A stretch of DNA of 64,000 nt, taken from a virus. The position numbers and the translations under genes were made by a program. How positions within the stretch are numbered: the first letter of the stretch is position 1; each line of letters begins with the position of its first letter. This document shows, one piece after another, positions 1-64,000 of the stretch. The stretch spans positions 1-64,000 of IMG/VR virus record IMGVR_UViG_3300013125_000003; one strand, given 5' to 3'. The notes beneath the pieces are model-generated. The model searched no databases and was not told the DNA's origin. It saw only the letters and a program-made list of their open reading frames with translations.

Positions 1-120
1 ATGGGTTCTGGAACTACTAACCTTGCTTGTTTAAAATTAAATCGCAAATCTATTGGAATTGAAAAGGAAAAACAATATTACGATGTTGCAGTTCGGAGGC
101 TTTCTTCGTATTGTGGCTAA
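1..120 (+). CDS. DNA methyltransferase, C-terminal end (partial)
   Basis: Frame 1 is open from the first base to TAA at 118-120 and encodes the last 39 residues of a protein beginning MGSGTT, followed by LNRKSIGIEKEKQYYDVA. This is the SAM-binding FxGSGTT motif and following helix that close beta-class (DPPY motif first, SAM motif last) N6-adenine or N4-cytosine DNA methyltransferases. The catalytic DPPY part lies upstream of the window, so target base and site are unknown. In a phage it would most likely protect or mark phage DNA. Whether the ATG at base 1 is merely internal cannot be seen, but the motif is normally preceded by DPF, so it is almost certainly internal. Confidence 0.85.
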   Translation: MGSGTTNLACLKLNRKSIGIEKEKQYYDVAVRRLSSYCG

Positions 121-340
121 CGGCTACGGCTATGTGTTAGAAGAAAAGCTGAAGTCGATTGCGACTAACGAACACGAAGAAAAGGTACGGAATCGTCGAA
201 ACGATCAGATCGGAGAAGGAGGAAGGGGTTTAAGGAAGAGAACGTACCGGGTCGTTGACGGAACCGTGATAGATCATACAACGAATAAACAATGCAGATG
301 GAAGGACGTACAAAAGGGTAAGATTGATCTGCTAAAATAA
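83..340 (+). CDS. Small basic protein of unknown function
   Basis: An 85-residue ORF whose first good ATG (83) overlaps the methyltransferase end by 38 bases. The product is rich in Arg/Lys (RNRRNDQ, RKRTYRVV) and ends WKDVQKGKIDLLK. No family is recognised. It sits 8 bases before the next gene, consistent with an operon. The long overlap with the methyltransferase makes the exact start uncertain. Confidence 0.45.
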   Translation: MLQFGGFLRIVANGYGYVLEEKLKSIATNEHEEKVRNRRNDQIGEGGRGLRKRTYRVVDGTVIDHTTNKQCRWKDVQKGKIDLLK

Positions 341-348
341 CGACTGAA

Positions 349-690
349 ATGAAAATACTATTCCTCGATGACGATCACAATCGGATCGATGTCATCAAAA
401 AAAGATGGGACGCAAATCATGAACTGAGCATTGCAGAAAATGCGGCTGAAGCTATTGATCTGTTAAAAAAGATCAAATTTGACTTGGCGAGCTTGGATCA
501 CGATCTTGGAGGAAAGGTTTTTCAACAGAGCGGTAAGAATACGGGTTACGAAGTAGCTCAGTTCATAGCAAAGATGAAAGACCCTCCGCCGATAGTAATA
601 GTTCACTCTTGGAATTACGATGGAGCTCAGAACATGCTAGCTGAACTTCGTGGAGTAACTGAAACTGATTATCAGCCATTTGTTGTATAA
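349..690 (+). CDS. Cyclic-phosphate processing receiver-domain protein
   Basis: A 113-residue single-domain protein with a receiver-like fold: LFLDDDHNR at the N-terminus (acidic cluster plus Arg), SLDHDLGG near residue 48 and IVIVHSWN near residue 85. This set (LDDD..R, LDHDLG, HSxN) matches the cyclic-phosphate processing receiver (cPPR) family, which comparative genomics has linked to RNA repair and to 2',3'-cyclic phosphate ends. It lacks the usual receiver output context and has no partner kinase here. The context of tRNA genes and an RNA ligase within 1.3 kb supports an RNA-repair role, but the biochemical activity is inferred from the family. Confidence 0.65.
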   Translation: MKILFLDDDHNRIDVIKKRWDANHELSIAENAAEAIDLLKKIKFDLASLDHDLGGKVFQQSGKNTGYEVAQFIAKMKDPPPIVIVHSWNYDGAQNMLAELRGVTETDYQPFVV

Positions 691-703
691 ATTTAGAAAG
701 AAC

Positions 704-1117
704 ATGATAAAAGCAACTAGAAATCAAATCTACAACGTTCACAACCATTACCAGGGAAAGACCAAGAAGGTCCTGTGTGCGTGCTCCGCTGGTCTGTTAA
801 GGTCAGCCACTCTCCAGAATTTTCTGATCAGAGAGTACGGTTACAACGTCAGAAACTGCGGAACCGACGAATCTTACGCACTAATCCCTATATCCGAAGC
901 TTTGGTTGAATGGGCAGACGAGATAGTTTTCGTCAATTCTCAGAATTACAACATGGTGAAGGAAGAGATCGAAAGTCTTGGAGCAACCGAAAAGTGCTAC
1001 GTTCTCAATATTCCGGACATTTACGCGTTTAACGATCCTGCTCTAGTAGACATCTGTAAGGAACAGTACGAGAGAATCGTTCTAACGAAAGTGGCTGGTA
1101 CTGCTGACGATAAATAA
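704..1117 (+). CDS. Low-molecular-weight tyrosine phosphatase-like protein
   Basis: A 137-residue protein with a P-loop CSAGLLRSAT (C-x5-R-S), followed by a helix, NCGTDES, a WADEIVFVN segment and the C-terminal pair of aspartates near NIPDIY. The order resembles the predicted protein-tyrosine phosphatases related to the low-molecular-weight class (VLFVCS...RS, WAD.I). Cys and Arg of the signature are both present, so it is probably active, though the substrate (phosphotyrosine, or a phosphate on RNA or nucleotide) is unknown. ATG at 704 is preferred to TTG at 680, which would overlap the previous gene. Confidence 0.6.
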   Translation: MIKATRNQIYNVHNHYQGKTKKVLCACSAGLLRSATLQNFLIREYGYNVRNCGTDESYALIPISEALVEWADEIVFVNSQNYNMVKEEIESLGATEKCYVLNIPDIYAFNDPALVDICKEQYERIVLTKVAGTADDK

Positions 1118-1121
1118 AGGT

Positions 1122-1298
1122 ATGAAACAATTCGTACCTAATTTTTCGGAATTTTCCAGAGTTTACGAGCAAGTTGCTAAAGAGGACGAGATTCTCAAAG
1201 GTGGAAAAGCGGACGACCAAGAGTTTCGTTTCGTTCGATCGGCTGATGTATTGGAAAAACAACAAGTGAAACCTTTTTCGGTAACCTTGTATAAATAA
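1122..1298 (+). CDS. 58-residue protein with FxxF targeting-like N-terminus
   Basis: A short ORF beginning 4 bases after the phosphatase stop and ending in TAT AAA TAA, so its last codons coincide with a late-promoter motif. The N-terminus reads MKQFVPNFSEFSRVYEQ and resembles the capsid-targeting-like peptide found on many other genes here (aromatic-x-x-aromatic followed by acidic residues). The rest is charged and lacks hydrophobic segments. It could be a small internal head protein; no family recognised. Confidence 0.45.
   Translation: MKQFVPNFSEFSRVYEQVAKEDEILKGGKADDQEFRFVRSADVLEKQQVKPFSVTLYK
1290..1298 (+). promoter_or_regulatory. T4-type late promoter motif
   Basis: TATAAATAA, identical to the motif before several structural genes in this window. 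It overlaps the stop of the 58-residue ORF. Transcription from it would cover the structured segment and the initiator-type tRNA. Confidence 0.55.
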
Positions 1299-1361
1299 CC
1301 CAGAACGACGCTTAACAACGATATGAAATAGGTAACGAGACAAACACGCAAAACTGAAAGA

Positions 1362-1441
1362 CCTCAGCGTTTCGCAGAGGCGACCCAAACGGGCGCTAGC
1401 GTGACGTTCTCGATCAAGTTTATTAAAGGCGCCCGTTTTTT
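1362..1441 (+). ncRNA. Structured noncoding segment ending in a terminator-like hairpin
   Basis: Between the 58-residue ORF and the first tRNA lie two hairpins. The first is compact (CCTC-a-GCG-ttt-CGC-a-GAGG, 1362-1380). The second has a 9-bp stem AACGGGCGC (1388-1396) / GCGCCCGTT (1429-1437) with a 32-base loop, closing on a T run at 1436-1441. It may be a terminator, a processed leader of the tRNA, or a small RNA. No coding frame was found. Confidence 0.35.
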
Positions 1442-1445
1442 ACAT

Positions 1446-1518
1446 CGCGGGGTGGCAGCAGAGGTAGCTCGCAAGGCTCATAACCTTGAGGTCGAAGGTT
1501 CGAATCCTTCTCCCGCAA
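1446..1518 (+). tRNA. tRNA-Met, initiator type (anticodon CAT)
   Basis: A cloverleaf with acceptor CGCGGGG/TCCCGCA, anticodon loop CTCATAA (CAT), variable loop AGGTC and T arm GAAGG-TTCGAAT-CCTTC. Position 1 is C and position 72 is A, the unpaired C1-A72 hallmark of bacterial initiator tRNA, and the acceptor closely matches the bacterial fMet tRNA. The D stem is irregular (CAGC/GCTC with an extra base before it). CCA is not fully encoded (ends A-ACA). The anticodon stem has only a partial GGG/CCC run (AGG/CCT). Initiator identity is likely, but elongator use is not excluded. Confidence 0.85.
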
Positions 1519-1570
1519 CACTTGTAGGTATCGCATCGGGCAAGTACTGGAATCTACCTACTATTTTTTT

Positions 1571-1599
1571 ACCTCATCCTGAAAAGGGTGAGGTTTTTT
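1571..1599 (+). terminator. Rho-independent terminator after tRNA-Met
   Basis: Stem ACCTCA-TCC / GGG-TGAGGT around loop TGAAAA, followed by a T run. It lies about 50 bases after the tRNA and would end that transcript before the RNA ligase gene. Confidence 0.75.
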
Positions 1600-1604
1600 A
1601 TTGG

Positions 1605-1610
1605 TACAAT
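1605..1610 (+). promoter_or_regulatory. Possible -10 element before the HNH-RNA ligase gene
   Basis: GGTACAATACT sits just after the terminator and 6 bases before the ATG, resembling the TAGTATAAT elements elsewhere in this window. No clear -35 box is seen. The closeness to the start would imply a nearly leaderless mRNA. Confidence 0.3.
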
Positions 1611-1616
1611 ACTCTC

Positions 1617-2672
1617 ATGGAAACACCAGCACTATACTCACGGGACGATTTTAGGTCGCTAGTTTTTGCTCGCGATAATTACTCGTGTGTGATGTGCGGC
1701 AACCCGGCTAAGGACGCACATCACATCATAGAGCGTAGGCTGTTTTCAGACGGAGGTTATTACCTAGAAAACGGAGCTTCTCTGTGCGAGTACCACCACC
1801 TTGCAGCAGAAAGAACTACTCTATCGTGCAACGAGATTCGCAACAGTGCTGGTATAACTCAGATCGTCATACCTGATCACATGTACGATGATCTCCAATA
1901 CGATAAGTGGGGAAACATAATTCTGCCCAACGGCTTTAGATTGAGAGGTGAACTCTTTTACGACGAATCCGTTCAGAAAGTCCTATCAGAAGGGAACATG
2001 CTACACTTGTTTCAAAAGTACGTTAAGTACCCGAGAACGATGCACCTTCCTTGGAGCAATTTACTAAAGGATGACAGAATCTTGGCGAACGACGATCATT
2101 TTGTCGGAAAAAGAGTCATCGTTACCTTGAAGATGGACGGTGAGAACACGACCATGTACAACGATAAGATCCACGCACGTTCGTTAGACTCAGGAAGTCA
2201 CGAGACCAGGAATTGGGTGAAAGGCCTGTGGTCCAGAATCGGTTGGATGATCGACGATAACATGCGAATATGCGGAGAGAACCTCTACACTGTTCACTCA
2301 ATGAAGTATGACAACTTACCTTCATACTTCATGGTGTTTTCAGTTTGGATCGATAACACTTGCTTGGCCTGGGAAGAAACGACTGAGTACGCTCAGATCC
2401 TTGGACTGGAAACAGTTCCTGTGATCTATGACGGCATTTACGACAGAGAAGCTATCGAAAAAGCGTTTGCTCAGTACTCAGAAACTAATGAGGGTTACGT
2501 TGTCCGAATAGCTGACAGCTTCAACTACGGCGATTTCAGAAAGAGCATAGCCAAGTACGTTCGGCCGCAATTTAGGCAGGCGATCAACAATTCGCACGGA
2601 CACTGGATCTCAAAAAAAGTAGAAACTAATAAGCTGAAAAGTGACAGTTCAACGGAAAAAGTGGTACGTTAA
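1617..2672 (+). CDS. HNH domain-RNA ligase fusion
   Basis: A 351-residue protein starting at ATG 1617; upstream in-frame codons run through the tRNA and are not coding. Residues about 10-65 form an HNH-like zinc module (C24-x2-C27, HH35-36, C57-x2-HH60-61). From about residue 165 it is an ATP-dependent RNA ligase: nucleotidyl-lysine motif KMDGEN (K172), RICGENLY, EGYVVRI and KYVRP correspond to motifs I, III, IV and V. The ligase would seal RNA breaks through AMP-lysine chemistry. The HNH part may bind RNA/DNA or cut it; its catalytic residues look present. Location between two tRNA genes and near cPPR and HAD proteins suggests tRNA repair against host anticodon nucleases, as T4 Rnl1 does, which is inference. 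Confidence 0.8.
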   Translation: METPALYSRDDFRSLVFARDNYSCVMCGNPAKDAHHIIERRLFSDGGYYLENGASLCEYHHLAAERTTLSCNEIRNSAGITQIVIPDHMYDDLQYDKWGNIILPNGFRLRGELFYDESVQKVLSEGNMLHLFQKYVKYPRTMHLPWSNLLKDDRILANDDHFVGKRVIVTLKMDGENTTMYNDKIHARSLDSGSHETRNWVKGLWSRIGWMIDDNMRICGENLYTVHSMKYDNLPSYFMVFSVWIDNTCLAWEETTEYAQILGLETVPVIYDGIYDREAIEKAFAQYSETNEGYVVRIADSFNYGDFRKSIAKYVRPQFRQAINNSHGHWISKKVETNKLKSDSSTEKVVR

Positions 2673-2806
2673 ACTTCACTAAGCAATTTTGCACCACAAT
2701 AACAAAAAAATCAAACAAGATGAAGTAGAGCATTAGAAGTCCTGTCGGAGTTTTTGAATCTCAAGCTGTTAATTCACAAAATTCACAACAAAAAAATTCA
2801 AAAACA

Positions 2807-3106
2807 ATGACAACAAAAGACTTAAAATCGGAAATCAAAGCCCTCGCAGAAAAGCAGAGGCAGACCAAGGAACAGAGAAAAACTGTAAACTTCAAGGGAA
2901 CACGTTCTTTGAATCCTAAAGACGCGCAGCTTTTAGCGCTCGAACAGAAAAGCCAACTCAAGCACATGTACATCGCGTACGCTCTGCTCAGAGGCAAATC
3001 TATAGAGACGGCTATCAACCCGGAAACTGAGTATTCACAAAGAAAGGTTGACGAAATCATGGCGAAGTATGCAGAAGCTGTTTGTGTTAGTGAGAACGGA
3101 TCTTAA
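2807..3106 (+). CDS. Hypothetical protein, helical and basic
   Basis: A 99-residue ORF preceded by an A-rich leader without a Shine-Dalgarno sequence. The N-terminal half is Lys/Gln/Glu-rich and probably a single long helix; the C-terminal half contains QLLALEQKSQLKHMYIAYAL and could be a helix-turn-helix-like bundle. No family is recognised. It overlaps the next gene (Pth2-like) by 38 bases, implying coupled translation. The 134 bases before it hold no recognisable element beyond A-rich runs. Confidence 0.55.
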   Translation: MTTKDLKSEIKALAEKQRQTKEQRKTVNFKGTRSLNPKDAQLLALEQKSQLKHMYIAYALLRGKSIETAINPETEYSQRKVDEIMAKYAEAVCVSENGS

Positions 3107-3362
3107 GGGATCCAGCCCAGCCGTACAGGCTGGCCACGCCGTCGCGCAGTGGATGATTGATCATCCGAACACCTGGGAAAACGAAACCCTGGTCTACCTA
3201 AACGTCGGTTCAAAGTTCGACCTGCACAAGTGGATCTCAAAAATTTACTACAAAGACTTGGATTTCTCAATTTTCAAAGAACCTGACCTTGATCACGAAG
3301 CAACAGCGATCGCTTGTTTAACCGATAAACGCAACATCTTCAGCAACCTTCCGCTCCTGTGA
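3069..3362 (+). CDS. Pth2-family peptidyl-tRNA hydrolase-like protein
   Basis: A 97-residue protein starting MQKLFVLVRTDLKG and containing AVQAGHAVAQWM, which matches the Pth2 fold signature (VxRxDLxMxxGKxAAQ.xHA). C-terminal FKEPDLDHEATAIA fits the Pth2 core (EPD...E.TAIA). Pth2 enzymes release tRNA from peptidyl-tRNA, recycling stalled chains. Length is close to the minimal domain (about 115). Some conserved positions differ (SSPAVQ in place of GKxAAQ), so activity is uncertain. Placement between two tRNA genes suggests a translation role. The stop codon lies in the loop of a terminator hairpin. Confidence 0.65.
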   Translation: MQKLFVLVRTDLKGSSPAVQAGHAVAQWMIDHPNTWENETLVYLNVGSKFDLHKWISKIYYKDLDFSIFKEPDLDHEATAIACLTDKRNIFSNLPLL

Positions 3363-3378
3363 GCGGAAGGTTTCCTTT
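3345..3378 (+). terminator. Terminator overlapping the Pth2-like stop
   Basis: An 11-bp perfect stem AACCTTCCGCT / AGCGGAAGGTT with loop CCTGTG followed by TTTCCTTTT. The TGA of the upstream gene falls in the loop region, so translation and termination are tightly packed. Confidence 0.75.
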
Positions 3379-3391
3379 TAACAAGAAAAAC

Positions 3392-3814
3392 ATGGACACT
3401 TACTTAGATCATAAAAACGTAGTCAAGAGACTAGTTGACGAGTACCGATTTCACGAAGGTTTGGTCGTAGCGTACGATTTTGACAACACTGTGTACGATT
3501 ATCGCAAAAAGGGAGACACTTACGACATGGTAGTTGACCTACTAAGAACGTTGGAAAAAGTTCCTGGAATAAGCTTTGTTGTTTGGACCGGAACTGCTAA
3601 CGAACGCCACGATTTTGTTAGAGCCTATCTTCAAGCGAACGACATTCCGTACCATACGATAAACGAGAACCCATCTTTCTTCAAATCTTCGAGTAGAAAG
3701 ATCTTTTACAGCATCCTTCTCGATGATAGAGCTGGTTTAGTCTCAGCGTACAATGCCCTGGTTGACTTTTTGAACGAAATTGGGGTACAGTATTTTTACA
3801 AAGAAAGATCATGA
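3392..3814 (+). CDS. HAD-superfamily phosphatase-like protein
   Basis: A 140-residue protein with the HAD motifs VAYDFDNTVYDY (nucleophile D and acid D), VVWTGT (motif II T/S) and LLDDRAGL (motif IV acids). It is a minimal HAD without a large cap. Such phage HADs may remove 3' or 5' phosphates from nucleic acid ends or nucleotides; two other HADs in this window resemble RNA-repair HAD domains. ATG 3392 follows an A-rich leader and is preferred to the in-frame 3359 start inside the terminator. Confidence 0.7.
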   Translation: MDTYLDHKNVVKRLVDEYRFHEGLVVAYDFDNTVYDYRKKGDTYDMVVDLLRTLEKVPGISFVVWTGTANERHDFVRAYLQANDIPYHTINENPSFFKSSSRKIFYSILLDDRAGLVSAYNALVDFLNEIGVQYFYKERS

Positions 3815-3858
3815 AAAAGTCCGTAAAAGTTTTAGTAGTTGGCGAAACTTTCGATTAA
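3811..3858 (+). pseudogene. Possible truncated gene start before the amber tRNA
   Basis: ATG overlaps the HAD stop (ATGA coupling) and encodes only MKKSVKVLVVGETFD before TAA. The peptide looks like a first beta-strand and P-loop-like turn of a larger protein. It may be the remnant of a gene cut off by tRNA insertion, or a chance ORF. Confidence 0.25.
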
Positions 3859-3861
3859 ATT

Positions 3862-3934
3862 GGGTTTGTAGTTCAGCGGTAGAACGGCGGTCTCTAAAAC
3901 CGTTAGTCGGGGGTTCGACTCCCCCATTCCCTCA
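3862..3934 (+). tRNA. Amber-reading tRNA (anticodon CTA)
   Basis: The D arm GTTC/GAAC, anticodon stem GCGGT/ACCGT with loop CTCTAAA, variable loop TAGTC and T arm GGGGG-TTCGACT-CCCCC are all well formed. The anticodon (3894-3896) is CTA, which reads the UAG stop codon. The acceptor stem GGGTTTG/ATTCCCT pairs poorly in its middle (T.T and T.C mismatches), so the charging enzyme cannot be guessed and a degenerate tRNA is possible. CCA is not encoded. A terminator follows directly. A tail-adhesin gene 2 kb downstream contains an in-frame TAG. Confidence 0.75.
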
Positions 3935-3935
3935 G

Positions 3936-3960
3936 AAGCCTGAACCACTCAGGCTTTTTT
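3936..3960 (+). terminator. Rho-independent terminator after the amber tRNA
   Basis: Perfect 8-bp stem AAGCCTGA / TCAGGCTT with loop ACCAC and a T run, starting 2 bases after the tRNA. Confidence 0.85.
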
Positions 3961-3962
3961 AG

Positions 3963-3968
3963 TATAAG
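3963..3968 (+). promoter_or_regulatory. Possible -10 element (TAGTATAAG)
   Basis: TAGTATAAG directly follows the terminator and lies 19 bases before the glycosyltransferase ATG. It resembles TAGTATAAT elements at 8.4, 12.7 and 16.5 kb. Confidence 0.4.
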
Positions 3969-3986
3969 AGCGAAAAGTTACATTAG

Positions 3987-5855
3987 ATGTCTAAGAACAG
4001 GATAGCTCTAATCCAAGTATGGTTCGGTAAGCTTCCCAGCTATTTCGAGTACCACCACTCAACCTGCCTAAACCAGAGAATCGATTTTTACTTTTTCACC
4101 GACCAAGAAGTCGACAAAAAGTTCGAAGCTGAAAACGTAAAATTCTTCAAGATCACGCCGAGAGACGTTCAGCAGAGATTGTTCGACAGAACAAAAAGAC
4201 CTCTAGTAATCCCGTCAGCTTACAAGCTCAACGATATTAAGCCTACTTATCCGGACCTTTTTCGAGAGTATGTGAAGGATTACGAGTTCGTTGGTTGGTA
4301 CGATATTGACACTTTGCTTGGAGATGTTGCTTCCTGGATGGAACCTTATCTTGACGAGTTTGACGTGATCTCCTTCGGAGAGAACGGTCCAATTTACAAT
4401 CGCATCTCTGGACCTTTGGCGATAACTCGAAACACCGAAAAAGTTAGAACAGTTTACCTAAATGATCCAACCTTTTACGAGTGCATGTCAAAACCAGACT
4501 ACGACGAGTACGACGAGAGGAAGATAACCGAAACTTACGAAAAGCTAGGGATTCATGTGAAGGTCATGTTTGACTGTTCTAACATGGACCCGATCAGCTA
4601 CAAGATCAAGTTTGACGCACTTTGGACTGGCGGGAAAGTGTACGTTGGCGGAGTAGAAAAGATGATCTACCACTTCTTCAGAAAGAAGCACACTGAGTTC
4701 AAGAGAAGGGGCCAAGCGATCGTAGCTAGGAGAAAAGTGGAGTACTTGGACGATTTCTACTACATCACATACTTCACGCAGAGTTACGAGCCGACCGCTA
4801 GAACTCTGATCAGCACGATAGAAAAGTTCTCGAGAAGAAGGTGCATTTTGTACACGGTGAACTATTCGTCCACGTTAGTTCACGAGCTATCCGATCAATT
4901 CGTAGTTAGGCGGATAGACATCACAGGCAGGGATTTTCTTGACAAGCGCGGGCGCAGCTTCAACACGATCACTTCCAAGCCGGTCATTCAACTCGACTCA
5001 CTTACTGCTTTTCCAGGAAAGAAGTTCGTGTTCCTTGACACCGACATTTACATCACGGTAGGCATGGATTCGATAGCTAAGTACTTCAACCAGCTGGAAA
5101 ATTACCCCTTGACGAATTCCCACGTGCACGACGTCATCTACAGCATAGAAGATAACGGCGACCGCGTTAGTTCGTTGCACGCTCTTGGCGACGAGATAGG
5201 TGTTCCTGTTAGAATATTTCCTAGACGAAAGACCAACGTGATGCTATACGACGAAAGGTCAGCGTGGTTCTTCAAAGAGCAGATGGACATCTACAACGAG
5301 CACAAGGATTCGACCAGGAGGTCCATCTTTAAGTTTCACGATGAGGACACATTCAACATCATACTGTCAAAGTACGACCTCCCTAAAGCCCTCCCAGTAG
5401 TGGACATTGAGGAATCGTTCGACATAAACCTAAACATTTACGATAATTACACTTACAACTGCTGTCCAATATCTGACAAAGCAATCGTTCCGAAAACTGA
5501 TCGTGACGTTTACGTGTTTCATGGTTACAAGAGTCCGGAAGTTTTTCAGCAAGTCGAAGACACCTACGGCTCTACTGTTCTTGATAAAACCGACATGATC
5601 GTCGAGTACGACGGGAAGGACGTTGTTCTGATAAAAACATCGTTTCTCAAGGAGAAAAGGATCGAACCGAAAGTAAACGTCATTCTGAAGGACGATGATG
5701 CCGAAATATTTAGGTGTGGTTGGGAAATATTCAACTCTCAGCTGTTCTTCATCTGGGGAATTCACTTACAGAATCGCAAGACCTACTTGGTAGAACTGAC
5801 CGAACAGGGAACTGACCGTTTAATTTTCAGGACCGAGCTGATCACAAACTACTGA
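3987..5855 (+). CDS. Two-domain glycosyltransferase-like protein
   Basis: A 622-residue protein. Residues 1-240 match the DUF6625-type glycosyltransferase pattern: IALIQVWFGKLPSYF, ...IDFYFFTD, YKLNDIKPTYPDLF and GWYDIDTLLGD, where DID is the probable metal-binding DxD. Residues about 255-470 form a second GT-A-like domain with ITYFTQSYEPTARTLIST and FVFLDTDIYI (second DxD). The C-terminal 130 residues are a beta-rich region with no family recognised. Sugar and acceptor are unknown; cell-surface, virion protein or modified DNA are all possible. It is transcribed just after the tRNA terminator and is followed by the adhesin gene, so modification of the adhesin is an attractive guess. Confidence 0.7.
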   Translation: MSKNRIALIQVWFGKLPSYFEYHHSTCLNQRIDFYFFTDQEVDKKFEAENVKFFKITPRDVQQRLFDRTKRPLVIPSAYKLNDIKPTYPDLFREYVKDYEFVGWYDIDTLLGDVASWMEPYLDEFDVISFGENGPIYNRISGPLAITRNTEKVRTVYLNDPTFYECMSKPDYDEYDERKITETYEKLGIHVKVMFDCSNMDPISYKIKFDALWTGGKVYVGGVEKMIYHFFRKKHTEFKRRGQAIVARRKVEYLDDFYYITYFTQSYEPTARTLISTIEKFSRRRCILYTVNYSSTLVHELSDQFVVRRIDITGRDFLDKRGRSFNTITSKPVIQLDSLTAFPGKKFVFLDTDIYITVGMDSIAKYFNQLENYPLTNSHVHDVIYSIEDNGDRVSSLHALGDEIGVPVRIFPRRKTNVMLYDERSAWFFKEQMDIYNEHKDSTRRSIFKFHDEDTFNIILSKYDLPKALPVVDIEESFDINLNIYDNYTYNCCPISDKAIVPKTDRDVYVFHGYKSPEVFQQVEDTYGSTVLDKTDMIVEYDGKDVVLIKTSFLKEKRIEPKVNVILKDDDAEIFRCGWEIFNSQLFFIWGIHLQNRKTYLVELTEQGTDRLIFRTELITNY

Positions 5856-5862
5856 TAAATAA
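5854..5862 (+). promoter_or_regulatory. T4-type late promoter motif before the adhesin
   Basis: GATAAATAA immediately after the glycosyltransferase stop, 17 bases before the adhesin ATG at 5880; spacing matches other late genes here. Confidence 0.6.
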
Positions 5863-5879
5863 GAATAAAGTAGCGGATC

Positions 5880-6851
5880 ATGTCAACTTACCAAGCCAGA
5901 CCTTTTGCAATCGGAGACATCGGTGCAGGCGGGATAGCCTATTACAACATGTCGATAGGCGAACCGAACCTTAATTACGATGAACTTCCTGGTGGGTTGA
6001 CGTGGTACATGGAACCAAACGAGATACCCGGGTTCATCATAGCTTTGTAGAACGGAGCTGAACCGACATTCTTTAGGTCCACTAATAAGACTGATGCTAG
6101 CTACCTTTCGCTACTACAATCTCTATACAAGAGCAGCACAGGATTGGAACCTGGCACAACGATACCCTGGTTCGACACGTTCCTTTCTACCAACAGCCTG
6201 TACACTTCTTACGAGGTCAGCGGGTCGATGAGCTTCACTGGAACTGGAACGTGTTACGGAGAAGTAGCCAGCGCTACCGACCTTCTCCCAGGAACGAATG
6301 ATTTTACAGTTGAATGGTTCCAGAAACAGAGCTTAGGTTCGGATTTTCCTAGAGTATTTCAGTTCGGTGCATGGCCTTCAGGATTCGGCACAAGCTCGAA
6401 AAGCGGAGCAATCTATTTTTGGTACAACGGGCAGTACATATTCAGAGGCTTGCCTACCTGGCAGGATGAGTGGATCCACATAGCGATATGCCGTTACAAG
6501 AATTACGTGAGGATATTTCACAACGACACTCAGCTTGGAGCAGCGGCTTACATACCGGACAACATCACTGATACTGAAACTGTTATGCATTTGGGAATCG
6601 ACCCTGGATACGCTTCTACCACTTACTTCACCGAGTTGATAAGCAACTTTCACGTAAATCCAACTGTTGCAAAATACTGGGAAAACTTTTCTGCGCCGAC
6701 ATCAGGATTGAACATATCTTACGATTCTCACCTTCTTTTGAGAGCATCAACCAACGGTTCTCTTCTAACCGATTCCAGTCCAATCGGAATGACTGTAACT
6801 ACTGCTGGATCAACACCTATAGCTTGGAGCTCAGATAAACCTTTCGTCTAA
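5880..6851 (+). CDS. LamG/ConA-like tail adhesin with in-frame amber codon
   Basis: The frame opens at ATG 5880 (18 bases after a late promoter motif) and runs to TAA at 6849-6851, interrupted only by TAG at 6048-6050 (codon 57). Sequence on both sides fits one protein. GLTWYMEPNEIPGFIIAL precedes the TAG; NGAEPTFFRSTNKTDASYL and FLSTNSLYTSY follow. This is a pattern I recognise from phage virion proteins with an FxRS..KTD..(F/Y)..L segment. Residues about 112-323 form a laminin-G/concanavalin-A-like beta-sandwich (DFTVEWFQK, WIHIAICRYKNYVRIFHND), typical of receptor-binding or decoration proteins. With suppression the product is 323 residues; without it only 56. Sequencing error or a pseudogene remains possible. 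Confidence 0.7.
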
Positions 6852-6857
6852 TTGGAG

Positions 6858-6866
6858 TATAAATAA
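6858..6866 (+). promoter_or_regulatory. T4-type late promoter motif
   Basis: TATAAATAA 49 bases before the ATG at 6916, just after the adhesin stop. It would drive the putative lysis-group genes 6916-8091. Confidence 0.6.
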
Positions 6867-6915
6867 CTAGACCGATCACCGCATTTTTTAGTAGGTTAGC
6901 CCAAACTATCGACTA

Positions 6916-7269
6916 ATGTGCGAAGACGAAACTATTAACAGAACCATAATGAAGTTGTTTCGCCAATTCAAACTGGGGAACACTCTTCACACTTGCAAGT
7001 ACAGAATAGATAAGGAACTTGTAAAGCGGGCTAACCTTGGAGAACGCGCTCTCGACGAGCTCGTTCGCACAGAGATCTCTCGCGTTTTAGCTGAGCAGAT
7101 CGTAAATCAGCACAGATCGGAAATTAGTTCCGTCGAAGACGAAGAATTCGTCGAGTACGGAGGCCGGCTCATGGTCATAGGTCTAAAAGACTTCAAGACC
7201 GTGGTCGAAGCGGCCATCCAAATGCTGCCGGAAGAACAAATAACAAAAATAAGAAATGGACAATCCTAA
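6916..7269 (+). CDS. Hypothetical protein
   Basis: A 117-residue, mainly helical, charged protein without a membrane segment. The middle contains ERALDELVRTEISRVLAEQI, a likely amphipathic helix. No family recognised. It overlaps the next gene by 14 bases and belongs to a late operon with a membrane protein and a lytic transglycosylase. Confidence 0.6.
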   Translation: MCEDETINRTIMKLFRQFKLGNTLHTCKYRIDKELVKRANLGERALDELVRTEISRVLAEQIVNQHRSEISSVEDEEFVEYGGRLMVIGLKDFKTVVEAAIQMLPEEQITKIRNGQS

Positions 7270-7588
7270 AGTAATTTTTCAAAATGCTGAAGAGTGGGTA
7301 AAGAAACTATTCAAAGGTCTAGGAAATGCCCTAGTAATAGCAATCGTTCTAGTAGTTGGTTTTTTCATCGGTTACTACTATTATGTTTTCACCAACAAAC
7401 CTGTTCAAGAATCACCTCTCGGAAACGTTAAGACTCTGAGAGAAACCTCAGTTGCGGTGAACGAACAAAGCGAACTCATGATCATAGATCGCTCTACTGG
7501 AAACTACACTGTGTACTGCGATTCGGTTGGTACAGCAATCTTCAACGTTTACGCTAACCAAAAATACCAGGAAGCAGTAAAACCATGA
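7256..7588 (+). CDS. Single-span membrane protein, lysis-group candidate
   Basis: A 110-residue protein with one strong membrane segment (ALVIAIVLVVGFFIGYYYYV, about residues 25-44) and a soluble C-terminal part of about 65 residues. The N-terminus is short and basic, so the C-terminal part may be periplasmic. It overlaps the transglycosylase gene by 4 bases (ATGA). A role as holin, antiholin or spanin-like protein is plausible from context only; no family signature is visible. Confidence 0.55.
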   Translation: MDNPKVIFQNAEEWVKKLFKGLGNALVIAIVLVVGFFIGYYYYVFTNKPVQESPLGNVKTLRETSVAVNEQSELMIIDRSTGNYTVYCDSVGTAIFNVYANQKYQEAVKP

Positions 7589-8091
7589 TACGCGCGAAAT
7601 TAATCATATTTCTAGCGTCGCTAATGCTATTAGGCGCAGTCTGGTCTTATGAAACGACCAAAGTAACCCAAAAAAAGATACAGACGGTTGGAACGCCTAT
7701 TAGCAAGGGACCTCTAAGCATCAGAATGTACGATTACTTGGTTGAATACTCGGAAAAGTACGAGGTACCTCTTCAAATAGCACTCGGAATAGCTGAAGCA
7801 GAAACCGGGTACGAGGGACCGTTTCACTGGGACTACAATCCAGCTAGAGTTTCCAGCGCTGGGGCGTGCGGAGCAATGCAGATACTTCCATCAACCGCAA
7901 CCTACATTTACGGTGAACGAGTAACGAAAGATCAACTCCTTACTGACCTTGAGCTTAACGTTGAAATCTCAATGAAGTACATGGCGTACCTTTACAAGAT
8001 GTCAAAGCGTTGGGACATCGCTCTTGGGTACTATAACACAGGCACACCAGTAGTCAACAGCTACGCGATGCGCATCATGAAAAACACCTAG
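7585..8091 (+). CDS. Membrane-anchored lytic transglycosylase (SLT domain)
   Basis: A 168-residue protein with an N-terminal signal anchor (LIIFLASLMLLGAVWSY) and an SLT lysozyme-like domain. IALGIAEAETGY carries the catalytic Glu, GACGAMQILPSTA matches the G.MQ..P motif, and ALGYYNTG matches the A..YN.G motif. It would cleave peptidoglycan glycan strands in the periplasm, either as the endolysin for lysis or as an entry or assembly muralytic enzyme. The stop is TAG; if suppressed by the CTA tRNA the protein would gain 22 residues before TAA. Confidence 0.85.
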   Translation: MIRAKLIIFLASLMLLGAVWSYETTKVTQKKIQTVGTPISKGPLSIRMYDYLVEYSEKYEVPLQIALGIAEAETGYEGPFHWDYNPARVSSAGACGAMQILPSTATYIYGERVTKDQLLTDLELNVEISMKYMAYLYKMSKRWDIALGYYNTGTPVVNSYAMRIMKNT

Positions 8092-8096
8092 AACAA

Positions 8097-8429
8097 ATGG
8101 CTGATTTTTGCACGCAGTGTTCAGCTGCAACGTTTGGAGATAAAACACAGCCTGACATAAACATCAGGGAAACCGCTGCTTCTTTGAAAAACGGAACTTA
8201 CGTTCCTGTCCTGTGCGAAGGCTGCGGAATGAACGCAATCGGAAAGGATGAAAACGGGCAAGTACTCGTTAACATTCCCGAAAATATCAGAGACGACAGT
8301 TGTGAAACATACGTGTGGGTTCCTCTAGAAGATTTCGAAAAGGACCACCTAACTAAGTACTGGTACCATGCGTCTGAACACCAACAATTGTTAACAGAAA
8401 GTGAAACAATTTCACCCCAAGTAGTATAA
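8097..8429 (+). CDS. Hypothetical protein with two CxxC pairs
   Basis: A 110-residue protein with C-x2-C at residues 5-8 and C-x2-C in VLCEGCGMNAIG, which could form a zinc knuckle. The rest is acidic and hydrophilic. No family recognised. It starts 5 bases after the transglycosylase stop. Confidence 0.55.
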   Translation: MADFCTQCSAATFGDKTQPDINIRETAASLKNGTYVPVLCEGCGMNAIGKDENGQVLVNIPENIRDDSCETYVWVPLEDFEKDHLTKYWYHASEHQQLLTESETISPQVV

Positions 8430-8430
8430 T
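8421..8430 (+). promoter_or_regulatory. TAGTATAAT element before the orphan abundant-protein gene
   Basis: GTAGTATAAT overlaps the stop of the upstream ORF and ends 29 bases before ATG 8460. The same TAGTATAAT string occurs at 12.7 and 16.5 kb. No -35 box is obvious. Confidence 0.45.
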
Positions 8431-8459
8431 ACTGCGACGGTTTCGACGAGTTCGAACCG

Positions 8460-10010
8460 ATGTTCGACAAGAAGATCTCAACCGGTCTCACCGGTGGCAA
8501 GAAAGTTGTCGTCGACGTTGAGTCGGACCTTTACGATTTCGCTTTCTCAGTCACTCCGTCCGGTGGTGTTGTCCTGTACAACATTGACAACGGAAAGATC
8601 ATGGTGAGCGAAGACGTTGACCAGGTTTACTACTTCTCATCCAAACCTCTCGGTACCTCCGTCCTTCCGGACAATTCTGCCCTCTATGCAGCGGTTTACG
8701 TCCTGTCAGACAAACTTCTCAACGATGATGCCGAACGGATGTTCAACATGCTGAGCGACCCGTACCACTACCGCATGCTCGCAAACGCTTTCGGAAAGCA
8801 GAAGCTCAATGCCTTCAAAGCTGCTGTGGCTGAATGCGTCGTTGACGTTACGAAGAGGTTCCCTGAAGGAGTCTTCCCAATCACCAGAGTTGACGACCAT
8901 GCGTACTGCGTCATGGATCTGATCAACGACCTTGGCGAGATGGACAACAAATTCTTCCCTGGCCACTCGGAATTCAATTACAACCGCATTGGCCGCAAGC
9001 GCGTTACCGCGGTTAACGAAGCCGGCGAACCTGAACAGATCGAAGCAAAGTTCGTTCAGACCGACCCGAACCCTGGTTACGCTCTCACCAGCCTTGTCTG
9101 GAATGAGAGTCGCGCAAACCTTTCGGTTCTGTGTCGCATTGAAGGAACTGTTGAACTGCCAGCTAATGAGCACAACATCACTTCGGTCCCATCGTTCAAG
9201 TACAGAGCTTACACTCTCATCAAGGACGGTATTCTCAACATCACCAAACTTCCGGTGAATTACACGAAGGAACTGTACGACCTGCTGCTCAGCCGCGGAA
9301 TCACAGCTGAGATTCAGGAAGATTACATCATCCTTGACCTTGGCAGCCTTCCTCTCGTGAACAGAGCGATGGTCCAGAACTGTTCAGCTAACGATCTGGC
9401 TCGCCAGGAATGGGAACTGATCAAGCTTCAGGGTCGCAAAAAAGTTTACGATTACTACAGGAAGAATCTCTTCCCGAAGGAAAGCAAATCGTACGCTGAC
9501 ACCTACGGTCAGGAAGCAGCAGAATGGTTAAAGCAGAACGGCATCACCGACTACAACGGTTTTGCTCCGAAAATGACAGCCGCTGAATCCACCGACTTCT
9601 ACATGTCAGTCAACCTGTTCACTAAGGTGAAAGGTCTGTCGTCCTTACCGAAAGTTGAGGACGTGATTGCCAACATAGCAAAAGGACCTATCTCCAAACC
9701 ATCTGAATGGGTAATGGCTGTCGCTATCGAAGAGTACAACCAGCAGATCAACTCTCCGCTCTTCATGAGCATGAAACCGGAAGATCAGCAGAAAGCTCTT
9801 CAGAATTACATCATCACGAAGTCTGACGAACTTAACAAAGCTCGTCGGGCAGCTCTACGCGAAATCGCGAAGACCAAGTTCTCCCTCATCCTTTCGAAGA
9901 AATGGTTCAAGGAGTTCAAGACCTTCGACGAGAACAAACTCACTCTCTTCCTGGACGGTCACCAGTTGGACTTCACTTTCGAAATGACCGAAAAGGCTGA
10001 GCAGATTTAA
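8460..10010 (+). CDS. Orphan 516-residue protein, probably highly expressed
   Basis: I do not recognise a family. Codon choice differs from neighbouring genes and resembles the major capsid gene: C-ending codons such as AAC, TTC, TAC and ACC predominate, with many CTC/CTT/CTG Leu codons. This usually marks a very abundant product. It has its own -10-like element and a strong terminator, so it is a single transcription unit. The N-terminal half looks beta-rich (GGKKVVVDVESDLYDFAFSV), the C-terminal half helical and charged (DELNKARRAALREIAKTKF). There is no signal peptide or membrane segment. The lack of a late promoter argues against a simple virion role. An abundant nucleic-acid-binding protein or a host-takeover factor are possibilities. 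Confidence 0.75.
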   Translation: MFDKKISTGLTGGKKVVVDVESDLYDFAFSVTPSGGVVLYNIDNGKIMVSEDVDQVYYFSSKPLGTSVLPDNSALYAAVYVLSDKLLNDDAERMFNMLSDPYHYRMLANAFGKQKLNAFKAAVAECVVDVTKRFPEGVFPITRVDDHAYCVMDLINDLGEMDNKFFPGHSEFNYNRIGRKRVTAVNEAGEPEQIEAKFVQTDPNPGYALTSLVWNESRANLSVLCRIEGTVELPANEHNITSVPSFKYRAYTLIKDGILNITKLPVNYTKELYDLLLSRGITAEIQEDYIILDLGSLPLVNRAMVQNCSANDLARQEWELIKLQGRKKVYDYYRKNLFPKESKSYADTYGQEAAEWLKQNGITDYNGFAPKMTAAESTDFYMSVNLFTKVKGLSSLPKVEDVIANIAKGPISKPSEWVMAVAIEEYNQQINSPLFMSMKPEDQQKALQNYIITKSDELNKARRAALREIAKTKFSLILSKKWFKEFKTFDENKLTLFLDGHQLDFTFEMTEKAEQI

Positions 10011-10030
10011 TCATACATCTCCTTTCTTTG

Positions 10031-10065
10031 GACCGGGACGGCCCTAAACGTCCCGGTCTTTTTTT
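10031..10065 (+). terminator. Strong rho-independent terminator
   Basis: Perfect 10-bp GC-rich stem GACCGGGACG / CGTCCCGGTC, loop GCCCTAAA, then seven Ts. It ends the 8460-10010 unit. Confidence 0.9.
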
Positions 10066-10099
10066 GAACCAAGGAACGGTTGTGGCCGTACCATAAAAG

Positions 10100-10336
10100 A
10101 TGAATAAAACTATGAGTCAACGATCACATGCATACCAGCTCACACGAGATGTGACCCAGGAAGAATGCCCATGGTTGGGTAGAGACTTCAAAAAAGGCGA
10201 GACCGTTTTTGAGTACTTGCAGTACACTTACGGCTGTATAAGCCCTAGCGGAAAAGCTTTTACCGAGATTTTCGACAAAACTCCATTCTTCGAACTTCCA
10301 ATAGATTCTGTCGACCAGGAAGATCAATGCGGCTAA
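10100..10336 (+). CDS. Small hypothetical protein
   Basis: A 78-residue protein containing HAYQLTRDVTQEECPWL, GETVFEYLQYTYGCIS and PFFELPIDSV. It looks like a compact mixed alpha/beta domain. Short proteins of this look are frequent in large phages but no function is known to me. Confidence 0.55.
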   Translation: MNKTMSQRSHAYQLTRDVTQEECPWLGRDFKKGETVFEYLQYTYGCISPSGKAFTEIFDKTPFFELPIDSVDQEDQCG

Positions 10337-10388
10337 TCCTTTCGAAACTCAATCGAATTGGTTAGTAAAAATTAGCAAAGAATTCCAA

Positions 10389-12116
10389 ATGACGGATCTG
10401 AAAAAAGAGTTCGAACAGTTCGTTCAAACAAAGCACCCAACACTACAGTTCAGGCCTCAGCAAAAAGAGGTCATAATCGACATACTCGAAGCCTACTTTG
10501 AGGATCCGGACGGCATTTACCTGTTGGACGCTCCGACTGGGTCAGGAAAGTCAATCATCGCTATGGTAGCCGCTGACTTTCTCATTCACAAGGGAAAACG
10601 TGGCTACATACTCGCTTCGGATCTCGTCCTTCACCAGCAGTACGTCAACGATTTCAGAAGAATGCAACTTTGGAACTGGGGAAACGTGAAGGGCGTTGAT
10701 AATTACGCGTGTGCAGTAAACGGAGAAAGATTTTCGATCGGAGATTGCAAGAGCAAGGGAATGTCGTACCAAGCGGCAGAATCCCTACCGTGTTTCAAGC
10801 ACTGCGGCTATCTGATGGCAAGAAGAAAATCGATACGCTCGCCGTTAGCTCTTCTCACCTACCCTTACGCGCTCATCCAAAGAAATTACGTCGAAGAAAA
10901 GCAGACTACTCCACCGTTTCCGAAGAGAGATTTTGTAGTCTGTGATGAAGCTCACAAGATACTGGACATCGTTCAAGGTCACTTCAGCCCGTTAGTCTCG
11001 CATGACATCTACAAGAAAGTCGAAAGATTATCAGACGGCTTGTTCGACATAGGTTTGAAGAGACCGAAGATCGACATAAATCGTCTAGAGCGGTTGGTCA
11101 AGGACATCTATGCCGAAGAAGATCACGACGTTCTTCTGACTTTGATGAAAGAAGTAGAAAAGATACTCGAAAGTTTGGTTTCTTCAGTCGGTGATATTCG
11201 AGAGATTGCAGGTAAAGAGTTCGGCGAAGAAGATGTGCCACGAGAGTGGATAAAAGTGTTCAACCTTTACGACTGGTGCAAGGACTGTCACTGCAAGATA
11301 GAAGATTATTGCGACATAATAGACCAAGTTGGAGTCAGCAAGATGGTAAAAAATCCAGGCGAGAAAAGCATAGCTTTCAACTGCATCGACGAATACTACT
11401 TGCTAGGAAAGCACTTCTTCAACCAGTTTGGGTTCAAACTGCTAATGACAGCAACAGTAGGCAACCCAACCGATTTCATGAAGAATCACGGAATAAAGAA
11501 CGCAAGGTACTTCAAGATGGATTCTCACTTCAAGTGGGATAACTCACCTATCATTTACTACCCAGGAAAGAAGATGTCAGCTCGGCACTTAGAAGATAAC
11601 TTCGAATGGGGTGTTAAGACTCTATCCCAAATCCTAGCTACACACCCAGACGATTCAGGCATCATACACACTGGTTCTTATGAACTTGGGCAAAAATTGT
11701 GGCAGGCCCTTCCTAAAGAGGTCAGGAAGAGGGTCCTTCTTTACAAAGGTTCTGAGGAAAAGGACGTCATGTTGAAGAAGATGAAGAAGAAGAGGGGAAC
11801 TGTTCTCATGGGGCCTTCACTGCTTGAAGGTTTGAACCTAATCGACGACCTTTCTCGGTTTCAGGTGTTCATGAAGGTACCTTACCCTCACCTTGGTGAT
11901 AAGTACGTTGCAGCAAAGCTCAAATTCTCGCAAAAATGGTACAACTGGAAGACTTCCATATCAGTCTTACAAGGAACTGGCCGATCTATACGAACTCCGG
12001 ACGATTGGGCAGTCACTTATTTGGTAGATGGGTGTTTTTCTGATCTTTTTCAAGTAGCCGGTGATCAATTTCCGGTAGAATTCAGATCTCGAGTAAAGGT
12101 GGAATTCAAAAGGTAA
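10389..12116 (+). CDS. DinG/XPD-like superfamily 2 helicase with Fe-S cysteines
   Basis: A 575-residue helicase. Walker A is DAPTGSGKS (about residue 49), the DEAH box is VVCDEAHKI, and C-terminal motifs include GIIHTGS, VLMGPSLLEGLNL and LQGTGRSIR (motif VI, Arg fingers). Between Walker A and DEAH are four cysteines (YACAVNG, GDCKSKG, LPCFKHCGY), spaced like the iron-sulfur cluster of XPD/DinG 5'-3' helicases. Role is probably recombination, repair or removal of R-loops. The gene ends directly in a late promoter motif for the next gene. Confidence 0.85.
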   Translation: MTDLKKEFEQFVQTKHPTLQFRPQQKEVIIDILEAYFEDPDGIYLLDAPTGSGKSIIAMVAADFLIHKGKRGYILASDLVLHQQYVNDFRRMQLWNWGNVKGVDNYACAVNGERFSIGDCKSKGMSYQAAESLPCFKHCGYLMARRKSIRSPLALLTYPYALIQRNYVEEKQTTPPFPKRDFVVCDEAHKILDIVQGHFSPLVSHDIYKKVERLSDGLFDIGLKRPKIDINRLERLVKDIYAEEDHDVLLTLMKEVEKILESLVSSVGDIREIAGKEFGEEDVPREWIKVFNLYDWCKDCHCKIEDYCDIIDQVGVSKMVKNPGEKSIAFNCIDEYYLLGKHFFNQFGFKLLMTATVGNPTDFMKNHGIKNARYFKMDSHFKWDNSPIIYYPGKKMSARHLEDNFEWGVKTLSQILATHPDDSGIIHTGSYELGQKLWQALPKEVRKRVLLYKGSEEKDVMLKKMKKKRGTVLMGPSLLEGLNLIDDLSRFQVFMKVPYPHLGDKYVAAKLKFSQKWYNWKTSISVLQGTGRSIRTPDDWAVTYLVDGCFSDLFQVAGDQFPVEFRSRVKVEFKR

Positions 12117-12123
12117 TAAATAA
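12114..12123 (+). promoter_or_regulatory. T4-type late promoter motif
   Basis: TAATAAATAA overlapping the helicase stop codon, 18 bases before ATG 12142. Confidence 0.6.
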
Positions 12124-12141
12124 CAAAAAGTTACCTTAGTT

Positions 12142-12705
12142 ATGCCAAGAAAACACGTAAAGGTCTTCGAAGAATTCAGCGCAGACCGCTTTCTAGAAAA
12201 CCCAGAAGCTGAACTAGCCAGCAGTTCCGATCCTAACGAAATAGGTGAAAGGGATTACGTAGATTCTTACAGAGGTAAAGGTCAAGTGCTTGAAATCGTT
12301 GGCGACTTTGCAAGAGTTCAGCTAGAAGGAGCTGAACAGAAGATCGTGAAGATTCCTGTGTTCTCGCTGAAGAAAAGCAGTGCGCCGACTTCCAAAGTCG
12401 ACTACAAGATGATACGTAACGAGATAGCTGACCTTGCAGATAACATCACAAGCTACGTTTCTTACCTAGAGCAAGATCCAACTGCAATAGATCTGCACAG
12501 CGCAGAAGATCTGCTGAGCAACACGCTGGTCGACATCATCTCTCTGCAGAAACAGGATCCTAGCATCATAAGTTCCAACGAATTTGACTCGATCTATCAC
12601 AATTCGGTCAATTTGGGAGACATGATAACAAACATTTCTCCCGGTAGAAAAGAAGCTATCGACACGATCCTTGCCAAGTACGAAGAGCTTGGAAACATGC
12701 AGTAA
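12142..12705 (+). CDS. Candidate internal head protein (FEEF motif)
   Basis: A 187-residue acidic protein starting MPRKHVKVFEEFSADRFLEN. The basic residues followed by V-F-E-E-F resemble the T4 capsid-targeting peptide (MKTYQEFIAEA). Residues about 45-80 form a small beta domain (GKGQVLEIVGDFARVQL, KOW/SH3-like); the rest is helical. The late promoter 18 bases upstream supports a virion role. Packaging in the head is inferred from the shared N-terminal motif; no enzyme signature is seen. Confidence 0.6.
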   Translation: MPRKHVKVFEEFSADRFLENPEAELASSSDPNEIGERDYVDSYRGKGQVLEIVGDFARVQLEGAEQKIVKIPVFSLKKSSAPTSKVDYKMIRNEIADLADNITSYVSYLEQDPTAIDLHSAEDLLSNTLVDIISLQKQDPSIISSNEFDSIYHNSVNLGDMITNISPGRKEAIDTILAKYEELGNMQ

Positions 12706-12727
12706 CCATTCCATTTTTTCCTTTTTG

Positions 12728-12736
12728 TAGTATAAT
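12728..12736 (+). promoter_or_regulatory. TAGTATAAT element, probable early/middle promoter
   Basis: TAGTATAATTT in the 71-base noncoding stretch before ATG 12777, preceded by T-rich sequence. It starts a run of small genes. Confidence 0.45.
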
Positions 12737-12776
12737 TTAGGTGAGCTTAAGGTTCATCTAAAAAAATTGTGTCAAC

Positions 12777-12938
12777 ATGGTAGTAGAAGTGATCAAAGAA
12801 CACGATGGAATTCCGGAAGGTTCGCGAATGAAGGTCGATAAGGAACTCAAACACTCTTACAAAGGCGTGTGGTCAAGCATGATGGGGTCCTACACAGTGA
12901 AATTCAAAAAGAAATACTGCAAAATCGTAGAAAAATGA
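12777..12938 (+). CDS. 53-residue hypothetical protein
   Basis: A short ORF starting MVVEVIKEHDGIPEG with a basic C-terminus (KFKKKYCKIVEK). The ATGA overlap with the next gene shows translational coupling and supports both starts. VVEVIKEHDGIPEG...VGxxW-like composition suggests a small beta-barrel, but no family is recognised. Confidence 0.55.
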   Translation: MVVEVIKEHDGIPEGSRMKVDKELKHSYKGVWSSMMGSYTVKFKKKYCKIVEK

Positions 12939-13162
12939 GCGCTCTAGGTTATCTGATGGGAACCACTTACATGTTTGTGGACATGATGCACGACATGGAA
13001 GAAAAAAACAAGCAGAGGTGTGACGATCTTATTGATCAGTACAAAAACCTTCAGAATTTTCCTCGTAAAAAGAAGAAGAAAGAGAAGAAACGCATCCTTC
13101 TTGAGTACGCAATCTTTAGCTACAATCCGTTGACCGGAAAGACTTACGATTGGGCAAAATGA
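12935..13162 (+). CDS. Small protein with a Lys-rich stretch
   Basis: A 75-residue protein starting at the ATG overlapping the previous stop. The N-terminus is weakly hydrophobic (LGYLMGTTYMFVDMM), the centre strongly basic (PRKKKKKEKKR). No family recognised; it may bind nucleic acid or membranes. Confidence 0.55.
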   Translation: MSALGYLMGTTYMFVDMMHDMEEKNKQRCDDLIDQYKNLQNFPRKKKKKEKKRILLEYAIFSYNPLTGKTYDWAK

Positions 13163-13171
13163 TCAAATCCT

Positions 13172-13651
13172 ATGGCGGTAGTCCTTCAAGCACCGAACTA
13201 TTCTGAAAAATCCCTAGCTTCCAGAAGCATCTTTCTTGCTGGCGGAATCACTAACTGCCCAAACTGGCAGAACGAAGTGATAGAAAAATTGTTTGACATT
13301 CCGGACCTAGTCATCTTCAACCCACGAAGAGACAATTTTGATACTGGCGACGAGAAAGAGTCAGACGTTCAAATAGAGTGGGAATTTAAGCACCTCGAAA
13401 AAGCTGACATGATTCTCTTTTGGTTCTCGGAAGGTTCGTTAAATCCGATCACTCTGTTCGAGTACGGCTTGTGGGGTAGGCTAAGACTTCCTACCCAAGG
13501 GAACGTACGCAGAATATTCGTGGGGACGCATCCTAATTATCCCAGATCGTTTGATGTCAGAAAGCAAACCTCACTTGCTTGCGGGCCGACCGTGTACAGT
13601 TCCATCGACGAATTGGTACAATCTGTAAGAAATCACATAACGAATCACTAA
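13172..13651 (+). CDS. Nucleoside 2-deoxyribosyltransferase-like protein
   Basis: A 159-residue Rossmann-like protein with FLAGGITNCPNWQNE at the N-terminus, IEWEFKHLEKADMILFWF in the middle and NPITLFEYGLWG after it. These match the nucleoside 2-deoxyribosyltransferase-like family. The EFG-type Glu in LFEYG is the expected nucleophile. Such enzymes exchange or cleave the base of deoxynucleosides, serving nucleotide salvage or making modified-base precursors. A DNA-modification role is possible but not shown. Confidence 0.75.
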   Translation: MAVVLQAPNYSEKSLASRSIFLAGGITNCPNWQNEVIEKLFDIPDLVIFNPRRDNFDTGDEKESDVQIEWEFKHLEKADMILFWFSEGSLNPITLFEYGLWGRLRLPTQGNVRRIFVGTHPNYPRSFDVRKQTSLACGPTVYSSIDELVQSVRNHITNH

Positions 13652-13652
13652 A

Positions 13653-14267
13653 ATGTTCAAATCGTTAAAAATTTGGTGGGTCAAGCGCACAAACCGCTTG
13701 GCTAAAGCAGGTAACAAGCAGAATGCTGAACAAAGAGCTATAGTTCAGAAAGAGTTGGAAGAGCTCAGAGGAATGGCCAAAGTAAAGGAAGCCGAAGAAG
13801 ACGAATCTAATCGGTCTTACGTAAACCTGCACAACAGCACCTGTCCAAAGTGCGGAGCTGACGGAAATCTTGACGTGGTCGACAAGATTCAGAGAGTTCA
13901 AGGTGATGGTCACGTTGGCGGCGATTTTTTCTTGGGGTGCGGAAGTATCTACGGTGAGATGGAAATTGACACAAACGAGGTCAATCACTGCAACAAGTGC
14001 GGAAATCAGTGGAAGAAGGAAAAAAGAAGGTTCACAACTCATAACAAAGTCATGGCTGACTGGCTTAACGAGATAGAGACCCACCTGGAAGGAAAGTACA
14101 TGTACGCTAAGCGAACAGTCGACAAACTCCAAAAATTTCATGCTGAGTCAATATTTGCAATGTTCGGCGAAGCAGACGATGACAAACTTTATTACAGCGC
14201 AAAGAGCACAGTGACCTTATCTGCATTACGAACCCTGTTCAAATCTGTGTTCGATGAAAATAGCTAG
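13653..14267 (+). CDS. Zinc-ribbon protein of unknown function
   Basis: A 204-residue protein with a basic N-terminal helix and two CPKCG/CNKCG pairs (TCPKCGADGN and HCNKCGNQW) separated by about 55 residues, forming a zinc ribbon with a large insert. The C-terminal 70 residues are helical. The stop is TAG and the next gene overlaps it by 14 bases; suppression would add 14 residues before TGA. No function assigned. Confidence 0.65.
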   Translation: MFKSLKIWWVKRTNRLAKAGNKQNAEQRAIVQKELEELRGMAKVKEAEEDESNRSYVNLHNSTCPKCGADGNLDVVDKIQRVQGDGHVGGDFFLGCGSIYGEMEIDTNEVNHCNKCGNQWKKEKRRFTTHNKVMADWLNEIETHLEGKYMYAKRTVDKLQKFHAESIFAMFGEADDDKLYYSAKSTVTLSALRTLFKSVFDENS

Positions 14268-14583
14268 CCGAAAGTATCTTTGGGAAATTCTTGTCCCGTA
14301 CCATGACAATGCTGGTAATAAGTTCGACCTTGCTTATCACCACCAGTGGGACGATAAAGTTCGGTCGATTGCTGGAGGACTGACCATATTCAAAACTTCA
14401 AAGGGGCAGTGGGTCAGCGAAGATAACGAACAGTTCAACGACCGTATGATCCCTGTGAGAATTTACTGCAGCGAATCGCAGATCGACGAGATCATAGAAT
14501 TCACACTGGAACACTACGATCAGAAAGCTGTACTGTGTTACACTATTAGCGATTTCGTTAAGCTAGTTTCTCGGCAAAACTAA
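14254..14583 (+). CDS. Hypothetical protein
   Basis: A 109-residue protein with a central HHQWDDKVRSIAGGLTIFK and a C-terminal beta/alpha part (MIPVRIYCSESQIDEIIEFT). It looks like a small alpha/beta fold. I recognise similar sequences as hypotheticals in large phages but no function. It overlaps the previous gene. Confidence 0.6.
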   Translation: MKIASRKYLWEILVPYHDNAGNKFDLAYHHQWDDKVRSIAGGLTIFKTSKGQWVSEDNEQFNDRMIPVRIYCSESQIDEIIEFTLEHYDQKAVLCYTISDFVKLVSRQN

Positions 14584-14597
14584 TTTTCCAACCATCG

Positions 14598-14606
14598 TAT
14601 AAATAC
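14598..14606 (+). promoter_or_regulatory. T4-type late promoter motif
   Basis: TATAAATAC, here 72 bases before ATG 14679 rather than the usual 20. It implies a longer 5' leader. Confidence 0.5.
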
Positions 14607-14678
14607 TATTGGAACATAGAGCCTCGCTCTGTGAGTCTCGGGTCCAAGGGCCCTTGAGCGATCGATCGAACGGTCGCG
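14607..14678 (+). promoter_or_regulatory. Structured 5' leader
   Basis: GAGCCTCGCTC (14619-14629) forms a GAGC/GCTC hairpin with loop CTC. It is followed by palindromic GGGCCC and CGATCGATCG and a GCGA/TCGC pair just before the start. The first hairpin is the exact reverse complement of GAGCGAGGCTC in the trailer (15597-15607). Confidence 0.4.
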
Positions 14679-15584
14679 ATGAGATTTGCAAAAATAACAC
14701 AGCTAACTATGTACCTAAATCAATCAAGCTCGTACTATTCGAGCGGAGTATACTATTACTCAACATCAAATCCAACTCCAACCGCTCACGTCACCGTGAG
14801 TAGAAATCGTCTAAAGCTTTACGGAGAAAACGTTTACATGAAGGACGGAACCTCCTTTGAGATTGAGCTTTGGAATCCAAGGTCAAACAGAGTTCTCGCA
14901 AAAATTTCCATCAACGGAGTTTCCGTGTCAGGTGGAGGTATCGTCGTGAATCCTGGCCAAAGAGGTTACCTCGAACGGTTCTTGGAAGAGGATCGTAAGT
15001 TCAAATTCACGACCTACGAAGCAGAAAATTCAGCTGAAGGAAGAGCTGCAATCGCAAAGAACGGACTGGTAACAGTCGAGTTCTACGATGAGATCGTCCA
15101 ACCGAAAAATTGGTTCTGCGGAAACGGTTCCATCACTATTAATGGACCGACAATTTGCGGCGGAACTACCGGAAATCCGACCGTCAATCCGACCTTCACG
15201 TCTGACCACTGTTATTTCAACAGCACGCCAAGCGCAGGTCTCGGAGACAACATCGGAATGTCAGCTAATTACTCAGCTAACATGAACCTGGCTTGTGAGG
15301 ACAGTTTTTCTGATAAAATACCGATTGGCCTAAAGTTGACAAAATCCTCTCTAAACATAGAGACAGGTAGAATCGAAAAGGGTGAACGCTCAAACCAGAA
15401 GCTGGTCGATACTTACGGAGATTTCAGCTTCTACGCTTGCGCTTACTACACAGTGAAGATCCTTCCAGAAAGCCAAAAACCCGCAGAGATTGGCGAGATT
15501 CGCTCGTACTGCACAGGTTGCGGCCGTAGGTGGAGATCCGGTGAAGCCTTCTGCCCAACGTGCGGAACCGCTAGAAACAATTAA
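14679..15584 (+). CDS. Late virion-type protein with C-terminal zinc ribbon
   Basis: A 301-residue protein. After a Ser/Tyr-rich N-terminus comes a conserved beta domain: RLKLYGENVYMKDGTSFEIEL, KISINGVSVSGGGIVVNPGQ and RKFKFTTYE. I recognise this pattern as a common hypothetical in T4-like and jumbo phages. The C-terminus carries a zinc ribbon (CTGCG...CPTCG). Gly/Asn/Thr-rich stretches in the middle suggest a surface-exposed structural protein. The late promoter agrees. Function unknown. Confidence 0.7.
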   Translation: MRFAKITQLTMYLNQSSSYYSSGVYYYSTSNPTPTAHVTVSRNRLKLYGENVYMKDGTSFEIELWNPRSNRVLAKISINGVSVSGGGIVVNPGQRGYLERFLEEDRKFKFTTYEAENSAEGRAAIAKNGLVTVEFYDEIVQPKNWFCGNGSITINGPTICGGTTGNPTVNPTFTSDHCYFNSTPSAGLGDNIGMSANYSANMNLACEDSFSDKIPIGLKLTKSSLNIETGRIEKGERSNQKLVDTYGDFSFYACAYYTVKILPESQKPAEIGEIRSYCTGCGRRWRSGEAFCPTCGTARNN

Positions 15585-15615
15585 CAATTTGTGCAAGAGC
15601 GAGGCTCAAATTGTT
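15583..15615 (+). other. Trailer hairpin overlapping the stop codon
   Basis: A 9-bp stem AACAATTTG / CAAATTGTT encloses GAGCGAGGCTC, itself a GAGC/GCTC hairpin. No T run follows, so it may be a weak terminator, an mRNA stabiliser, or the partner of the leader hairpin at 14619. Confidence 0.4.
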
Positions 15616-15625
15616 CCTCTTTCCG

Positions 15626-15634
15626 TATAAATAA
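15626..15634 (+). promoter_or_regulatory. T4-type late promoter motif
   Basis: TATAAATAA 20 bases before ATG 15655. Confidence 0.65.
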
Positions 15635-15654
15635 CTCAAAATTGCATAACCAAC

Positions 15655-15933
15655 ATGGCAGAAATGAGTTTAACTAGCAGCGGAGCTAAGAAGGTCTTAA
15701 GTTTTGAAGAATTCACAGCCGCTCAGGACGGTGGAATGTCAGTTCCTACGATTGGGGAACAGCCAGAACTTCCAACCAAACCTATCGTTGCTGAACCGGA
15801 AACACCGGAAATGACTGACGAAATTCCAGCTACTGAACCTGGACAAGACGAAGTTACCTTGCTAGACGGTCCGGAAGACGGATCCGAAGAGCCTGCTCCA
15901 TCGGGAGAAGAAACCGAAGAGCCAACCGCTTAA
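15655..15933 (+). CDS. Acidic candidate internal head protein (FEEF motif)
   Basis: A 92-residue protein whose N-terminus contains KKVLSFEEFTAAQ, a close match to the targeting-like peptide of this genome. The remainder is extremely acidic and Pro/Thr/Glu-rich (EPETPEMTDEIPATEP) and probably disordered. Its late promoter and composition fit a small head-packaged protein. Function inferred only. Confidence 0.6.
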   Translation: MAEMSLTSSGAKKVLSFEEFTAAQDGGMSVPTIGEQPELPTKPIVAEPETPEMTDEIPATEPGQDEVTLLDGPEDGSEEPAPSGEETEEPTA

Positions 15934-15970
15934 TCAACTACTTTTTACTAAAAATAACTTCGTACACGAA

Positions 15971-16366
15971 ATGACAGGTTCTCGTGGCACTAACGATTCA
16001 GTGGATAACATGATGAATGACATTCTAACAGCATTAGAAGTCATTAAGAAGCAACTACCGAACGGCGAATTAAAAGCAATTCAAGAGAGAATAGAGCGGA
16101 TCGATCAGTCTCAAGAAGGAATGAAGGAAGATCTTCGTGCGATAAAGAGACAGTTACTGGATCCGGAAGACGGAATTATCGTTAGGGTCAACAAGAACAC
16201 AGAATTCAGAAAGAAGCAAGAATCCGAGGAAAAGGACTTCGACAAGTTTATAGAAGAACACAAAGACATGATGTCGTTTAAGGACACTGTTACTAAGATC
16301 ATTTGGATAGTCTTCACTGCAATCGCTGGAATAATACTGGCGATGATATTCGGAGTGACAAAGTAA
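15971..16366 (+). CDS. Coiled-coil protein with C-terminal membrane anchor
   Basis: A 131-residue protein: about 105 charged helical residues (KELEAIQERIERIDQ-like heptads) and a C-terminal transmembrane segment (IIWIVFTAIAGIILAMIFGV). The arrangement resembles XhlA-type or other tail-anchored phage membrane proteins that work with holins. The assignment is from topology alone. Confidence 0.6.
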   Translation: MTGSRGTNDSVDNMMNDILTALEVIKKQLPNGELKAIQERIERIDQSQEGMKEDLRAIKRQLLDPEDGIIVRVNKNTEFRKKQESEEKDFDKFIEEHKDMMSFKDTVTKIIWIVFTAIAGIILAMIFGVTK

Positions 16367-16370
16367 ACAA

Positions 16371-16527
16371 CATGAAGAGGCTCGTCGAAAATTTTGACCA
16401 ATTCTTGCAGCAAGCAAGTTTATCCCAGACCGGCGATCCTAACATTTTTGGGTTGAACCCAAAGAAAAAGGGCTTGAAAGTTAAGAAAAGTAAGCCCAAA
16501 CTAAAATCCAAACAACAGCCTGAGTAG
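16371..16527 (+). CDS. 51-residue basic protein with FDQF motif
   Basis: Starts MKRLVENFDQFLQQASLSQ, a clear targeting-like N-terminus, followed by a Lys-rich tail (KKKGLKVKKSKPKLKSKQ). A packaged, DNA-binding internal head peptide fits well. The ATG lies 4 bases after the upstream stop. The stop is TAG. Confidence 0.55.
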
Positions 16528-16533
16528 TATAAT
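16525..16533 (+). promoter_or_regulatory. TAGTATAAT element
   Basis: TAGTATAAT overlaps the TAG stop and lies 30 bases before ATG 16564, matching the elements at 8.4 and 12.7 kb. Confidence 0.45.
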
Positions 16534-16563
16534 ATCGTTAGTAAAAAAGACTAGCGAAATTAT

Positions 16564-16752
16564 ATGCAAACAACCTTCGCCGAACCAGGCATAATCATCA
16601 CCATCCAAGAAGAAAAGGGATCCAACTACTACGATGAAGAGCTAGCAGAAGCTCTTGTCGAAATGTGGAGAGCCCGTCACAGTTGGACTCCTGAGCAGAG
16701 GGAGAGAATTATCGCCATCACAAAAGAATCGTACATTGACCATGGCAAATAA
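16564..16752 (+). CDS. 62-residue hypothetical protein
   Basis: Small acidic protein with a C-terminal helix-loop-helix look (SWTPEQRERIIAITKESYI). No family recognised. It overlaps the next gene by 11 bases. Confidence 0.5.
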   Translation: MQTTFAEPGIIITIQEEKGSNYYDEELAEALVEMWRARHSWTPEQRERIIAITKESYIDHGK

Positions 16753-16957
16753 CGAGATGTTTTACCGGGAAGAAGACGTGTACAAGGAGTGCTTAACTAA
16801 GCATGCTTTTCAGTGGATGAAAGAGTACAGTCACCTCAACAGTGTTTGGTACTTGGAAAACAATGCCGGGCCGGTTCTCAGCTACTTTATCAACAAGTAC
16901 GGAATTAGCAGGGTTCTGGAAGAGCTTGACAGAAAAATACAAGAACTCATAAAGTGA
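16742..16957 (+). CDS. 71-residue hypothetical protein
   Basis: ATG 16742 overlaps the previous gene. The product is helical with SVWYLENNAGPVLSYFINKYG in the middle. No function recognised. Its TGA overlaps the next ATG. Confidence 0.5.
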   Translation: MANNEMFYREEDVYKECLTKHAFQWMKEYSHLNSVWYLENNAGPVLSYFINKYGISRVLEELDRKIQELIK

Positions 16958-17361
16958 TGATAGCTCTGTTTCAATCAAAGAAGATACAAGTAAGGGAGAG
17001 CCCAGTCCACGGTTGGGGAGTGTTTGCGACGGAAGACATAGCGAACAACGAACTAATCGAAGAGTGCGCTTTTGTCGAACTTCCTATAGCTTACGGAGAA
17101 TCGTCTTCTCTTCTTATAGATTACCGGTTCAACTATCCGGCCGGACCAATGACGGCTGAAACCAAACAGGTCGCAGTTTTAGGTTACGGAATGCTATACA
17201 ATCACCGATCTCCGAGCAATGCGTACTGGGTGACTGATACTACATCTCGCAGTTTTAAGTTTTACTCGTGTGCCCCTATTAAAGCTGGGGAGGAAATTTT
17301 TCTGTACTACGGCGGCGACGATTACTGGAAGGACGGCAGAACAAACACAAAAATAAAGTAA
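16957..17361 (+). CDS. SET-domain lysine methyltransferase-like protein
   Basis: A 134-residue single-domain protein with all SET landmarks: SPVHGWGVFATEDI at the N-terminus (GxG, SAM site), MLYNHRSPSNAYW (the NH motif) and PIKAGEEIFLYYGGDDYW (GEEL..DY motif with the catalytic Tyr). No pre-SET or post-SET cysteines are visible. Similar minimal SET proteins occur in large DNA viruses such as chlorovirus vSET. The substrate in a bacterium is unknown; ribosomal proteins, RNA polymerase or phage proteins are candidates. ATG 16957, overlapping the preceding TGA, is preferred to GTG 16954. Confidence 0.75.
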   Translation: MIALFQSKKIQVRESPVHGWGVFATEDIANNELIEECAFVELPIAYGESSSLLIDYRFNYPAGPMTAETKQVAVLGYGMLYNHRSPSNAYWVTDTTSRSFKFYSCAPIKAGEEIFLYYGGDDYWKDGRTNTKIK

Positions 17362-17362
17362 G

Positions 17363-17575
17363 ATGGCAGCAACTAGCAATCATTACGGTGACGTAGCTAA
17401 GTGGATCGAAAAAGTTATCGATTCGTGCACGACTACGAACCAATTGACTGGGGCGTTTGCTCTGATCAATAATTTTGGAACAATGTTTCCTGCTCACTAT
17501 TCGTCCTTATTTGTAAACCTTTGGAGAAGAGCGGACGATAGGTGGGCAGAAATAATAGAAGAGCGAAACAAATGA
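17363..17575 (+). CDS. 70-residue hypothetical protein
   Basis: Helical protein starting 1 base after the SET gene (GDVAKWIEKVIDSC, LFVNLWRRADDRWAEI). The tight spacing on both sides supports a real gene. No family recognised. Confidence 0.5.
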   Translation: MAATSNHYGDVAKWIEKVIDSCTTTNQLTGAFALINNFGTMFPAHYSSLFVNLWRRADDRWAEIIEERNK

Positions 17576-18096
17576 AAGTGATATTCGTGGACATCGACGG
17601 GCCGCTATCTTATGGAACCTGGGACGATGGGTCGGTGAAAATCTCCGAAGACCTCACGATACCGTACGGTTGGGAAAAGGACCAGTGCGAAGTTTTAGCA
17701 GAGATAATCACAGAAACCGATGCTAAGGTCATTGTCAGCTCTGACTGGAAGAAACACTTCACAGTGGATCAACTAAATTCGGTATTCGAGCACTACGGCA
17801 TTCCTCCGGTCGTGATAGGGGTAACAGATACTCAAAAAGCCAAGATTAGTTCCTGGCTTGACATGGACAGAGCTTACCAGATAGCACGGTGGCTACAGCA
17901 GAACCACGAATCTGTCGAAGAATGGATCGCGATAGATGATCTTAACTTGGGACGGTGGTTCGAAGAGATGACTGAAGAGTACCCGTACATAACGAAAAAT
18001 CACCACGTGTGGGTATTCGGCGATTGGGCAGAGGTAAACACCAGGTTGTCTGACTGCGCCGACAAAATAATCAATCACCTAAATGGAAGACACTAA
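17572..18096 (+). CDS. HAD-family phosphatase, RNA-repair HAD type
   Basis: A 174-residue protein with VIFVDIDGPLSY (DxDG nucleophile motif), KVIVSSDWKKHF (motif II Ser plus W) and EWIAIDDLNLG (motif IV acids). The V(S)SDWR-like segment and the order of motifs match HAD domains associated with RNA repair (Swiss-army-knife proteins). It may process phosphate ends of RNA or act on nucleotides. ATG 17572 overlaps the preceding stop. Confidence 0.7.
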   Translation: MKVIFVDIDGPLSYGTWDDGSVKISEDLTIPYGWEKDQCEVLAEIITETDAKVIVSSDWKKHFTVDQLNSVFEHYGIPPVVIGVTDTQKAKISSWLDMDRAYQIARWLQQNHESVEEWIAIDDLNLGRWFEEMTEEYPYITKNHHVWVFGDWAEVNTRLSDCADKIINHLNGRH

Positions 18097-18289
18097 GAAA
18101 GAATTGAACATACCGCAGCTTAGCCAGGAATACGCTAGCGCGATAGTGCAGTCCCTAGCGATAGCACAGAAGAACAAAGCGATATCCGGCCCTGGCGACC
18201 TGGAACTTCTCATTGCCGCTGGTTTGGAAACTGCTCTTGAGGATTTTAAGGAAAAATTATTGGCTAAACCTAAAATTGATTTGGGATGA
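18083..18289 (+). CDS. 68-residue hypothetical protein
   Basis: Helical protein (QEYASAIVQSLAIAQKN) overlapping both neighbours (14 and 4 bases). No family recognised. Confidence 0.5.
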   Translation: MEDTKKELNIPQLSQEYASAIVQSLAIAQKNKAISGPGDLELLIAAGLETALEDFKEKLLAKPKIDLG

Positions 18290-18663
18290 AACTTGAAGTA
18301 TTCAAAGCGATAATACGAGCTATAGAAGTTCAGGGAGAACGCGGAGTAGAGGCAGCAAAGTTGGGCATAGACCTGATAGAGTACGAGGAAGGATGGATGA
18401 TTGCTCTGAACTTAGCTCTAAACGCGTACTACGGAAAGACTGGCGGAGATTGGATAGGCTGGTACCTCTACGAGAGAACTGCTAGCGAGACTCCGCTGCA
18501 AGCGTTTGACGAGAAGAACAACCCTATATGTTACGACGTTCCTAGCCTTTGGAAGCACGTTGAAGAACTCCGAGTAAGCGAGAACTTCGAAGAGTTTGAC
18601 CTTCCTCAAAAGCTAACAATAACGGATGCAGACATATTTCGGTTACTGTCCGGAAAACGATAA
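18286..18663 (+). CDS. Conserved phage hypothetical protein (GGDWIGWYLYE type)
   Basis: A 125-residue protein containing YYGKTGGDWIGWYLYERT and NPICYDVPSLWKHVEE. I recognise this signature from many T4-like phages, where it is uncharacterised. Soluble, mixed alpha/beta. It ends the operon that begins near 16.5 kb. Confidence 0.65.
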   Translation: MKLEVFKAIIRAIEVQGERGVEAAKLGIDLIEYEEGWMIALNLALNAYYGKTGGDWIGWYLYERTASETPLQAFDEKNNPICYDVPSLWKHVEELRVSENFEEFDLPQKLTITDADIFRLLSGKR

Positions 18664-18669
18664 GTTTGG

Positions 18670-18675
18670 TATAGT
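18670..18675 (+). promoter_or_regulatory. Possible -10 element (GGTATAGTATC)
   Basis: TATAGT 18 bases before ATG 18694, after the upstream stop; no -35 box seen. Confidence 0.35.
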
Positions 18676-18693
18676 ATCTTAGAACTAAAAGCA

Positions 18694-19146
18694 ATGAAAA
18701 ATCCGGTAACACGATATTTCAGCTATCAGATAAAGCGAATGAACGTAAGGACTCGTCAGAAACGTAAAGAATCTGAAAGAAACCATGCGCTTAAGCTTCT
18801 TAATTCTGAACAAAAGGACGTTTTCGATCTTGTTGTCATGACAGTAAAGAAACACCCAGAGAAGATTCTTTACGATAAGATAACTGGCGAAGTTTTGATA
18901 GTCGAAGAACGCATGCTGTTCACCTTGTACCACGATACTAAGGATCACATGGTGTCGATCCACAATCACAGTGGGTTTCACTCTCAGTGGTTCATGGAAT
19001 CTTCTTACAATTACCTGATGGAGATCGTTAACACCGAAGCTCACAGGTACCGTAGAAGGTTAAAGTACGAAGTTCGAACGAACATCCGAAACTTTCTCAA
19101 GGGCATAATCGAAGAAAAGCAAATCGAAGATGCTGAAGGTAAATAA
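18694..19146 (+). CDS. Hypothetical protein
   Basis: A 150-residue basic, helical protein with a central beta part (KITGEVLIVEERMLFTLYHD) and an HNHSGFHSQWFMESSYNYLMEI segment. The His-rich stretch could bind metal but no known motif is complete. Function unknown. Confidence 0.6.
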   Translation: MKNPVTRYFSYQIKRMNVRTRQKRKESERNHALKLLNSEQKDVFDLVVMTVKKHPEKILYDKITGEVLIVEERMLFTLYHDTKDHMVSIHNHSGFHSQWFMESSYNYLMEIVNTEAHRYRRRLKYEVRTNIRNFLKGIIEEKQIEDAEGK

Positions 19147-19163
19147 AATAAAGGAAACATCAC

Positions 19164-19799
19164 ATGGACGTTGTACTAACCGGCACTTTCGCAAAGAGCC
19201 TAAAGCGCTTACGCAATCGTCAGAGGTGGTTTTGGAAGGCTTGGGATTGCCTGAGGTACGACGTGCCTCGCTTTCTTAAGAACCTGAGAACTTACAGAAA
19301 GGACCTTTGGCACACTTATCCGTGGGACACTCACGGAGCTCTCAGACTCCTTCGCACGAACATCACAACAACTGCAGACTATATCGAAAAGTACGGTCAC
19401 GAAGTTGACGAATCTCGCCTAAAGAAGATCGAAAAGATGCGTCGTGCTGTAGAGATCCTAAACTATCACATTGAGGATGATTTTGTCAGCGTAGCTGAAG
19501 AACAGCTCGGTAAAAAAGTGTCCGATTGGATTTCTTTCGAAAGCGATGAAAAGAATCCAAACTGGACGAAAGTTGTGTCAAAAGCTACCGAACAGGAAGA
19601 GAAAGATAATGCTGAGATCTATGCACTGTCCAGAAAGTTGGAAAAAGACACCTGGAAAGAGCTCTTCGAGATACTTCACGGGCAGAACTACGAAGACTAC
19701 AAAAAAGTCGAAGAAAATTTGACTGAGGAAGAGAAAAAAGATGAGAACCGTTGGTATAAATGGTTCGACGGCTCTGGTATGAAGGGCTGGTGGGATTAA
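19164..19799 (+). CDS. Conserved phage hypothetical protein
   Basis: A 211-residue protein with RYDVPRFLKNLRTYRKDLW near residue 30 and YPWDTHGALRLLRT after it, followed by long charged helices. Proteins with this FxxNLxxFxxxLWxxxPWD pattern are frequent hypotheticals in large phages. No function known. Confidence 0.6.
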   Translation: MDVVLTGTFAKSLKRLRNRQRWFWKAWDCLRYDVPRFLKNLRTYRKDLWHTYPWDTHGALRLLRTNITTTADYIEKYGHEVDESRLKKIEKMRRAVEILNYHIEDDFVSVAEEQLGKKVSDWISFESDEKNPNWTKVVSKATEQEEKDNAEIYALSRKLEKDTWKELFEILHGQNYEDYKKVEENLTEEEKKDENRWYKWFDGSGMKGWWD

Positions 19800-19804
19800 A
19801 CAAA

Positions 19805-21805
19805 ATGAAACAGATGTCGCAAACAAAACAACCATCTCCAGCAACTAAAACTCCACTGGTTGACTCGTTCGGTAAGGACCTAACCCAGCTAGCAGCTGAA
19901 GGAAAATTGGACCCGGTAGTCGGAAGAGCAGAAGAGATAAAGCGGTGCAGCCAAATCCTTTCCCGAAGAAAAAAGAACAACCCTTTGCTGATCGGAGAAC
20001 CAGGAGTTGGAAAAACTGCGATAGTTGAAGGTTTGGCTATGAGAATAGTCAACCGAACCTGTTCCAGAGCACTGTTCGGAAAACGAATAGTTGCTCTTGA
20101 GCTTGCAAATTTGGTCGCCGGTACGAAGTACCGCGGTCAGTTTGAGGAACGCATGGAGCAGATCATCCAGGAAGTTCAGTCATCAGGAAACATCATACTG
20201 TTCATCGACGAAGTTCACGCTATCGTCGGAGCAGGCGCAGCTAGCGGATCGCTTGATGCAGCTAACATATTAAAACCCGCTTTGGCCAGAGGAGAGATCC
20301 AGTGCATCGGTTCAACAACGACTGAAGAGTACAGACTTTCTATCGAAAAGGACGGGGCCCTGAACCGTAGGTTTCAGCAGATAATGGTCAACCCAACGAC
20401 AGCCGAAGAGACTCGAATAATCCTCGAAAACATAAAGAGCAAGTACGAGGATCACCACGCAGTTAAGTACGATGCTGAAGCTTTGGACGCGTGCGTTACT
20501 CTGAGCGAAAGGTACATAGCTGACCGGTTCTTACCGGATAAATCAATTGACCTAATGGACGAAGCTGGCGCAACGGTTCACGTGAACGGCGTTGTCGTTC
20601 CGGACAAGATGAAAAAGCTTGAGGACAAGCTGACTGCCATTCTGAAGAAGAAAAAGAATGCTGTTGACTCCCAGGATTACGAAGCGGCTGCCAAGCTACG
20701 GGACGAAGCTCTCGAAGCAGCAGATCAGATAACAAAAGCAAAGAGCGATTGGGAAAAATCGCTTGCTAAGACCGAAAATCGCTTATCTGTGACTGATGGT
20801 GACATCGCTGACCTTGTCTCAACGATCACAGGCATACCTGTCAACCGGATGACTGGAACCGAGATAGAGAAACTTTCCTCAATGGAACCTTCTCTCAGAA
20901 AAGTAATAGTCGGACAGGACGATGCCATTCACAAATTAACTAGAGCTATAAAAAGATCGAGGGCCGGCTTAAAGTCAAAGAAAAAACCCATCGGAACTTT
21001 CCTGTTCATCGGACCGAGCGGAGTCGGGAAAAGCGAACTAGCAAAGCAGCTTGCTAAATACCTATTCTCATCGGAAGATGCTCTGATTCGCATAGACATG
21101 TCCGAGTACAGTGAAAAGTTCACGACCAGTCGGTTGAACGGAGCTCCTCCAGGATACGTAGGTTACGAAAGTGGCGGTCAGTTAACAGAAAAGGTTCGCC
21201 GGCGTCCTTACTCTGTCATTCTGCTAGATGAGATCGAGAAAGCTGATCCAGCTATCTTCAACACTCTTCTGCAAGTTCTGGACGACGGCCGAATGACTGA
21301 CGGCCAGGGAAAAACGGTTGACTTTAAGAACACAGTCATCATCATGACGTCGAACATAGGGGTTAGAGTCCTTCAGGACTTTGGAACGGGCATAGGTTTT
21401 GCTACCAAGTCGGTAGAACAACAGAGAGAAGCAGCTAACGATGTTCTCAGGAAAGAAGTCAGCAGAAAATTCCCCCCGGAATTCATCAACCGTATTGACG
21501 ACATCATAACTTTCAACTTGTTGGCTAAGGAACACATACGGTCAATCGTGGAAATCGAACTGGTCGACCTACAGAACAGAGTTTCCGAAAATGGGTACTC
21601 GTTCGAGCTAACCGAAGAAGCAAAGGAATTCTTGATCGACAAGGGTTACGATTCAAAATTCGGAGCGCGTCCTCTAAAGAGAGCTATTCAGACACACCTA
21701 GAGGATGTCATTGCCGAAGCCTATATTGACAGTAATGTTCGGCCTGGTGATCACCTAGTCATCACGAAAAGTGAGTTTGGTGACACCCTAATCATACAGA
21801 AATGA
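19805..21805 (+). CDS. ClpC-like double AAA+ ATPase without N-domain
   Basis: A 666-residue unfoldase. D1 has Walker A GEPGVGKT (64-71) and Walker B ILFIDEVHAI. A UVR-like coiled segment follows (LEDKLTAILKKKKNAVDSQD), then D2 with Walker A GPSGVGKS and Walker B VILLDEIEKA, then a C-terminal ClpB/D2-small domain (GARPLKRAIQ). The N-terminal adaptor-binding domain of ClpC/ClpA is missing; D1 starts at residue 20. D2 contains GTGIGFATKS, at the place of the ClpP-binding IGF/LGF loop, so it may dock on host ClpP or act alone in remodelling phage complexes. ATG 19805 is preferred to the upstream in-frame start inside the previous gene. Confidence 0.85.
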   Translation: MKQMSQTKQPSPATKTPLVDSFGKDLTQLAAEGKLDPVVGRAEEIKRCSQILSRRKKNNPLLIGEPGVGKTAIVEGLAMRIVNRTCSRALFGKRIVALELANLVAGTKYRGQFEERMEQIIQEVQSSGNIILFIDEVHAIVGAGAASGSLDAANILKPALARGEIQCIGSTTTEEYRLSIEKDGALNRRFQQIMVNPTTAEETRIILENIKSKYEDHHAVKYDAEALDACVTLSERYIADRFLPDKSIDLMDEAGATVHVNGVVVPDKMKKLEDKLTAILKKKKNAVDSQDYEAAAKLRDEALEAADQITKAKSDWEKSLAKTENRLSVTDGDIADLVSTITGIPVNRMTGTEIEKLSSMEPSLRKVIVGQDDAIHKLTRAIKRSRAGLKSKKKPIGTFLFIGPSGVGKSELAKQLAKYLFSSEDALIRIDMSEYSEKFTTSRLNGAPPGYVGYESGGQLTEKVRRRPYSVILLDEIEKADPAIFNTLLQVLDDGRMTDGQGKTVDFKNTVIIMTSNIGVRVLQDFGTGIGFATKSVEQQREAANDVLRKEVSRKFPPEFINRIDDIITFNLLAKEHIRSIVEIELVDLQNRVSENGYSFELTEEAKEFLIDKGYDSKFGARPLKRAIQTHLEDVIAEAYIDSNVRPGDHLVITKSEFGDTLIIQK

Positions 21806-22014
21806 AACATGCTAACTTAAATAGGTTGCCTTGGGAAAGAAAACCATCCTTGTGGAAAAGATTTGTTCGCAAATTTTACTCGGTGTCAGGAAATAATGGC
21901 ATCATTGGTCCAGGGTACAGAGTGTACTACCGGTTCGATTATGGGAAAGTTGCAATTTTTTTGAGTATAGTATTCTTCCTGATTATAGTTGGACTAATAC
22001 TATTTTTGTTATGA
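21802..22014 (+). CDS. Small membrane protein
   Basis: A 70-residue protein: basic N-terminus, then a C-terminal transmembrane segment (VAIFLSIVFFLIIVGLILFLL). Overlaps the Clp gene and the outer-membrane protein gene by 4 bases each (ATGA), so the three are translated together. Confidence 0.6.
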   Translation: MKHANLNRLPWERKPSLWKRFVRKFYSVSGNNGIIGPGYRVYYRFDYGKVAIFLSIVFFLIIVGLILFLL

Positions 22015-22643
22015 AACTTCGAATTTTTGCACTTATAGCTTTTTTATTCTTTGCGTCAATTTCCTTTGGTCAAACCGAACAAGGATCTCATACTCTATTT
22101 CGCAGCGATCCTTCTGGGCAAAGAGTCAATGCATACGTTTCCTTCGACGGATCGCTCTATTACGTGAACGAACACCTCGCTGGAGGTCTCGGCGGAACAA
22201 TAGGCATGACGGTGAATCGATCATTTTCAGCTGGTCTGACTGGAGCTTTTCTGTTAAAATCCGACGGAGAAGAAATTTCCCAGTTCACTCCACCTCCTGG
22301 AATAAACAATTACCAGATGAGAAGGTATTGTTGGTATGCTGGGGTGCTAATCGAGCCAACTTTACTGCCAACGTTTCCGCTTCACTTGACCTTTCCGATC
22401 ACAATTGGCGGTGGGTTACTAACCTACAAGTGGCAGGAGGACAACGGCTGGTGGAGTTACTACAGCACTTCTCTTCCTGGGTACCCAGAGTATTTTTTTA
22501 TAGCGATAGTCGGTGCTAGAGCCGAGATAAACGTAGTCGATGGGTTCAGAATTTCGGTTGGGCCGTCGTATCGGTACACAACTAACGTTAATTTTCTAAA
22601 CGGTTTCGCGTTAGACTTATCTTTGAAACTCGGAAGGTACTAA
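22011..22643 (+). CDS. Phage-encoded outer-membrane beta-barrel protein
   Basis: A 210-residue protein with a classical signal peptide (LRIFALIAFLFFASISFGQ; cleavage near residue 21, of the SFGQ type common in Bacteroidota). The mature part has alternating amphipathic strands with Gly and aromatic residues (GGTIGMTVNRSFSAGLTGAF, SVGPSYRYTTNVNF, ALDLSLKLGRY), ending in an aromatic residue as outer-membrane proteins do. It probably inserts in the host outer membrane. Possible roles are superinfection exclusion or envelope change. No family name can be given. Confidence 0.7.
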   Translation: MKLRIFALIAFLFFASISFGQTEQGSHTLFRSDPSGQRVNAYVSFDGSLYYVNEHLAGGLGGTIGMTVNRSFSAGLTGAFLLKSDGEEISQFTPPPGINNYQMRRYCWYAGVLIEPTLLPTFPLHLTFPITIGGGLLTYKWQEDNGWWSYYSTSLPGYPEYFFIAIVGARAEINVVDGFRISVGPSYRYTTNVNFLNGFALDLSLKLGRY

Positions 22644-22669
22644 TTTTCACCTTGGCACACTTTTTGCTG

Positions 22670-22677
22670 TTAAATAA
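22670..22677 (+). promoter_or_regulatory. Late promoter-like motif
   Basis: TTAAATAA, a variant of the late motif, 21 bases before ATG 22699. Confidence 0.45.
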
Positions 22678-22698
22678 CTAAGCAAAAAGAACGCCAAC

Positions 22699-23436
22699 AT
22701 GAGAACACTCGCCTTTTTAGTAATATTGTCAATTATTCTATCATTCGGCTGCTCGCCGAAGGTAGTCCAGGTATCAAAAACTCCTACTGAAACGTACGTC
22801 GTTCAAGAAGAACCTCAGCCGGTTGAGTATGTAACTCCGACGTACCAGTTTTACTTCTACCAGGAGCCAATTCGCTACACTTACTATGGTTATTACTGGT
22901 ATCAGCCGTACTACTACAACTTTTACAACCCTTATTACGATCCATTTTACTACGATTTTTACAGGTACAGTTACGGCTGGTACCCTTACTATCGCTGGAG
23001 TGCATGGGATCACCACCAGCACCACGATTGGTACAACGGTGATTGGAACAACAACGGTTGGTACTATGGACCTAGAAAATCAACAGGCTCACCAACTGGA
23101 CGAACGATTAAACCTCAGCCACGCGTTCAGGAGCAGCCTAAGCAACCGCAGAGAGTTCAGGAAAAACCAAAACCTCAACCTACTTACACAAAACCTACTA
23201 GAACTGAGCCAACTAGGTATTATCCACCAACATACCAGCAACCCAGAAACAAGAACGAATACACGAGTCCAGCGTACCGGACTCCGCCAACCTATTCCAA
23301 ACCAGCGGAAAGAAGTCCTATTCGTACGAACCCGGTTTACGAAGCGCCAAAATCACAACCTCGAAATGCTCAGCCTTCTCGCACACCGACTCAAAATTAT
23401 TCTCAGCCAACTAAAACTTCCAGAGGACCCAGGTAA
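22699..23436 (+). CDS. Tyr/Pro-rich lipoprotein
   Basis: A 245-residue protein with a lipoprotein signal (ILSIILSFGCSPK; lipobox LSFGC, Cys18). Residues about 45-115 are extraordinarily rich in Tyr and Trp (YYWYQPYYYNFYNPYYDPFY); residues 115-245 are Pro/Gln/Arg/Thr-rich and disordered-looking. It should be lipidated and placed in the host envelope. It follows the outer-membrane barrel gene but has its own late-type promoter. It may block receptors against superinfection; function is inferred from topology only. Confidence 0.7.
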   Translation: MRTLAFLVILSIILSFGCSPKVVQVSKTPTETYVVQEEPQPVEYVTPTYQFYFYQEPIRYTYYGYYWYQPYYYNFYNPYYDPFYYDFYRYSYGWYPYYRWSAWDHHQHHDWYNGDWNNNGWYYGPRKSTGSPTGRTIKPQPRVQEQPKQPQRVQEKPKPQPTYTKPTRTEPTRYYPPTYQQPRNKNEYTSPAYRTPPTYSKPAERSPIRTNPVYEAPKSQPRNAQPSRTPTQNYSQPTKTSRGPR

Positions 23437-23449
23437 ACCGGCCGGTCCG

Positions 23450-23458
23450 TATAAATAA
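23450..23458 (+). promoter_or_regulatory. T4-type late promoter motif
   Basis: TATAAATAA 19 bases before ATG 23478; a second weaker copy (CATAAATAG) follows 2 bases later. Confidence 0.65.
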
Positions 23459-23477
23459 TCATAAATAGCTGAGTTTA

Positions 23478-23990
23478 ATGGGAAAGTTCGGAAAGTACTC
23501 ACTTCCTAAATTTCTTATGCGTAGATTAGGACCAGTTGAAGAAATCACCGGTCCTAACCAGGTTTTAGAAGAACCTAGCTCAAAGAAATCTGAAGTTAAC
23601 TTAACTGATCCAGATGATCAGGGCAAAATAATTGAACGAGAAATGCCAACCAAACGCAATCCTAATAGCGATAAAGAAAAAGGTTACGTCTTTGAAAGTT
23701 TTTCAGATTTCGAGCAGCAGGCCGAAACGGAAGAAGTAAACGAAGATGATATGCTAAAAGAACCTGAAGAAATGGTTCAACCTTGCGAGGGATGCAGCGA
23801 TTACCCCGATGCTCTGTCAGAAAAAGCAAAGATTGCGATCAAGAGAATGTGCGACGAAGTTCTGATTCAGGAAGCGACAGTTTTTGAAACGTCAGAGGAT
23901 CCCAACCAAACATACGAATCGTTCCTTCGCGAGTGCACCCATTACATGGCAGAGTGCTTGATAAGAGCAGCTCAGAACTTAAAGGTGTAA
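23478..23990 (+). CDS. Acidic protein with internal FxSFSDF / EEVNE motifs
   Basis: A 170-residue acidic protein. The N-terminal 70 residues look disordered. At about residues 74-96 it has VFESFSDFEQQ followed by EEVNEDD, i.e. the targeting-like motif plus a candidate protease site. The C-terminal half is a helical domain (SEKAKIAIKRMCDEVLIQEA) with Cys residues CEGCSD. The late promoter supports a head or virion role. Cleavage after VNE would release the C-terminal domain. Confidence 0.6.
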   Translation: MGKFGKYSLPKFLMRRLGPVEEITGPNQVLEEPSSKKSEVNLTDPDDQGKIIEREMPTKRNPNSDKEKGYVFESFSDFEQQAETEEVNEDDMLKEPEEMVQPCEGCSDYPDALSEKAKIAIKRMCDEVLIQEATVFETSEDPNQTYESFLRECTHYMAECLIRAAQNLKV

Positions 23991-23992
23991 CT

Positions 23993-24763
23993 ATGGAACA
24001 GAAACAGCCCAAACAGATAGGAATACTTGCAGGAAAGTTCAAACCGCCGCACCTAGGTCACTTTGGCGTGATTCAGGGAATAGCTGACATGAACTACGAA
24101 ACTCACGTGTTCGTATCGCCGGTTGAGATGGACGGAGTTACCGGAGATATGGCTGTAAACATTCTGTACGAGTACTTCAAACCAGGTAAAAGGGATCGTC
24201 AAGACGTGTTCGTTCACTTAGCTGACGGTTCGCCGGTCAAAGAAGCGTTCAAGTTCGTTTCTGAACTTGGAGCTAGAGAAGATGCTTCGGATTTTGAGGT
24301 AAACGTTTATGCTCTACCTGAGGATATGAATCGGTTCAAAACTATAGACAAGTTCGCAGGTAACTTAGCTGGGGCAAACAGGTACCAGACAGAAAGAACT
24401 CAAGAGATTTCTGGAACGAAAATGCGAGAAGCTATAAAGAACAGAGACAAGGAAACTTTTAAGAGAGGAATTCCTGAAGGAATAGATCCGGAAAAGATAT
24501 GGAAGATAGTTACAGAAGAGGCAGGAGGAACGTACGCTATCCCGGCGGACTCTTTCGAAACACCGAATCAGTACGATTTTAACGTTCAGCCATCTCAGAT
24601 AAGCTTGAACTTTGGAGGAATACCTAACCAATGGACAAACTCTCAACCGATTTCACGGTGGGATTTTATGACCAATCCAATAGTTCAAGTTCGCGAAGAA
24701 CAATCGCCTACCAAGCACGTGAAAACCTTCACTGAGTACATAGAAGAACAAAGGGATAAATAA
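23993..24763 (+). CDS. Cytidylyltransferase-like nucleotidyltransferase with targeting-like tail
   Basis: A 256-residue protein. IGILAGKFKPPHLGHFGVI carries the HxGH ATP-binding motif of the nucleotidyltransferase (NMNAT/cytidylyltransferase) superfamily, and ISGTKMREAIKNRD matches its second signature (ISxTxxR). The family joins NMP to a phosphorylated compound such as NMN, pantetheine phosphate or glycerol phosphate; the substrate is not predictable here. The extreme C-terminus is HVKTFTEYIEEQRDK, resembling the targeting-like peptide, so the enzyme may be carried in the head. ATG 23993 follows the previous stop by 2 bases. Confidence 0.75.
   Translation: MEQKQPKQIGILAGKFKPPHLGHFGVIQGIADMNYETHVFVSPVEMDGVTGDMAVNILYEYFKPGKRDRQDVFVHLADGSPVKEAFKFVSELGAREDASDFEVNVYALPEDMNRFKTIDKFAGNLAGANRYQTERTQEISGTKMREAIKNRDKETFKRGIPEGIDPEKIWKIVTEEAGGTYAIPADSFETPNQYDFNVQPSQISLNFGGIPNQWTNSQPISRWDFMTNPIVQVREEQSPTKHVKTFTEYIEEQRDK
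24755..24763 (+). promoter_or_regulatory. T4-type late promoter motif formed by the last codons
   Basis: GAT AAA TAA, the last two codons and stop of the upstream gene, forms GATAAATAA 19 bases before ATG 24783. Confidence 0.55.
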
Positions 24764-24782
24764 GAAAAAGTACCGATACGAG

Positions 24783-25244
24783 ATGACAGATAAAATCATG
24801 TCCTTCGACCAATTTAGCAAAGCTGACGTTCTGGAGGATCCAAAAACTGCCCTAAAGGGCAATAACGTTGATCCCGGAAAGAAAGAAAAATTCGTTGACC
24901 AGGTAAAGAAAGCTGACCTAACACAGTTAGAAACTAACGAACCTGATTACTCGAAAGTTAACGAAGCTGATTCCAATGAGATAGCAAACTTGCAGAGCGT
25001 TGTGACCGCAGCGGAACGTGAACTTAACGATTTTAAGGAAAAGTTCTACACAGACTTAGCTGCTAAGGAAAAAGACTTGCAGACCAAGCGAGAAGCTCTT
25101 AACCAGGTGATTGCAGCGGCTGCCGCTACTACTCAGACGACAACGGTTGCTCCTACTGTTCAGGCAGCAACAGCACCAACCGCTCAGCAATCGATAGGAG
25201 GAGTTACTCCAGGTCAAGCACCAGCTGCACCAGCGACAGCGTAA
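24783..25244 (+). CDS. Candidate internal head protein (FDQF motif)
   Basis: A 153-residue protein starting MTDKIMSFDQFSKADVLED (targeting-like). DYSKVNEADSN near residue 60 offers a (V)NE-A candidate protease site. The middle is a coiled coil (AERELNDFKEKFYTDLAAKE) and the C-terminal 50 residues are Ala/Thr/Gln/Pro-rich. Late promoter directly upstream. Probably a head or scaffold-associated protein; no enzyme motif. Confidence 0.6.
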   Translation: MTDKIMSFDQFSKADVLEDPKTALKGNNVDPGKKEKFVDQVKKADLTQLETNEPDYSKVNEADSNEIANLQSVVTAAERELNDFKEKFYTDLAAKEKDLQTKREALNQVIAAAAATTQTTTVAPTVQAATAPTAQQSIGGVTPGQAPAAPATA

Positions 25245-25258
25245 AAACACTAACGTAA

Positions 25259-25990
25259 ATGACTAGAGTCGAACTAGCACTTGACATAAAGCAGGAACTA
25301 ACATTAGCACAAGCTCTTCCTTACTCGATACCGGATAAGGAAATAGAACGTGTCATCATAAACGCGGAACGGTTCTTTTACGATAACTGGAGACACGCGG
25401 TTGAGCCTCGGTACATTCTCATTCCTAACGAACTTTTGTCAAGCGATCAGTACAAGAGAACTAGAACCATACGAATGCCGGATTGCGTCCAATTCGTTCA
25501 CCAAGTTAAAGAACCTAAGGGTTCTTCGATGTTTGGAACGATAGACCAGGACTTTTCCGATCAGAAATTTATCGGGTCCGAATTATTTCTTACACCATTT
25601 ATCGGAGAATCTCTCGTGTACAGAACAGTTATCTTTTCGTTCCTAGACATCACCAAAAACTTTGTTCTTGACACAGTAGCTTACGATTACAACAAGAACA
25701 CAAAGAGCATAACCGTAAAGGGCAGAACTCCAAGCAAGATGGTAGTTGAGGTAAGCAAGAAGATAGAGGAACAGTACCTTTACGAGGACGAAATGTTCCA
25801 AAGGTACGTAAGGGCAAAAGCAAAGGTTAGGTTGGGAGAACTCTTGACCAGTTTTGACTTCAATTTACCTGGTGGAGTTAGACCGAATTACAATACCTTC
25901 GTTACGAAAGCTGACGCAGAATTTCAAGCTGTGTTAGACATGATGAAGGGCGAAAATACACCGGACTGGGTTTACCTAGTTCACTTCTAA
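25259..25990 (+). CDS. Probable virion structural protein next to gp25
   Basis: A 243-residue soluble protein (ALPYSIPDKEIERVIINAERFFYDNW, TRTIRMPDCVQFVHQV). It lies 1 base before the gp25-like gene and is clearly in its operon, so a neck, tail-completion or baseplate role is likely. I recognise the sequence style from large phages but cannot name a T4 counterpart. Confidence 0.6.
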   Translation: MTRVELALDIKQELTLAQALPYSIPDKEIERVIINAERFFYDNWRHAVEPRYILIPNELLSSDQYKRTRTIRMPDCVQFVHQVKEPKGSSMFGTIDQDFSDQKFIGSELFLTPFIGESLVYRTVIFSFLDITKNFVLDTVAYDYNKNTKSITVKGRTPSKMVVEVSKKIEEQYLYEDEMFQRYVRAKAKVRLGELLTSFDFNLPGGVRPNYNTFVTKADAEFQAVLDMMKGENTPDWVYLVHF

Positions 25991-25991
25991 G

Positions 25992-26366
25992 ATGAGAGAT
26001 TTTTATTTCAGAGGTACTGACGATCCTAATTACAAATCGGACATTTTTGAGTCGACAAACGACATCGAAAATACGGTCTCTCAGGTAAGAATGACAATTC
26101 TGACGAGAAAGGGAGAAGTCTTGGGAGAGCCAAACTTTGGGTTAGACGTCACCAAGTACCTGTTCGAATTCGAAGGTTACCCTATTGACATCTTAGAAAA
26201 AGAAGCAGCTGAACAGATACAGAATTACGTGATGCTTGCAAAGATCAACGAAGTGGTGCCAACCGCTTTCGCGCTTGACGACGCTGGCGATATGTTCAAG
26301 GTAGGATTAGGACTGGACGTTTCTATCAACGGTAAGAGAACGTTCGCGGTTCTTTACGAAGACTAA
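25992..26366 (+). CDS. 25: Baseplate wedge subunit gp25-like
   Basis: A 124-residue protein of the GPW/gp25 family. ESTNDIENTVSQVRMTILTRKGE and EPNFGLDVTKYLFE match the conserved core, and the EPNFG segment is the family hallmark. Length equals T4 gp25 (132). It forms part of the inner baseplate wedge that contacts the sheath. It ends the plus-strand operon at a bidirectional terminator. Confidence 0.85.
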   Translation: MRDFYFRGTDDPNYKSDIFESTNDIENTVSQVRMTILTRKGEVLGEPNFGLDVTKYLFEFEGYPIDILEKEAAEQIQNYVMLAKINEVVPTAFALDDAGDMFKVGLGLDVSINGKRTFAVLYED

Positions 26367-26437
26367 CGGTTCGTTCTTGATAACGTGGTTAGGTTGCTTA
26401 AGTTTCCACAACTTATTTAAGTAGTACTCATAAAAAT

Positions 26438-26468
26438 GGCAGAACGTGTATTTCGTCCTGCCTTTTTT
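26438..26468. terminator. Bidirectional terminator between gp25 and portal
   Basis: Stem GGCAG(a)ACG / CGT(c)CTGCC (one A.C mismatch) with TTTTTT on the plus side and a matching A run on the left, between convergent genes. The remaining bases 26367-26437 show nothing else clear. Confidence 0.7.
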
Positions 26469-26490
26469 GCCTTGTTTCTTTGCTCCCACT

Positions 26491-28182
26491 TTACAATCCT
26501 CCGCCAGGAGGTGCAAGTTCGCTAGCTGTTTCTTTTTCTGGACCGGCCTGTGCTGCTGGTTCTTCAGGCTGAGCTCCTGGGCCTGCTGGTGCAGGCAAAG
26601 TAACCTCAGCGTCCTGACCTTCTGAAGTTTTTCCGCCGGATTTTGCAAGGTAATCCTTGTTCTTTTGGATGACTTGGTCGCTGAGCTTGAGGTATTCCTT
26701 GACGAGAAAGTCTGAGGAGAAGTACGGCCTGTTCTGATCGTCCGTGATAGCTTTGAGGGCGTTGATGGCTGCGATTCTCTTGTTGAGAAGATCCTGATTC
26801 TTGATTTCCTCGAACACGTTATCATCGTACCAAATAACTCCGACCGAGTTTTTGAATTTCTGGTCGTTTCTTAGTTCCTTAACGTCCATGCAGACTTGCA
26901 GGTACAGAGGTTTGGTTATGAGTTCCTGGTAAGCAGACCTTAACCGCTTGATGAACTTGTTGTAACGGATTTCTTCTCTGGAAATACCTTCGGACGTAAG
27001 CGTGAATATTCCGCCACCTTCGCTAAACCTAGACGCCGGGATCTTTGAATCCTGCTTTAGTTTTTCGGTAAAGTACTTCAATAATTCCGAACCTGACAGG
27101 TTAGGACCTTGGTACTCTAGCGGTTCGATCTTTACTTGCTGTTGCTGATCGTTGGCCGGAACGACGTAGTTCTTGTAGAACAAGATGTTAGGTTTTCCGT
27201 CAACTCTCAATTCTCCGGATTCACCGTCAAAGTAAATGTCTTCTTTTAGAGTGTTAACGAACTCTCGTACGTCTTCCTTGGCTTTCTGCATTGACTTGGT
27301 TCCGATCGGAACGGTTGTTACCAAACGAATAGGTGCATGCATTGTGTGCCAGATGACCTTGGAGTGCTCGATTATCCTCAGCATGTTGAACGATCTTACT
27401 AGACGTTCGGCGAAGCTTACGCGCTTCGTTCTCATGTGATTTGAGTAAGACAAGTAGATGATCTGCGAATCGTTCAGCTGACGATCTTTTTTCGTGATAG
27501 GGTCTCTTTGAGTCCACTGAAGAACGATTTTTCCCTCGTTATCTTTTTTAAGTATAGGATATAGAGAAGCTGGATCGAGTTCTTTGAACCCGATGATCTC
27601 AGTAGGTTTATCGATGTTATCATAGATGATTTCGAAAGCCAGGTGACCTTCGATGAGCCACTGGTAAAAGTATTGCCAAGCTGAAATTCCCTGGTCAAAT
27701 CCCCAACGACTGTAAATCTTTGAAAATGCAGCTTGGTAAGAGTTTATGATGCGCTCTTGGTAATCCAAACGATTTTTCTTGTTGTCTCCCAAGTACTGCA
27801 TCTCACCGACCAAATCGTTTGCGTAACAGAATCGATTGTCCTCGTCAAAAACGATAGCATCGTCAGTTATGGTTTCCAGGATGAATTCTATCTCACCGTT
27901 GGAAGCAATGTCGCGAAGACGCTCTCTTTTTGAAATGTAATCGAGTTGGAAAAAAGCGATCGCTTTCGTTTTTATCGAAGAAGTAGTGTCCGACAGAGCT
28001 AACGTAGCTCTCATGAGATCGTCCGACGCAAAGCCGGCAGCTCCGCTGAGCTGACTTTCGATAAAACCTATCGCTTGAGAGTTCTTTATCAGGAGATCGT
28101 CGTACTTTAGACCGAACCTGCTAAGCTCAGTCAACCTAGACTTGAGCGATCGCATAGGGTTACCTTCTAAAAATCCTGCCAT
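26491..28182 (-). CDS. 20: Portal vertex protein gp20-like
   Basis: A 563-residue protein with the T4-type portal core: ETITDDAIVFDEDNRF near residue 100, FYKNYVVPANDQQQQVKIEPL, then GPNLSGSELLKYFTEKL and FSEGGGIFTLTSEGISREEI. These segments are typical of the gp20 clip and crown region. Length is close to T4 gp20 (524). The dodecameric portal is the DNA gateway of the head and seeds assembly with the scaffold. The last 50 residues are Ala/Pro/Glu/Gly-rich and probably disordered. Confidence 0.9.
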   Translation of the reverse strand: MAGFLEGNPMRSLKSRLTELSRFGLKYDDLLIKNSQAIGFIESQLSGAAGFASDDLMRATLALSDTTSSIKTKAIAFFQLDYISKRERLRDIASNGEIEFILETITDDAIVFDEDNRFCYANDLVGEMQYLGDNKKNRLDYQERIINSYQAAFSKIYSRWGFDQGISAWQYFYQWLIEGHLAFEIIYDNIDKPTEIIGFKELDPASLYPILKKDNEGKIVLQWTQRDPITKKDRQLNDSQIIYLSYSNHMRTKRVSFAERLVRSFNMLRIIEHSKVIWHTMHAPIRLVTTVPIGTKSMQKAKEDVREFVNTLKEDIYFDGESGELRVDGKPNILFYKNYVVPANDQQQQVKIEPLEYQGPNLSGSELLKYFTEKLKQDSKIPASRFSEGGGIFTLTSEGISREEIRYNKFIKRLRSAYQELITKPLYLQVCMDVKELRNDQKFKNSVGVIWYDDNVFEEIKNQDLLNKRIAAINALKAITDDQNRPYFSSDFLVKEYLKLSDQVIQKNKDYLAKSGGKTSEGQDAEVTLPAPAGPGAQPEEPAAQAGPEKETASELAPPGGGL

Positions 28183-28185
28183 GTA

Positions 28186-28839
28186 TTATGAAGTAAATTT
28201 TGTCAAGAAGTACGAGATCGGAGTTTTTGTTAATACTGAACCATCTGTTACGTAACTCAATTTCGGAAGCTTTACTGCTTGCTCCCAATCGATGATTGCT
28301 AGTTTGTTACTCATCTCACCTCTGGTATATTTATCAACCAGGAACTTAAAATTGATGTTATTCTGCTCACCTATCTGAGTGATGAAGTTTCGGTTGATGT
28401 TTTTTAGCATCGAATTTTCCGGAAGTTTCATTCTATCTCTAAAATTGATGAATTTTCCGTCCTCATCCTCTGACTTTTCTATCAGAGTGCTGAGAATCTT
28501 GTAGTACTTGGACAGGAACCAGTGACGAACGCTAAGCGGCAGCAGTTTCAAGTTAAGGCCGACTTCCATTGGACCCTCTTGGCCCAACGATAAGATGATC
28601 GGTCGTCTGTCAAAGTACGGTTTTACTGATTTGGTAGAGCTTGTTTGGTACTCGTCAAGCGAAGGTAATTCATCTTCTTCCATGGTCTTGGACGATACGA
28701 ACGTGTAAATGTACCCTGGAACTAAACGGTAGTAAGCATAGGGAATGCAGTCATCGTCAAAGTAGTAAGGTTTGCCCTCTTCGGTAAACGATGGTACTGA
28801 GCCTATCCTTATGAAATCATTGACTATCTTATTCTTCAT
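28186..28839 (-). CDS. Conserved protein between portal and gp4
   Basis: A 217-residue protein with RRPIILSLGQ, EVGLNLKLLPLSVRHWF and LVDKYTRGEMSNKLAI. The F-D-x-x-P-(I/L)-(I/V)-x-x-L...GLNLxxLP pattern recurs in tail or neck-associated proteins of many distant T4 relatives, but I cannot name its function. It is packed between the portal and head-completion genes (3 and 8 bases), so a head or head-tail-connector role is likely. Confidence 0.65.
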   Translation of the reverse strand: MKNKIVNDFIRIGSVPSFTEEGKPYYFDDDCIPYAYYRLVPGYIYTFVSSKTMEEDELPSLDEYQTSSTKSVKPYFDRRPIILSLGQEGPMEVGLNLKLLPLSVRHWFLSKYYKILSTLIEKSEDEDGKFINFRDRMKLPENSMLKNINRNFITQIGEQNNINFKFLVDKYTRGEMSNKLAIIDWEQAVKLPKLSYVTDGSVLTKTPISYFLTKFTS

Positions 28840-28847
28840 GAAGTATT

Positions 28848-29360
28848 TTATATCGATTTGAACAGAAAGTTTTCGGTAATGATGCCGAACTTGATTCCTT
28901 TCTGAGAAGCAAAGTTCTTAGCTGCTTCGAACTTAGCCTGGTTAACAATGTACTGCTTTGCTGCGTACACGTAGTTAGCGGTAGCTTTGTCAGTCATTCG
29001 ATCAGGTTTCTTCGGTGGGTTTATGTATTTGTTTGGCTTTACTTCCACCAAGTACTTGTACTCGTTGCCGTTAGGGTCCTTCACTATTATGTAAAAGTCA
29101 ACGTAATACCGGTGGGGTCTTTTGTCCAACGGATTGTGGTAAATGATTCCGATGGGTTCACTGGAATACTTAACAATAGTTGGACTAAGATCGCACCACT
29201 TCAAAAATTTGAATTCCCAAGAGCTACGAAAGATTATCTTATTGATGTCGCCCATGTACTTTTCTGGGTTAGCTGGACGAAAGTAGCCTTGCCGTGGCCG
29301 GTTTTCTCCGTTTCGAGGTTTTAGGAAGGATTTTATGCCCTTATCTTCGCGTGGTTTCAC
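28848..29360 (-). CDS. 4: Head completion nuclease-fold protein gp4-like
   Basis: A 170-residue protein matching T4 gp4: NPEKYMGDINKIIFRSSWEFKF, a PIGIIYHNPLDKRPHRYYVD segment and YLVEVKPNKYINPP, corresponding to the TnsA-like nuclease fold with (E...D...E-x-K) residues. T4 gp4 completes the DNA-filled head before tail joining. Start is GTG at 29360; the first 30 residues are a basic extension not seen in T4. A late promoter motif ends only 4 bases before this GTG, so the mRNA may be nearly leaderless or translation may come from read-through transcripts. Confidence 0.85.
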   Translation of the reverse strand: MKPREDKGIKSFLKPRNGENRPRQGYFRPANPEKYMGDINKIIFRSSWEFKFLKWCDLSPTIVKYSSEPIGIIYHNPLDKRPHRYYVDFYIIVKDPNGNEYKYLVEVKPNKYINPPKKPDRMTDKATANYVYAAKQYIVNQAKFEAAKNFASQKGIKFGIITENFLFKSI

Positions 29361-29364
29361 GAAG

Positions 29365-29373
29365 ATATTTATA
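29365..29373 (-). promoter_or_regulatory. T4-type late promoter motif (minus strand)
   Basis: TATAAATAT on the minus strand, overlapping the TAA of the primase gene and directly before gp4. It would give late transcription of gp4 to portal separately from primase and polymerase. Confidence 0.5.
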
Positions 29374-30490
29374 GGAAAGCTATGTCGTACACGCTATCAC
29401 TAAAGTAACCGTCCAAAAAATCGTTGAATTCATTGACTGTCAACGCTGGTTGCCTGACCTTTAGGAAATTAAACAGGTCGTTTATGTCCTTTATCTTCGT
29501 GAGTTTTATGAGATCAGAGCGGTCTGACACTTTCTTCTTTAGATCATCGATGATTTTGTTCCACAGAAGAACTGAATAACCCTGTTTTATGAGATTCATC
29601 ATCTCGTCCTGACCACCTTTGTCCTTGTCGAAAAGGATTCGAATCTTACCTTTTGCTCCCAACGATGGAAGTATGCTTCGCGCTTTAGTAACTCCGGTGG
29701 TTGCTATGCAGTTTCGGATGAACAGTGCATCGAACTGACCCTCGGTCAGGCACAACGGCTTGGAAAAATCGACGTTCAAGATGTTGAAATAGTTGTTCAA
29801 GTAATTCGCATCGTCAACGAGTTCCTTGTCGATCTCGCGCTGCAAGAATATGAGAGCAATGTCGGTGTAGGACTTTATGATGTACTTTCTTTCAGCGTTT
29901 GGGTCTAAACTCCTTATGGATAGCCCTAGGAGCTTCCCAGAACGACGATCAAAATTGAAGATAAGTACTTTATTGTCTGAAGAATCAGCATACAGGAAGT
30001 CCCCGAAATCCTCGATAAGGTCAAGGTTTCTGCTTTTGATGTATTCTATCGCTCTTGGATTGTTCTCGGCTTGGTCTAACCTCACTAAGTTGAACCGGTT
30101 GATGATCTCGGAGATCGTTACGAGCTCAGTCGTGTCAGACGTTAGAAAGCGCAAGAGCTGGTTCTCGGTTCGTTTTACTCTAACCGGCTTGTACTCAAAG
30201 TCCGCTGCGAAGCTCGGAAGCATTATTCCGTGCTCTCGGCTCATCTTCGAAACGAACTCTCCCAACGACATGTAAGCCATGCAGCCGTCGTTAAAACACT
30301 TGTACGCTTCGGTATCGAAATAGAGGTTACCTCTTTTCTTCGAAGATTTTTTGTGAGAGTCCCCGCATATCGGACAGGCAAAGTTCAGCTTTCGATCGTT
30401 GCTGTCGTCTATCTGCTGCTTTTCGAAATTGTCGTGAAACCTCTTTCTGAGTATTATCTTGACAAAATCTACTACTTCGTCGCGGTTCAT
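29369..30490 (-). CDS. 61: DNA primase, T4 gp61-like
   Basis: A 373-residue primase. The N-terminal zinc module has ACPICGDSHKKSSKKRGN with CFNDGCMAYMSLGEFV (Cys-x2-Cys and Cys-x4-Cys ribbon). The Toprim domain has PLCLTEGQFDALF (catalytic Glu) and IRILFDKDKGGQDEM (DxD). T4 gp61 is 342 residues with the same plan. It makes RNA primers together with the replicative helicase, which is not in this window. Confidence 0.85.
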   Translation of the reverse strand: MNRDEVVDFVKIILRKRFHDNFEKQQIDDSNDRKLNFACPICGDSHKKSSKKRGNLYFDTEAYKCFNDGCMAYMSLGEFVSKMSREHGIMLPSFAADFEYKPVRVKRTENQLLRFLTSDTTELVTISEIINRFNLVRLDQAENNPRAIEYIKSRNLDLIEDFGDFLYADSSDNKVLIFNFDRRSGKLLGLSIRSLDPNAERKYIIKSYTDIALIFLQREIDKELVDDANYLNNYFNILNVDFSKPLCLTEGQFDALFIRNCIATTGVTKARSILPSLGAKGKIRILFDKDKGGQDEMMNLIKQGYSVLLWNKIIDDLKKKVSDRSDLIKLTKIKDINDLFNFLKVRQPALTVNEFNDFLDGYFSDSVYDIAFL

Positions 30491-30500
30491 TTAGAAATAA

Positions 30501-32123
30501 TTAATTGATTTCGCCAGCTTCTTTCATTTCCTCAAGTTCAGCTTCGCTAAAAACGGTTACTTTCTTAGCTAAGATTTTCATTACTCGTGAATACGCTGAC
30601 TTGGTTGAGATGCCGGTGTTAGCTTCCTTGTTCTTGGCTTTAGATTTTACCCAATTATCATCGCTCCAAGAAGTTTCCCAGCCATTTTCTCTGAGAACTT
30701 TAGCCATCTCGTCGTAATGGATAGCAAACGGATCTTCTACTTCTATGCCTTTCTTCTTTGCTATTCGCTCGCGGTACTTCTGAAGTTCTGGCTTTGGCAC
30801 GATAACCGTGGAAAGTCCGTAGAGACTTATGACCGATATGAAAGTCGGAAATAGATCGTCAGGTATCTGAGCTTCCGGGTTTCCGACGAAATCCTGAACG
30901 GTTTCCGGAATCTCTTCGAATTCAAGAGTTTCCGAATTCACGACGTAAAGTGGGTAGAGGTCTTCTCGTTTTGGGTTCTTTGCTCTGCTGCGAGACCTTA
31001 CCATCTCAACGTGACGCGTCAGTTTTGAGTTGATTTCAGAAAAACCCATGGCTAAGAGAAGCTTGTTGATCGGTTCTACGATCAGCCTGAAAAATTGCTG
31101 TTCACGATCGGTCGGTACGGCAAAATCCGGAAACACTCCCGGAACGTACGCAAACACGTCAAAATCGTAATCGTTATTGTTGGGATCGCAGTAGTAAAAT
31201 TTAATCTTTGATCCGCCGCGAATCATCGCGTACTTTTGGTTCTCAGTCTTGGTGATTACGTGATTGTGGTAGGCTGCTGCTCTGCCGTAAATCGGCATGC
31301 CAGTTCCAATGATGAGAGGGTTCAAACTCTTCACGTGTTCTTCATAAACTCGAACGTTGAAGTTGAAAGCTATGCTGTCGATAGGCATGGTGTCCATCTC
31401 ATTTTTCATTTCCTGCATGACAGGAATGAGATCCTTTTCGAGATCAAGGTCGTAACCCTTATCTAGAAGGATCCAGTAGATCTTTTTAAGATTTTCTCTT
31501 GCCCATATAGGGTAAGACGATTGGATAGCTTCCAAGCCCTTGATCATTAGGACCGGTTTGTCTAGAATTTTCGAGCCCTTGGTAGCTACCTCAAAAACGT
31601 ACTTTTTCTTTGCAACTAGGATGCCTGCCCTGGAAACGTTTTCTAATTCGAAGACCAAACGGTTTTTCGTGTGAAAGTGATTGGCGTACTTTTCGAAAGC
31701 TGCTTTGAAGTAATCGTCTAGCCTGTACTTGTTGATAGCCAAGCAGATTTCCAAAGCTTTCGTGTCGTCCATCTCGATACCTTGCACTGATTTGATGGCA
31801 TACTCGATGCACGAGTAAACCGAGTCGGTGTCAGTGTAAATAGCTGAATCACTTTCTATCGGTTGCACTACGTGACCTACAAGTCCGAGTTTCTCGTGAA
31901 GCTCCGTGTCGAGGTGCCATCGATTTCGAAAGTAGTGATTTATCGCTTTGATTGTGAATTTGATAAGATCCTGACCCTGAAGGGTGATGGACTGTGCGAT
32001 GTCGTTGTTGTGGAAGTAAAAATACCTGTTTCCGAAGGCTCCGTAAAAGGAGTTGATGAGGATCTTGATAGCGTTCTGCTTCAAGTCCAACGACTTGATC
32101 TGTTGTTCTAAAGTTAAGCTCAT
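30501..32123 (-). CDS. 43: DNA polymerase, C-terminal half (split gp43)
   Basis: A 540-residue family B polymerase fragment. It begins about 18 residues before motif B (KILINSFYGAFGN), then has motif C IYTDTDSVYS and a thumb with IYGRAAAYHNHVITK. The 3'-5' exonuclease and palm motif A (DxxSLYP) are missing and are not found elsewhere in the window. The start is a clean ATG after a noncoding divergent region, so this is an intact split gene, not a deletion inside an ORF. Split gp43 is known in some Aeromonas T4-like phages and in RM378, though break points differ. Confidence 0.85.
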   Translation of the reverse strand: MSLTLEQQIKSLDLKQNAIKILINSFYGAFGNRYFYFHNNDIAQSITLQGQDLIKFTIKAINHYFRNRWHLDTELHEKLGLVGHVVQPIESDSAIYTDTDSVYSCIEYAIKSVQGIEMDDTKALEICLAINKYRLDDYFKAAFEKYANHFHTKNRLVFELENVSRAGILVAKKKYVFEVATKGSKILDKPVLMIKGLEAIQSSYPIWARENLKKIYWILLDKGYDLDLEKDLIPVMQEMKNEMDTMPIDSIAFNFNVRVYEEHVKSLNPLIIGTGMPIYGRAAAYHNHVITKTENQKYAMIRGGSKIKFYYCDPNNNDYDFDVFAYVPGVFPDFAVPTDREQQFFRLIVEPINKLLLAMGFSEINSKLTRHVEMVRSRSRAKNPKREDLYPLYVVNSETLEFEEIPETVQDFVGNPEAQIPDDLFPTFISVISLYGLSTVIVPKPELQKYRERIAKKKGIEVEDPFAIHYDEMAKVLRENGWETSWSDDNWVKSKAKNKEANTGISTKSAYSRVMKILAKKVTVFSEAELEEMKEAGEIN

Positions 32124-32165
32124 GTTCCTATTCTACGTACGAACCCATTTTAGGTTTTATAGTAC

Positions 32166-32174
32166 TAAATAAAT
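32166..32174 (+). promoter_or_regulatory. Late-type motif in divergent promoter region
   Basis: TAAATAAAT 29 bases before ATG 32204. On the opposite strand the same 80-base region contains TACTATAAAA about 30 bases before the polymerase start, a possible -10 for the minus-strand operon. Confidence 0.4.
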
Positions 32175-32203
32175 AGAAGAAAAGTTCACCTGTGGTAAGT
32201 TCA

Positions 32204-32791
32204 ATGAGCCAAAAAACCTATGTGGTCAAGAAGAAATACCCTTTCTTGGAAAACTTTCCATTTGAGGAGTTCACTCTCGAACCTGGAGAAGCTCACAGAA
32301 TCGTAGCTGACGATGACGGAGGGGTTGCCATAGAAGACATTGAACCTACGTTAATGAAATTCGTTTACGAAAAGGACAACAGTTCCATGACGGTCTTCAT
32401 ATTCGACCGTGAACTTCGTTGGATGAACGAAATATCAGAAAAGGTACAGGACTTAAACTCAGCAGTCAAAGCGATAGACAAAGCTATAGATTCGCCAGAT
32501 TTGCTAACTAAGCGAAACGGCGCAAATTACGCTGAAGCTTGGTGCGCCCAGCTCCAAGACAATAGGTCAAAACTCAGCTATTCAACGTCCGGCGATATTC
32601 TAACGAGCTTGGTGGACGGTCCAGACCAATTGGTCACCGTGATCAACAAGATCATAAAGTTAAACGCTGGAATAGGAATGGTAGGCCTGTCAACCAAAGA
32701 GTACCAGATAGTCCTAACTTACTACCAATTTCAACTCATTTACGCAAAATTACTGTTGGGCATCATAATCGCCTCAAAAATATCCCTTTAA
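32204..32791 (+). CDS. Hypothetical protein with ENFPFEEFTLE
   Basis: A 195-residue protein. The N-terminus reads KKKYPFLENFPFEEFTLEPGEA, which may be a variant of the targeting-like peptide; then a small acidic beta part and a long helical region. ATG 32204 is preferred to the in-frame GTG 32192. Abuts the next gene. No function known. Confidence 0.55.
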   Translation: MSQKTYVVKKKYPFLENFPFEEFTLEPGEAHRIVADDDGGVAIEDIEPTLMKFVYEKDNSSMTVFIFDRELRWMNEISEKVQDLNSAVKAIDKAIDSPDLLTKRNGANYAEAWCAQLQDNRSKLSYSTSGDILTSLVDGPDQLVTVINKIIKLNAGIGMVGLSTKEYQIVLTYYQFQLIYAKLLLGIIIASKISL

Positions 32792-33160
32792 ATGGAAGAT
32801 TCACAGATCGATTCCTTCTTAGCTTACGTCGCGTTAGTTGAGGAAAGCTCAGAACAGTTCTCGCAGGACCAAGTAAAAAAATTGGAACTGATAAGAACTA
32901 AAGTCGGAGAGATCCTAAAGAAAACTCAACCGCCGCTGCAGCCGGCTAACCTTCAAGCCCCGGCCTCTGTTTCCCAAGTGTCTTCTATGAAAATTGTGGA
33001 AAGCTTCGAACAGTTCGTTGAAGTTAACGAGATGATTCGAAAGCGCGGAAATAAGTGGGTTGTTCTTGACAAAAAAGGAAAAAAGGTTTTAGGCACTCAC
33101 CCAACTAAGGAAAAGGCTCTCAGCCAACTTAGAGCTATCGAAATCAGCAAGCACAGCTAA
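32792..33160 (+). CDS. Protein with internal FEQFVEVNE and C-terminal THPTKEKAL domain
   Basis: A 122-residue protein. Residues 1-60 are helical and Pro/Gln-rich. At residue 66 an internal Met opens MKIVESFEQFVEVNEMIRK, a typical targeting-like peptide with VNE, so translation from ATG 32987 could yield a separate 57-residue protein. The C-terminus (WVVLDKKGKKVLGTHPTKEK, QLRAIEISKH) is a small domain I recognise from the ends of many phage scaffold and head proteins. Likely head-associated. Confidence 0.6.
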   Translation: MEDSQIDSFLAYVALVEESSEQFSQDQVKKLELIRTKVGEILKKTQPPLQPANLQAPASVSQVSSMKIVESFEQFVEVNEMIRKRGNKWVVLDKKGKKVLGTHPTKEKALSQLRAIEISKHS

Positions 33161-33951
33161 TGGACAAATACGTTCTATCCTTTTCTAATTTCGTCAACGA
33201 GAATCGTCGATACACCGGAGAACAGCCTTACTTATTTCAGGAATACAAGGATAGGTTCGATGATTTTTCATTCGAAGAAGACATTGTGTTTCTAATCAAG
33301 CGAATAGAGGAAAAATGGATAGAATTGAAGGAAAAGTATCACTGGAACCGAGAGAGCCCAGGAGTTAGAGGCGATCACTTTGCTCTCAACGTTAAGGTTT
33401 ACATCTTTCCGGACGAGGAAGAGATCAAAAAGAGAGTAAAAGTCCCAGAATTATCTGACGAAGAAGCTAACAGAATTTGGTGGAAGTACCTGCAAGACCA
33501 AGCGGAAGTGCTAGCTGACGGAATAGATCACAGTTGGATAAAAACTGTCGATTGGGGTGGAAAAAGCGGAGGTTGGCTTCTGCTTTATCCGGAAGTAGGT
33601 CCAGACTCAGTGATGGAAGGAATATCAGAAGAGTGCAACAGCTACTTAGCCGAAAAAGAGGCGATCGAAGAAGAAGTGATGGCAGAGGTAAAAAATAAGT
33701 ATCAGGATCCGGATTTCAGCGAACTTGTAGAAGTCGGTGCACTGAACGATCTTCCTGAAATATCGCAGCTTAGAGATAGAGCAAAGGCTCTCGTTAATTA
33801 CTTAGAAGAAACTCTCGGAGAAGCAACTTCAATGGAAACAGATATGTTAGCTATCCTGCAGCAAGTTGATAGATTTAGGCAGGAAGGCCTCGAATGGTTT
33901 TACGAGTATTTGGAGATGGAAACTGACGATGCTCTAGAAACTGTCTACTGA
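33160..33951 (+). CDS. Candidate internal head protein (FSNFVNE motif)
   Basis: A 263-residue acidic protein starting MDKYVLSFSNFVNENRRYTG, an almost ideal targeting-like peptide with VNE at residues 13-15. The rest is mixed alpha/beta with SWIKTVDWGGKSGGWLLLYP in the middle and a long acidic helix at the end. The ATG overlaps the previous TAA. Function unknown; packaging inferred from the motif. Confidence 0.6.
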   Translation: MDKYVLSFSNFVNENRRYTGEQPYLFQEYKDRFDDFSFEEDIVFLIKRIEEKWIELKEKYHWNRESPGVRGDHFALNVKVYIFPDEEEIKKRVKVPELSDEEANRIWWKYLQDQAEVLADGIDHSWIKTVDWGGKSGGWLLLYPEVGPDSVMEGISEECNSYLAEKEAIEEEVMAEVKNKYQDPDFSELVEVGALNDLPEISQLRDRAKALVNYLEETLGEATSMETDMLAILQQVDRFRQEGLEWFYEYLEMETDDALETVY

Positions 33952-35624
33952 TCAACGAACTTAGTCAGATCAAACTCGTGCTTGGAAACTTCAAATTCTT
34001 GCTCAAGGTAGATCTGTTCCCTCTTCTTTCCGTGCTTCACGATGTACCCATCGAGGTCGTCTACTAGGTCAAGTATCGTGATCTTGTGCTTGCCTAGCAA
34101 TTTTCTCATTCCCCTACCTATCGATTGTCTTACCGTGATTTCTGATTTGTAACTCTCAGCGAAGATGATGTAGTTGATGTTCTTCAAGTTTATGCCGGTG
34201 GAAAAAGTACCGAACGAAGCGACCAAAACAACGCCAGCGTTAGATTCCATGATGGATCGATACTCTGACCTATCGTCGTCCTTCACTCCACCGTCAATGT
34301 AGTAAACGTGGTCGTTAGTCTCTTTTATCTTGTCGTAAATTCTCTTGCCGTACTGATCTTTAACGTTAGTAAAGAGGACCATCTTGTTTCCCTGCAGCTT
34401 ACCGCACAGCTTGGCAATGAAGTTTATTCTAGGCTCGTACGAAACGATGAAAGCTTTCTCTATCTCGTACTTTTCCTTACCAGTAGCTCCTCCTGTTTCC
34501 TTAAGCTGAGCGTACCCCTTGACGAACGGATCGTCTTCTGGGTACTTTAGCCTGACCATGTTCACCATGACGTCTACAGAGTAATCATTTTCCATGAGAA
34601 ACTTCGCTTTGACTATCATGCTTAACGGCCCCAAGTACTCCTGAATCTTGAAAAAGTCAGAGTACTGTTCCTCAATCTTAATCGTTCCAGATAGACCCAA
34701 TTTGTACTCTGCGTTGGTGCTTGCTCTGAGAATGTCGCGTATTGAAGCTCCGCGACTGGTGTGAGCTTCATCAATGCAAATGACGCTAAAGTTCTTGAAA
34801 AAATCCGGTTTGGTCTGCCTAACGATGGGATTTCTGATCTTGCCGTTCTTGTCCTTCTTCGGTTTTTTAGGCTTGCCGTCGTCCATTATCAAGCTCTGGT
34901 ACGTGGAAATGACAAGTTCACAGTCGTCGAACTTTTTTTGGGAAAATGAATTGGTCCCGCCTATCCTGTGAATTGTCCACGGAACCAAACCTGTCTGGTA
35001 TTCCTTCTCAAAAGCATCAGCTGTCTGGTTGACCAGGGACGTTTTTGGGACCACCAGAAGTGCCTTATTATCTTTGTTGATGATTCCTTTTCTCTTTAGA
35101 AACGACAAGTACATAAAGAAGATAAGGGTCTTTCCAGCGGAAGTTGCCAGTTCCTGTGAACAGAACTTGTACTTAAGTCCACGGTGAACCGCTTCTAACT
35201 GGTAAGCGTACGGTTCTATGTGAGGGCTGGTTCCGTCTAGAAGGACGGATGCAAATTTATCGGACTTGTCCTTGGTGAAATCTAAGTTCAGAAGGTCGTC
35301 CAACCCTCTGATGTCTATCTCGTAATCGTAACGTTCGCCGAAATTGACGATCTCTCGCCAAAGACCGACGCCTATTCGGTTTTCATTATCGATGAACTTA
35401 TCGTACCCGTCCCAAATCTTTCTCTTGTAAAGCGGGTCGTGAAAGTAGCCGGCTCTTCTTTTTTTAAAGTAGAGTTGAAGGTCCTTCAGTTCTCCTTTTC
35501 CCGCGTAATCCACGAGCTGAAGGTGCTGTTTATCGTCAGTCAATTCAAATGATAGCAAAGTTTTGATAGAAATTTTAGTTGCCGTCCAGCAACTTTTGAG
35601 CAGCGATCCTGTCCTTGATTCCAA
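33945..35624 (-). CDS. uvsW: UvsW-like superfamily 2 helicase
   Basis: A helicase of up to 559 residues. Walker A is ELATSAGKTLIFF, motif II VICIDEAHTSRG, motif III LGLSGTI, motif VI SIGRGMRKLLG. An N-terminal basic domain (LYFKKRRAGYFHDPLYKRKIWDG) matches the T4 UvsW DNA-binding domain. UvsW unwinds R-loops and branched DNA and shifts T4 to recombination-dependent replication. The start is uncertain: the long form overlaps uvsY by 50 bases; TTG at 35558 would give 537 residues. It converges with the plus-strand gene, overlapping 7 bases. Confidence 0.85.
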   Translation of the reverse strand: MESRTGSLLKSCWTATKISIKTLLSFELTDDKQHLQLVDYAGKGELKDLQLYFKKRRAGYFHDPLYKRKIWDGYDKFIDNENRIGVGLWREIVNFGERYDYEIDIRGLDDLLNLDFTKDKSDKFASVLLDGTSPHIEPYAYQLEAVHRGLKYKFCSQELATSAGKTLIFFMYLSFLKRKGIINKDNKALLVVPKTSLVNQTADAFEKEYQTGLVPWTIHRIGGTNSFSQKKFDDCELVISTYQSLIMDDGKPKKPKKDKNGKIRNPIVRQTKPDFFKNFSVICIDEAHTSRGASIRDILRASTNAEYKLGLSGTIKIEEQYSDFFKIQEYLGPLSMIVKAKFLMENDYSVDVMVNMVRLKYPEDDPFVKGYAQLKETGGATGKEKYEIEKAFIVSYEPRINFIAKLCGKLQGNKMVLFTNVKDQYGKRIYDKIKETNDHVYYIDGGVKDDDRSEYRSIMESNAGVVLVASFGTFSTGINLKNINYIIFAESYKSEITVRQSIGRGMRKLLGKHKITILDLVDDLDGYIVKHGKKREQIYLEQEFEVSKHEFDLTKFVDQ

Positions 35625-36012
35625 AGATGACCGAATCTACTGTCTTTATGCACTCGGAGTAAAATTCAATCTGGTACTCTAACTGCTCGAGCCGTTCCTT
35701 TAACGCAGCGGTCTTAGCGTCAACTATCGTTACTTTTTCGCTTGGTTGGTAGCGAGTTTGCCCGATCTTAGAAGCATCTACCCATTCCTCGCCCTTCTTT
35801 TCTCGGTACTGTTTCTTGTACCGAGTAAAGTGTTCGAGAAGAGTGTGATTTTCTTCCAGGATTCTCTGCCTGAGGCTCAAAAAGGTTACTTGGACCTGAG
35901 GAATGTTCTCGATCTTAATGAGGAGTTGAATTCCGTCCTTTATTTCCTTTGAAAAAAGCTCCCGTTTGTTACGAAAGTGCTCTTCCAGCGTTAGTTTGTT
36001 TCCGTCTTCCAT
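35575..36012 (-). CDS. uvsY: UvsY-like recombination mediator
   Basis: A 145-residue helical, charged protein next to uvsW, as in T4. KKQYREKKGEEWVDASKIG and KVTIVDAKTAALKERLEQLE resemble the region of T4 UvsY (137 residues) with a basic helix followed by a long C-terminal helix (ECIKTVDSVIFGIKDRI). UvsY loads UvsX recombinase on gp32-covered ssDNA. Assignment rests on length, gene order and helical pattern. Confidence 0.65.
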   Translation of the reverse strand: MEDGNKLTLEEHFRNKRELFSKEIKDGIQLLIKIENIPQVQVTFLSLRQRILEENHTLLEHFTRYKKQYREKKGEEWVDASKIGQTRYQPSEKVTIVDAKTAALKERLEQLEYQIEFYSECIKTVDSVIFGIKDRIAAQKLLDGN

Positions 36013-36044
36013 CTGTTTATTTTACGGAAAAAGAGCGATAAGTT

Positions 36045-36515
36045 TTACACCAAGAACGTGTAATAGGTGCTTTCTACCTGGTAGTAATCGCTCTGGAACT
36101 CGTTGATCTGCTGGCTCCCGTATATGTTGTTTCCAATTGGGTGGTGTTCTCCGTTCCTGTAAAATACCGAAACGTTTCCGTCGTACAGGCAGATTATTGA
36201 GTCTAACTTGTAGTGAGATAGCGAACCTTTTACGATCTCCTTGAACTCATCTAAGGAAACGTCAGTCGACTCGTTAGTCACGAAGATGCTGGGAAACACG
36301 AACCTAACCTTACGTTCGGCAAGAGACATTGACGTGATCGTCTGCACCACGTAATTCAAGCGTCCGAAAGAGTCCAAGTCGTTTAGAAACTCGTTGTACT
36401 GGTCGGACGAGGTAAAGTTATAGATCGCGAACGGCTTTTGGGCTTGCACGCAATCACGAATCAGGTGATACCTGTTCCCTGAATACTCTCTTGTGCGTCT
36501 TAATGTCCTATCCAT
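36045..36515 (-). CDS. Hypothetical protein upstream of uvsY
   Basis: A 156-residue alpha/beta protein (KPFAIYNFTSSDQYNEFLND, RKVRFVFPSIFVTNES, DSIICLYDGNVSVFY). No family recognised. It heads the uvsY-uvsW operon and is divergent from the next plus-strand gene. Confidence 0.6.
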   Translation of the reverse strand: MDRTLRRTREYSGNRYHLIRDCVQAQKPFAIYNFTSSDQYNEFLNDLDSFGRLNYVVQTITSMSLAERKVRFVFPSIFVTNESTDVSLDEFKEIVKGSLSHYKLDSIICLYDGNVSVFYRNGEHHPIGNNIYGSQQINEFQSDYYQVESTYYTFLV

Positions 36516-36576
36516 TGATAATTTGGTATTGTATTACAGAACTATGCAGTTATTTATTAGTAAAAGATCTGCAAGT

Positions 36577-36936
36577 ATGAAAATTGAAAAATCTTACACC
36601 GTTCAGATATGGGTCGGCTTGAGGGCAGGGTACGGGCACTACTACTTTAACCTCAATGACGTTAGGCAGATCTGCGATGATTTTGTTAACGAACTCGACG
36701 AAAATGGGTTGGGCGATTGCGTGACAATCACTCCTACCGAGTACCGATACGTTAAGGGCTGGGAGCCTGGAGTGATAGTCGGTTTCGTAAATTACCCAAG
36801 GTTTCCGAGAAAGCCGGACAAGATTCTATGGAAAGCTCTCGACCTGGCAGAAAGGTTAAGAAAAGGACTAAAACAGATTAGAGTAACCGTCGTTACTCCG
36901 GATAACACATACATGTTGGAAGATGAACAAGCCTAA
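36577..36936 (+). CDS. Hypothetical protein (IWVGLRAGY type)
   Basis: A 119-residue protein with YTVQIWVGLRAGYGHYYFNL and NGLGDCVTITPTEYRYVKGWEPGVIVGFVN (given here as two regions), a compact alpha/beta domain similar to small hypotheticals in T4-like phages. An alternative ATG at 36544 would add 11 residues. It overlaps the next gene by 14 bases. Confidence 0.6.
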   Translation: MKIEKSYTVQIWVGLRAGYGHYYFNLNDVRQICDDFVNELDENGLGDCVTITPTEYRYVKGWEPGVIVGFVNYPRFPRKPDKILWKALDLAERLRKGLKQIRVTVVTPDNTYMLEDEQA

Positions 36937-37468
36937 GGAACACATCAACGTATTCGATTTTGATGAGACCCTCTACAGAGTTCCTGGATTTACTTGCACC
37001 GAAGCGGTAGGGAAAAAACCTTACGAGTGGTTCGACGATCCAAAGTCTCTCGAAAATCACGAAACAGTATTTCCGATTCTCAACACAATAGAAAAGACTT
37101 GGGGAGAGAATTCGAAGTACGAGAACTACCTCATCACTCACAGAGTTCTTGCGTGCAAGGATGCTATCACAAAACTCTTGGAAAAGAGCGCGTGCATCTT
37201 TCACCGAGTGTACTTTTTAGGAAGGGAAGAATCCAAAGCCATGAAGCTTCTGGAGATTCTCGACGCTAACCCACAGGCAAAATCTTTGACCATTTACGAG
37301 GATTCCATGTGGGAGATCATACAATACGCGCAAATTTTAGCCGACGAAGCACCGGAATTGGAGATCAATTTCGTTTTCGTTGATAAAAGTAAAGTAATAA
37401 AACTGAGCTTATCCTCAGTCGTCCCACTTTGCGATTACCAGGACGTTGAAAGAATCAGATTGCTATGA
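36923..37468 (+). CDS. HAD-like phosphatase of the RNA-repair type
   Basis: A 181-residue protein with INVFDFDETLYRVPG (nucleophile DxDxT), NYLITHRVLA (motif II-like) and LTIYEDSMWEI (acidic motif IV). The FDFDxTLYRxP start and IYEDR-like end match the HAD domain found in Swiss-army-knife RNA-repair proteins. It precedes a nucleotide-kinase-like gene with 4 bases of overlap; a combined end-healing role is possible. Confidence 0.7.
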   Translation: MNKPKEHINVFDFDETLYRVPGFTCTEAVGKKPYEWFDDPKSLENHETVFPILNTIEKTWGENSKYENYLITHRVLACKDAITKLLEKSACIFHRVYFLGREESKAMKLLEILDANPQAKSLTIYEDSMWEIIQYAQILADEAPELEINFVFVDKSKVIKLSLSSVVPLCDYQDVERIRLL

Positions 37469-38109
37469 TACTATTTGTAGAAGGCCCGCGAGCATGCGGC
37501 AAGACTTACTTGATAAACGACTTGCTAGAGTCAGTAAACTTGGAATTGCTCAAGACTCCAGAAAAGTTCGATACTGATCCGGACATCGAGTACTACAAGT
37601 TCTACTTTGCAAATCACATCAGAACCTTAGGCTTGCAAGACATTGACAACACGCCAGCTTTGCATTATTTCAGCTTGGGTAACATCATGACCATCCTTGA
37701 AATGAATCAACAACCCCAGTACAGAGACAAGATCTGGGTCTTCGACCGAGCTATCATCTCTGCTTACGTTTGGGCAGTGTTGCGAGGTCGACTGTTACTG
37801 GTCAGAGCATGTCAAGAGTACGAAGCTCTGCTGTCATCCGACCTCTACCGAAACTGCAAGACCATAATGATCACGGTAAACCAAGATCGTAGAGAACAAG
37901 ATGTGTCAAGAAACAAGGACGTTTTTGATGGGGCTCACTCAACTGATGAGGAACTTCACCTGTTCGGACACTTCTTGGAGTTCGGAAAAGATCAGTTAGC
38001 TGACCCAGCTAGAAAAAACGGCATCTCATTCATCACCAACCACTTTGACCAAGAATCCGTTGATAGTTTTGTTGCAGAAGGTAAAAAGCTTTTAGGCATC
38101 TCGGCTTAA
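37465..38109 (+). CDS. P-loop nucleotide/nucleoside kinase-like protein
   Basis: A 214-residue protein with an N-terminal Walker A FVEGPRACGKTYLIND and WVFDRAIISAYVW in the position of the DR(S/Y) substrate-binding motif of thymidylate and deoxynucleoside kinases. A LID-like segment (QDRREQDVSRNKD) follows. It likely phosphorylates a deoxynucleotide; polynucleotide kinase is an alternative. Ends in a late promoter motif. Confidence 0.65.
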   Translation: MILFVEGPRACGKTYLINDLLESVNLELLKTPEKFDTDPDIEYYKFYFANHIRTLGLQDIDNTPALHYFSLGNIMTILEMNQQPQYRDKIWVFDRAIISAYVWAVLRGRLLLVRACQEYEALLSSDLYRNCKTIMITVNQDRREQDVSRNKDVFDGAHSTDEELHLFGHFLEFGKDQLADPARKNGISFITNHFDQESVDSFVAEGKKLLGISA

Positions 38110-38116
38110 TAAATAA
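38107..38116 (+). promoter_or_regulatory. T4-type late promoter motif
   Basis: TAATAAATAA overlapping the kinase stop, 19 bases before ATG 38136. Confidence 0.65.
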
Positions 38117-38135
38117 CAAAAATAGTCAAAATGCG

Positions 38136-38693
38136 ATGCTTAAAAAGTTCACGAAAGATTTCAAAGAGTTCGTAAACGAGTCAGCCGAATCTAAAGTCAG
38201 AGGAATTTCTCTCGAAGAGTTCCTTCCTCTTTTTTCAGAATTGGTGATGATGTGTCCTAATTTAGAAGAATTCAATTACCCGAGTGATATACACGGTCAC
38301 GCAAGTCGAGTAATCGAACTCAGCAGAAACGGAAAATCTGGAGAACCATGGATGTTCACTAAAGAATCTGGGTTATCTGAGATGGAAAAGAAGCTGAACG
38401 AGATTGAAGAATTTTACAGGAAACATTATGACGGAAAGGACAAACCTGTATTCTACGTGTGGAACGTGTCCACCAAAGGGTTAAAGTACAGAGAATTGGA
38501 AAAACGTCTCGAAGAAGTAGGTGGATTACCAAAATCTGAACAGGACTTTAAACTTCCGCAACTTATCGATTTACTCAAAAATGATGAAACTCTTAGAAAC
38601 GCGGTCACTAGAGTAAGCGCATCTCTGGATTCCATCTCTTCGACTGAATTTGGAAAAGCAATGAGTCGCGGTGATTTCGGACCACTGGACTAA
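38136..38693 (+). CDS. Candidate internal head protein (FKEFVNE motif)
   Basis: A 185-residue protein starting MLKKFTKDFKEFVNESAESK: the clearest copy of the targeting-like peptide, with FVNE-S a candidate protease site at residue 15. The remainder is helical and charged with no enzyme motif. A late promoter at the usual spacing supports expression with the head genes. Confidence 0.65.
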   Translation: MLKKFTKDFKEFVNESAESKVRGISLEEFLPLFSELVMMCPNLEEFNYPSDIHGHASRVIELSRNGKSGEPWMFTKESGLSEMEKKLNEIEEFYRKHYDGKDKPVFYVWNVSTKGLKYRELEKRLEEVGGLPKSEQDFKLPQLIDLLKNDETLRNAVTRVSASLDSISSTEFGKAMSRGDFGPLD

Positions 38694-38706
38694 CAAAATC
38701 AAAAGC

Positions 38707-40842
38707 ATGGCAGGTTTAGCACATTTAAAGGACGTCTTAGACAAATACGGACAGGATTTCGTCGAAAACTTACTCAACAAGACGGTCATCGTCAACGAGA
38801 AGATGGACGGAGCGTTTTTCGGTTTGATGAAAGACGATCATGGAAAGATAGAGTACTTCAAGAGAAACGGCCCAATATCGTACGTGGACAGAGTCCTTAG
38901 CAAGTACTTTGAGCCTGCTATTTCATACTTGGAAAGCAAGAAGAGCGAGATCACGCCAAACATTCCGCCGAATTACTACTTCGGAATGGAATACTTTTCC
39001 GACAAAAAACCCCAGACCATATCGTACGATAATCTTCCCAAGAATCACCTGATCTTGAGCTACATACACCTTCTCAAGAAAAACGGAGAAGTAAAGGAAA
39101 CCATACAGAGCAGGGAAGAACTCAACAAATGGGCAGACGTTCTAGGAATAGAAAGACCTCCGATCATCTTCCGGGGCAAATTAAGCCCAGAACAAAAGAA
39201 ACAGATACACGAATTCATATACACATCATTCGACAAATTGGTAGAAAAGTTCAAGACCACATCTTTTACTAGGTACATCGTTTCGATCCTAAACCCATCT
39301 CTTGAAAAATCGTTCCTCCAGGATTCTCTGGACAAGGACATTGAGGGAATAGTTTTCAGGTTTTACGATGAGTCAGCTAGAGGAGAAGAACCGGTGTTCC
39401 TAGCAAAACTGATAGATCCTACTTTTCAGGAAGGAGCAAAGAAGCGGTCTGCTGAGGATAGGAAGAAGAGTGATGACTACATCTGGATCATCGTGATCGA
39501 CCTCATGAACTTCATCGAACAATACCCGGTTAGCGAGTTAAGAGAAATTCCAATGAATGGTGAGACTTACGAGGAACGTTACGTTTCTCTAGTCAATCAC
39601 ATATACTTGGAATTCGTGAAGGAATTCGGAGAAAAGTACAGGGACCTAGACATTCAGATACCTGATTTTCTGCAAAGAGACGATTTCAACGTGAATTTCG
39701 GTCTCATCAACAACCCTAGAGTAACATCGATGATCGAATCGAACCCTAATTTCAAGGAAATTTACCGAGTCTTCATCAACATGTTCAGAAAGAAAAAGAT
39801 CAAGGTGAACTCATCGTTCTTTACCAAAGAGATGAAAGAGAACCTTAACGATCAGATCGACAAAATTAGCAGAGTAATCATGGGAGATTCAATCTACGAA
39901 AATTACTTCCCAACGTTCAAGGAGTTCGTCGGTGAAGAAAAGGATCCGGGCTACTTTGAGACATTCAAGCAGGTGGAAGATAGGAAAACTAAACCTGTAA
40001 ATTTGATCATCTCTGACTTTCAACCAATACACCCAGGACACATAAAATCTGCACAGAGCTTGTTCAACGAGAACGGGTTGCCGTGCTTGATGGTGTGCGT
40101 CCACCCAGGAAACACCAGCAAAGCTCGGCCGTTCAAGAAGGAAACCGTGATAAACGGGTTGCAGAGACTAGCAAACGTTCACCACAGTTTTATCGAAGGC
40201 TACGTTATCGTTTCGGACGGAGAAGTAGAAAGCTTGTTAAAGATAATAAAGCCGAACTACGAACCTAACATCATCGCTGCTAACAGAAGCAGGATAAGAG
40301 ATCTAGCTCTGCAGATCGAATTAGCTAAGAAACGTTCACGAAACTTAAACCTGAAGAAGGACATTAGACTGATGGAACTTCCATCTGCTGGCATAAAGGA
40401 CGTCATAATGAACACCGTCAAGAACGGTGATTACGCAGGTTTTAAGTCAGCAGCTCCTCAGGAGATACACTCTGACTTTTACAGCATGAACCAAGACCTG
40501 ATGGAAAAATTGAACGAATCCACCTTACCTCAGTTCAAATCGCCAGGCATTCCAGTAGTAGAGATCGATAGCTCAGCGGTAAACGAATCGATCGATCCGT
40601 TATTGAACGTTGAATCTGCTGAGGAGGATGATGTACAAACGGTCGTAGTTATATCGGAAAAGGAAGAAAAGATACTGAGGGAAGCTAAAAAGTCGGAAGA
40701 AGAGCGTGATCGACGTATCGCAGAAGCTGTGAAATTTGCTAATGAACACCCAGAAGATCCAGGGCTTTACCCAGGTTACACACAATCAATGATGATGGGA
40801 GCGGGAACCTCAGGTACTTCTGGTCTCGCAAAGACCGAATAA
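38707..40842 (+). CDS. RNA ligase-nucleotidyltransferase fusion with internal targeting-like peptide
   Basis: A 711-residue protein. The N-terminal ligase domain has motif I NEKMDGAFF (K32), motif III YFGMEYF, motif IV DIEGIVFRF and motif V LAKLIDP. At about residues 400-411 is FPTFKEFVGEEKD, the targeting-like motif, exactly between domains. The second domain has DFQPIHPGH (HxGH) and LPSAGIKDVIMN, the cytidylyltransferase-type signatures. After it come KLNEST and SAVNESID, two candidate protease sites, then an acidic coiled tail. A polyprotein cut in the prohead into ligase and transferase is a plausible reading. Reaction products are unknown. It starts 13 bases after the previous gene. Confidence 0.75.
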   Translation: MAGLAHLKDVLDKYGQDFVENLLNKTVIVNEKMDGAFFGLMKDDHGKIEYFKRNGPISYVDRVLSKYFEPAISYLESKKSEITPNIPPNYYFGMEYFSDKKPQTISYDNLPKNHLILSYIHLLKKNGEVKETIQSREELNKWADVLGIERPPIIFRGKLSPEQKKQIHEFIYTSFDKLVEKFKTTSFTRYIVSILNPSLEKSFLQDSLDKDIEGIVFRFYDESARGEEPVFLAKLIDPTFQEGAKKRSAEDRKKSDDYIWIIVIDLMNFIEQYPVSELREIPMNGETYEERYVSLVNHIYLEFVKEFGEKYRDLDIQIPDFLQRDDFNVNFGLINNPRVTSMIESNPNFKEIYRVFINMFRKKKIKVNSSFFTKEMKENLNDQIDKISRVIMGDSIYENYFPTFKEFVGEEKDPGYFETFKQVEDRKTKPVNLIISDFQPIHPGHIKSAQSLFNENGLPCLMVCVHPGNTSKARPFKKETVINGLQRLANVHHSFIEGYVIVSDGEVESLLKIIKPNYEPNIIAANRSRIRDLALQIELAKKRSRNLNLKKDIRLMELPSAGIKDVIMNTVKNGDYAGFKSAAPQEIHSDFYSMNQDLMEKLNESTLPQFKSPGIPVVEIDSSAVNESIDPLLNVESAEEDDVQTVVVISEKEEKILREAKKSEEERDRRIAEAVKFANEHPEDPGLYPGYTQSMMMGAGTSGTSGLAKTE

Positions 40843-40844
40843 TA

Positions 40845-40874
40845 CAAAAAAAAGCTCCTTTCGGAGCTTTTTTT
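40845..40874. terminator. Bidirectional terminator
   Basis: Stem AAAGCTCC / GGAGCTTT, loop TTTC, with an A run on the left and T run on the right, between convergent genes. Confidence 0.85.
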
Positions 40875-40893
40875 ATGCATTCTTTAACGAACC

Positions 40894-42471
40894 TTAAAAT
40901 AAAGTAGTGAACTCGCCGTTGGTGAAGTTCAAGTGCTGTGCCTTTCCATCCTCGTGAACGATCACATGAGACTGAAGCCAGCTGCTAGGACCAATGTTAT
41001 AGTTGACTCTAAGTTTCGTCGAAGTTCCGACCGCTAAAGCTCCGTCCTTTCTTCCTGGTGAGTGATAGTGTCCGACTATGATCTTCGTGTTGAGGTTTCT
41101 GTACTGGGACAGAGAACCGTAAGTGCCGTTGGTTCCGATATCACCGTGCTGAGCAAGTTCCCAATCCTTTATGATGAAACTCTCGTTTCTGCTGAGAGTT
41201 ACGAAGTTTGGAAATCTCTGCTTGATGATGTACGGAATGACTCCGTTCTTGGCTTTTCTGCTAAGGATTAGAGCTGCGTACTCCATGTACTCTAACGAGT
41301 TCTTCAGAGTTCCTGCTTTTCTCCAGTCAGACGTTTGCAACCAACGATCGAGAAAATCATCGTGATTTCCTCTGACAATTACGGTCGTAAATTCGTTGCT
41401 GTCAAAATCTTCCAATCCTTCGAGAAGAGCCTCAACCTCATCCTTCAGAGAGTTTGTACCGTTCATCTCCCGTTCGTACTGAACGAAAGGATTCTTCATG
41501 TCATGGTGATTTATGGATAGACCGTCGAACACATCGTGAAGGACAACGTGCCTAGGTTTCATCACTCTAAAGAAATCGATAGTCTTATCGATGATTTCCT
41601 GGTCGTGTTGGCCGAAGTGTATGTCACCGAATATGATAGCTGCGATCGTGTCCACCTTTTTAATTGAACTGATCTTAAACTCTTCATCATACTCTACTTT
41701 ACTGTTCAAGTCGGTGAAATTACCGTTATCCGTGGCGGTGATCTGCCTTACGAAGAATGTATCATCGTCCTTTATCTCAATGATAACGAACCCTAACGTA
41801 TGGTGGAACTCGCCTTTCTTGCCGGATTTTGAATCAGTGTAATTCTTTACCGTACAGGCGCCGGTCGTTACCATTATCTTAGGAAGGTTACCTTCTAGGA
41901 CTGGAACAGTTTCCATCTGAACTTTTGGCGATCCAAACACGCAGGAGTGAACTCCAGTTAAACCACGAAGACCCGTCATCGGGTCAGTTGCAGTAGGTTG
42001 GATCTTGATGTCTGACATTATCCACATGTTCTTGTGGACGTTGTGCCGGTTAGCGTCGAGGTATTCCTCGATCCTTTCGTCCCACGTATCGTAATTCTTA
42101 TCTGTGAATACTGACGTTGGGTTCTTGTACCGTCCTGCGATCACGTGAATGTCCGCGTTTATTTGTTCAGCGTACTTTTCAAGGTTAGAAACGAACGCTT
42201 CGTGAATCGGGGTGTCGTTCTGAGCCCAGGTGATGAGGAATCGCTTCTTGGTGCTCAATTGGCGTTCTTTTGCCTTTATGAGCTGAGGAGATTCTACCAT
42301 AGCTTTTTCGGTTAAACCTAACCGAGCCAACCACTTGGACACGGTTCGTTCCGATTTGTTAAGGTAGCTGCTTAATCTGTTCATTCGTTCATCCCAGCTG
42401 AGAGTAGGGTGCCAGTATATGGCTTTGATGTCTGAGATGTTCTCTTGGGTTAGATCTTCAAATTTCATCAA
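40894..42471 (-). CDS. Metallophosphatase with N-terminal HTH
   Basis: A 525-residue protein. Residues 1-60 look like a helix-turn-helix (MNRLSSYLNKSERTVSKWLA). The C-terminal half is a calcineurin-like phosphoesterase: FGDIHFGQHD, HDVFDGLSINHHD, VIRGNHDDFLDRW (GNHD), QHGDIG and VGHYHSPG. These are the five metal-binding motifs. Similar proteins are related to the phage T5 A1 pre-early protein as far as I recall, but this is not certain. It may be a nuclease acting on host or incoming DNA. Single minus-strand gene. Confidence 0.75.
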   Translation of the reverse strand: MMKFEDLTQENISDIKAIYWHPTLSWDERMNRLSSYLNKSERTVSKWLARLGLTEKAMVESPQLIKAKERQLSTKKRFLITWAQNDTPIHEAFVSNLEKYAEQINADIHVIAGRYKNPTSVFTDKNYDTWDERIEEYLDANRHNVHKNMWIMSDIKIQPTATDPMTGLRGLTGVHSCVFGSPKVQMETVPVLEGNLPKIMVTTGACTVKNYTDSKSGKKGEFHHTLGFVIIEIKDDDTFFVRQITATDNGNFTDLNSKVEYDEEFKISSIKKVDTIAAIIFGDIHFGQHDQEIIDKTIDFFRVMKPRHVVLHDVFDGLSINHHDMKNPFVQYEREMNGTNSLKDEVEALLEGLEDFDSNEFTTVIVRGNHDDFLDRWLQTSDWRKAGTLKNSLEYMEYAALILSRKAKNGVIPYIIKQRFPNFVTLSRNESFIIKDWELAQHGDIGTNGTYGSLSQYRNLNTKIIVGHYHSPGRKDGALAVGTSTKLRVNYNIGPSSWLQSHVIVHEDGKAQHLNFTNGEFTTLF

Positions 42472-42555
42472 ATCTAGGTTATTACAGTTTAATGTATCTA
42501 TATTTTACACGTATGCTATATAAAGTTTTGGGCACACTTTCTTCCAAGAAGATCA

Positions 42556-42565
42556 GAATAAATAA
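42556..42565 (+). promoter_or_regulatory. T4-type late promoter motif
   Basis: GAATAAATAA 6 bases before ATG 42572 and 188 bases before ATG 42754. Confidence 0.5.
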
Positions 42566-42571
42566 CCAAGT

Positions 42572-42757
42572 ATGGAAAAGACCCACCAGAACTACAGGAA
42601 CTACCGAGCTGGCAAAGAACCTCTTAAGAATGCGGTTCTGCAGCACCCAGAAGGTAACAGTGTTTACGATTACCTAAAGAGTAAAGTGAACAGAGACCTT
42701 TGGGTGATCCCGTTTGGTCGGTGGGAACAGAAACAAAAAAAGCTCAGGTCAAGATGA
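42572..42757 (+). CDS. 61-residue basic protein
   Basis: Small Lys/Arg/Asn-rich protein (NYRNYRAGKEPLKNAVLQHP, DLWVIPFGRWEQKQKKLRSR). It overlaps the next gene by 4 bases (ATGA). The start only 6 bases after the promoter core is unusual. No family recognised. Confidence 0.45.
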   Translation: MEKTHQNYRNYRAGKEPLKNAVLQHPEGNSVYDYLKSKVNRDLWVIPFGRWEQKQKKLRSR

Positions 42758-43239
42758 TCGAAATCGAACAAATGCCGACTTTTCCGATAGAGCCGGAAGA
42801 AACACAAGAAGTCGTAGCTGACGTTACAACTCCACCAGCTGAGCAGGTAACTGAGGAAACTACCGTAGCGGAATTCATGCTATCGTTGTTTCAAATAGCT
42901 GACCAAGCTAAGATAATTCACCTGCAAACTGATTCAGACACTGAACACCGTCATTTTGGCTTGTTCTATGACACTTTCACTGGTCAGATAGACGCTCTCA
43001 TAGAAGGGATTGCCGGTAAGTACGGTGCACAGACTCTTAAGTTTGGACAAGCACAGATCGTTCTGTACGACAGAGAAGAAGCAATTCAAATCTTCTTCGA
43101 AGTCGTTGACCAGACTCTGCGACTGAAATTTGCTTCCCTGTTCGACAAGGAAACCGATTCGGAACTGTACAACATGGTCGACGAGATGATCACTCTCAAG
43201 AACAAGGTTCAGTACCTTCTGCAGATGAAAAGAAACTAA
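42754..43239 (+). CDS. Ferritin-like-looking phage protein (FMLSLFQIADQAKIIH type)
   Basis: A 161-residue protein. After an acidic Pro/Glu/Thr-rich 40-residue N-terminus, the core reads FMLSLFQIADQAKIIHLQTD and HFGLFYDTFTGQIDALIE, a long-helix pattern like Dps/ferritin (E..K..H..). I recognise it as a frequent phage protein of unknown function. Co-transcribed with the head-type protein that follows. Confidence 0.6.
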   Translation: MIEIEQMPTFPIEPEETQEVVADVTTPPAEQVTEETTVAEFMLSLFQIADQAKIIHLQTDSDTEHRHFGLFYDTFTGQIDALIEGIAGKYGAQTLKFGQAQIVLYDREEAIQIFFEVVDQTLRLKFASLFDKETDSELYNMVDEMITLKNKVQYLLQMKRN

Positions 43240-43245
43240 TCGCGA

Positions 43246-44865
43246 ATGTTCAAAGTAAAAAAGTTTCAACAGTTCGAGAACTTGCTGCTAGAAGCGGACA
43301 TCATCCGGTTCGAAGATCAATTTTCTGGAATAAACCAGGATTTTCGTCACAACGCTGGAAGCGAGAGTCAGGAAGAAGAAAGCGATCCGAACGCGGAAGC
43401 TTGGAAGAGGTTAGACTACCTCATAGACATGCTTTTGGACAGAGGGATAGTTGACCTAGAACAAGCCCTAAAGGATCCGATCTACCAAAAAGAGTTCGGT
43501 TCTGTTAGGGGAATGGAAATATCTACAGCTTACTTGGAATACTGCCGAAAGAAGATACGCCGACTCAGCATAAGGCTGGACGAGGAGTTCAAAAAAGAGG
43601 ACCGCGATGTCGAAGCGATTCAGAGAATCGCAGCAGAACGGATCCAAGTAGCAGCAAGAGTCCAAGCTCTGGAAAGAATCTACGAAGCGTTTAAGCTCTT
43701 GAAACAAGAGGAATTGGACAGAATAGCTGACGAGATACTCAAGAAAGTTGCCAGCATAAAGGACGAAGTTTCGTCCCAGAACGATAACACCATCGTTGAA
43801 ATAGGAAAACTCATCCAGCCGGAAATGGCACAGGTTATGGACTCTGACACCCAGCAGGAAGGAAAGGAACACAGCGCAACGAAGGTGATAACAACTCTCA
43901 TCGCGTTGGAAAAAGTTCTTCCGTTTTACGGAGAGGAAACCAAAGCTGCAGCAGAACAAGCAAAAGGAACTGTAGAGAAAACGATAAAGGATGCGATCGG
44001 AGAGGAACGGTATCAGACGATATACCGAACGATACTTTCCAACGATCATGAAGTGCAGATTCTAAAGAGAATACTGAACTTACGTCACCAGAACTTTACG
44101 AGCGAACAGGAAATTTTCAAGGAAATTGATGCTATCAAGATCTCGATAAACGGCTTGGAAGGAGTTCGTAACGGCCGCCCTCTGTCAAAACCAGAAGTCA
44201 TAGAATTCCTAAAAAAGACGTTGGCAGAAGAATCTGAATACGTTCTCGGAAGAGCTAGAGAAAAGACGATAACTTTAAAGGACGCTAAGGGCATTCACTT
44301 CGATTTTAGAACGAAGTTGAAACTGCACGAAGCGGTTGATCTACCTGTGACAGGAAAGCAGATAGCTGACGCTACTTGGCTCATGAAATTTAGGAAGAGA
44401 TTCACTTACATAATGAACTTGCTTCCGGTCGGCCAGACGCCGGTAACCCCAGCTGGACAAGCTTGGGCAAGCCTCGGAAAGCAGACTCACAAGCTCTACG
44501 CTGTCGCTCTAAACAGTGCTGGAAAATTCATAGGAAAGATGTTAAAAGGAAGAGAAGGACAGATGAAAGGTGACGCTGTTACCAGGCTGTTCATCCCGGA
44601 CACCGGAGTTCTTGACGAACCAGGTCCGTTAGCACCAAACGCTGTTTCGGAAGAAGTAGCACCTGGCGTTTCCATGCAGGTTCCTGGTTCCATAGGTTCC
44701 ATGGGTCCGATCGTTCCTCCTACCGAAAATTCAATAGGTTCAGGCGATAATTTTAGCCCAAAGAAGAAAAAGAAGAAAAGAAGAAGCGTTTACGAGGAAA
44801 GAATGCAGATCATGAACTTCGACGCGTTCGTATCAAAAAATAACAGAATCGGAAATGGCATTTGA
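43246..44865 (+). CDS. Large helical protein with targeting-like motifs at both ends
   Basis: A 539-residue, nearly all-helical protein. It begins MFKVKKFQQFENLLLEADII and ends with MQIMNFDAFVSKNNRIGNGI, so both termini carry F-x-x-F peptides; LLLE-A at the N-terminus fits a T4-type (L/I)xE-A protease site. Long coiled-coil segments and one amphipathic segment (WLMKFRKRFTYIMNLLPVG) are visible. A Gly/Pro-rich linker precedes a Lys-rich patch (KKKKKKRRSVYEE). An internal head or ejected protein is likely; no enzyme motif. Confidence 0.65.
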   Translation: MFKVKKFQQFENLLLEADIIRFEDQFSGINQDFRHNAGSESQEEESDPNAEAWKRLDYLIDMLLDRGIVDLEQALKDPIYQKEFGSVRGMEISTAYLEYCRKKIRRLSIRLDEEFKKEDRDVEAIQRIAAERIQVAARVQALERIYEAFKLLKQEELDRIADEILKKVASIKDEVSSQNDNTIVEIGKLIQPEMAQVMDSDTQQEGKEHSATKVITTLIALEKVLPFYGEETKAAAEQAKGTVEKTIKDAIGEERYQTIYRTILSNDHEVQILKRILNLRHQNFTSEQEIFKEIDAIKISINGLEGVRNGRPLSKPEVIEFLKKTLAEESEYVLGRAREKTITLKDAKGIHFDFRTKLKLHEAVDLPVTGKQIADATWLMKFRKRFTYIMNLLPVGQTPVTPAGQAWASLGKQTHKLYAVALNSAGKFIGKMLKGREGQMKGDAVTRLFIPDTGVLDEPGPLAPNAVSEEVAPGVSMQVPGSIGSMGPIVPPTENSIGSGDNFSPKKKKKKRRSVYEERMQIMNFDAFVSKNNRIGNGI

Positions 44866-45568
44866 ACTCGGAGATAAAGTGATGGTCAGAGCAAACTCAG
44901 ACGAACTTGAAAGCGAACTCTTTCAAGCTATTGACAGGGTTCGTGCTGAGATAACCGAAATCTACTCAACCGATTACGAGCCGGACATTAAACGGTACGA
45001 AGTCACTCTTGAAAATCCGATCGAAGTGAAAGGGGAACGACTAGCTGTCGTTCCAGGACTCTACGAGGATAACTTAGAAAAAGCAGGAGGGAAGGAAAAA
45101 CCTGTCGCTGAAAACAGAGCTGTCACCAAGTTTGCACTCTTCGAAAACAAGATGGAAGAATCTTCCTGGTACTACGGTTTAGCAGATTGCCACGGGATAG
45201 AATCGTTCATAAAGGAACCGGAAGAAGCAAAGGATTGGACGGATTTTGAGGAACTATTTACGGTCGGGGTTCTTTCGATAGACCCAACCGAACTTCCAGG
45301 GAAAAGAGCGTACAATATGCAAATAGGAATGATCATCAGGAGGGCAAAAGCGAACATTCAAAGGTTTCCGGTTGTGTACAGAGCAAAGTTAAAAGGACGC
45401 GATGCTACAGTAATAGATCGAATGCTGAACAAAGGTCTCTACGAGGAAGCCTTGACCTACCTTAAGGAAAAGTCCGAACACACTCAGTTGGCTAAGAGAC
45501 TGGGCGGAATGAACGCTGAAAGCAATTGGGAAAAAATCCCCAACCCAGAACTCGATTCAATGTATTAG
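44855..45568 (+). CDS. Hypothetical protein with SH3/KOW-like N-terminus
   Basis: A 237-residue protein. The first 80 residues look like a small beta barrel (FELGDKVMVRANSDE, KRYEVTLENPIEVKG). The middle is acidic with SSWYYGLADCHGIESFI, and the C-terminus helical. It overlaps the previous gene by 11 bases. The stop is TAG; suppression would add 8 residues. A SSWYYGLADCHGxxSF segment recurs in phage hypotheticals. Confidence 0.6.
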   Translation: MAFELGDKVMVRANSDELESELFQAIDRVRAEITEIYSTDYEPDIKRYEVTLENPIEVKGERLAVVPGLYEDNLEKAGGKEKPVAENRAVTKFALFENKMEESSWYYGLADCHGIESFIKEPEEAKDWTDFEELFTVGVLSIDPTELPGKRAYNMQIGMIIRRAKANIQRFPVVYRAKLKGRDATVIDRMLNKGLYEEALTYLKEKSEHTQLAKRLGGMNAESNWEKIPNPELDSMY

Positions 45569-45670
45569 GATCACCCAGAAATGATAAGCTTTTAAGTTGA
45601 TAAGAACATAAGAACCTATTTTTAGGTTTACCTGAGTTCATCCTACCATTTGAAGGAAGGAAATTCAAAG

Positions 45671-45697
45671 ACGCCAGCCTAGAAGCTAGGCGTTTTT
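45671..45697 (+). terminator. Rho-independent terminator
   Basis: Stem ACGCC...GGCGT with inner AGC/GCT (alternatively GCCTAG/CTAGGC), then TTTTTCG. It lies between the head-protein and baseplate operons. The 181-base gap otherwise holds only the late promoter. Confidence 0.7.
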
Positions 45698-45719
45698 CGT
45701 TTGATCAGTTTTCCGGCGA

Positions 45720-45729
45720 TAATAAATAA
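45720..45729 (+). promoter_or_regulatory. T4-type late promoter motif for the baseplate operon
   Basis: TAATAAATAA 20 bases before ATG 45750; it would drive the five tightly packed genes to 53105. Confidence 0.65.
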
Positions 45730-45749
45730 CAAAAATAGAGCCAATAAAG

Positions 45750-47873
45750 ATGGGCTATGGTCTTCTAGGTTTTTTCACCAAACAAACAGCAAACACAGTA
45801 GCTAACGGCACCAACGTGTGGCCAAGTAGCCAAAATTCGTCGACTGTCGAACTGCTAAAAGTCGAGCAAGCATTTAGCGGAGTAAACTACCTAGAGGCAC
45901 TAGCTCAAACGACTAAGGGTTCGTTGGGCCAGTACTTATCGGGCGAAGCGGACAAGCAGTCTGGCGGGTCAATCATATCGGCTGACACCGATTCAATATT
46001 CAACAAGTTCTCCATCTTTAAGTACTCAAAGTTCATAAACGGAGCAGCTTACCAACCAGATGCGCACTTTATAGGTTACTCTTCAAAACCTAGCGGTGAT
46101 CCGTACACTGATACTGTGAACCAAAACGTGGCTGACGGATTTCAGGTGTTGATCGATAAGGATCAAACTAGCAAGGCGGCAGCGGTCGATGCTAACCTGC
46201 AGGACATGTACCAGAAATCCATCGACGATAATCTCAAGAGAATGCAGGCCATAAAAAATTCGGCAAACAATTACGCCGTTAAGAATTACTCAACCATCGC
46301 TAACCCTACCGCTAAGAATCTGATACAGTGGGCAGGCACCCAATCGATGGAAAGCGTGACAGGTTTTCAACCTTACGCGATGACTGATTTTATGTTCTGC
46401 AAGAACTACGGAAAGATTCCTAACAATAGGCTAGTAACTCTTCGGAGGTACCCGTTTCCTATCGACGATCTAATCAGAGCTCCAGGAAACCTAAACCCTA
46501 TTCCAATTGCGCAAGCCGTAACTTGGTTCGGGGACGGAACGGACAACGCCCTGTCGAACATCGGTTTCATGAATTGGGGATTACGCTGGGAAATGGTTGG
46601 GCCGATCGACGATCCTCAGATACTCGAAGGAAACGAAGTGACCGTTACTGACTTGATGAAAGTGTTCAAGGACATTCCTAAATTACAGAAACTCGGAGAA
46701 CGGTTGGAAGCAGTTTACGTTGGTCTGAACGGCCAGGATGCTCAGCTTACCCAGCTCACCAGAGTTGAAGAAAAACTTCAGAAATACTCCAGAGAACTCT
46801 ATACTCAGGGTCCTTACTGGAACAGAATATACGGTCCGGTTAACGTGGTGAACGCTTCAACTAGAAGAGCTAGAGGAGTGCAGGACGGCTGGAACACACC
46901 GTTTACCTTGAATTTTCACTATTCTTTCAGGTCGTTCAGCGGGTTGAGCCCAAAGATAGTTGCCCTGGATCTCATAGCGAGCTTCTTGAACCTAACGTAC
47001 AATGACGCACCGTTCTTGGGTCAGCTAGCTAGGTATTTTCCTAGGTTAGGAGTAAAATTTGACGAAACCACAACTCAGATGCTGGGCAGACTTTTAACTG
47101 AATGGGGAACAAAATTTAACGGAGACCTTAACACTATGTTAGCTAAAATGGAACCTGTGCTAAACGCAATACAGGCATCAGTTGGTGAAACTGTTAGTAA
47201 CATGGAACAAGCTATAAAAGCTGGAAAAGCTGGAGAAAAAATAGAAGAAAAATTCGTAAACCTCACTCAAGCTGGAACAGCTCTTGCGTTAGCCGATGCT
47301 ATTCCTTATTTGATCTCTATCAAATCCGCTCTGTCAGACCGGCCGATCGGAGAATGGCACCTAGTTGTAGGAAACCCGATGAATCCAATCATGACAATGG
47401 GAGACCTCGTCGTGTCGAACTGCATCTTAAAGTTCGACGAAGAAATGGGACCTGACGATTTTCCGACCGGCTGTACATTTACAGTAAAACTCCAGCAAGG
47501 AAAGCCTAGGGACAAAGCTGCTATTGAACGAATGTTCAACTTGGGTGAAGCTAAGTTGATGTTCACCAAGCTAAGAAATCCATCGTCAGCCGATGATACC
47601 TTTAGCGAAACTAACGATACCAGATTCAAACAGTTCTTCTCTACAAGCACAGGAGAAAAAGGTGCAAACGAACTGACAGACGACGATAAACAAGCTATCC
47701 AGCAGCAATTGGGAACCGGCTCGTTCGATCGTTACAGAAACAGAATACGAAAATCGTACGGGTACGCACCGCAGATGAACGGTAAAAATCCTGTTTCTGG
47801 AGATTCGACCGTTGATCGAATGGACGATTCTCTGTTGTGGTTGTACTTCGATAAGGATTTGACAAAAACTTAA
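45750..47873 (+). CDS. Baseplate/tail structural protein, 707 residues
   Basis: A large soluble protein with NYGKIPNNRLVTLRRYPFPID near residue 230, then FTLNFHYSFRSFSGLSPKIV and NDAPFLGQLARYFPRLG. Near residue 530 comes EWHLVVGNPMNPIMTMGDLV and FDEEMGPDDFPTGCTFTVKL, the latter a pattern found in tail or baseplate components that sit on the tube (WHLTIGNPxxPI..M). First gene of the hub operon. A T4 counterpart cannot be named with confidence; it may replace several wedge/hub proteins. Confidence 0.65.
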   Translation: MGYGLLGFFTKQTANTVANGTNVWPSSQNSSTVELLKVEQAFSGVNYLEALAQTTKGSLGQYLSGEADKQSGGSIISADTDSIFNKFSIFKYSKFINGAAYQPDAHFIGYSSKPSGDPYTDTVNQNVADGFQVLIDKDQTSKAAAVDANLQDMYQKSIDDNLKRMQAIKNSANNYAVKNYSTIANPTAKNLIQWAGTQSMESVTGFQPYAMTDFMFCKNYGKIPNNRLVTLRRYPFPIDDLIRAPGNLNPIPIAQAVTWFGDGTDNALSNIGFMNWGLRWEMVGPIDDPQILEGNEVTVTDLMKVFKDIPKLQKLGERLEAVYVGLNGQDAQLTQLTRVEEKLQKYSRELYTQGPYWNRIYGPVNVVNASTRRARGVQDGWNTPFTLNFHYSFRSFSGLSPKIVALDLIASFLNLTYNDAPFLGQLARYFPRLGVKFDETTTQMLGRLLTEWGTKFNGDLNTMLAKMEPVLNAIQASVGETVSNMEQAIKAGKAGEKIEEKFVNLTQAGTALALADAIPYLISIKSALSDRPIGEWHLVVGNPMNPIMTMGDLVVSNCILKFDEEMGPDDFPTGCTFTVKLQQGKPRDKAAIERMFNLGEAKLMFTKLRNPSSADDTFSETNDTRFKQFFSTSTGEKGANELTDDDKQAIQQQLGTGSFDRYRNRIRKSYGYAPQMNGKNPVSGDSTVDRMDDSLLWLYFDKDLTKT

Positions 47874-47883
47874 CAGATGACGC

Positions 47884-48627
47884 ATGCTTAACTTAAGAAC
47901 ATTGATGAGTAAGACGAGCTTCACTAAGCTCAACGGTGACACGGTAGTCAACCTTGCGATGAGCACTGTGTCCTTTTTGGGCATCAGAGCTAACTCTGGA
48001 AAAGCATACGTCGTTACTGAAGAAACGGCAATGAGACCTGATCTGATCGCTAGCTATTTTTACCAGGATCCTGGGTACTTGGACCTTCTTTTGAAATACA
48101 ACGGTTACCCTAACCCTTTTGCTCTGGACGTCGGAGACATCATCAGAATACCGTCAATGGCAATTCTTTCGAAATTCGGAAGCACTGGAAAGATAAACGA
48201 TCCTAAACTCATGGCAATTAGGAAGAAGTACACTAACTTGGTAATGGCACCTAGGTCAAGAAAAGATCAAGTTCGAATGAATTACCTATTGCAGAAAGGA
48301 ACTGCTGTTAACTCCAACTTAGCTAAACTGAATGCACTGCTCCAGAGTGGAAACTTGTCGAGCTTGAGCTTATCAGCTCTAAGTTCTCAAATATCAAACA
48401 TCATGCAGGGTGGAAACTTCTCAGGAACCGGCCCGCTGACTTCAGCTTACCAAGCTGGAACTACTGTGCCGGTGCCGCCGAACGTTGCTCTTGACAGCGG
48501 AGTGAAGATACAGAACGGAAAGATCCTGTTCGGATCTGACGTTACTTCGGTAAAGAAGGAAGATTGCACGGAACCGATCTCTAGAACAAAGCTGAAAGAA
48601 ACTCTTCTAAAAAATAGGTTGGCATAA
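47884..48627 (+). CDS. LysM-containing baseplate wedge-like protein
   Basis: A 247-residue protein. Residues about 45-90 (VTEETAMRPDLIASYFYQDP, DLLLKYNGYPNPFALDVGD, IIRIPS) form a LysM-like/gp53-like module. T4 gp53 similarly combines a LysM-like fold with wedge assembly. The rest is Ser/Leu/Asn-rich and includes a putative disordered linker. One base overlap with the next gene. Confidence 0.6.
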   Translation: MLNLRTLMSKTSFTKLNGDTVVNLAMSTVSFLGIRANSGKAYVVTEETAMRPDLIASYFYQDPGYLDLLLKYNGYPNPFALDVGDIIRIPSMAILSKFGSTGKINDPKLMAIRKKYTNLVMAPRSRKDQVRMNYLLQKGTAVNSNLAKLNALLQSGNLSSLSLSALSSQISNIMQGGNFSGTGPLTSAYQAGTTVPVPPNVALDSGVKIQNGKILFGSDVTSVKKEDCTEPISRTKLKETLLKNRLA

Positions 48628-50234
48628 TGGCACAGGAGAACAGAGTAACGGTACGGTTCACGTCAAAGATCAACCCAACTCGACTCGAATTAGCTGATTT
48701 TGAAAGCAGCCTGAGCGAAGAGGATCGCAAAAAATTGTTTGACGGAACGTACAGCAAGTTCAAGCAGAGAAGAGGTTTCTCTACCCCGCTAGTGATGATA
48801 GGAAAGGTAAAGATCCCACCTGAAAAGATACGAGCATTGCACGTTCGCCAGGAAGATTTTACTCCTACAATATCTGTCACCTTCGTGGACGATGGTCACA
48901 TTTTCAGCGCTAGAGGTTTTCCGTTATCCAACATAATAGTCAGCGTGTTCGTTAAGTCGACCGTTAAGAAACTAAAATCGCTATCTGCTGATTTCCTAAT
49001 AAACGCAGTTTCATCAATGCCAATTCCTGGAACAGAAGCGGTGGTGTACACTTTTTCAGGCGAAATGCTGATTCCGACTCTGTACGGAAACTATTCAAAG
49101 TCATACCGAAACATGACGTCCTTAGAAACTCTAGCGAAAGTAGCGGAAGAACTCCAGCTAGGATTCGCTGACAACCAAGCGGAAGGAACCTCTGACGCTA
49201 TGACATGGATCATGCCGAACTACACGTACAAGGAATTCATAACTCAAGTTTCAAAGTACGCGTACAAGGATGACGGAAACTTCTTCGATTGTTTCATCGA
49301 CCGCTACTACGTGCTCAACTTCATAAACGTGGAAAAGCAGTTCGCTAGGGACGAAGAAGTGGACACCGGTTACATAGCAATAGGTCAGACCGAAATAAAC
49401 AAGGATAGGTTCGATCCCGAGGAAGAGGAAAAGGAGGACGAGGTCGAAGTACCGATAATCCTAACCAACTACCCTGAAGCTAGAGTGTCTGAGTTCTACA
49501 TCACAGATTACTCTCTTATGAGCAACCACGGTGACATACTCAGAAACAATGCCATCCGCAGATACATTTATTGGTACGATCACGGATCAGGAAAGGGAGA
49601 GGATTCCGAACCCAGAAAAATAGAAGAGATCATCGATTCCGGAAAGCCTAGCACTTACCCGTTCGAACAGTACGAACAGTTTAGGCTTCACTTTTTAGAA
49701 CCGTTGGCATCGACCGTCACCAATGATGGAAAGAAACCGCAAACAGTCGAAATACCTGAGTACTTAAGCAATTCCGACAATGATGATGACGGTCCAGCTG
49801 TGGCAACCGGCGTTTGGTCAGGAATAGATTACGGGAACGCTCACCCGTCGTATAAGTTTGCAGAACTCTTGAACTATCATAACTGGTTGGAAACCGAGAA
49901 AAACTTGCTTCTAGTAACGCTGAACGGATTCAGTTCAAACGTTATCAGAGGAAGTCGCGTGAAAGTGGAAATTTACATGGACAAAGCGTCTGCTCTCATG
50001 GGTCGTAACATGGCAAACGACCAGGAAACGGAAATTGGTCTCGACGACATTGACACTGGAATACCACAGATCGATAATCTCCCGCAAGGAGCTATACGCG
50101 ACAAAGCGCTGAGCGATTTTTACTACGTGAAATCGATCTCCTACTCTTACATTGACGGCGAATTTTCGACCGAACTAACCCTAGCTAGAAGGCACTGGTT
50201 GTTGCCGTTAGCCAAAAAAGACGTAAAAGTGTAA
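48627..50234 (+). CDS. Tail hub protein, gp27/gpD-like candidate
   Basis: A 535-residue protein. Residues 60-240 contain IRALHVRQEDFTPTISVTF, GEMLIPTLYG, SLETLAKVAEELQLGFADN and WIMPNYTYKEFITQVSKYAY. These resemble the two beta-barrel and helical parts of tail hub proteins (T4 gp27, P2 gpD): a search for the start helix, then F.DC(F)IDRYYVLNFINVE. An acidic loop near residue 260 and a third beta domain follow. Probably the central hub trimer that carries the spike encoded at 52299. Confidence 0.6.
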   Translation: MAQENRVTVRFTSKINPTRLELADFESSLSEEDRKKLFDGTYSKFKQRRGFSTPLVMIGKVKIPPEKIRALHVRQEDFTPTISVTFVDDGHIFSARGFPLSNIIVSVFVKSTVKKLKSLSADFLINAVSSMPIPGTEAVVYTFSGEMLIPTLYGNYSKSYRNMTSLETLAKVAEELQLGFADNQAEGTSDAMTWIMPNYTYKEFITQVSKYAYKDDGNFFDCFIDRYYVLNFINVEKQFARDEEVDTGYIAIGQTEINKDRFDPEEEEKEDEVEVPIILTNYPEARVSEFYITDYSLMSNHGDILRNNAIRRYIYWYDHGSGKGEDSEPRKIEEIIDSGKPSTYPFEQYEQFRLHFLEPLASTVTNDGKKPQTVEIPEYLSNSDNDDDGPAVATGVWSGIDYGNAHPSYKFAELLNYHNWLETEKNLLLVTLNGFSSNVIRGSRVKVEIYMDKASALMGRNMANDQETEIGLDDIDTGIPQIDNLPQGAIRDKALSDFYYVKSISYSYIDGEFSTELTLARRHWLLPLAKKDVKV

Positions 50235-52279
50235 TGGCACGATCGTTAGAAGAAATAAGAAGAAAAAACCTGTTCGTAAAATCGTCAACCGACGATTACC
50301 AGGACCCTGTGTTTCTAACGTTTAGAATAGACTTCTTCCCAGCTGAGGAAACCTACCCATTTGGGGATGGTCTTACCAACTCGTGCTTGCTGAAACCTAT
50401 CTCAAGCGACATTGATAAAACCGGAGTAACTGCAATCGGAGACAACAAGATAGTCGAGTACCCAACCATCCAGTGGTTAAACGATTACTACCCGATCGGA
50501 ACCACACCTAGAAACTTACAAAATTTAACGCCGGCTGCTGCTTTGGCACGCTTTAGCAACTTGCTAGCTGAAGTTCAGGATTCTCCTTGGTACTTTCAAT
50601 CGATTCAAGGAATCGGAGATCTTTGGAAAGCTCTGCACAGAGTAAAGGAAGGAAATCAAAAGACTACTCTGACCATAAATTGCATCGATTCAGTAAAGCA
50701 ACCTCTTACTGAACTAGCTGAAATGTACAGGTACGCTATGTACGATAACGAAAGGTTGTCTTACCGAGTTCCTGACAACCAAAGATGGTTCGACATGGTA
50801 ATAGATCTTATCGAAATTAGGGACATTGCTGACTATTCTGGACAGTTTTTTCAAGCCGATTCCGAAGGAAATTTAACGTCTGGCCTTAGAATGGTGCAGT
50901 TTCGCTGCAAGATGTGTGAGTTCGATTTCGGAAACTTTCTAGGAGGTTCACAATCGGACCACAAGATCTATACGGAAGAAAAACCATTCTCTCCATCGTT
51001 CGGAATAAACGTCGGCTGGGTAATTCAGGAACCGATATCTCTTAGGGATGCTTACGACTACCGGCAGCTTGGAATGTTTGCCGGAGTTTTAGGAACTCTA
51101 AACAACCGAATAAGCCGGTTCATACAGAACGCAACCAGACTTCCGGCTGCAATAGTTGGATCGGTTCTCAACGAGATACAGACGATGGCTGAAGTTACCG
51201 TCATGGGAAACGTTTACTCTGGAGCAAACGCTTTTCTAAACGACATGAACAACATAAGCGGCGAACTGACCGGGCGAACTCCGCCAGTAGGGCCTCCTCT
51301 TGTCTCAAACATCGGTGAGGACGTTTACCCGACCGTTCCAACTCAGCCAGTTCAAACGATGGGAAGAGCTTACGCGAACGAAGCGCCTATCCCGCCGGTT
51401 GCTAACATGGGAGACCTTTACCAGGACGTTCCTACCCCAGCCGTTTCAAACATTGGGGACATTTACGAACCGGTTCAGCCTACCGAAGTCAACAACATTG
51501 GGGACATTTACCCGACCGAACCACCGGCACCTACTGTCAACGAGATGGGAGACTTGTACGAGGACGTTCCGCCTACTCAAGTTAGTGAGATCGGAGACAT
51601 CTACCTTGATGAACCGCCAGCACCAGCAATCGGAGAAATGGGAGACGTTTATCAGGACGTTCCGCCTACTCAAGTTAGTGAGATCGGAGACATCTACCCT
51701 GACGAACCTGCTGCACCGGCGATTTCCGATATGGGCGACATCTACCAGGACGTTCCAGGAATTCAAGTAGAAGAGATCGGAGATGTTTACCCGGACGAAC
51801 CGACAGCACCGTCAGTTTCTGACATGGGAGACACTTACCCTGACGAACCTGCTTCACCTAGCGTAGCTGAGATGGGAGATGCTTACCCAATAGACGAAGC
51901 AACAGTAGGAGTGGGAGAGATCGGTAGTACTTACCCAGATGCTGAAAAGAACCCTGACGTTGGAGAGATAGGAGATGCTTACTTGATCGACGAGGAAACC
52001 AAACCGGTGGAAGATCTCGGAGACGTTTATCAAGACGGTAAGACCGAATCTGTCGATTCAATAGGCGACGTTTACCAACAGACTGAAACGACCGAACCGG
52101 CAGATGACCTAGGAACAGCTTACCCAGCAGCTGAACAAGCTCAACCAGTTGGAGAACTCGGAGACGTTTACCAGGACGTTCCACCAACTAGCGTTGATTT
52201 CATGGGAGATGCTTACCAGAACGACGAAGAAACTCAAAAAATAGACGATCTCGGCGAAATTTACAAAACGCAGAGCTAA
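50234..52279 (+). CDS. Hub-associated protein with a 21-unit C-terminal repeat array
   Basis: A 681-residue protein. Residues 1-340 are globular (FLTFRIDFFPAEETYPFGDG, IQWLNDYYPIGTTPRN, RMVQFRCKMCEFDFGNFLGG) and may be a tail-tube initiator or hub cap comparable to gp48/gp54. Residues about 358-679 are about 21 tandem units of 15-16 residues, each with an (I/M/L)G(D/E)xY core and Pro/Asp/Glu-rich spacer. The array is strongly acidic and Cys-free. It sits between the hub and spike genes. The repeat may be a flexible tether, a beta-solenoid or a length-variable module. Confidence 0.65.
   Translation: MARSLEEIRRKNLFVKSSTDDYQDPVFLTFRIDFFPAEETYPFGDGLTNSCLLKPISSDIDKTGVTAIGDNKIVEYPTIQWLNDYYPIGTTPRNLQNLTPAAALARFSNLLAEVQDSPWYFQSIQGIGDLWKALHRVKEGNQKTTLTINCIDSVKQPLTELAEMYRYAMYDNERLSYRVPDNQRWFDMVIDLIEIRDIADYSGQFFQADSEGNLTSGLRMVQFRCKMCEFDFGNFLGGSQSDHKIYTEEKPFSPSFGINVGWVIQEPISLRDAYDYRQLGMFAGVLGTLNNRISRFIQNATRLPAAIVGSVLNEIQTMAEVTVMGNVYSGANAFLNDMNNISGELTGRTPPVGPPLVSNIGEDVYPTVPTQPVQTMGRAYANEAPIPPVANMGDLYQDVPTPAVSNIGDIYEPVQPTEVNNIGDIYPTEPPAPTVNEMGDLYEDVPPTQVSEIGDIYLDEPPAPAIGEMGDVYQDVPPTQVSEIGDIYPDEPAAPAISDMGDIYQDVPGIQVEEIGDVYPDEPTAPSVSDMGDTYPDEPASPSVAEMGDAYPIDEATVGVGEIGSTYPDAEKNPDVGEIGDAYLIDEETKPVEDLGDVYQDGKTESVDSIGDVYQQTETTEPADDLGTAYPAAEQAQPVGELGDVYQDVPPTSVDFMGDAYQNDEETQKIDDLGEIYKTQS
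51308..52267 (+). repeat. Tandem 45-48-base coding repeats
   Basis: About 21 units with consensus (I/M/L)GD(I/V/L)Y(P/Q)DxPxxxVxx. Two copies of at least 40 bases, starting GACGTTCCGCCTACTCAAG, are identical (near 51562 and 51657), showing recent duplication; distal units are more diverged. Confidence 0.9.
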
Positions 52280-52298
52280 AATTTAGTAGAAGAACAGC

Positions 52299-53105
52299 AT
52301 GAGACACAGCGAAGAAGGCATAGCTGGAATACCTGGCGAGGAAACTTTCGTATCGACTTACATGGGTGTGGTGGAGGACATCGACGACCCAAACTACGAG
52401 GGTAGGTGCAGGATCAGAGTGTTCTCCGTGTTCGATGACCTGCCTACAGAGGACATACCTTGGGCAGTTCCGGCAGCAAAACCTATGTTCTTCGGACAGG
52501 ACGCAAAGGCCGGATCGATTTCCATACCGAAGGTTGGAGCTATCGTAAAAGTTAGGTTCGCAACCGGAGACATTTACACGCCCGAGTACATTCAGATCCA
52601 AGAGCTGGGAGACGACATCAAGGAACAGCTTAGAAAGGGAGGTTCCAAGTACGAGGGAGCTCACTTCGTCCTGTTCGACGGTGACGAGGAAATAAAAGTC
52701 TGGTTCGACAAGCAGATCGGCTTGCAGATAGAGTTGAAAAAATCTTTCGTAAGGATAGACAACGAAACGTCAAACGTTCTCATTGAGCACAAGGACAACT
52801 TATCGTCCATATCAATGGAAGGTAACGTGATAAGAATAGTCTCTGATTCCGAAGTCAACGTGACTACCGGTTCTAAGGCTACCGTGTCAGCAAAGACCGT
52901 TCACCTTGACGGTGTCAACACGGTCGTAGGTCACAGCACCATACAACACAGCGCGGTTCTCGGAGAACCTCTGATGGCTCTGCTCAAGACAATAGCAGCT
53001 GCGGTAGACGCAAAGATGCCTTCGACCGCAGGAGCAGTGTCAGCTGCGGTAGAAGCAGCAAAGCCCATGGTCCTTTCACGGTCCGTTACTATCGGAGCTT
53101 ACTAA
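52299..53105 (+). CDS. 5: gp5/VgrG-type baseplate spike (OB-fold, no lysozyme domain)
   Basis: A 268-residue protein. Residues about 15-110 form the gp5 OB domain: TYMGVVEDIDDPNYEGRCRI, RVFSVFDDLPTEDIPWAVP, KVGAIVKVRFATGDIYTPEY. A beta-rich stem follows (LQIELKKSFVRIDNETSNVL, GNVIRIVSDSEVNVTTGSKA) that would fold as a triple-stranded beta-helix. Unlike T4 gp5 there is no lysozyme domain, so a separate muralytic enzyme (such as the SLT protein at 7.6 kb) may be used. It converges with the minus-strand cargo island, the stops overlapping by 4 bases. Confidence 0.85.
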   Translation: MRHSEEGIAGIPGEETFVSTYMGVVEDIDDPNYEGRCRIRVFSVFDDLPTEDIPWAVPAAKPMFFGQDAKAGSISIPKVGAIVKVRFATGDIYTPEYIQIQELGDDIKEQLRKGGSKYEGAHFVLFDGDEEIKVWFDKQIGLQIELKKSFVRIDNETSNVLIEHKDNLSSISMEGNVIRIVSDSEVNVTTGSKATVSAKTVHLDGVNTVVGHSTIQHSAVLGEPLMALLKTIAAAVDAKMPSTAGAVSAAVEAAKPMVLSRSVTIGAY

Positions 53106-53932
53106 TAAATTATACTGAATTCGTTTTCGCACTGGAAGAGTTTCTGCTCTTCCCTAGGGTCGTTAGTATCACCCAAGTGAGCTTTTGTGAACTTTAAGGA
53201 ACCGGTTTCCACAGACTTTAAGACGTCCTTTTCCAGTTCTGGAAGAAGGTTTCTGTTCGGAAAAAACCTGCTAGAAGCAACGTACTTTCCCAAAAGGTCC
53301 TTTCTTACCATTTCCATGTGGTGCATCGTGATGAATTCCTTCTCAAAGACGAGAGTTTTCCTGTATGAATCGTCAATCATCCCACGAGTTGGGTCTATCC
53401 CAGAAAAGTGAGTCTGGAGAACGTGGTGCCTTGAATTTGCAGTGATGCGGTAGATGAATGGAACTTTCCACCTTGAGTAACCTCGGTGAAGTGTCGGAGT
53501 CACGTAATTGATGTAGTGCACGGCGGTAGCGTCCAACCCGTCAGCTTCTATCTTTTCCTTAGCCCTTGCGAACTCCTCTGCTCTGTAAAACTCGTCAGCG
53601 TCCATCGACAGGTAGTGCGTGCAACCCTCTAGCTTGGCAACTTCCAAGCAGCCTTGCCTCTTGTTAAGTTCGAACTTCTTAGCGTTCATCGCTTCCGCAG
53701 CAGACCTTAGGGAAGTTGGTCTGAACATCGTGAACTCGATGAGTTTGTCTATGAGTCCCGAATTTCTTAGTGATTCGAGTGTCGGTATGAGGTCTGGTGA
53801 AGCTTTGGTGCCACCCCAAGAGATTCTCTGGTAGGAAACGATCACTAGGTCGACGCTCGGTCGAATCGATCGTATCGAATGCTCCAGAGTCTCTAACCCA
53901 TCGAACACTATGTAGCCTGCTGCCAGTTTCAT
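53102..53932 (-). CDS. GT2-like glycosyltransferase
   Basis: A 276-residue protein with the GT-A start KLAAGYIVFDGLETLEHSIR, KLEGCTHYLSMDADEFYRAEE (DxD metal motif) and VHYINYVTPTLHRGYSRW. It resembles glycosyltransferases that decode as FDGxExLExSI...DxDEFY, which I have seen in phage cargo clusters. Donor and acceptor are unknown. It ends the five- to six-gene minus-strand island. Confidence 0.7.
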   Translation of the reverse strand: MKLAAGYIVFDGLETLEHSIRSIRPSVDLVIVSYQRISWGGTKASPDLIPTLESLRNSGLIDKLIEFTMFRPTSLRSAAEAMNAKKFELNKRQGCLEVAKLEGCTHYLSMDADEFYRAEEFARAKEKIEADGLDATAVHYINYVTPTLHRGYSRWKVPFIYRITANSRHHVLQTHFSGIDPTRGMIDDSYRKTLVFEKEFITMHHMEMVRKDLLGKYVASSRFFPNRNLLPELEKDVLKSVETGSLKFTKAHLGDTNDPREEQKLFQCENEFSIIY

Positions 53933-54237
53933 TTCTTTAGCTTCTCTACCAGGTCGGCGATTTTTTGAACCGAATTGAAGTTGGCCGGAGTGACCTCCGA
54001 TTCCGGAACGGCAACGTTGAATTCCTTTTCTAGGAAGACCACGATGGACACCATCGAAAATGAATCAACGTAACCCCCGCTTACCAGAGGAGTGTCGATC
54101 GATATCGCTTCGCGATCCCGGCAAGAGCACGATTCCCAAGGGAACATGCACGAGGATTCGTGAGTTTTCCTGTTTCCGACTTCCACAAACTCGTCGGTCA
54201 CGTACTGGAGTATCTTGCTAACTGTTTCTGTGTTCAT
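53929..54237 (-). CDS. Acyl carrier protein with Cys-rich insert
   Basis: A 102-residue four-helix carrier protein. GGYVDSFSMVSIVVFLEKEF carries the phosphopantetheine attachment Ser (Ser59, DSF) and helix II; VPESEVTPANFNSVQKIADL is the usual helix III-IV end. It resembles stand-alone ACPs of sugar- or peptide-modifying pathways more than the fatty-acid ACP (DSL). Between helix I and the active site is an unusual insert with C30, C37 and C39 (SSCMFPWESCSCRDRE). It overlaps the next gene by 20 bases. The acyl group and transferase partner are unknown. Confidence 0.8.
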   Translation of the reverse strand: MNTETVSKILQYVTDEFVEVGNRKTHESSCMFPWESCSCRDREAISIDTPLVSGGYVDSFSMVSIVVFLEKEFNVAVPESEVTPANFNSVQKIADLVEKLKK

Positions 54238-54970
54238 CTTCGTATCTTTTAATCAATTTTTTGTACTCAACATTAGCAGATGGATTAACCTTCCAAATAC
54301 TGGGAAGTACTTGCTTTTTCCACTCATAGTAAGGATTGTCTTCCACGTAAAGATCCCAAGTTAAGTGATACGCTAAGTGCTTTCGAGTCGCTACCCATTT
54401 CTTATTCTTAGCATAAACCAAACCGCTGACAGTTGTGTCCTGGTAATGAATTCCTTGGATAAGATCGAGGTTCTCTCTCTTAATCGTTACGAAATTGTTA
54501 GCAGTATTTGTAAAAACTGGACCAGGGATTACTAACGATTTTTTAGAAAGTTCATCGTACTGTTCAGTTCCAATTACTCGGTCTGCTCTCAGATAGTAAT
54601 TTCCACGGTAAAGAGAAGCAGAAGAAACTATTGCATCTGGTTGTTCCAAATTTTCGAGTATCTCGGAAAACATTGATTTCACATCGTAAACGTAAAGGTC
54701 GCCGTCCGTTATCGTGATGTATTTGTACTTCTCTAGCAACCACGAAAAATCGTGAATGAAGATGTCTATCGCTTGGTTGGAGATATTATCTTCGAATTGC
54801 ACATAGCCGGTTAGATCAGTCTGCAAAAAATACTCTGCAATTTGATCTGACTTTTCGCTTTTATTTTCAATGATAAAAAAATCGCAATCGGCATTTTTGA
54901 TGGAATCGAACGATTTTTTAATGATGTCTGGATGCAAGTACGTTAAAACTACACAGATATGATCTTTCAT
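54218..54970 (-). CDS. Glycosyltransferase-like protein
   Basis: A 250-residue protein with HICVVLTYLHPDIIKKSFDS, FFIIENKSEKSDQIAEYF and YKYITITDGDLYVYDV (TDGD as metal-binding DxD), the layout of a GT-A fold. The C-terminus includes HLAYHLTWDLY. It looks AT-richer than the structural genes. The stop is TAG. Substrate unknown. Confidence 0.65.
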   Translation of the reverse strand: MKDHICVVLTYLHPDIIKKSFDSIKNADCDFFIIENKSEKSDQIAEYFLQTDLTGYVQFEDNISNQAIDIFIHDFSWLLEKYKYITITDGDLYVYDVKSMFSEILENLEQPDAIVSSASLYRGNYYLRADRVIGTEQYDELSKKSLVIPGPVFTNTANNFVTIKRENLDLIQGIHYQDTTVSGLVYAKNKKWVATRKHLAYHLTWDLYVEDNPYYEWKKQVLPSIWKVNPSANVEYKKLIKRYEDEHRNS

Positions 54971-54971
54971 G

Positions 54972-55673
54972 TTACTTTACTATTTCAGGTCGGCGATACG
55001 TTGTTCCTCCGCCGTTTCTCTTGGCTGTGATAACGTTAACAAATATGCCGTATTCTCCTCGATCTTCCATGAACTTTTTGATTCGGTTCCACATATCAGC
55101 GTCAGCTGCGTAAGATTTTCCCGTTTCCTCTATCATGTTTCTGAAAAACATTCCAAAGTGCCTGTAATTTACGCAAGTTGAAACTTTGAACAGTCGATTG
55201 GTTTCAGGCCGATACTCGGTGTAAAGTTTGTCCGTTTCAATCGGTGGGTAAGCTCCGCACTTAGTCGAAACAAAATTAGTCCCCGTAGCTTCTATGCAAT
55301 CGGAAATTTCCTTAAGGTGATTTTCCAAAAACATATCATCGTGATCTAGGTGGCAAACGTAATCGTACCCTTCGTTTAGCGCTTTTCTGATCCCAACGTT
55401 AGACGCGTTTACTCCGCCGGTTCGCCAAAGGTCCATTCCTGAGTACTTGATACGTTCACCCGCGGCTGGGAGGTTTTCCACGTAAATTTTGCTGGTATCA
55501 ACTATCTCAGCTAACTCAAACAACTCGTCTGATTTGGAATAATCGTCTCCTATCAAAAAAAGTTTGTAGTCTTGGTGAGTTTGGTTCTTAACAGACTCCA
55601 GCGCTAATTTTAAGTGGGTAGCAGTTGACCCATCTAGTTTAAAGTACGTTGGCGTTACTATCGCTAGCTTCAT
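54972..55673 (-). CDS. GT2-family glycosyltransferase
   Basis: A 233-residue protein: KLAIVTPTYFKLDGSTATHL, SVKNQTHQDYKLFLIGDDYS and YDYVCHLDHDDMFLENHLKE (DHDD metal motif), all typical of family 2 glycosyltransferases. The C-terminus contains YRHFGMFFRNMIEE and DADMWNRI, consistent with an acceptor-binding lobe. It overlaps the next gene by 35 bases. Confidence 0.75.
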   Translation of the reverse strand: MKLAIVTPTYFKLDGSTATHLKLALESVKNQTHQDYKLFLIGDDYSKSDELFELAEIVDTSKIYVENLPAAGERIKYSGMDLWRTGGVNASNVGIRKALNEGYDYVCHLDHDDMFLENHLKEISDCIEATGTNFVSTKCGAYPPIETDKLYTEYRPETNRLFKVSTCVNYRHFGMFFRNMIEETGKSYAADADMWNRIKKFMEDRGEYGIFVNVITAKRNGGGTTYRRPEIVK

Positions 55674-56871
55674 CGAGTTTTTTCTTATTTTTAATGACGC
55701 TGAACCTTTTCTTTATTCCTGGGAAAGTTTGATACGGAACTCCGAGTTTTTCTGACACAGCTTTGCACATAGCCAACTCGTCAGCTCGGTGAGTATCGTC
55801 AAAGATAATGGTCACGTCTGTGTTGAACAGGTCCAAATTTTCCGAAAAACCAGTTCGGTTTCCCTTTCCGATCCATGGGCCATCGACCAATATGACATCG
55901 TACGTTAAACTAAGCAAAGATTTTTCAAGGACTGCTCGATCGTACCATTGACCGTTTAATGGAGCGTATATGTACGTTGACTTATCTGTTAGATTCATCC
56001 ACTCTGGGTCATTCTCTATGCTTATCATCTTGTACCTTTTAGCCAGATCGATGGTTCCGTAACCACTTCCTAATTCTAAGATGGTAGCACCAGGTAAAAT
56101 GTTGCGAAATACCCATCCGTAAAGTTTAGAATCGATAGCAAAACCTGGCGTCTTTTTTATTCCGTACTCCAAAAGCTTTCGGTTGATCGAAATTTTTGGA
56201 ATAGCCACACCGCGCACCCGGTTAGAAATATTTTCGCCATGAATGATTTGTAGAACTTCTAAATTCGAAACTTTTGTTCCGATCATCTTTTCTTTTATCC
56301 GACCATGCCCAGAGTAAATGCCAATTCCTGGAGAATCGGTCAGAATGGACGTAAATGGAGAAGTTCTATCACCGTACTTGGCAGTAGTAAAAATGTTGCT
56401 AACTGGATCGTACATACTGTAATGATCCACGTCAAAGTAAAAATTAGAGAGTTCTTCAGCTTTACCCAAGTACTCATTTGCTTTTTTCTGAAGAGTGTCT
56501 ACAAAATCTCTAGAATAACAATCGTCTCGATCCAATCTAGAAAGAAGGTAAATTCTTTCCTCAACGTTTTCAGTTATGAATTTTTCGATAGCCGAACCCA
56601 ACTCAGAAACCTGGCTGATCCTAATGACATGCTCGTTTGGCAAAACTGGTCCAACCTCTGTCACACTTTCGTCGACAATGGTCAAAAGAATAAAGTTTTT
56701 ATTGCTCTGATTTTTCAGAGAAGGTCGACAGTACGTGTCGTACAGGCTTATGCTATTCTTTAACCATTTTTCCCACTCTAAACCCAACTTGGATTTGCAG
56801 ATGAGCTCTCCATTTTCGTCGTACCATTTCATGGCTACTCTAGAAATGATGATGTGCTTGTACTTTTTCAT
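55639..56871 (-). CDS. Glycosyltransferase-methyltransferase fusion
   Basis: A 410-residue protein. Residues 1-225 resemble rhamnosyltransferase-like enzymes (HIIISRVAMKW, YCRPSLKNQSNKNFILLTIV, YLLSRLDRDDCYSRDF with a DRDD motif, and SPGIGIYSGHG). Residues about 245-400 form a Rossmann methyltransferase: GATILELGSGYGTIDLAKRY is the SAM motif, MISIENDPEW motif II, YDVILVDGPW motif IV. The fusion suggests a sugar that is transferred and then O-methylated, capping a glycan. Confidence 0.7.
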   Translation of the reverse strand: MKKYKHIIISRVAMKWYDENGELICKSKLGLEWEKWLKNSISLYDTYCRPSLKNQSNKNFILLTIVDESVTEVGPVLPNEHVIRISQVSELGSAIEKFITENVEERIYLLSRLDRDDCYSRDFVDTLQKKANEYLGKAEELSNFYFDVDHYSMYDPVSNIFTTAKYGDRTSPFTSILTDSPGIGIYSGHGRIKEKMIGTKVSNLEVLQIIHGENISNRVRGVAIPKISINRKLLEYGIKKTPGFAIDSKLYGWVFRNILPGATILELGSGYGTIDLAKRYKMISIENDPEWMNLTDKSTYIYAPLNGQWYDRAVLEKSLLSLTYDVILVDGPWIGKGNRTGFSENLDLFNTDVTIIFDDTHRADELAMCKAVSEKLGVPYQTFPGIKKRFSVIKNKKKLDEASDSNANVL

Positions 56872-58329
56872 TTAGTCTATTTTTTCGTATTTTCCAGTGA
56901 TCCTAGGAATAAAAACCTCCTCCGGTTGGTAGTGAGGTTTTATCATTTTTTTGTAGCTTTTACGAAGCTCTGATTCGAAATCAGTGTTCGGGTTTAGGGT
57001 TAAGCTCTGTTGGTGAAGTCTACGGTAGAAAACCGAATCTTTTAGCACAGAAACCGAAGCTAGCCAGCTGACTCTTTGGATGAACTCTGTGTCCGCTCCG
57101 CACTTCCATGCTTGGTACCCACCAGCGACCTCATCAAGTACTTGTTTCTTTATGCACATGATTCCGTGCGCAACATTTATCTTAGCTTCAACCGCACCGC
57201 CTGTCCTAAAGTTATTGTACGAAAGTCTAAGAACTTCACTGTTCAAATTATCTGCCACTTGCTTTACCAAAAATTCGCGCATGACATCGTCTGAATCGAA
57301 CCTAATTATGTATTCTTTAGTTGCTTGGGAGATTAGCGTGTTCGTCGTAATGTACGTTCCTGAATTCTCAAGCATCATGTACACTGATAAATTTCGGTAC
57401 TTTTTCTTTATCTCTAGTAGCTTACTTAAAGTTTCCTGGCACCCATCAACTCCGACGATAACTTCAAAATCATCGTACCCTTTGAAGTAAGATTGGCTCT
57501 CTATCGAATCTAAACACTCCTCAATGTAATCAGCAGTCTTGTATGCAGTTACCACTATGCTGAAAGTCTTTTTAATTGGATTTTCAGTCGTTGTAGTTGT
57601 AGTTTGAAACAGAGAATCTGAAAATTTCGGGTATTTCTTTTTCTTTAATGAGCTGAGAGTGATAAGAGTCTGCTTTCTGCTGTAATCGTTGATCATTGCG
57701 TGAGCTCTTTTTGATGTGTGTTCTTCCATGCTGGTCGTGTCAATAGCGATGACGCTATCTGTCTGAAGAGCAGAAAGGTTGGAATCGTTAAGGAGCTTTC
57801 CGCTGACTATCTGCTTAGAACTAACGATCTTTGGAATCAAAAAATTATTCTTTACCACGTACGAAAATTCAACCTCAGTTATCGAAGAAACGGATGATCG
57901 TCTGACCGACGAAAAAGCTAAGTTGAACTGATCTCCTGCTTTAACGTAACACAATTTAGTAGAAAGATTTCCTTGGTGTTGCCTAAAAAATAATCCGGAA
58001 TTTTCCGGTAAGACAAATGAGTTTATTAAGAACATTCTAGGATCAACGTAGAGTCGATCGTGCTCATGATAAGTTAACAAAAACTCAACGAAGTATGGAT
58101 TCTCTTCTACCACACTTGTTCCGGTTGGAGACCGGTGAATGTTAACTTCGATTAAGGAAACAATGGCAAAGAATTTATCGACCAGTTCTAACTCTCTACG
58201 CGGCATTCTTCCCCTAGTCATTATCACCAGCTCAAGGTTTTCCCCTCCAAGCACTGAAGCAATTGACCTGATTGATTTGGCAAAGAAATTTTTTGCCGAA
58301 TCATCGTAATAAGTGAAAACCTTTAGCAT
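56872..58329 (-). CDS. Glycosyltransferase with unknown N-terminal domain
   Basis: A 485-residue protein. Residues 1-250 are of unknown type (LKVFTYYDDSAKNFFAKSI, LVIMTRGRMPRRELELV), possibly a degenerate GT-A domain. Residues about 255-480 are a GT2 domain: TFSIVVTAYKTADYIEECLD, VIVGVDGC, TKEYIIRFDSDDVMREF (DSDD). First gene of the island; promoter region 58330-58407 is AT-rich and shared divergently with dnaJ. Confidence 0.7.
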   Translation of the reverse strand: MLKVFTYYDDSAKNFFAKSIRSIASVLGGENLELVIMTRGRMPRRELELVDKFFAIVSLIEVNIHRSPTGTSVVEENPYFVEFLLTYHEHDRLYVDPRMFLINSFVLPENSGLFFRQHQGNLSTKLCYVKAGDQFNLAFSSVRRSSVSSITEVEFSYVVKNNFLIPKIVSSKQIVSGKLLNDSNLSALQTDSVIAIDTTSMEEHTSKRAHAMINDYSRKQTLITLSSLKKKKYPKFSDSLFQTTTTTTENPIKKTFSIVVTAYKTADYIEECLDSIESQSYFKGYDDFEVIVGVDGCQETLSKLLEIKKKYRNLSVYMMLENSGTYITTNTLISQATKEYIIRFDSDDVMREFLVKQVADNLNSEVLRLSYNNFRTGGAVEAKINVAHGIMCIKKQVLDEVAGGYQAWKCGADTEFIQRVSWLASVSVLKDSVFYRRLHQQSLTLNPNTDFESELRKSYKKMIKPHYQPEEVFIPRITGKYEKID

Positions 58330-58407
58330 TTACTGGCTTTTCTTTTATTTAATTCAAGTAAACTTGAAGCACATTTTTAGTAATATACTCGAAAAACGGA
58401 GATAGAT

Positions 58408-59319
58408 TTGGCCGAGGAAACTTATTATTCGGTACTTGGAGTAAAAAAGGACGCTAATCAGCACGATATAAAGAAAGCTTTCAGAAAGCTTTCAAAAGAG
58501 TATCACCCTGACAAGAATCCGAAGGGTGAGGAGCAGTTCAAAAAGATCAACGAAGCTTACTCGGTTCTCAGCGATCCGAAAAAACGTCAGCTTTACGACA
58601 CGACCGGTTCCGCAAAGGAACGCGTGCCTCCTGTCGGAGACCCGTACTCAGATTACTTCAGCCAGTTCAGGAACGTCGCGTTCTCGATGATGAACCTTGA
58701 GTACCTGAACATTCACGTTGACCGGCACTTCAAGCTCTCTGATCTCATGAACGGAATCGAGGACACAGTAACCTACTCAATCTCCAAAGCGAGCTTAGCC
58801 ACCTCCAAAGTTGAGGAAAAGAGCATTAAGTACTTTGTCAACATGTCTGAACGCGGTTACCCGTTAGCCATGATAGGCGATAATATAGGAATAGTCGTGC
58901 GCGTGCGCGGGGGAGGTTCCAGCCAGGAAATCGACGGGTTTGACGATGTTTTCAAGAGGCGTCAGCACGGAATAGCGACCGGCGACCTATTCATCAGGAT
59001 CATCATAGACATGGAAGGGCTCGAGATAACCGAGACTTCTGACCTAGTTCAGACGGTTGACGTTTCGGTGTACGACGTCCTGTTCACCGAGGAACTCGTC
59101 CTAGAGAACCCGTTCGGCAAAAAGTACAAGATAAAGACTATCAACTCTCCTGCTCTCTCTAACATTCAGGTTAGAATTCCGGAGCAGGGTCTCGTTTCCG
59201 CTATGGGAAAGCGAGGATCCTACATATTCAGGCTGAACGTCACCAGACCTGACATTTCCAAACTTAGTGAAGAAAAACTAGCCCTTCTTAAAGAATTACT
59301 TAGAGACCTTGATAAATAA
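58408..59319 (+). CDS. DnaJ-like co-chaperone
   Basis: A 303-residue type-II-like J protein. The J domain (residues 4-66) is complete with [20 protein letters not shown], the essential HPD in EYHPDKNP, and [15 protein letters not shown]. There is no zinc finger; the C-terminal two-thirds carry beta domains like DnaJ/CbpA substrate-binding parts ([34 protein letters not shown]). It would recruit host DnaK. Start is TTG, preceded by GGAGAT, one of the few Shine-Dalgarno-like sites here. It directly precedes the protease-scaffold and capsid genes, suggesting a dedicated capsid-folding chaperone. Confidence 0.85.
59311..59319 (+). promoter_or_regulatory. T4-type late promoter formed by the last dnaJ codons
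   Basis: GAT AAA TAA of dnaJ is GATAAATAA, 21 bases before TTG 59341. The spacing supports TTG 59341 as the start of the protease. Confidence 0.6.
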
Positions 59320-59340
59320 AGTTAGCTGAGGGCCCGTATT

Positions 59341-61368
59341 TTGATACGAGGCTCGCTAATAAATATCAAAAAAGTCTCAACGAAGTTGACTAGTACACAG
59401 ATCGGACTTAAAGACCCGGCACTTCTCCAGCAGGACGTAGTCCTCATTTTGGAGAGAGCGAACCAGCCTTTAGGTGTTTCTAAAAACGCCAACGGTGACA
59501 TCATACTGGAAGGGACCTGCGCGGTCTTCGGAAAGATGAATGACAATCACCGAGTGTACGAAAAGCAAGAGTACCTTCCTCACCTGAGTTACCTCATGGA
59601 AAAGATCAAGAAGGGACAGCTTTTCGGCGAGTTAGACCATCCTCAAAGCTTCGACGTTTCTCTAAAGAACGTCTCCCACACAATCGAATCCCTAACTTAC
59701 GACGAACCTTCTAACAGCGTTAAGATCCGACTAAGAGTTCTAGACACACCGAGCGGTAGGATAGCTAAGACCCTAGTGGAAGCAGGATGCACGATTTCCA
59801 GCTCCTCAAGAGCAGCTGGTCAAGTCCTGGAAAGTGGCAAAGTCAAGCTTCATAAGATATTCACGTACGACCTGGTGGCTGAACCTGGTTTCAACGAAGC
59901 TACCTTATCACAGGTAGCTGAGAACCTGCAAGGAAATTACACAATGCTTTTCGAATCACTGAGCACCCTGAAGGCGAATTCCATCACAAATTCGCTTGTG
60001 GACATCTCAGAAAGCTTCGATTTCGAGAATTCTGTGCGGGTTTACAAAATAAATAATCCAAACATTCAGACTCCACAAAATAACGAAAAGCAAATGGCTA
60101 ATGACTTTGTAACAAAAGAGGAAATGAATCAGTACTCACAGGTTGTTAAGAAAAGGTTTCAGACTCTTCAGGAAAAAATCAACCAGAACAACACTGATTT
60201 ACTAGCTCTTGGTGAAAAGGCCGATCAGGACCCAGTGACGGAGAAGCTCATTCAGTTCACCAACTACTTAGCTGGTGAAATGGAACAGATCGTCGAGTTT
60301 ACCAACTACCTGGCCACCATGCTTAACAAGGGAATAGGTTACACCGAGCACGTTGCCGAAAAGGTAAACAACGTGATCGATTACTCAGACTACTTGGCAG
60401 GCATGACGGAACAGAATATCGCCTTCTCAAACTACTTGAGCGAAAAGCTGAACCAGGGTCTCAACTACACCGAGTACGTTGGCGAGATGACGGAAAAGAG
60501 CATCAAGTTCGGAAACTACCTAGCTGAACAGCTGGATAAGGGAATTCAGTACACCGAGTACGTTGCTGAAAAAGCATCGCAAGGTCTGAACTTCTCGAAT
60601 TACTTGGCACAGAACATCAACGAAGCCATTAAGTACGCTGAGTACCTGGGCGGTAACATTAAGAAAGGTATCGCGTACACGGAATACATCGCTGAAACGA
60701 TGAACCAGAAGGTTGGAGCCGGAGCAATGGCTAAGACTCGCAAGCTTCTATCTGATGTAGCTGCTCTCAACGAGAGTGTCGATCACTCAGTTAACGAAGC
60801 TTCCCCAGTCGATGATCTAGTCTCAGCGGTAGATGGAATACTTTCAAACATCAAGTCAAACACGGCTAACGCAGTCCTTGAAAATAAGTACCCGTTCCTG
60901 AAACTCCTCACCGAGGAAAACAAAAAGAAATTTTACGCGCTTGACCCGGAAATCAAAACAGCAGTCGTTGAAACTCTACGTGGAGCGGTGTTCTTCAACG
61001 AAGGTGATGTCATTGGCATCATAGAAGCTGTCATGAACAAGCAGGAAGAAAATACACCTATCTACATCAGGTTCATGCCGGATAAGTACAAGGCTGTTTA
61101 CGAACAGATGAATGACAACGAGAAAAATTGGATCGCTGCTCAAGCTTCTACAGTTCACATCAACACGCCTTACCAAGCTAAAGCGTTCTGGGATTCTCGC
61201 GATCTCAGAGGAATTCACGAAAGAATTGCACAAAGTGCAAGTATAGATAACTCAGTTAACGAAAACCAAGGTAAAGAGGGTTTCATCTCGTTACAAGCAG
61301 TAAACGAAAGCGTACGAGGATATTCTAACTCGTACATTGAGTCTCTCAAACGCAGAGCAAACTCATAA
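59341..61368 (+). CDS. 21: Prohead protease-scaffold fusion (gp21/gp22-like)
   Basis: A 675-residue protein. Residues 30-200 are a T4 gp21-type serine protease: FGKMNDNHRVYEKQEYLP, GELDHP (catalytic His100), LKNVSHTI and GCTISSSSR (catalytic Ser around 153-156). T4 gp21 is 212 residues and separate from scaffold gp22; here the frame continues into a 420-residue scaffold. A junction ISE-SFDF near 223 fits a protease site. Residues 306-459 are eleven 14-residue helical repeats. ALNES, SVNEA, SVNEN and AVNES near the end are candidate self-cleavage sites. An internal promoter and ATG 60094 could make scaffold alone. Confidence 0.85.
   Translation: MIRGSLINIKKVSTKLTSTQIGLKDPALLQQDVVLILERANQPLGVSKNANGDIILEGTCAVFGKMNDNHRVYEKQEYLPHLSYLMEKIKKGQLFGELDHPQSFDVSLKNVSHTIESLTYDEPSNSVKIRLRVLDTPSGRIAKTLVEAGCTISSSSRAAGQVLESGKVKLHKIFTYDLVAEPGFNEATLSQVAENLQGNYTMLFESLSTLKANSITNSLVDISESFDFENSVRVYKINNPNIQTPQNNEKQMANDFVTKEEMNQYSQVVKKRFQTLQEKINQNNTDLLALGEKADQDPVTEKLIQFTNYLAGEMEQIVEFTNYLATMLNKGIGYTEHVAEKVNNVIDYSDYLAGMTEQNIAFSNYLSEKLNQGLNYTEYVGEMTEKSIKFGNYLAEQLDKGIQYTEYVAEKASQGLNFSNYLAQNINEAIKYAEYLGGNIKKGIAYTEYIAETMNQKVGAGAMAKTRKLLSDVAALNESVDHSVNEASPVDDLVSAVDGILSNIKSNTANAVLENKYPFLKLLTEENKKKFYALDPEIKTAVVETLRGAVFFNEGDVIGIIEAVMNKQEENTPIYIRFMPDKYKAVYEQMNDNEKNWIAAQASTVHINTPYQAKAFWDSRDLRGIHERIAQSASIDNSVNENQGKEGFISLQAVNESVRGYSNSYIESLKRRANS
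60048..60056 (+). promoter_or_regulatory. Late promoter motif inside the protease-scaffold gene
   Basis: AATAAATAA within the coding frame, 37 bases before the in-frame ATG 60094 (MANDFVTKEEM, residue 252). It would allow separate high-level synthesis of the 424-residue scaffold part. Confidence 0.55.
60256..60717 (+). repeat. Eleven tandem 42-base coding repeats
   Basis: Exactly 11 units of 14 codons without gaps. Consensus (F/Y)(S/T)(N/E)Y(L/V)A at the start and (G/N)I at the end, e.g. FTNYLATMLNKGIG and YTEYVAEKASQGLN. Two heptads per unit indicate a regular helix or coiled coil in the scaffold. Confidence 0.95.
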
Positions 61369-61386
61369 AAAAAGCCTCAAAAAACA

Positions 61387-63093
61387 ATGGCATCAGTAAA
61401 AATGTTCAAAAGACTGAACGATGCTTCCCTCAAGGAAACTTGGGTACCTGTTTTGGAAAGTTACGGCGCAGATGAGGCCACTCTAAAGTCTCGTCCTTGG
61501 TTAGTTGACGTTGCTCACTACCACGCAATTTTCGATAACGCTGGTTCTCCAGTTAACGAAGCAGTTGTTCCTGGTCTATTTTACCAGCAGCCGGGTTCTA
61601 TCAGTGCAATGGGTTCCATTCACGCCCCGACTAACGCAATGACTCCGTTCTCCGGTTTTGGAACTGGAACGGCAGCAAAAGGCAGCTACTCGAACTCAGG
61701 TTCAGGGGACAAGTTCCCGAGCTTACTTCCAGTTGCAATCCAGGTTGCAGCAAAGACGATCGGTTTCGACCTCGTCGGCGTTGTTCCTATGGACGCTCCT
61801 GTCGGATTCATTCCTTACCTCGACTACGTCTACCAGGGCGGTAATACCGACACCCAGTACGAACCTTTCGTCATCAAGATCGAAGGAGTCGTCGGATCGA
61901 CCGTTCTAACAGCCGGTGGTACCTTCTCACAGCTTATCAGCGGTGACAACCTAACCGTTTCTGACGGTACTGGTAACCTTACCATCCAGTTCGTTGGATT
62001 CTCCCGTGTTGACGGTGTTGCGATGTTCAAAGTTCTGTCAGACTACAGCGACGGAACCAAGAAGATCACGGACTTCATCAAGACCGACGGTGTTTTAACT
62101 ACCGTTACAATCGGTGGTGCAGGATCCGTAAAAACCTACAAGCTGCTCGCAGCTAACGTACCTGGTCTCGCATCAGCTCTAGAAAACCACATCTCTGGTT
62201 TTACCACGACTAGCGATGACGACTACGCTACTCAGCCGTGGAACGGACCATTCCTTGGAGCAAACGGAACTCAGTACGAAGGTATGAAGAGGGAAGTTGC
62301 GGAAGTTTCCAAGTTCCGCCAGATGGGTCTGAAGATGTTCACCAAGTTCGTCGAAGCAAAAGGCGACCAGGTGGCTATCTCAGCATCAGTTGAACAGATC
62401 CAGGACCTTAACAGGGTATGGAACTTCGACGTTATCTCCATGCTGGAGAACGTTGCTGTCAATGAAGTTGCACAGTCCATCAACAAAAAGCTCGTCGACA
62501 GAGTATTCTCTCTTGGAGCTCTCCACACGACCAACATCAACGCAATTGAAGGTGCTGGTATCACTACACTCGACCTAACCGTTGGTTCAGGTTTCGAAAA
62601 CATCTCAACGTTACAGCGTAGGGTCGTTACCAAGATCCTCGAAATGGCTAACCTGATTTATCACAGGGGCCGTTTTGGAGCTGCTACCCACATCGTTACC
62701 AACGGTCGTGTAGCATCCGCTCTCGCAGACGTTGCAGGTTACACCTTCGCACCGTTCAACAACGACCTGCCGTCAGGACCTGGTCAGCTTCACCCAGCAG
62801 GTAAAGTTCACGGTCTGACTGTGTACGTCGATCCTAACCTGAAATTCGGAGACAACCGTATCCACATCGGACGTAAGGGTGCTGACGAAGAACCTGGTGT
62901 AAAGTTCCTACCTTACATCATGGCAGAATCGCTGCAGACTATTTCCGAAGGTACCTTCTCACCGAAGATCGGTCTCAAATCGAGGTACGCTATCACGGAA
63001 GCAGGATGGCACCCGGAAACTCAGTACATCACCCTGACCGTCGCTGGTCTTGGCGTTCTGACCGGATCCGTCGCTCCGTCGGCTGGTTACTAA
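61387..63093 (+). CDS. 23: Major capsid protein gp23-like
   Basis: A 568-residue HK97-fold capsid protein. T4 gp23 landmarks: SASVEQIQDLNRVWNFDVIS, NEVAQSINKKLVDRVFSLG, ILEMANLIYHRGRFGAATHI and ASALADVAGYTFAPF. The N-terminal 58 residues should be removed by the prohead protease at SPVNE-AVVPG (E58); T4 gp23 is cut after E65. Codon use is strongly biased to C-ending codons, as expected for the most abundant protein. No late motif lies directly before it; it is probably transcribed from the protease/scaffold promoters. Leader is A-rich (CAAAAAACA) without Shine-Dalgarno. Confidence 0.95.
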   Translation: MASVKMFKRLNDASLKETWVPVLESYGADEATLKSRPWLVDVAHYHAIFDNAGSPVNEAVVPGLFYQQPGSISAMGSIHAPTNAMTPFSGFGTGTAAKGSYSNSGSGDKFPSLLPVAIQVAAKTIGFDLVGVVPMDAPVGFIPYLDYVYQGGNTDTQYEPFVIKIEGVVGSTVLTAGGTFSQLISGDNLTVSDGTGNLTIQFVGFSRVDGVAMFKVLSDYSDGTKKITDFIKTDGVLTTVTIGGAGSVKTYKLLAANVPGLASALENHISGFTTTSDDDYATQPWNGPFLGANGTQYEGMKREVAEVSKFRQMGLKMFTKFVEAKGDQVAISASVEQIQDLNRVWNFDVISMLENVAVNEVAQSINKKLVDRVFSLGALHTTNINAIEGAGITTLDLTVGSGFENISTLQRRVVTKILEMANLIYHRGRFGAATHIVTNGRVASALADVAGYTFAPFNNDLPSGPGQLHPAGKVHGLTVYVDPNLKFGDNRIHIGRKGADEEPGVKFLPYIMAESLQTISEGTFSPKIGLKSRYAITEAGWHPETQYITLTVAGLGVLTGSVAPSAGY

Positions 63094-63122
63094 GAACTAA
63101 TAACACCTTAATTGGTGATACT

Positions 63123-63150
63123 AAAAGGGCTCCGTTTGGAGCCCTTTTTT
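63123..63150 (+). terminator. Rho-independent terminator after the capsid gene
   Basis: Perfect stem AAGGGCTCC / GGAGCCCTT, loop GTTT, then a T run. Confidence 0.9.
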
Positions 63151-63170
63151 AGTTTTGTAAGATTGACACT

Positions 63171-63179
63171 GATAAATAA
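63171..63179 (+). promoter_or_regulatory. T4-type late promoter motif
   Basis: GATAAATAA 25 bases before ATG 63205, after the capsid terminator. Confidence 0.6.
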
Positions 63180-63204
63180 CTTAGCGAGCGATCGCGGTAA
63201 AAAA

Positions 63205-63633
63205 ATGAAAAACGACATGACTAAGTCTGTTCTGAGCTACGACGAGTTTATCCTAGAAAAGAAGATGAACCAGGAACTGTCAAAGGGAGCTCCGGCTAAA
63301 GGAAACAAAATTACCAAGCAGGTTGACGACGAAACGTCAGACCTTCCAGCAGGAAAGGGAAAAGCTACCCAGAAAACGGTAAAGCCTAACATGGCTGACA
63401 TGCCTAAGGGTAAGGGAAAAACGATCGCAAAGAGCGTTAAACCTGGAACCACAACTCTTCCGACGAAGAAAGGTTCTGCCCCTAAGAAGATGGTCGACAC
63501 CAAGGCCGAGACCAAGTTGGTCATCAAGGGAAAACCGATCAACAAAGAAGTTAAACCAGAAATGGCAAAGCTCCCGATCGGATCGGTAAAACCTAACCCG
63601 GCAGTTAAGAAGGTATCTCCTCTTAAAAAATAA
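63205..63633 (+). CDS. Basic Lys/Pro-rich repeat protein (YDEFILE motif)
   Basis: A 142-residue, strongly basic protein. The N-terminus KSVLSYDEFILEKKMNQEL is a targeting-like peptide with an (I)LE protease-type site. The rest is about five 19-residue repeats of the form KGKxxxKxVKPxxxxLP and is probably disordered. Composition and position after the capsid gene suggest a DNA-condensing internal head protein, similar in principle to T4 internal proteins. Confidence 0.65.
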   Translation: MKNDMTKSVLSYDEFILEKKMNQELSKGAPAKGNKITKQVDDETSDLPAGKGKATQKTVKPNMADMPKGKGKTIAKSVKPGTTTLPTKKGSAPKKMVDTKAETKLVIKGKPINKEVKPEMAKLPIGSVKPNPAVKKVSPLKK

Positions 63634-63644
63634 GCGAAGCTCTA

Positions 63645-64000
63645 ATGGGAAATAAGAACACGAAAGCTTACGCAACCTTCGAAGCGTTCGACAATGACGA
63701 AGCTAACGAACTTCGGCTGAACAACAACTTGGACGATCCGATCGAAGTTGTTTTTCGTGAAGGCCGGATGGGCTTGTCAAACGAGGACGACCCGGACACG
63801 GCGTACAGAAAAGGACTGGAAGACATGTACCATTACATGCTATCAAAGGTCGTTCCTGAAGTAGACGAGAACATCGTTACTGAGGAAAATTCTCTGAAGA
63901 CGCTCGTAGGAAAATCCGACGACGAAGAGCTCGACCTGGACGATGCTAGAACGATAGGAAAGAAGATCTCCAAGATGCACGGTGACGATCGCAAGAAATT
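63645..64000 (+). CDS. Acidic candidate internal head protein (partial)
   Basis: The ORF starts MGNKNTKAYATFEAFDNDEA and continues open to the window end (118 codons). F-E-A-F near residue 12 resembles the targeting-like motif. The rest is acidic and helical (GLEDMYHYMLSKVVPEVDEN). The 11-base gap to the previous gene suggests co-transcription. The 3' end lies outside the window. Confidence 0.6.
   Translation, partial: MGNKNTKAYATFEAFDNDEANELRLNNNLDDPIEVVFREGRMGLSNEDDPDTAYRKGLEDMYHYMLSKVVPEVDENIVTEENSLKTLVGKSDDEELDLDDARTIGKKISKMHGDDRKK

Follow-up and report, generated by a model that had tools for sequence, protein, structure and literature searches.

An acyl carrier protein with a conserved His-Cys insert in a glycosyltransferase-like gene island of a probable huge-phage fragment

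Why should a phage carry an acyl carrier protein (ACP) gene among glycosyltransferase (GT)-like genes, in the region where its virion genes lie? The question is raised by a 64,000-nucleotide stretch of viral DNA, called the window here, which makes up positions 1 to 64,000 of a virus record 131,445 bases long. GT clusters are common in phages, their products and targets being mostly unknown, and a carrier protein shared by a small number of huge-phage glycan clusters offers an experimental handle on them.

Layout and setting of the island

The island consists of six minus-strand ORFs at 53102-58329, exactly as given in a preliminary description of this DNA, and lies between a Phage_base_V/gp5-like baseplate-spike gene (52299-53105; Pfam, 1.9e-6) and dnaJ (58408-59319; Pfam). 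The ORFs, which run in the order 58329→53102, are tightly packed or overlapping, with overlaps of 4, 20, and 35 nt in three adjacent gene pairs. The AT-rich gap at 58330..58407, which separates the divergent 485-aa gene from dnaJ, is where transcription of the island probably starts; since a sigma-70 scan of the island gave no excess over shuffles, it is the layout of the genes that points to a promoter there.

Five of the six proteins had been taken as GTs in the preliminary description. Three of them (485, 233, and 410 aa) indeed passed the Pfam cut-offs (Glycos_transf_2 or PF11316), while the other two (276 and 250 aa) scored below and are GT-A-like by their DxD motifs. The 485-aa protein (56872..58329, minus strand) is composed of about 250 N-terminal residues of no assigned family (residues 1-250 had no Pfam match) and a GT2 domain with a DSDD motif (Glycos_transf_2, 2.5e-15, residues 257-362). 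In the 410-aa protein (55639..56871, minus strand), a Rhamno_transf-type GT with a DRDD motif (PF11316, 1.4e-11) is followed by a probable C-terminal SAM methyltransferase domain; the fusion of a GT with a methyltransferase, which had been proposed earlier, is confirmed by Pfam in its GT half, and its methyltransferase half is suggested by the motif ILELGSGYG and a sub-threshold match. The 233-aa protein (54972..55673, minus strand) is a GT2 with a DHDD motif (Pfam Glycos_transf_2, 1e-8).

The ACP gene is flanked by the genes of the two divergent GT-like proteins. On one side, with a 20-nt overlap, a probable GT-A protein of 250 aa with a TDGD motif is encoded (54218..54970, minus strand); it fell below every GT cut-off with no family match, its DxD motif being in the GT-A-like context YITITDGDLY, and its single-sequence fold was of low confidence, with glycogenin-type GTs as the top matches. 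On the other side, with a 4-nt overlap, is the gene of a GT-A-like protein of 276 aa with the motif MDADEF (53102..53932, minus strand), for which Pfam GT2 was matched at 0.17 only, below the cut-off, and the DxD motif again has a GT-A-like context (YLSMDADEF). Relatives of this 276-aa protein were found in another huge phage (34% identical; L021:14456-15238) and in Lak phages (29%); by tblastn, the 250-, 410-, and 485-aa proteins had no relatives in phage records. Two further candidates of the glycosylation type were noticed outside the island, namely a DUF6625 protein (window 3987-5855, plus strand; 3e-31) and a 318-aa protein among fibre-type genes, which is GT-like by eye (G000 123626-124582, plus strand).

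In terms of base composition, the island is a mosaic. The island genes had been described as AT-richer and, for that reason, as a later acquisition. Against the record mean GC of 44.4%, this description is correct for four GT genes (36.9-42.9%; 39.7% in the 485-aa gene), but the ACP gene (48.9%, 96th percentile) and the 276-aa gene (47.2%, 90th percentile) are among the GC-richest, and later acquisition is unsupported for these two. They are also the two island genes with relatives in a 374-kb phage contig; we thus infer that the ACP and the 276-aa protein may form an older module, which the AT-rich GTs joined later.

The record is probably a fragment, because it ends within its final gene and shows no terminal repeat, and we regard it as an incomplete portion of what is probably a huge phage. 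No close DNA relative was found among known phages, and the nearest major capsid proteins are those of the huge phages LR756500 (38%), Lak (32%), and LR756502 (32%). LR756500 was considered as a carrier of the island and rejected: its capsid and protease match, but the 24 kb examined contained no relative of the island or the ACP. A chaperone-rich set was also noticed in this record, which comprises GroES-like (G000 84145-84468), GroEL-like (G000 94456-96066), and ClpA-like ATPase (window 19760-21805) genes, all read by eye, together with dnaJ. This set resembles that of the chaperone-bearing 'moraphages', for most of which Bacteroidota is the predicted host (PMC12619734). Furthermore, a tRNA with the anticodon CTA, of the amber suppressor type and labeled tRNA-Pyl by ARAGORN, is encoded at window 3861-3933 (plus strand); TAG is the stop in just 7 of 115 ORFs, and the late genes read well under table 11. 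An ORF at window 30501-32123 (minus strand) resembles the C-terminal half of a family B DNA polymerase and begins around the motif KILINSFYGAFGN; the N-terminal half was not seen adjoining it, and the gene may be split.

The carrier protein and its His-Cys insert

The ACP of the window (102 aa; 53929..54237, minus strand) is, as judged by its profile match (PP-binding PF00550, 25.3 bits against a cut-off of 20.8), the serine in a D-S motif, and its predicted helical fold, a member of the carrier protein superfamily. Ser59 (codon at 54061..54063, minus strand; GGYVDSFSM) is the predicted phosphopantetheine attachment site and is invariant in the aligned ACPs, both phage (6/6) and bacterial (8/8); this serine and Cys30, Cys37, and Cys39 in an extra segment had been pointed out before and are indeed present. 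The AF2 model has a mean pLDDT of 81 with helices at residues 3-17, 59-73, and 90-101, and its best Foldseek matches were PigG, PltL, and DltC. The solved proteins matched best carry aminoacyl, peptidyl, or D-alanyl groups and are not fatty-acid ACPs. Assignments to more specific families were rejected, as the scores were well below the cut-offs for fatty-acid AcpP (TIGR00517; 25.1 bits, equivalog cut-off 70.45), the nearest NCBIfam model, the ornithine-lipid ACP of OlsHI (NF052616; 46.8 bits, cut-off 130), and DltC (30.9 bits for a cut-off of 68 and 16.3 for 52.35). PHROG 5934 was also rejected as an orthologue group, the match being weak (E 0.0068, residues 39-100).

A tblastn search found a 46% identical ACP in LR756502.1 (642,428 bp), which is taken here as the complete 642-kb genome reported by Al-Shayeb et al. 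(PMC7162821), and scans of sequence collections added four more phage ACPs (L011, L020, L021 on a 373,759-bp contig, and L037 on a 183,716-bp contig). The insert-bearing ACP has so far been found in the window and these five other phage records, with pairwise identities of 42-71%. Because four of the five non-window ACPs were first found by searches with the ACP core, not with the cysteine motif, and a core-based scan also recovered the one in L037, the shared cysteine motif is not an artefact of selection. Contigs from the motif scan in which the match fell outside an ACP-like frame were discarded, as were L005 and L006, whose matches were 31% identical and, in L006, inside a structural-type ORF.

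Related proteins without the insert occur in bacteria. A core-peptide scan of genome_contigs (84,980 species) gave eight relatives, which belong without exception to Bacteroidota, Cloacimonadota, or unclassified MAGs, and the insert is absent from all eight. A profile search matched 47 of 395 Bacteroidota and 40 of 124 Cloacimonadota genomes; the best bacterial loci inspected have no insert, and nearly all other matches start after its position. The closest bacterial ACPs are 40-51% identical to that of the window and have the core xDTxLISGGxVDSFSM in common with it. In a tree made with the insert removed, the phage ACPs and the bacterial family of the ligase-ACP-KBL type (see below) split from the other sampled ACPs (100/96), and the six phage ACPs clustered with weak support (88/39). 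In a first tree, the window ACP had stood apart from the other phage ACPs, but that tree contained distant long-branch rows, and the separation was gone once those were removed.

The insert spans residues 26-39 (54121..54162, minus strand) with the pattern H-x-S-x-C-x2-P-x3-C-x-C, and H26, S28, C30, P33, C37, and C39 are invariant across the six phage ACPs. Invariant positions make up 6 of 15 in residues 26-40 compared with 15 of 80 elsewhere, which is a trend but not significant (p = 0.09). As read from the sequence, His26 and the three Cys residues look like a four-ligand metal site, and the insert would most likely form a small knuckle that binds a metal and docks the ACP to a phage partner enzyme. 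Alternatively, the insert might act as a redox switch, in which a disulfide bond between the cysteines tunes the function of the ACP with no metal site. Cys-x-Cys pairs are capable of forming disulfides, and the insert is flexible in the ACP model, which is metal-free and poorly resolved in this region (pLDDT <50 at residues 21-27); we nonetheless consider the switch unlikely and prefer the four-ligand metal site, because the His is invariant alongside the three Cys residues at fixed spacing in all six members. Such a metal-site-like insert would be unusual for an ACP, given that it has no sequence alignment to any of the listed carrier proteins of solved structure.

The presence of an ACP in a phage is already known from a Vi01-like phage (PMC3220722) and roseobacter prophages (PMC8224337); the prophage ACPs sit with fabF and fabG, unlike that of the window, and no Vi01-like phage was among the tblastn matches of the window ACP at E 0.01. 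It is the conserved insert that appears to be new. The literature searched contained no description of an insert of this kind in an ACP, and this novelty is provisional because the coverage of the literature was partial.

Gene neighborhoods of the phage and bacterial ACPs

All six insert-bearing phage ACPs were placed in clusters for soluble sugar modification. In addition to the GT-like genes of the window, the ACP gene is accompanied by those of a PfkB-type kinase, a nucleotidyltransferase, and an epimerase in L020, by epimerases, a C-methyltransferase, and (by eye) fucosyltransferase-like genes in L002, by FkbM-like and radical SAM genes in L011 (by eye), and by GTs in L021. An SGNH acyltransferase-like gene overlaps the ACP gene in L011, L020, and L021 and encodes a GD(S/C)H motif along with a conserved D-H pair; its Pfam scores were below the cut-off, yet it was the sole SGNH match in each record. 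In L002, the ACP gene overlaps a DUF1796-like gene (a weak match), and in L037, where DegT- and GMD-like genes were recognized by eye, it is followed by WcbI, a FabH-type ketoacyl synthase, and a hexapeptide transferase. In the window and the record of L021, virion genes of the baseplate type are found no more than about 12 kb from the clusters. Separately, a GT cluster of the 634-kb phage LR745206 (regions L098 5479-6153 and 2-1330, and L099 10545-12668) includes an SGNH relative (24%) but has no ACP in the 12 kb read, and the GT clusters of LR745206 and LR756502 adjoin a clpA-like gene.

The genes of the closest bacterial ACPs mostly lie between those of an acetate-CoA-ligase-like and a KBL-like PLP enzyme. 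Two loci are exceptions: in L012, the ligase is present, yet the locus is of the polysaccharide type (GTs by eye), and in L014, the ligase and an MBOAT acyltransferase are beside the ACP. This cassette of an acetate-CoA-ligase-like enzyme, a small ACP, and a KBL-like enzyme is conserved in Bacteroidota and Cloacimonadota (L012-L019, L064-L068), with an additional zinc-type dehydrogenase in L015, and may represent an ACP-dependent form of the KBL-type reaction. The cassette ACPs have the same core as the window ACP but not the His-Cys3 insert, and the ligase and KBL-like partners of the cassette are absent from the island, where the neighbors are GT-like genes.

A proposed role and its alternatives

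As the best explanation, we tentatively propose that the island genes specify a soluble pathway of sugar attachment in the cytoplasm, in which the ACP would deliver acyl or aminoacyl groups to sugars on a phage-made component. The five GT-like proteins would act as soluble enzymes and build a short glycan in the cytoplasm, probably on a phage protein of, for example, the tail or baseplate. A phosphopantetheinyl transferase of the host (AcpS or Sfp) would activate the ACP at Ser59 to the holo form; none was recognizable in six phage records. The acyl or aminoacyl group might be supplied by a host enzyme or, in L037, by the ketoacyl synthase, and an SGNH, WcbI-like, or similar transferase, of the kind encoded by the relatives, would then move it from the ACP to the sugar, with the His-Cys3 insert possibly docking the ACP to its partner enzyme. 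Decoration of the virion would suit the location of the island among virion genes and that of the L021 cluster near baseplate-type genes. Several findings count against this pathway: the ligase-ACP-KBL cassette, and not a glycan pathway, is the setting of most of the closest bacterial ACPs, no acyltransferase was recognized in the island or in the 131-kb record, itself probably incomplete, and two of the GT assignments are weak.

In a less probable alternative, the island would act on the host surface, altering its O-antigen, capsule, or glycolipid with acylated sugars, and thereby exclude competing phages. Such a role has been proposed for the GT clusters of jumbo phages (PMC7824862), the relatives encode sugar-nucleotide enzymes, and a bacterial ACP relative (L012) is in a polysaccharide-type locus. 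None of seven phage records, several of them incomplete, however, has a flippase, GtrA, or a lipid-linked initiating glycosyl-phosphate transferase, the markers of Gtr seroconversion and Wzx-type surface glycan systems (GtrA, Wzx-type flippase, Bac_transf), whereas the same searches match in 7 to 13 of 14 control genomes. Also, no membrane protein was found in the clusters examined, where strongly hydrophobic segments occur only in known soluble folds (ACP, NAD synthase, and ketoacyl synthase). A cytoplasmic target is hence favored over an independently built surface polymer, given the lack of export and initiator genes and of membrane-helix-like segments, while the absent export genes leave room for export machinery that could be borrowed from the host. 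Of the earlier suggestion that the ACP may donate an acyl group to a glycan on the virion or the host surface, the glycan context is supported by the sugar clusters around all six phage ACPs, the three overlaps with SGNH-like genes, and the one nearby FabH-type enzyme; as for the choice between virion and host surface, the evidence leans to a cytoplasmic target, for example, a virion protein. It is quite improbable that the ACP works in the chemistry of lipids or small molecules, such as a condensation of the KBL type or a metabolite derived from an amino acid, and is among the GTs by chance or as cargo. The cassette setting of the closest bacterial ACPs and the ornithine-lipid ACP as the nearest NCBIfam model speak for it, but no AMP-ligase (PF00501) was found in six phage records including that of the window, all six phage ACPs are in sugar and not lipid clusters, and the insert sets them apart from the cassette ACPs.

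Among the known systems, the GT and capsule-modification clusters described in cyanophage P-SSM2 and other jumbo phages (PMC7824862) likewise combine GTs with sugar enzymes and methyltransferases; the window island differs in having few or no sugar-nucleotide enzymes and in the presence of an ACP, and the main text of that paper makes no mention of an acyl carrier or ACP. In L037, the ACP is beside FabH, aminotransferase, and GT genes, and this locus resembles, in terms of gene content, the flagellin-glycosylation loci of Campylobacter. Those loci have extra ACP and FabH genes, a likeness that serves here as a lead.

With the Dlt system (DltA ligase, DltC carrier, DltB of the MBOAT type, and DltD), the island is connected by the DltC-like carriers among the best structural matches of its ACP, but the phage clusters have neither a ligase (six records) nor an MBOAT-like membrane protein and are apparently soluble. 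The SGNH-like partner that overlaps the ACP in three phages may correspond to DltD in its role, which we also treat as a lead. Extending the proposed pathway, huge phages might share a dedicated metal-binding ACP that feeds a phage SGNH, WcbI-like, or similar transferase, giving virion-protein glycans that are acylated or aminoacylated, as a soluble and phage-specific counterpart of Dlt; in this general form, we consider the proposal doubtful. A set that is itself Dlt-like, with AMP-ligase-like, decarboxylase-like, carrier protein, and MBOAT genes, was noticed at L003 9897-15270, in DNA deposited as a phage from human faeces; it adjoins a two-component system, and this DNA is probably bacterial.

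Follow-up and report, generated by a model that had tools for sequence, protein, structure and literature searches.

The window analysed here comprises 64,000 nucleotides of a 131 kb fragment from an uncultured phage. A single open frame (59341–61368) encodes a protease in its N-terminal part and a long repeat region in its C-terminal part, and a gp23-type capsid gene begins directly downstream at 61387 (Table 1). An earlier reading made from the letters of the window (the sequence-only reading) had proposed that a protease and a long helical scaffold share this frame; the open reading frame, matches to S77 protease profiles and the repeats were all found. It had also placed a late-promoter motif and an in-frame ATG (60094) between the two parts. 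The ATG is present and in frame, and AATAAATA is present on the + strand, ending at 60055 rather than at 60056 as first given (60048–60056). The fused frame with its internal motif and ATG is thereby confirmed as an observation. The nested scaffold has a computed mass of 47.8 kDa, instead of the ~46 kDa originally suggested.

Table 1 Features of the protease–scaffold locus in the window
Feature	Positions	Strand	Remarks
T4-late-type promoter motif AATAAATA of the protease–scaffold gene	59358–59365	+	predicted RNA start ~59371
Fused protease–scaffold frame, probable TTG start	59386–61368	+	660 aa, 73.9 kDa
S77 (gp21-type) protease part with linker	59386–60093	+	His85 and Ser140, counted from TTG 59386
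Nested T4-late-type promoter motif AATAAATA	60048–60055	+	predicted RNA start ~60061
Nested scaffold frame, ATG start	60094–61368	+	424 aa, 47.8 kDa
Ten tandem 14-residue scaffold repeats, [YF]xx[YH][LV]-type	60256–60675	+	perfect spacing
Probable late promoter motif of the capsid gene, TATAGATA, within the scaffold coding sequence	61242–61249	+	
Major capsid protein (gp23-type)	61387–63093	+	PF07068, E = 3e-40

A DnaJ-type gene (58408–59319) adjoins the protease, and a GroEL-type gene is located elsewhere in the record (94456–96057; PF00118, E = 2e-69); folding helpers thus seem to be encoded by the phage itself. On the − strand, glycosyltransferase-type genes (PF00535, PF11316) form a block (53102–58329) between baseplate-type genes and the head genes.

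On profile searches and a predicted structure, the N-terminal part is an S77 (gp21-type) protease. It scores above the cut-off for PF03420 (32.2 bits, curated cut-off of 27) and for PF20034, matches phrog_207 (E = 6e-35) and aligns with T4 gp21 (hhalign, 96.6%) such that the GELxHP and SSR motifs coincide. The top three Foldseek matches of the predicted protease model are chains of 5jbl (T4 gp21; E = 7e-8). The residues initially named for the protease, His100 and Ser ~155, are invariant as His100 and Ser155/156 of that numbering, the catalytic His and Ser in 39 sequences, and are aligned with T4 His85 and Ser140/141.

The protease probably starts at TTG 59386. TTG 59341, the start assumed before, is upstream of AATAAATA (59358–59365) and fits less well. 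TTG 59386 is preferred because the ATAAATA core at 59359 precedes it by 27 nt, which is the modal spacing in the record, because its start context is better (score of 3.3, compared with −1.6 for TTG 59341) and because indels between the window and a 77% relative (L002) displace the residues ahead of it. Counted from TTG 59386, the catalytic residues bear the same numbers, His85 and Ser140, as in T4 gp21, which is probably a coincidence. The linker contains [LIV]xE sites like the cleavage sites of T4 gp21 (VAE 177, LFE 188 and ISE 207), and further sites of this type are present in the scaffold, near the C-terminus; because of these sites, self-release of the protease from the scaffold appears likely.

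The predicted structure, for which the input rows were the window and related loci only, has an ordered protease domain, then a low-confidence linker that includes Met237, and a helix from residue 244. As Met237 falls in the linker and the helix begins after it, the nested product is, on this model, the whole scaffold. Both its location between the protease and the gp23-type capsid gene and its long helical make-up, including a repeat region modelled at low confidence, are scaffold-like. No homology to the scaffolds of T4, PAU, 121Q or a cyanophage was detectable (hhalign probability <1%), and because this comparison failed, membership of the gp22 family is not claimed. By a crude count, the repeats form chains of 1 to 15 copies among the relatives, and the number of 14-residue repeats could relate to capsid size. 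At one related locus (L057, 7024–7026), an in-frame TAA occurs in a scaffold repeat at a position where related repeats read Gln, to be explained by a mutation, by an error in sequencing or by a truncated scaffold.

The one-frame fusion is present in nearly all of ~90 related loci from IMG/VR and phage records, including huge phages of 462–735 kb, Prevotella Lak phages and the cultured Tenacibaculum phage pT24, whereas the protease and scaffold genes are separate in T4, 121Q, PAU, Cr30 and a cyanophage. A single gene for both is common among related huge phages, rather than a peculiarity of the phage of the window. The fusion looks old, because the C-terminal domain of the pT24 fusion is homologous to the scaffold domain. 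The fused gene of pT24 (L011, 3959–5542) has a different middle region and neither a good nested methionine nor a good nested start, and pT24 may regulate its protease:scaffold ratio in another way. A Bacteroidota host is suggested by the A-rich gene starts poor in Shine–Dalgarno sites, by the relatives in Prevotella and Tenacibaculum, and by the bins of contigs grouped with bacterial genomes, three of four of which are Bacteroidota bins; this assignment is suggestive only, because bins can be contaminated. The gene for ribosomal protein bS21, carried by some related phages, was not found in the record.

In an alignment of 87 loci, the junction column holds a methionine in 75, and the remaining loci, except pT24, have a methionine within a few residues of it. 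All four loci found later, in bacterial genome bins, carry the junction methionine. The Lak phages, first scored as lacking one, have MEGVTVNELEQ, which is the best-scoring internal start of their gene. Between the junction methionine and the conserved scaffold start (xxVTxxxxNxYS), the spacing varies from 0 to 8 residues. A floating methionine is not expected of a residue conserved for protein reasons, and therefore supports a nested start.

The gene starts of the record have an A-rich stretch at approximately −20 to −10 and few Shine–Dalgarno-like sites; A-rich, Shine–Dalgarno-poor gene starts have been reported for Bacteroidota (PMC3155529, PMC6847099). A start-context matrix was trained on 113 starts of the record, called by a simple rule and with the fused gene left out. 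ATG 60094 scores 7.26, a value reached by 0.08% of 1199 internal ATGs, and the capsid gene start scores 8.26 in the same matrix. Of the 72 dereplicated loci, 65 have the nested ATG as their top-scoring in-frame ATG (8.75 expected). None of 500 synonymous recodings of the window attains its score, and across the 72 loci the mean z is 1.15 at the nested ATG and 0.02 for other methionines, with a positive mean in every group and a pooled p of 1e-9 that overstates independence because the loci are related. The score is thus not due to the amino acids alone, because synonymous recodings fall short of it. A Shine–Dalgarno sequence is absent from the nested start, which is not counted against it because such sites are depleted at the gene starts of this phage (12 of 114, compared with 118 of 654 internal ATGs). 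RNA structure at the nested start is unremarkable.

Synonymous change is suppressed around the same position. Between the window and L002, the junction contains invariant blocks of 19 and 40 nt in an ORF with an overall nucleotide identity of 74%. In the 11-locus clade, suppression is strongest in the protease 5′ region, at 60046–60126, which spans the nested promoter motif and start, and at 61201–61293; the nested-start peak ranks first and is reached in none of 1000 permutations (p < 0.001). It also ranks first in a separate 31-locus clade (permutation p of 0.004). Three clades of four to five loci showed no significant synonymous constraint. Taken together, the position of the methionine, its nucleotide context and its conservation strongly support a nested scaffold start.

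The + strand of the record contains 31 copies of ATAAATA, where 7.4 are expected under a first-order model, with the core mostly 26–29 nt before start codons. With both strands considered, 22 of 38 sites are within 90 nt upstream of called starts, in regions that make up 4% of the sequence. This enrichment of a T4-late-type motif (TATAAATA-type) before the genes of the record, together with a gp55-like late sigma factor (97757–98176; phrog_234, E = 2e-18), indicates a late promoter system. In relatives, position −13 of the T4-type late promoter is A or T (PMC1524935). All 11 dereplicated members of the clade to which the window belongs have the motif before the protease, and all 11 have AATAAATA at −46 to −49 relative to the nested ATG. 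The nested start proposed in the sequence-only reading is matched by a junction methionine, a start-like context, synonymous constraint, and a promoter motif in a record that also encodes a gp55-like sigma factor.

TATAGATA at 61242–61249, which lies 145 nt before the capsid gene, is probably the late promoter of that gene; the exact TATAAATA is found at this site in seven of ten relatives, and the synonymous constraint at 61201–61293 covers it. At the nested site, the promoter motif is missing from 40 of the 72 loci. The nested start therefore differs in reach from its promoter: the former appears general, and the latter is supported for only part of the family, because beyond the window's clade and a few more the motif occurs inconsistently. 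ATAAATA at approximately −31 in the 31-locus group was considered as a promoter and dropped, because the protease 5′ regions there are mostly devoid of the motif.

The 21–22–23 block of T4 has the same protease family, capsid family and gene order. As had been stated at the outset, gp21 and gp22 are separate in T4, where the record lists two genes. In T4, TATAAATA overlaps the stop of gene 21, 35 nt before gene 22, and another TATAAATA lies within gene 22, 142 nt before gene 23, which are nearly the same places as those of the motifs in the window. Since these positions match, the layout here is that of T4 minus the stop between 21 and 22. The differences are that T4 has two genes, with the gene 21 stop inside the gene 22 promoter, and that the scaffold sequences lack detectable homology. 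T4 gene 17, for which the T4 record lists shorter gp17 forms that arise by internal transcription and in-frame translation, is an earlier example of internal starts among T4-type late genes, albeit in a terminase rather than in a protease or scaffold.

The locus is best explained as a T4-type head block in which genes 21 and 22 have been joined and the scaffold promoter and start retained within the joined frame (probability of approximately 0.83). The conserved internal promoter motif and start very probably serve to make the scaffold alone. We infer that late transcripts from ~59371 would yield the 74 kDa protease–scaffold fusion, probably through weak initiation at the TTG, and that those from ~60061 would yield the 48 kDa scaffold from ATG 60094, to which internal initiation on the longer transcript perhaps adds. 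Fusion and free scaffold would co-assemble via their common scaffold part, which would bring protease into the prohead core as a minority component; the protease would then free itself and digest the core. The needed scaffold excess could come from a weak TTG for the fusion set against a strong promoter and ATG within the frame for the scaffold.

The scaffold might instead be made solely from the full-length transcript, by initiation of translation within it, with AATAAATA at 60048 not acting as a promoter. Such a mode would agree with a nested ATG and A-rich leader that are near-universal while the motif is missing in many loci, and the motif site also encodes a conserved peptide of the Lys-Ile-Asn-Asn type. 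We regard it as unlikely: the motif is invariant in the window's clade, with Ile encoded by ATA, a rare codon (15% of Ile codons), it agrees with the motif found ahead of the protease and other genes, and T4 has TATAAATA at the homologous place.

Less likely again is production as a polyprotein only, in which protease and scaffold are made in equal amounts, the protease cuts itself in the linker, and the internal methionine and motif have no role. The T4-like [LIV]xE cleavage-type sites in linker and scaffold are compatible with this, as are the self-cleavage of T4 gp21 (PMC9958956) and the existence of pT24, which is fused and has no good nested start. However, the floating methionine, the start-like nucleotide context and the suppressed synonymous change would be left unexplained. 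The T4 prohead contains ~580 gp22 and 55 gp21 (PMC9958956), so a single 1:1 polyprotein would supply far more protease per scaffold than the roughly 1:10 of T4. Self-cleavage may nevertheless occur in addition to use of the nested start. That a stop between two genes was lost through an error in assembly or sequencing, as the otherwise T4-like succession of gene 21, promoter and gene 22 could suggest, is refuted by independent contigs and has a negligible probability, since the same open frame occurs in dozens of them, down to ~30% identity, as well as in cultured pT24 and in Lak genomes whose records were deposited as complete.

Lambda and the herpesviruses are the classic examples of nested protease/scaffold genes, whereas T4 is the standard example of the two-gene form. 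In lambda, the scaffold is also produced alone via an internal in-frame start, and lambda C belongs to another protease family than S77. Herpesvirus UL26/UL26.5 pairs a protease–scaffold fusion with a shorter scaffold that is initiated in frame within the gene and has its own promoter, in an unrelated host and with a different protease family. P2 gpO is not known to use a nested scaffold start. Lambda and P2 both have protease and scaffold in one gene (PMC8508860), and the same source describes the overlap of lambda C with Nu3 (PMC8508860, citing Shaw and Murialdo 1980). P2 gpO thus resembles the fused gene as a single gene with both functions (PMC8508860) and differs from it in protease family. 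The likeness to lambda C/Nu3 drawn in the sequence-only reading holds for the single frame of protease and scaffold and for the nested start conserved at the scaffold boundary. It does not extend to the protein families, which here are an S77/gp21-type protease and a gp23-type capsid protein, and the window differs further in having a separate late promoter motif ahead of the nested start.

In the open literature searched, no account of a scaffold nested in this way was found for S77 or T4-type systems. It is reasonably likely that an ancient 21–22 fusion in T4-type huge phages (probably of Bacteroidota, and including Lak) retained the nested scaffold start, and in some clades also the promoter, and so converged independently on the solution of lambda and the herpesviruses, in which a few proteases are tethered to the core via a shared scaffold domain and free scaffold is in excess. 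Loss of a stop that in T4 sits within the promoter of the next gene offers a simple route to such an arrangement. One frame could supply little protease and much scaffold, and annotation of one product where two are expected would mislead proteomics and structural work on such heads. The occurrence of the nested form in an S77/gp23 system, conserved among phages whose genomes reach 735 kb, suggests that co-assembly of protease and scaffold has been selected for convergently.
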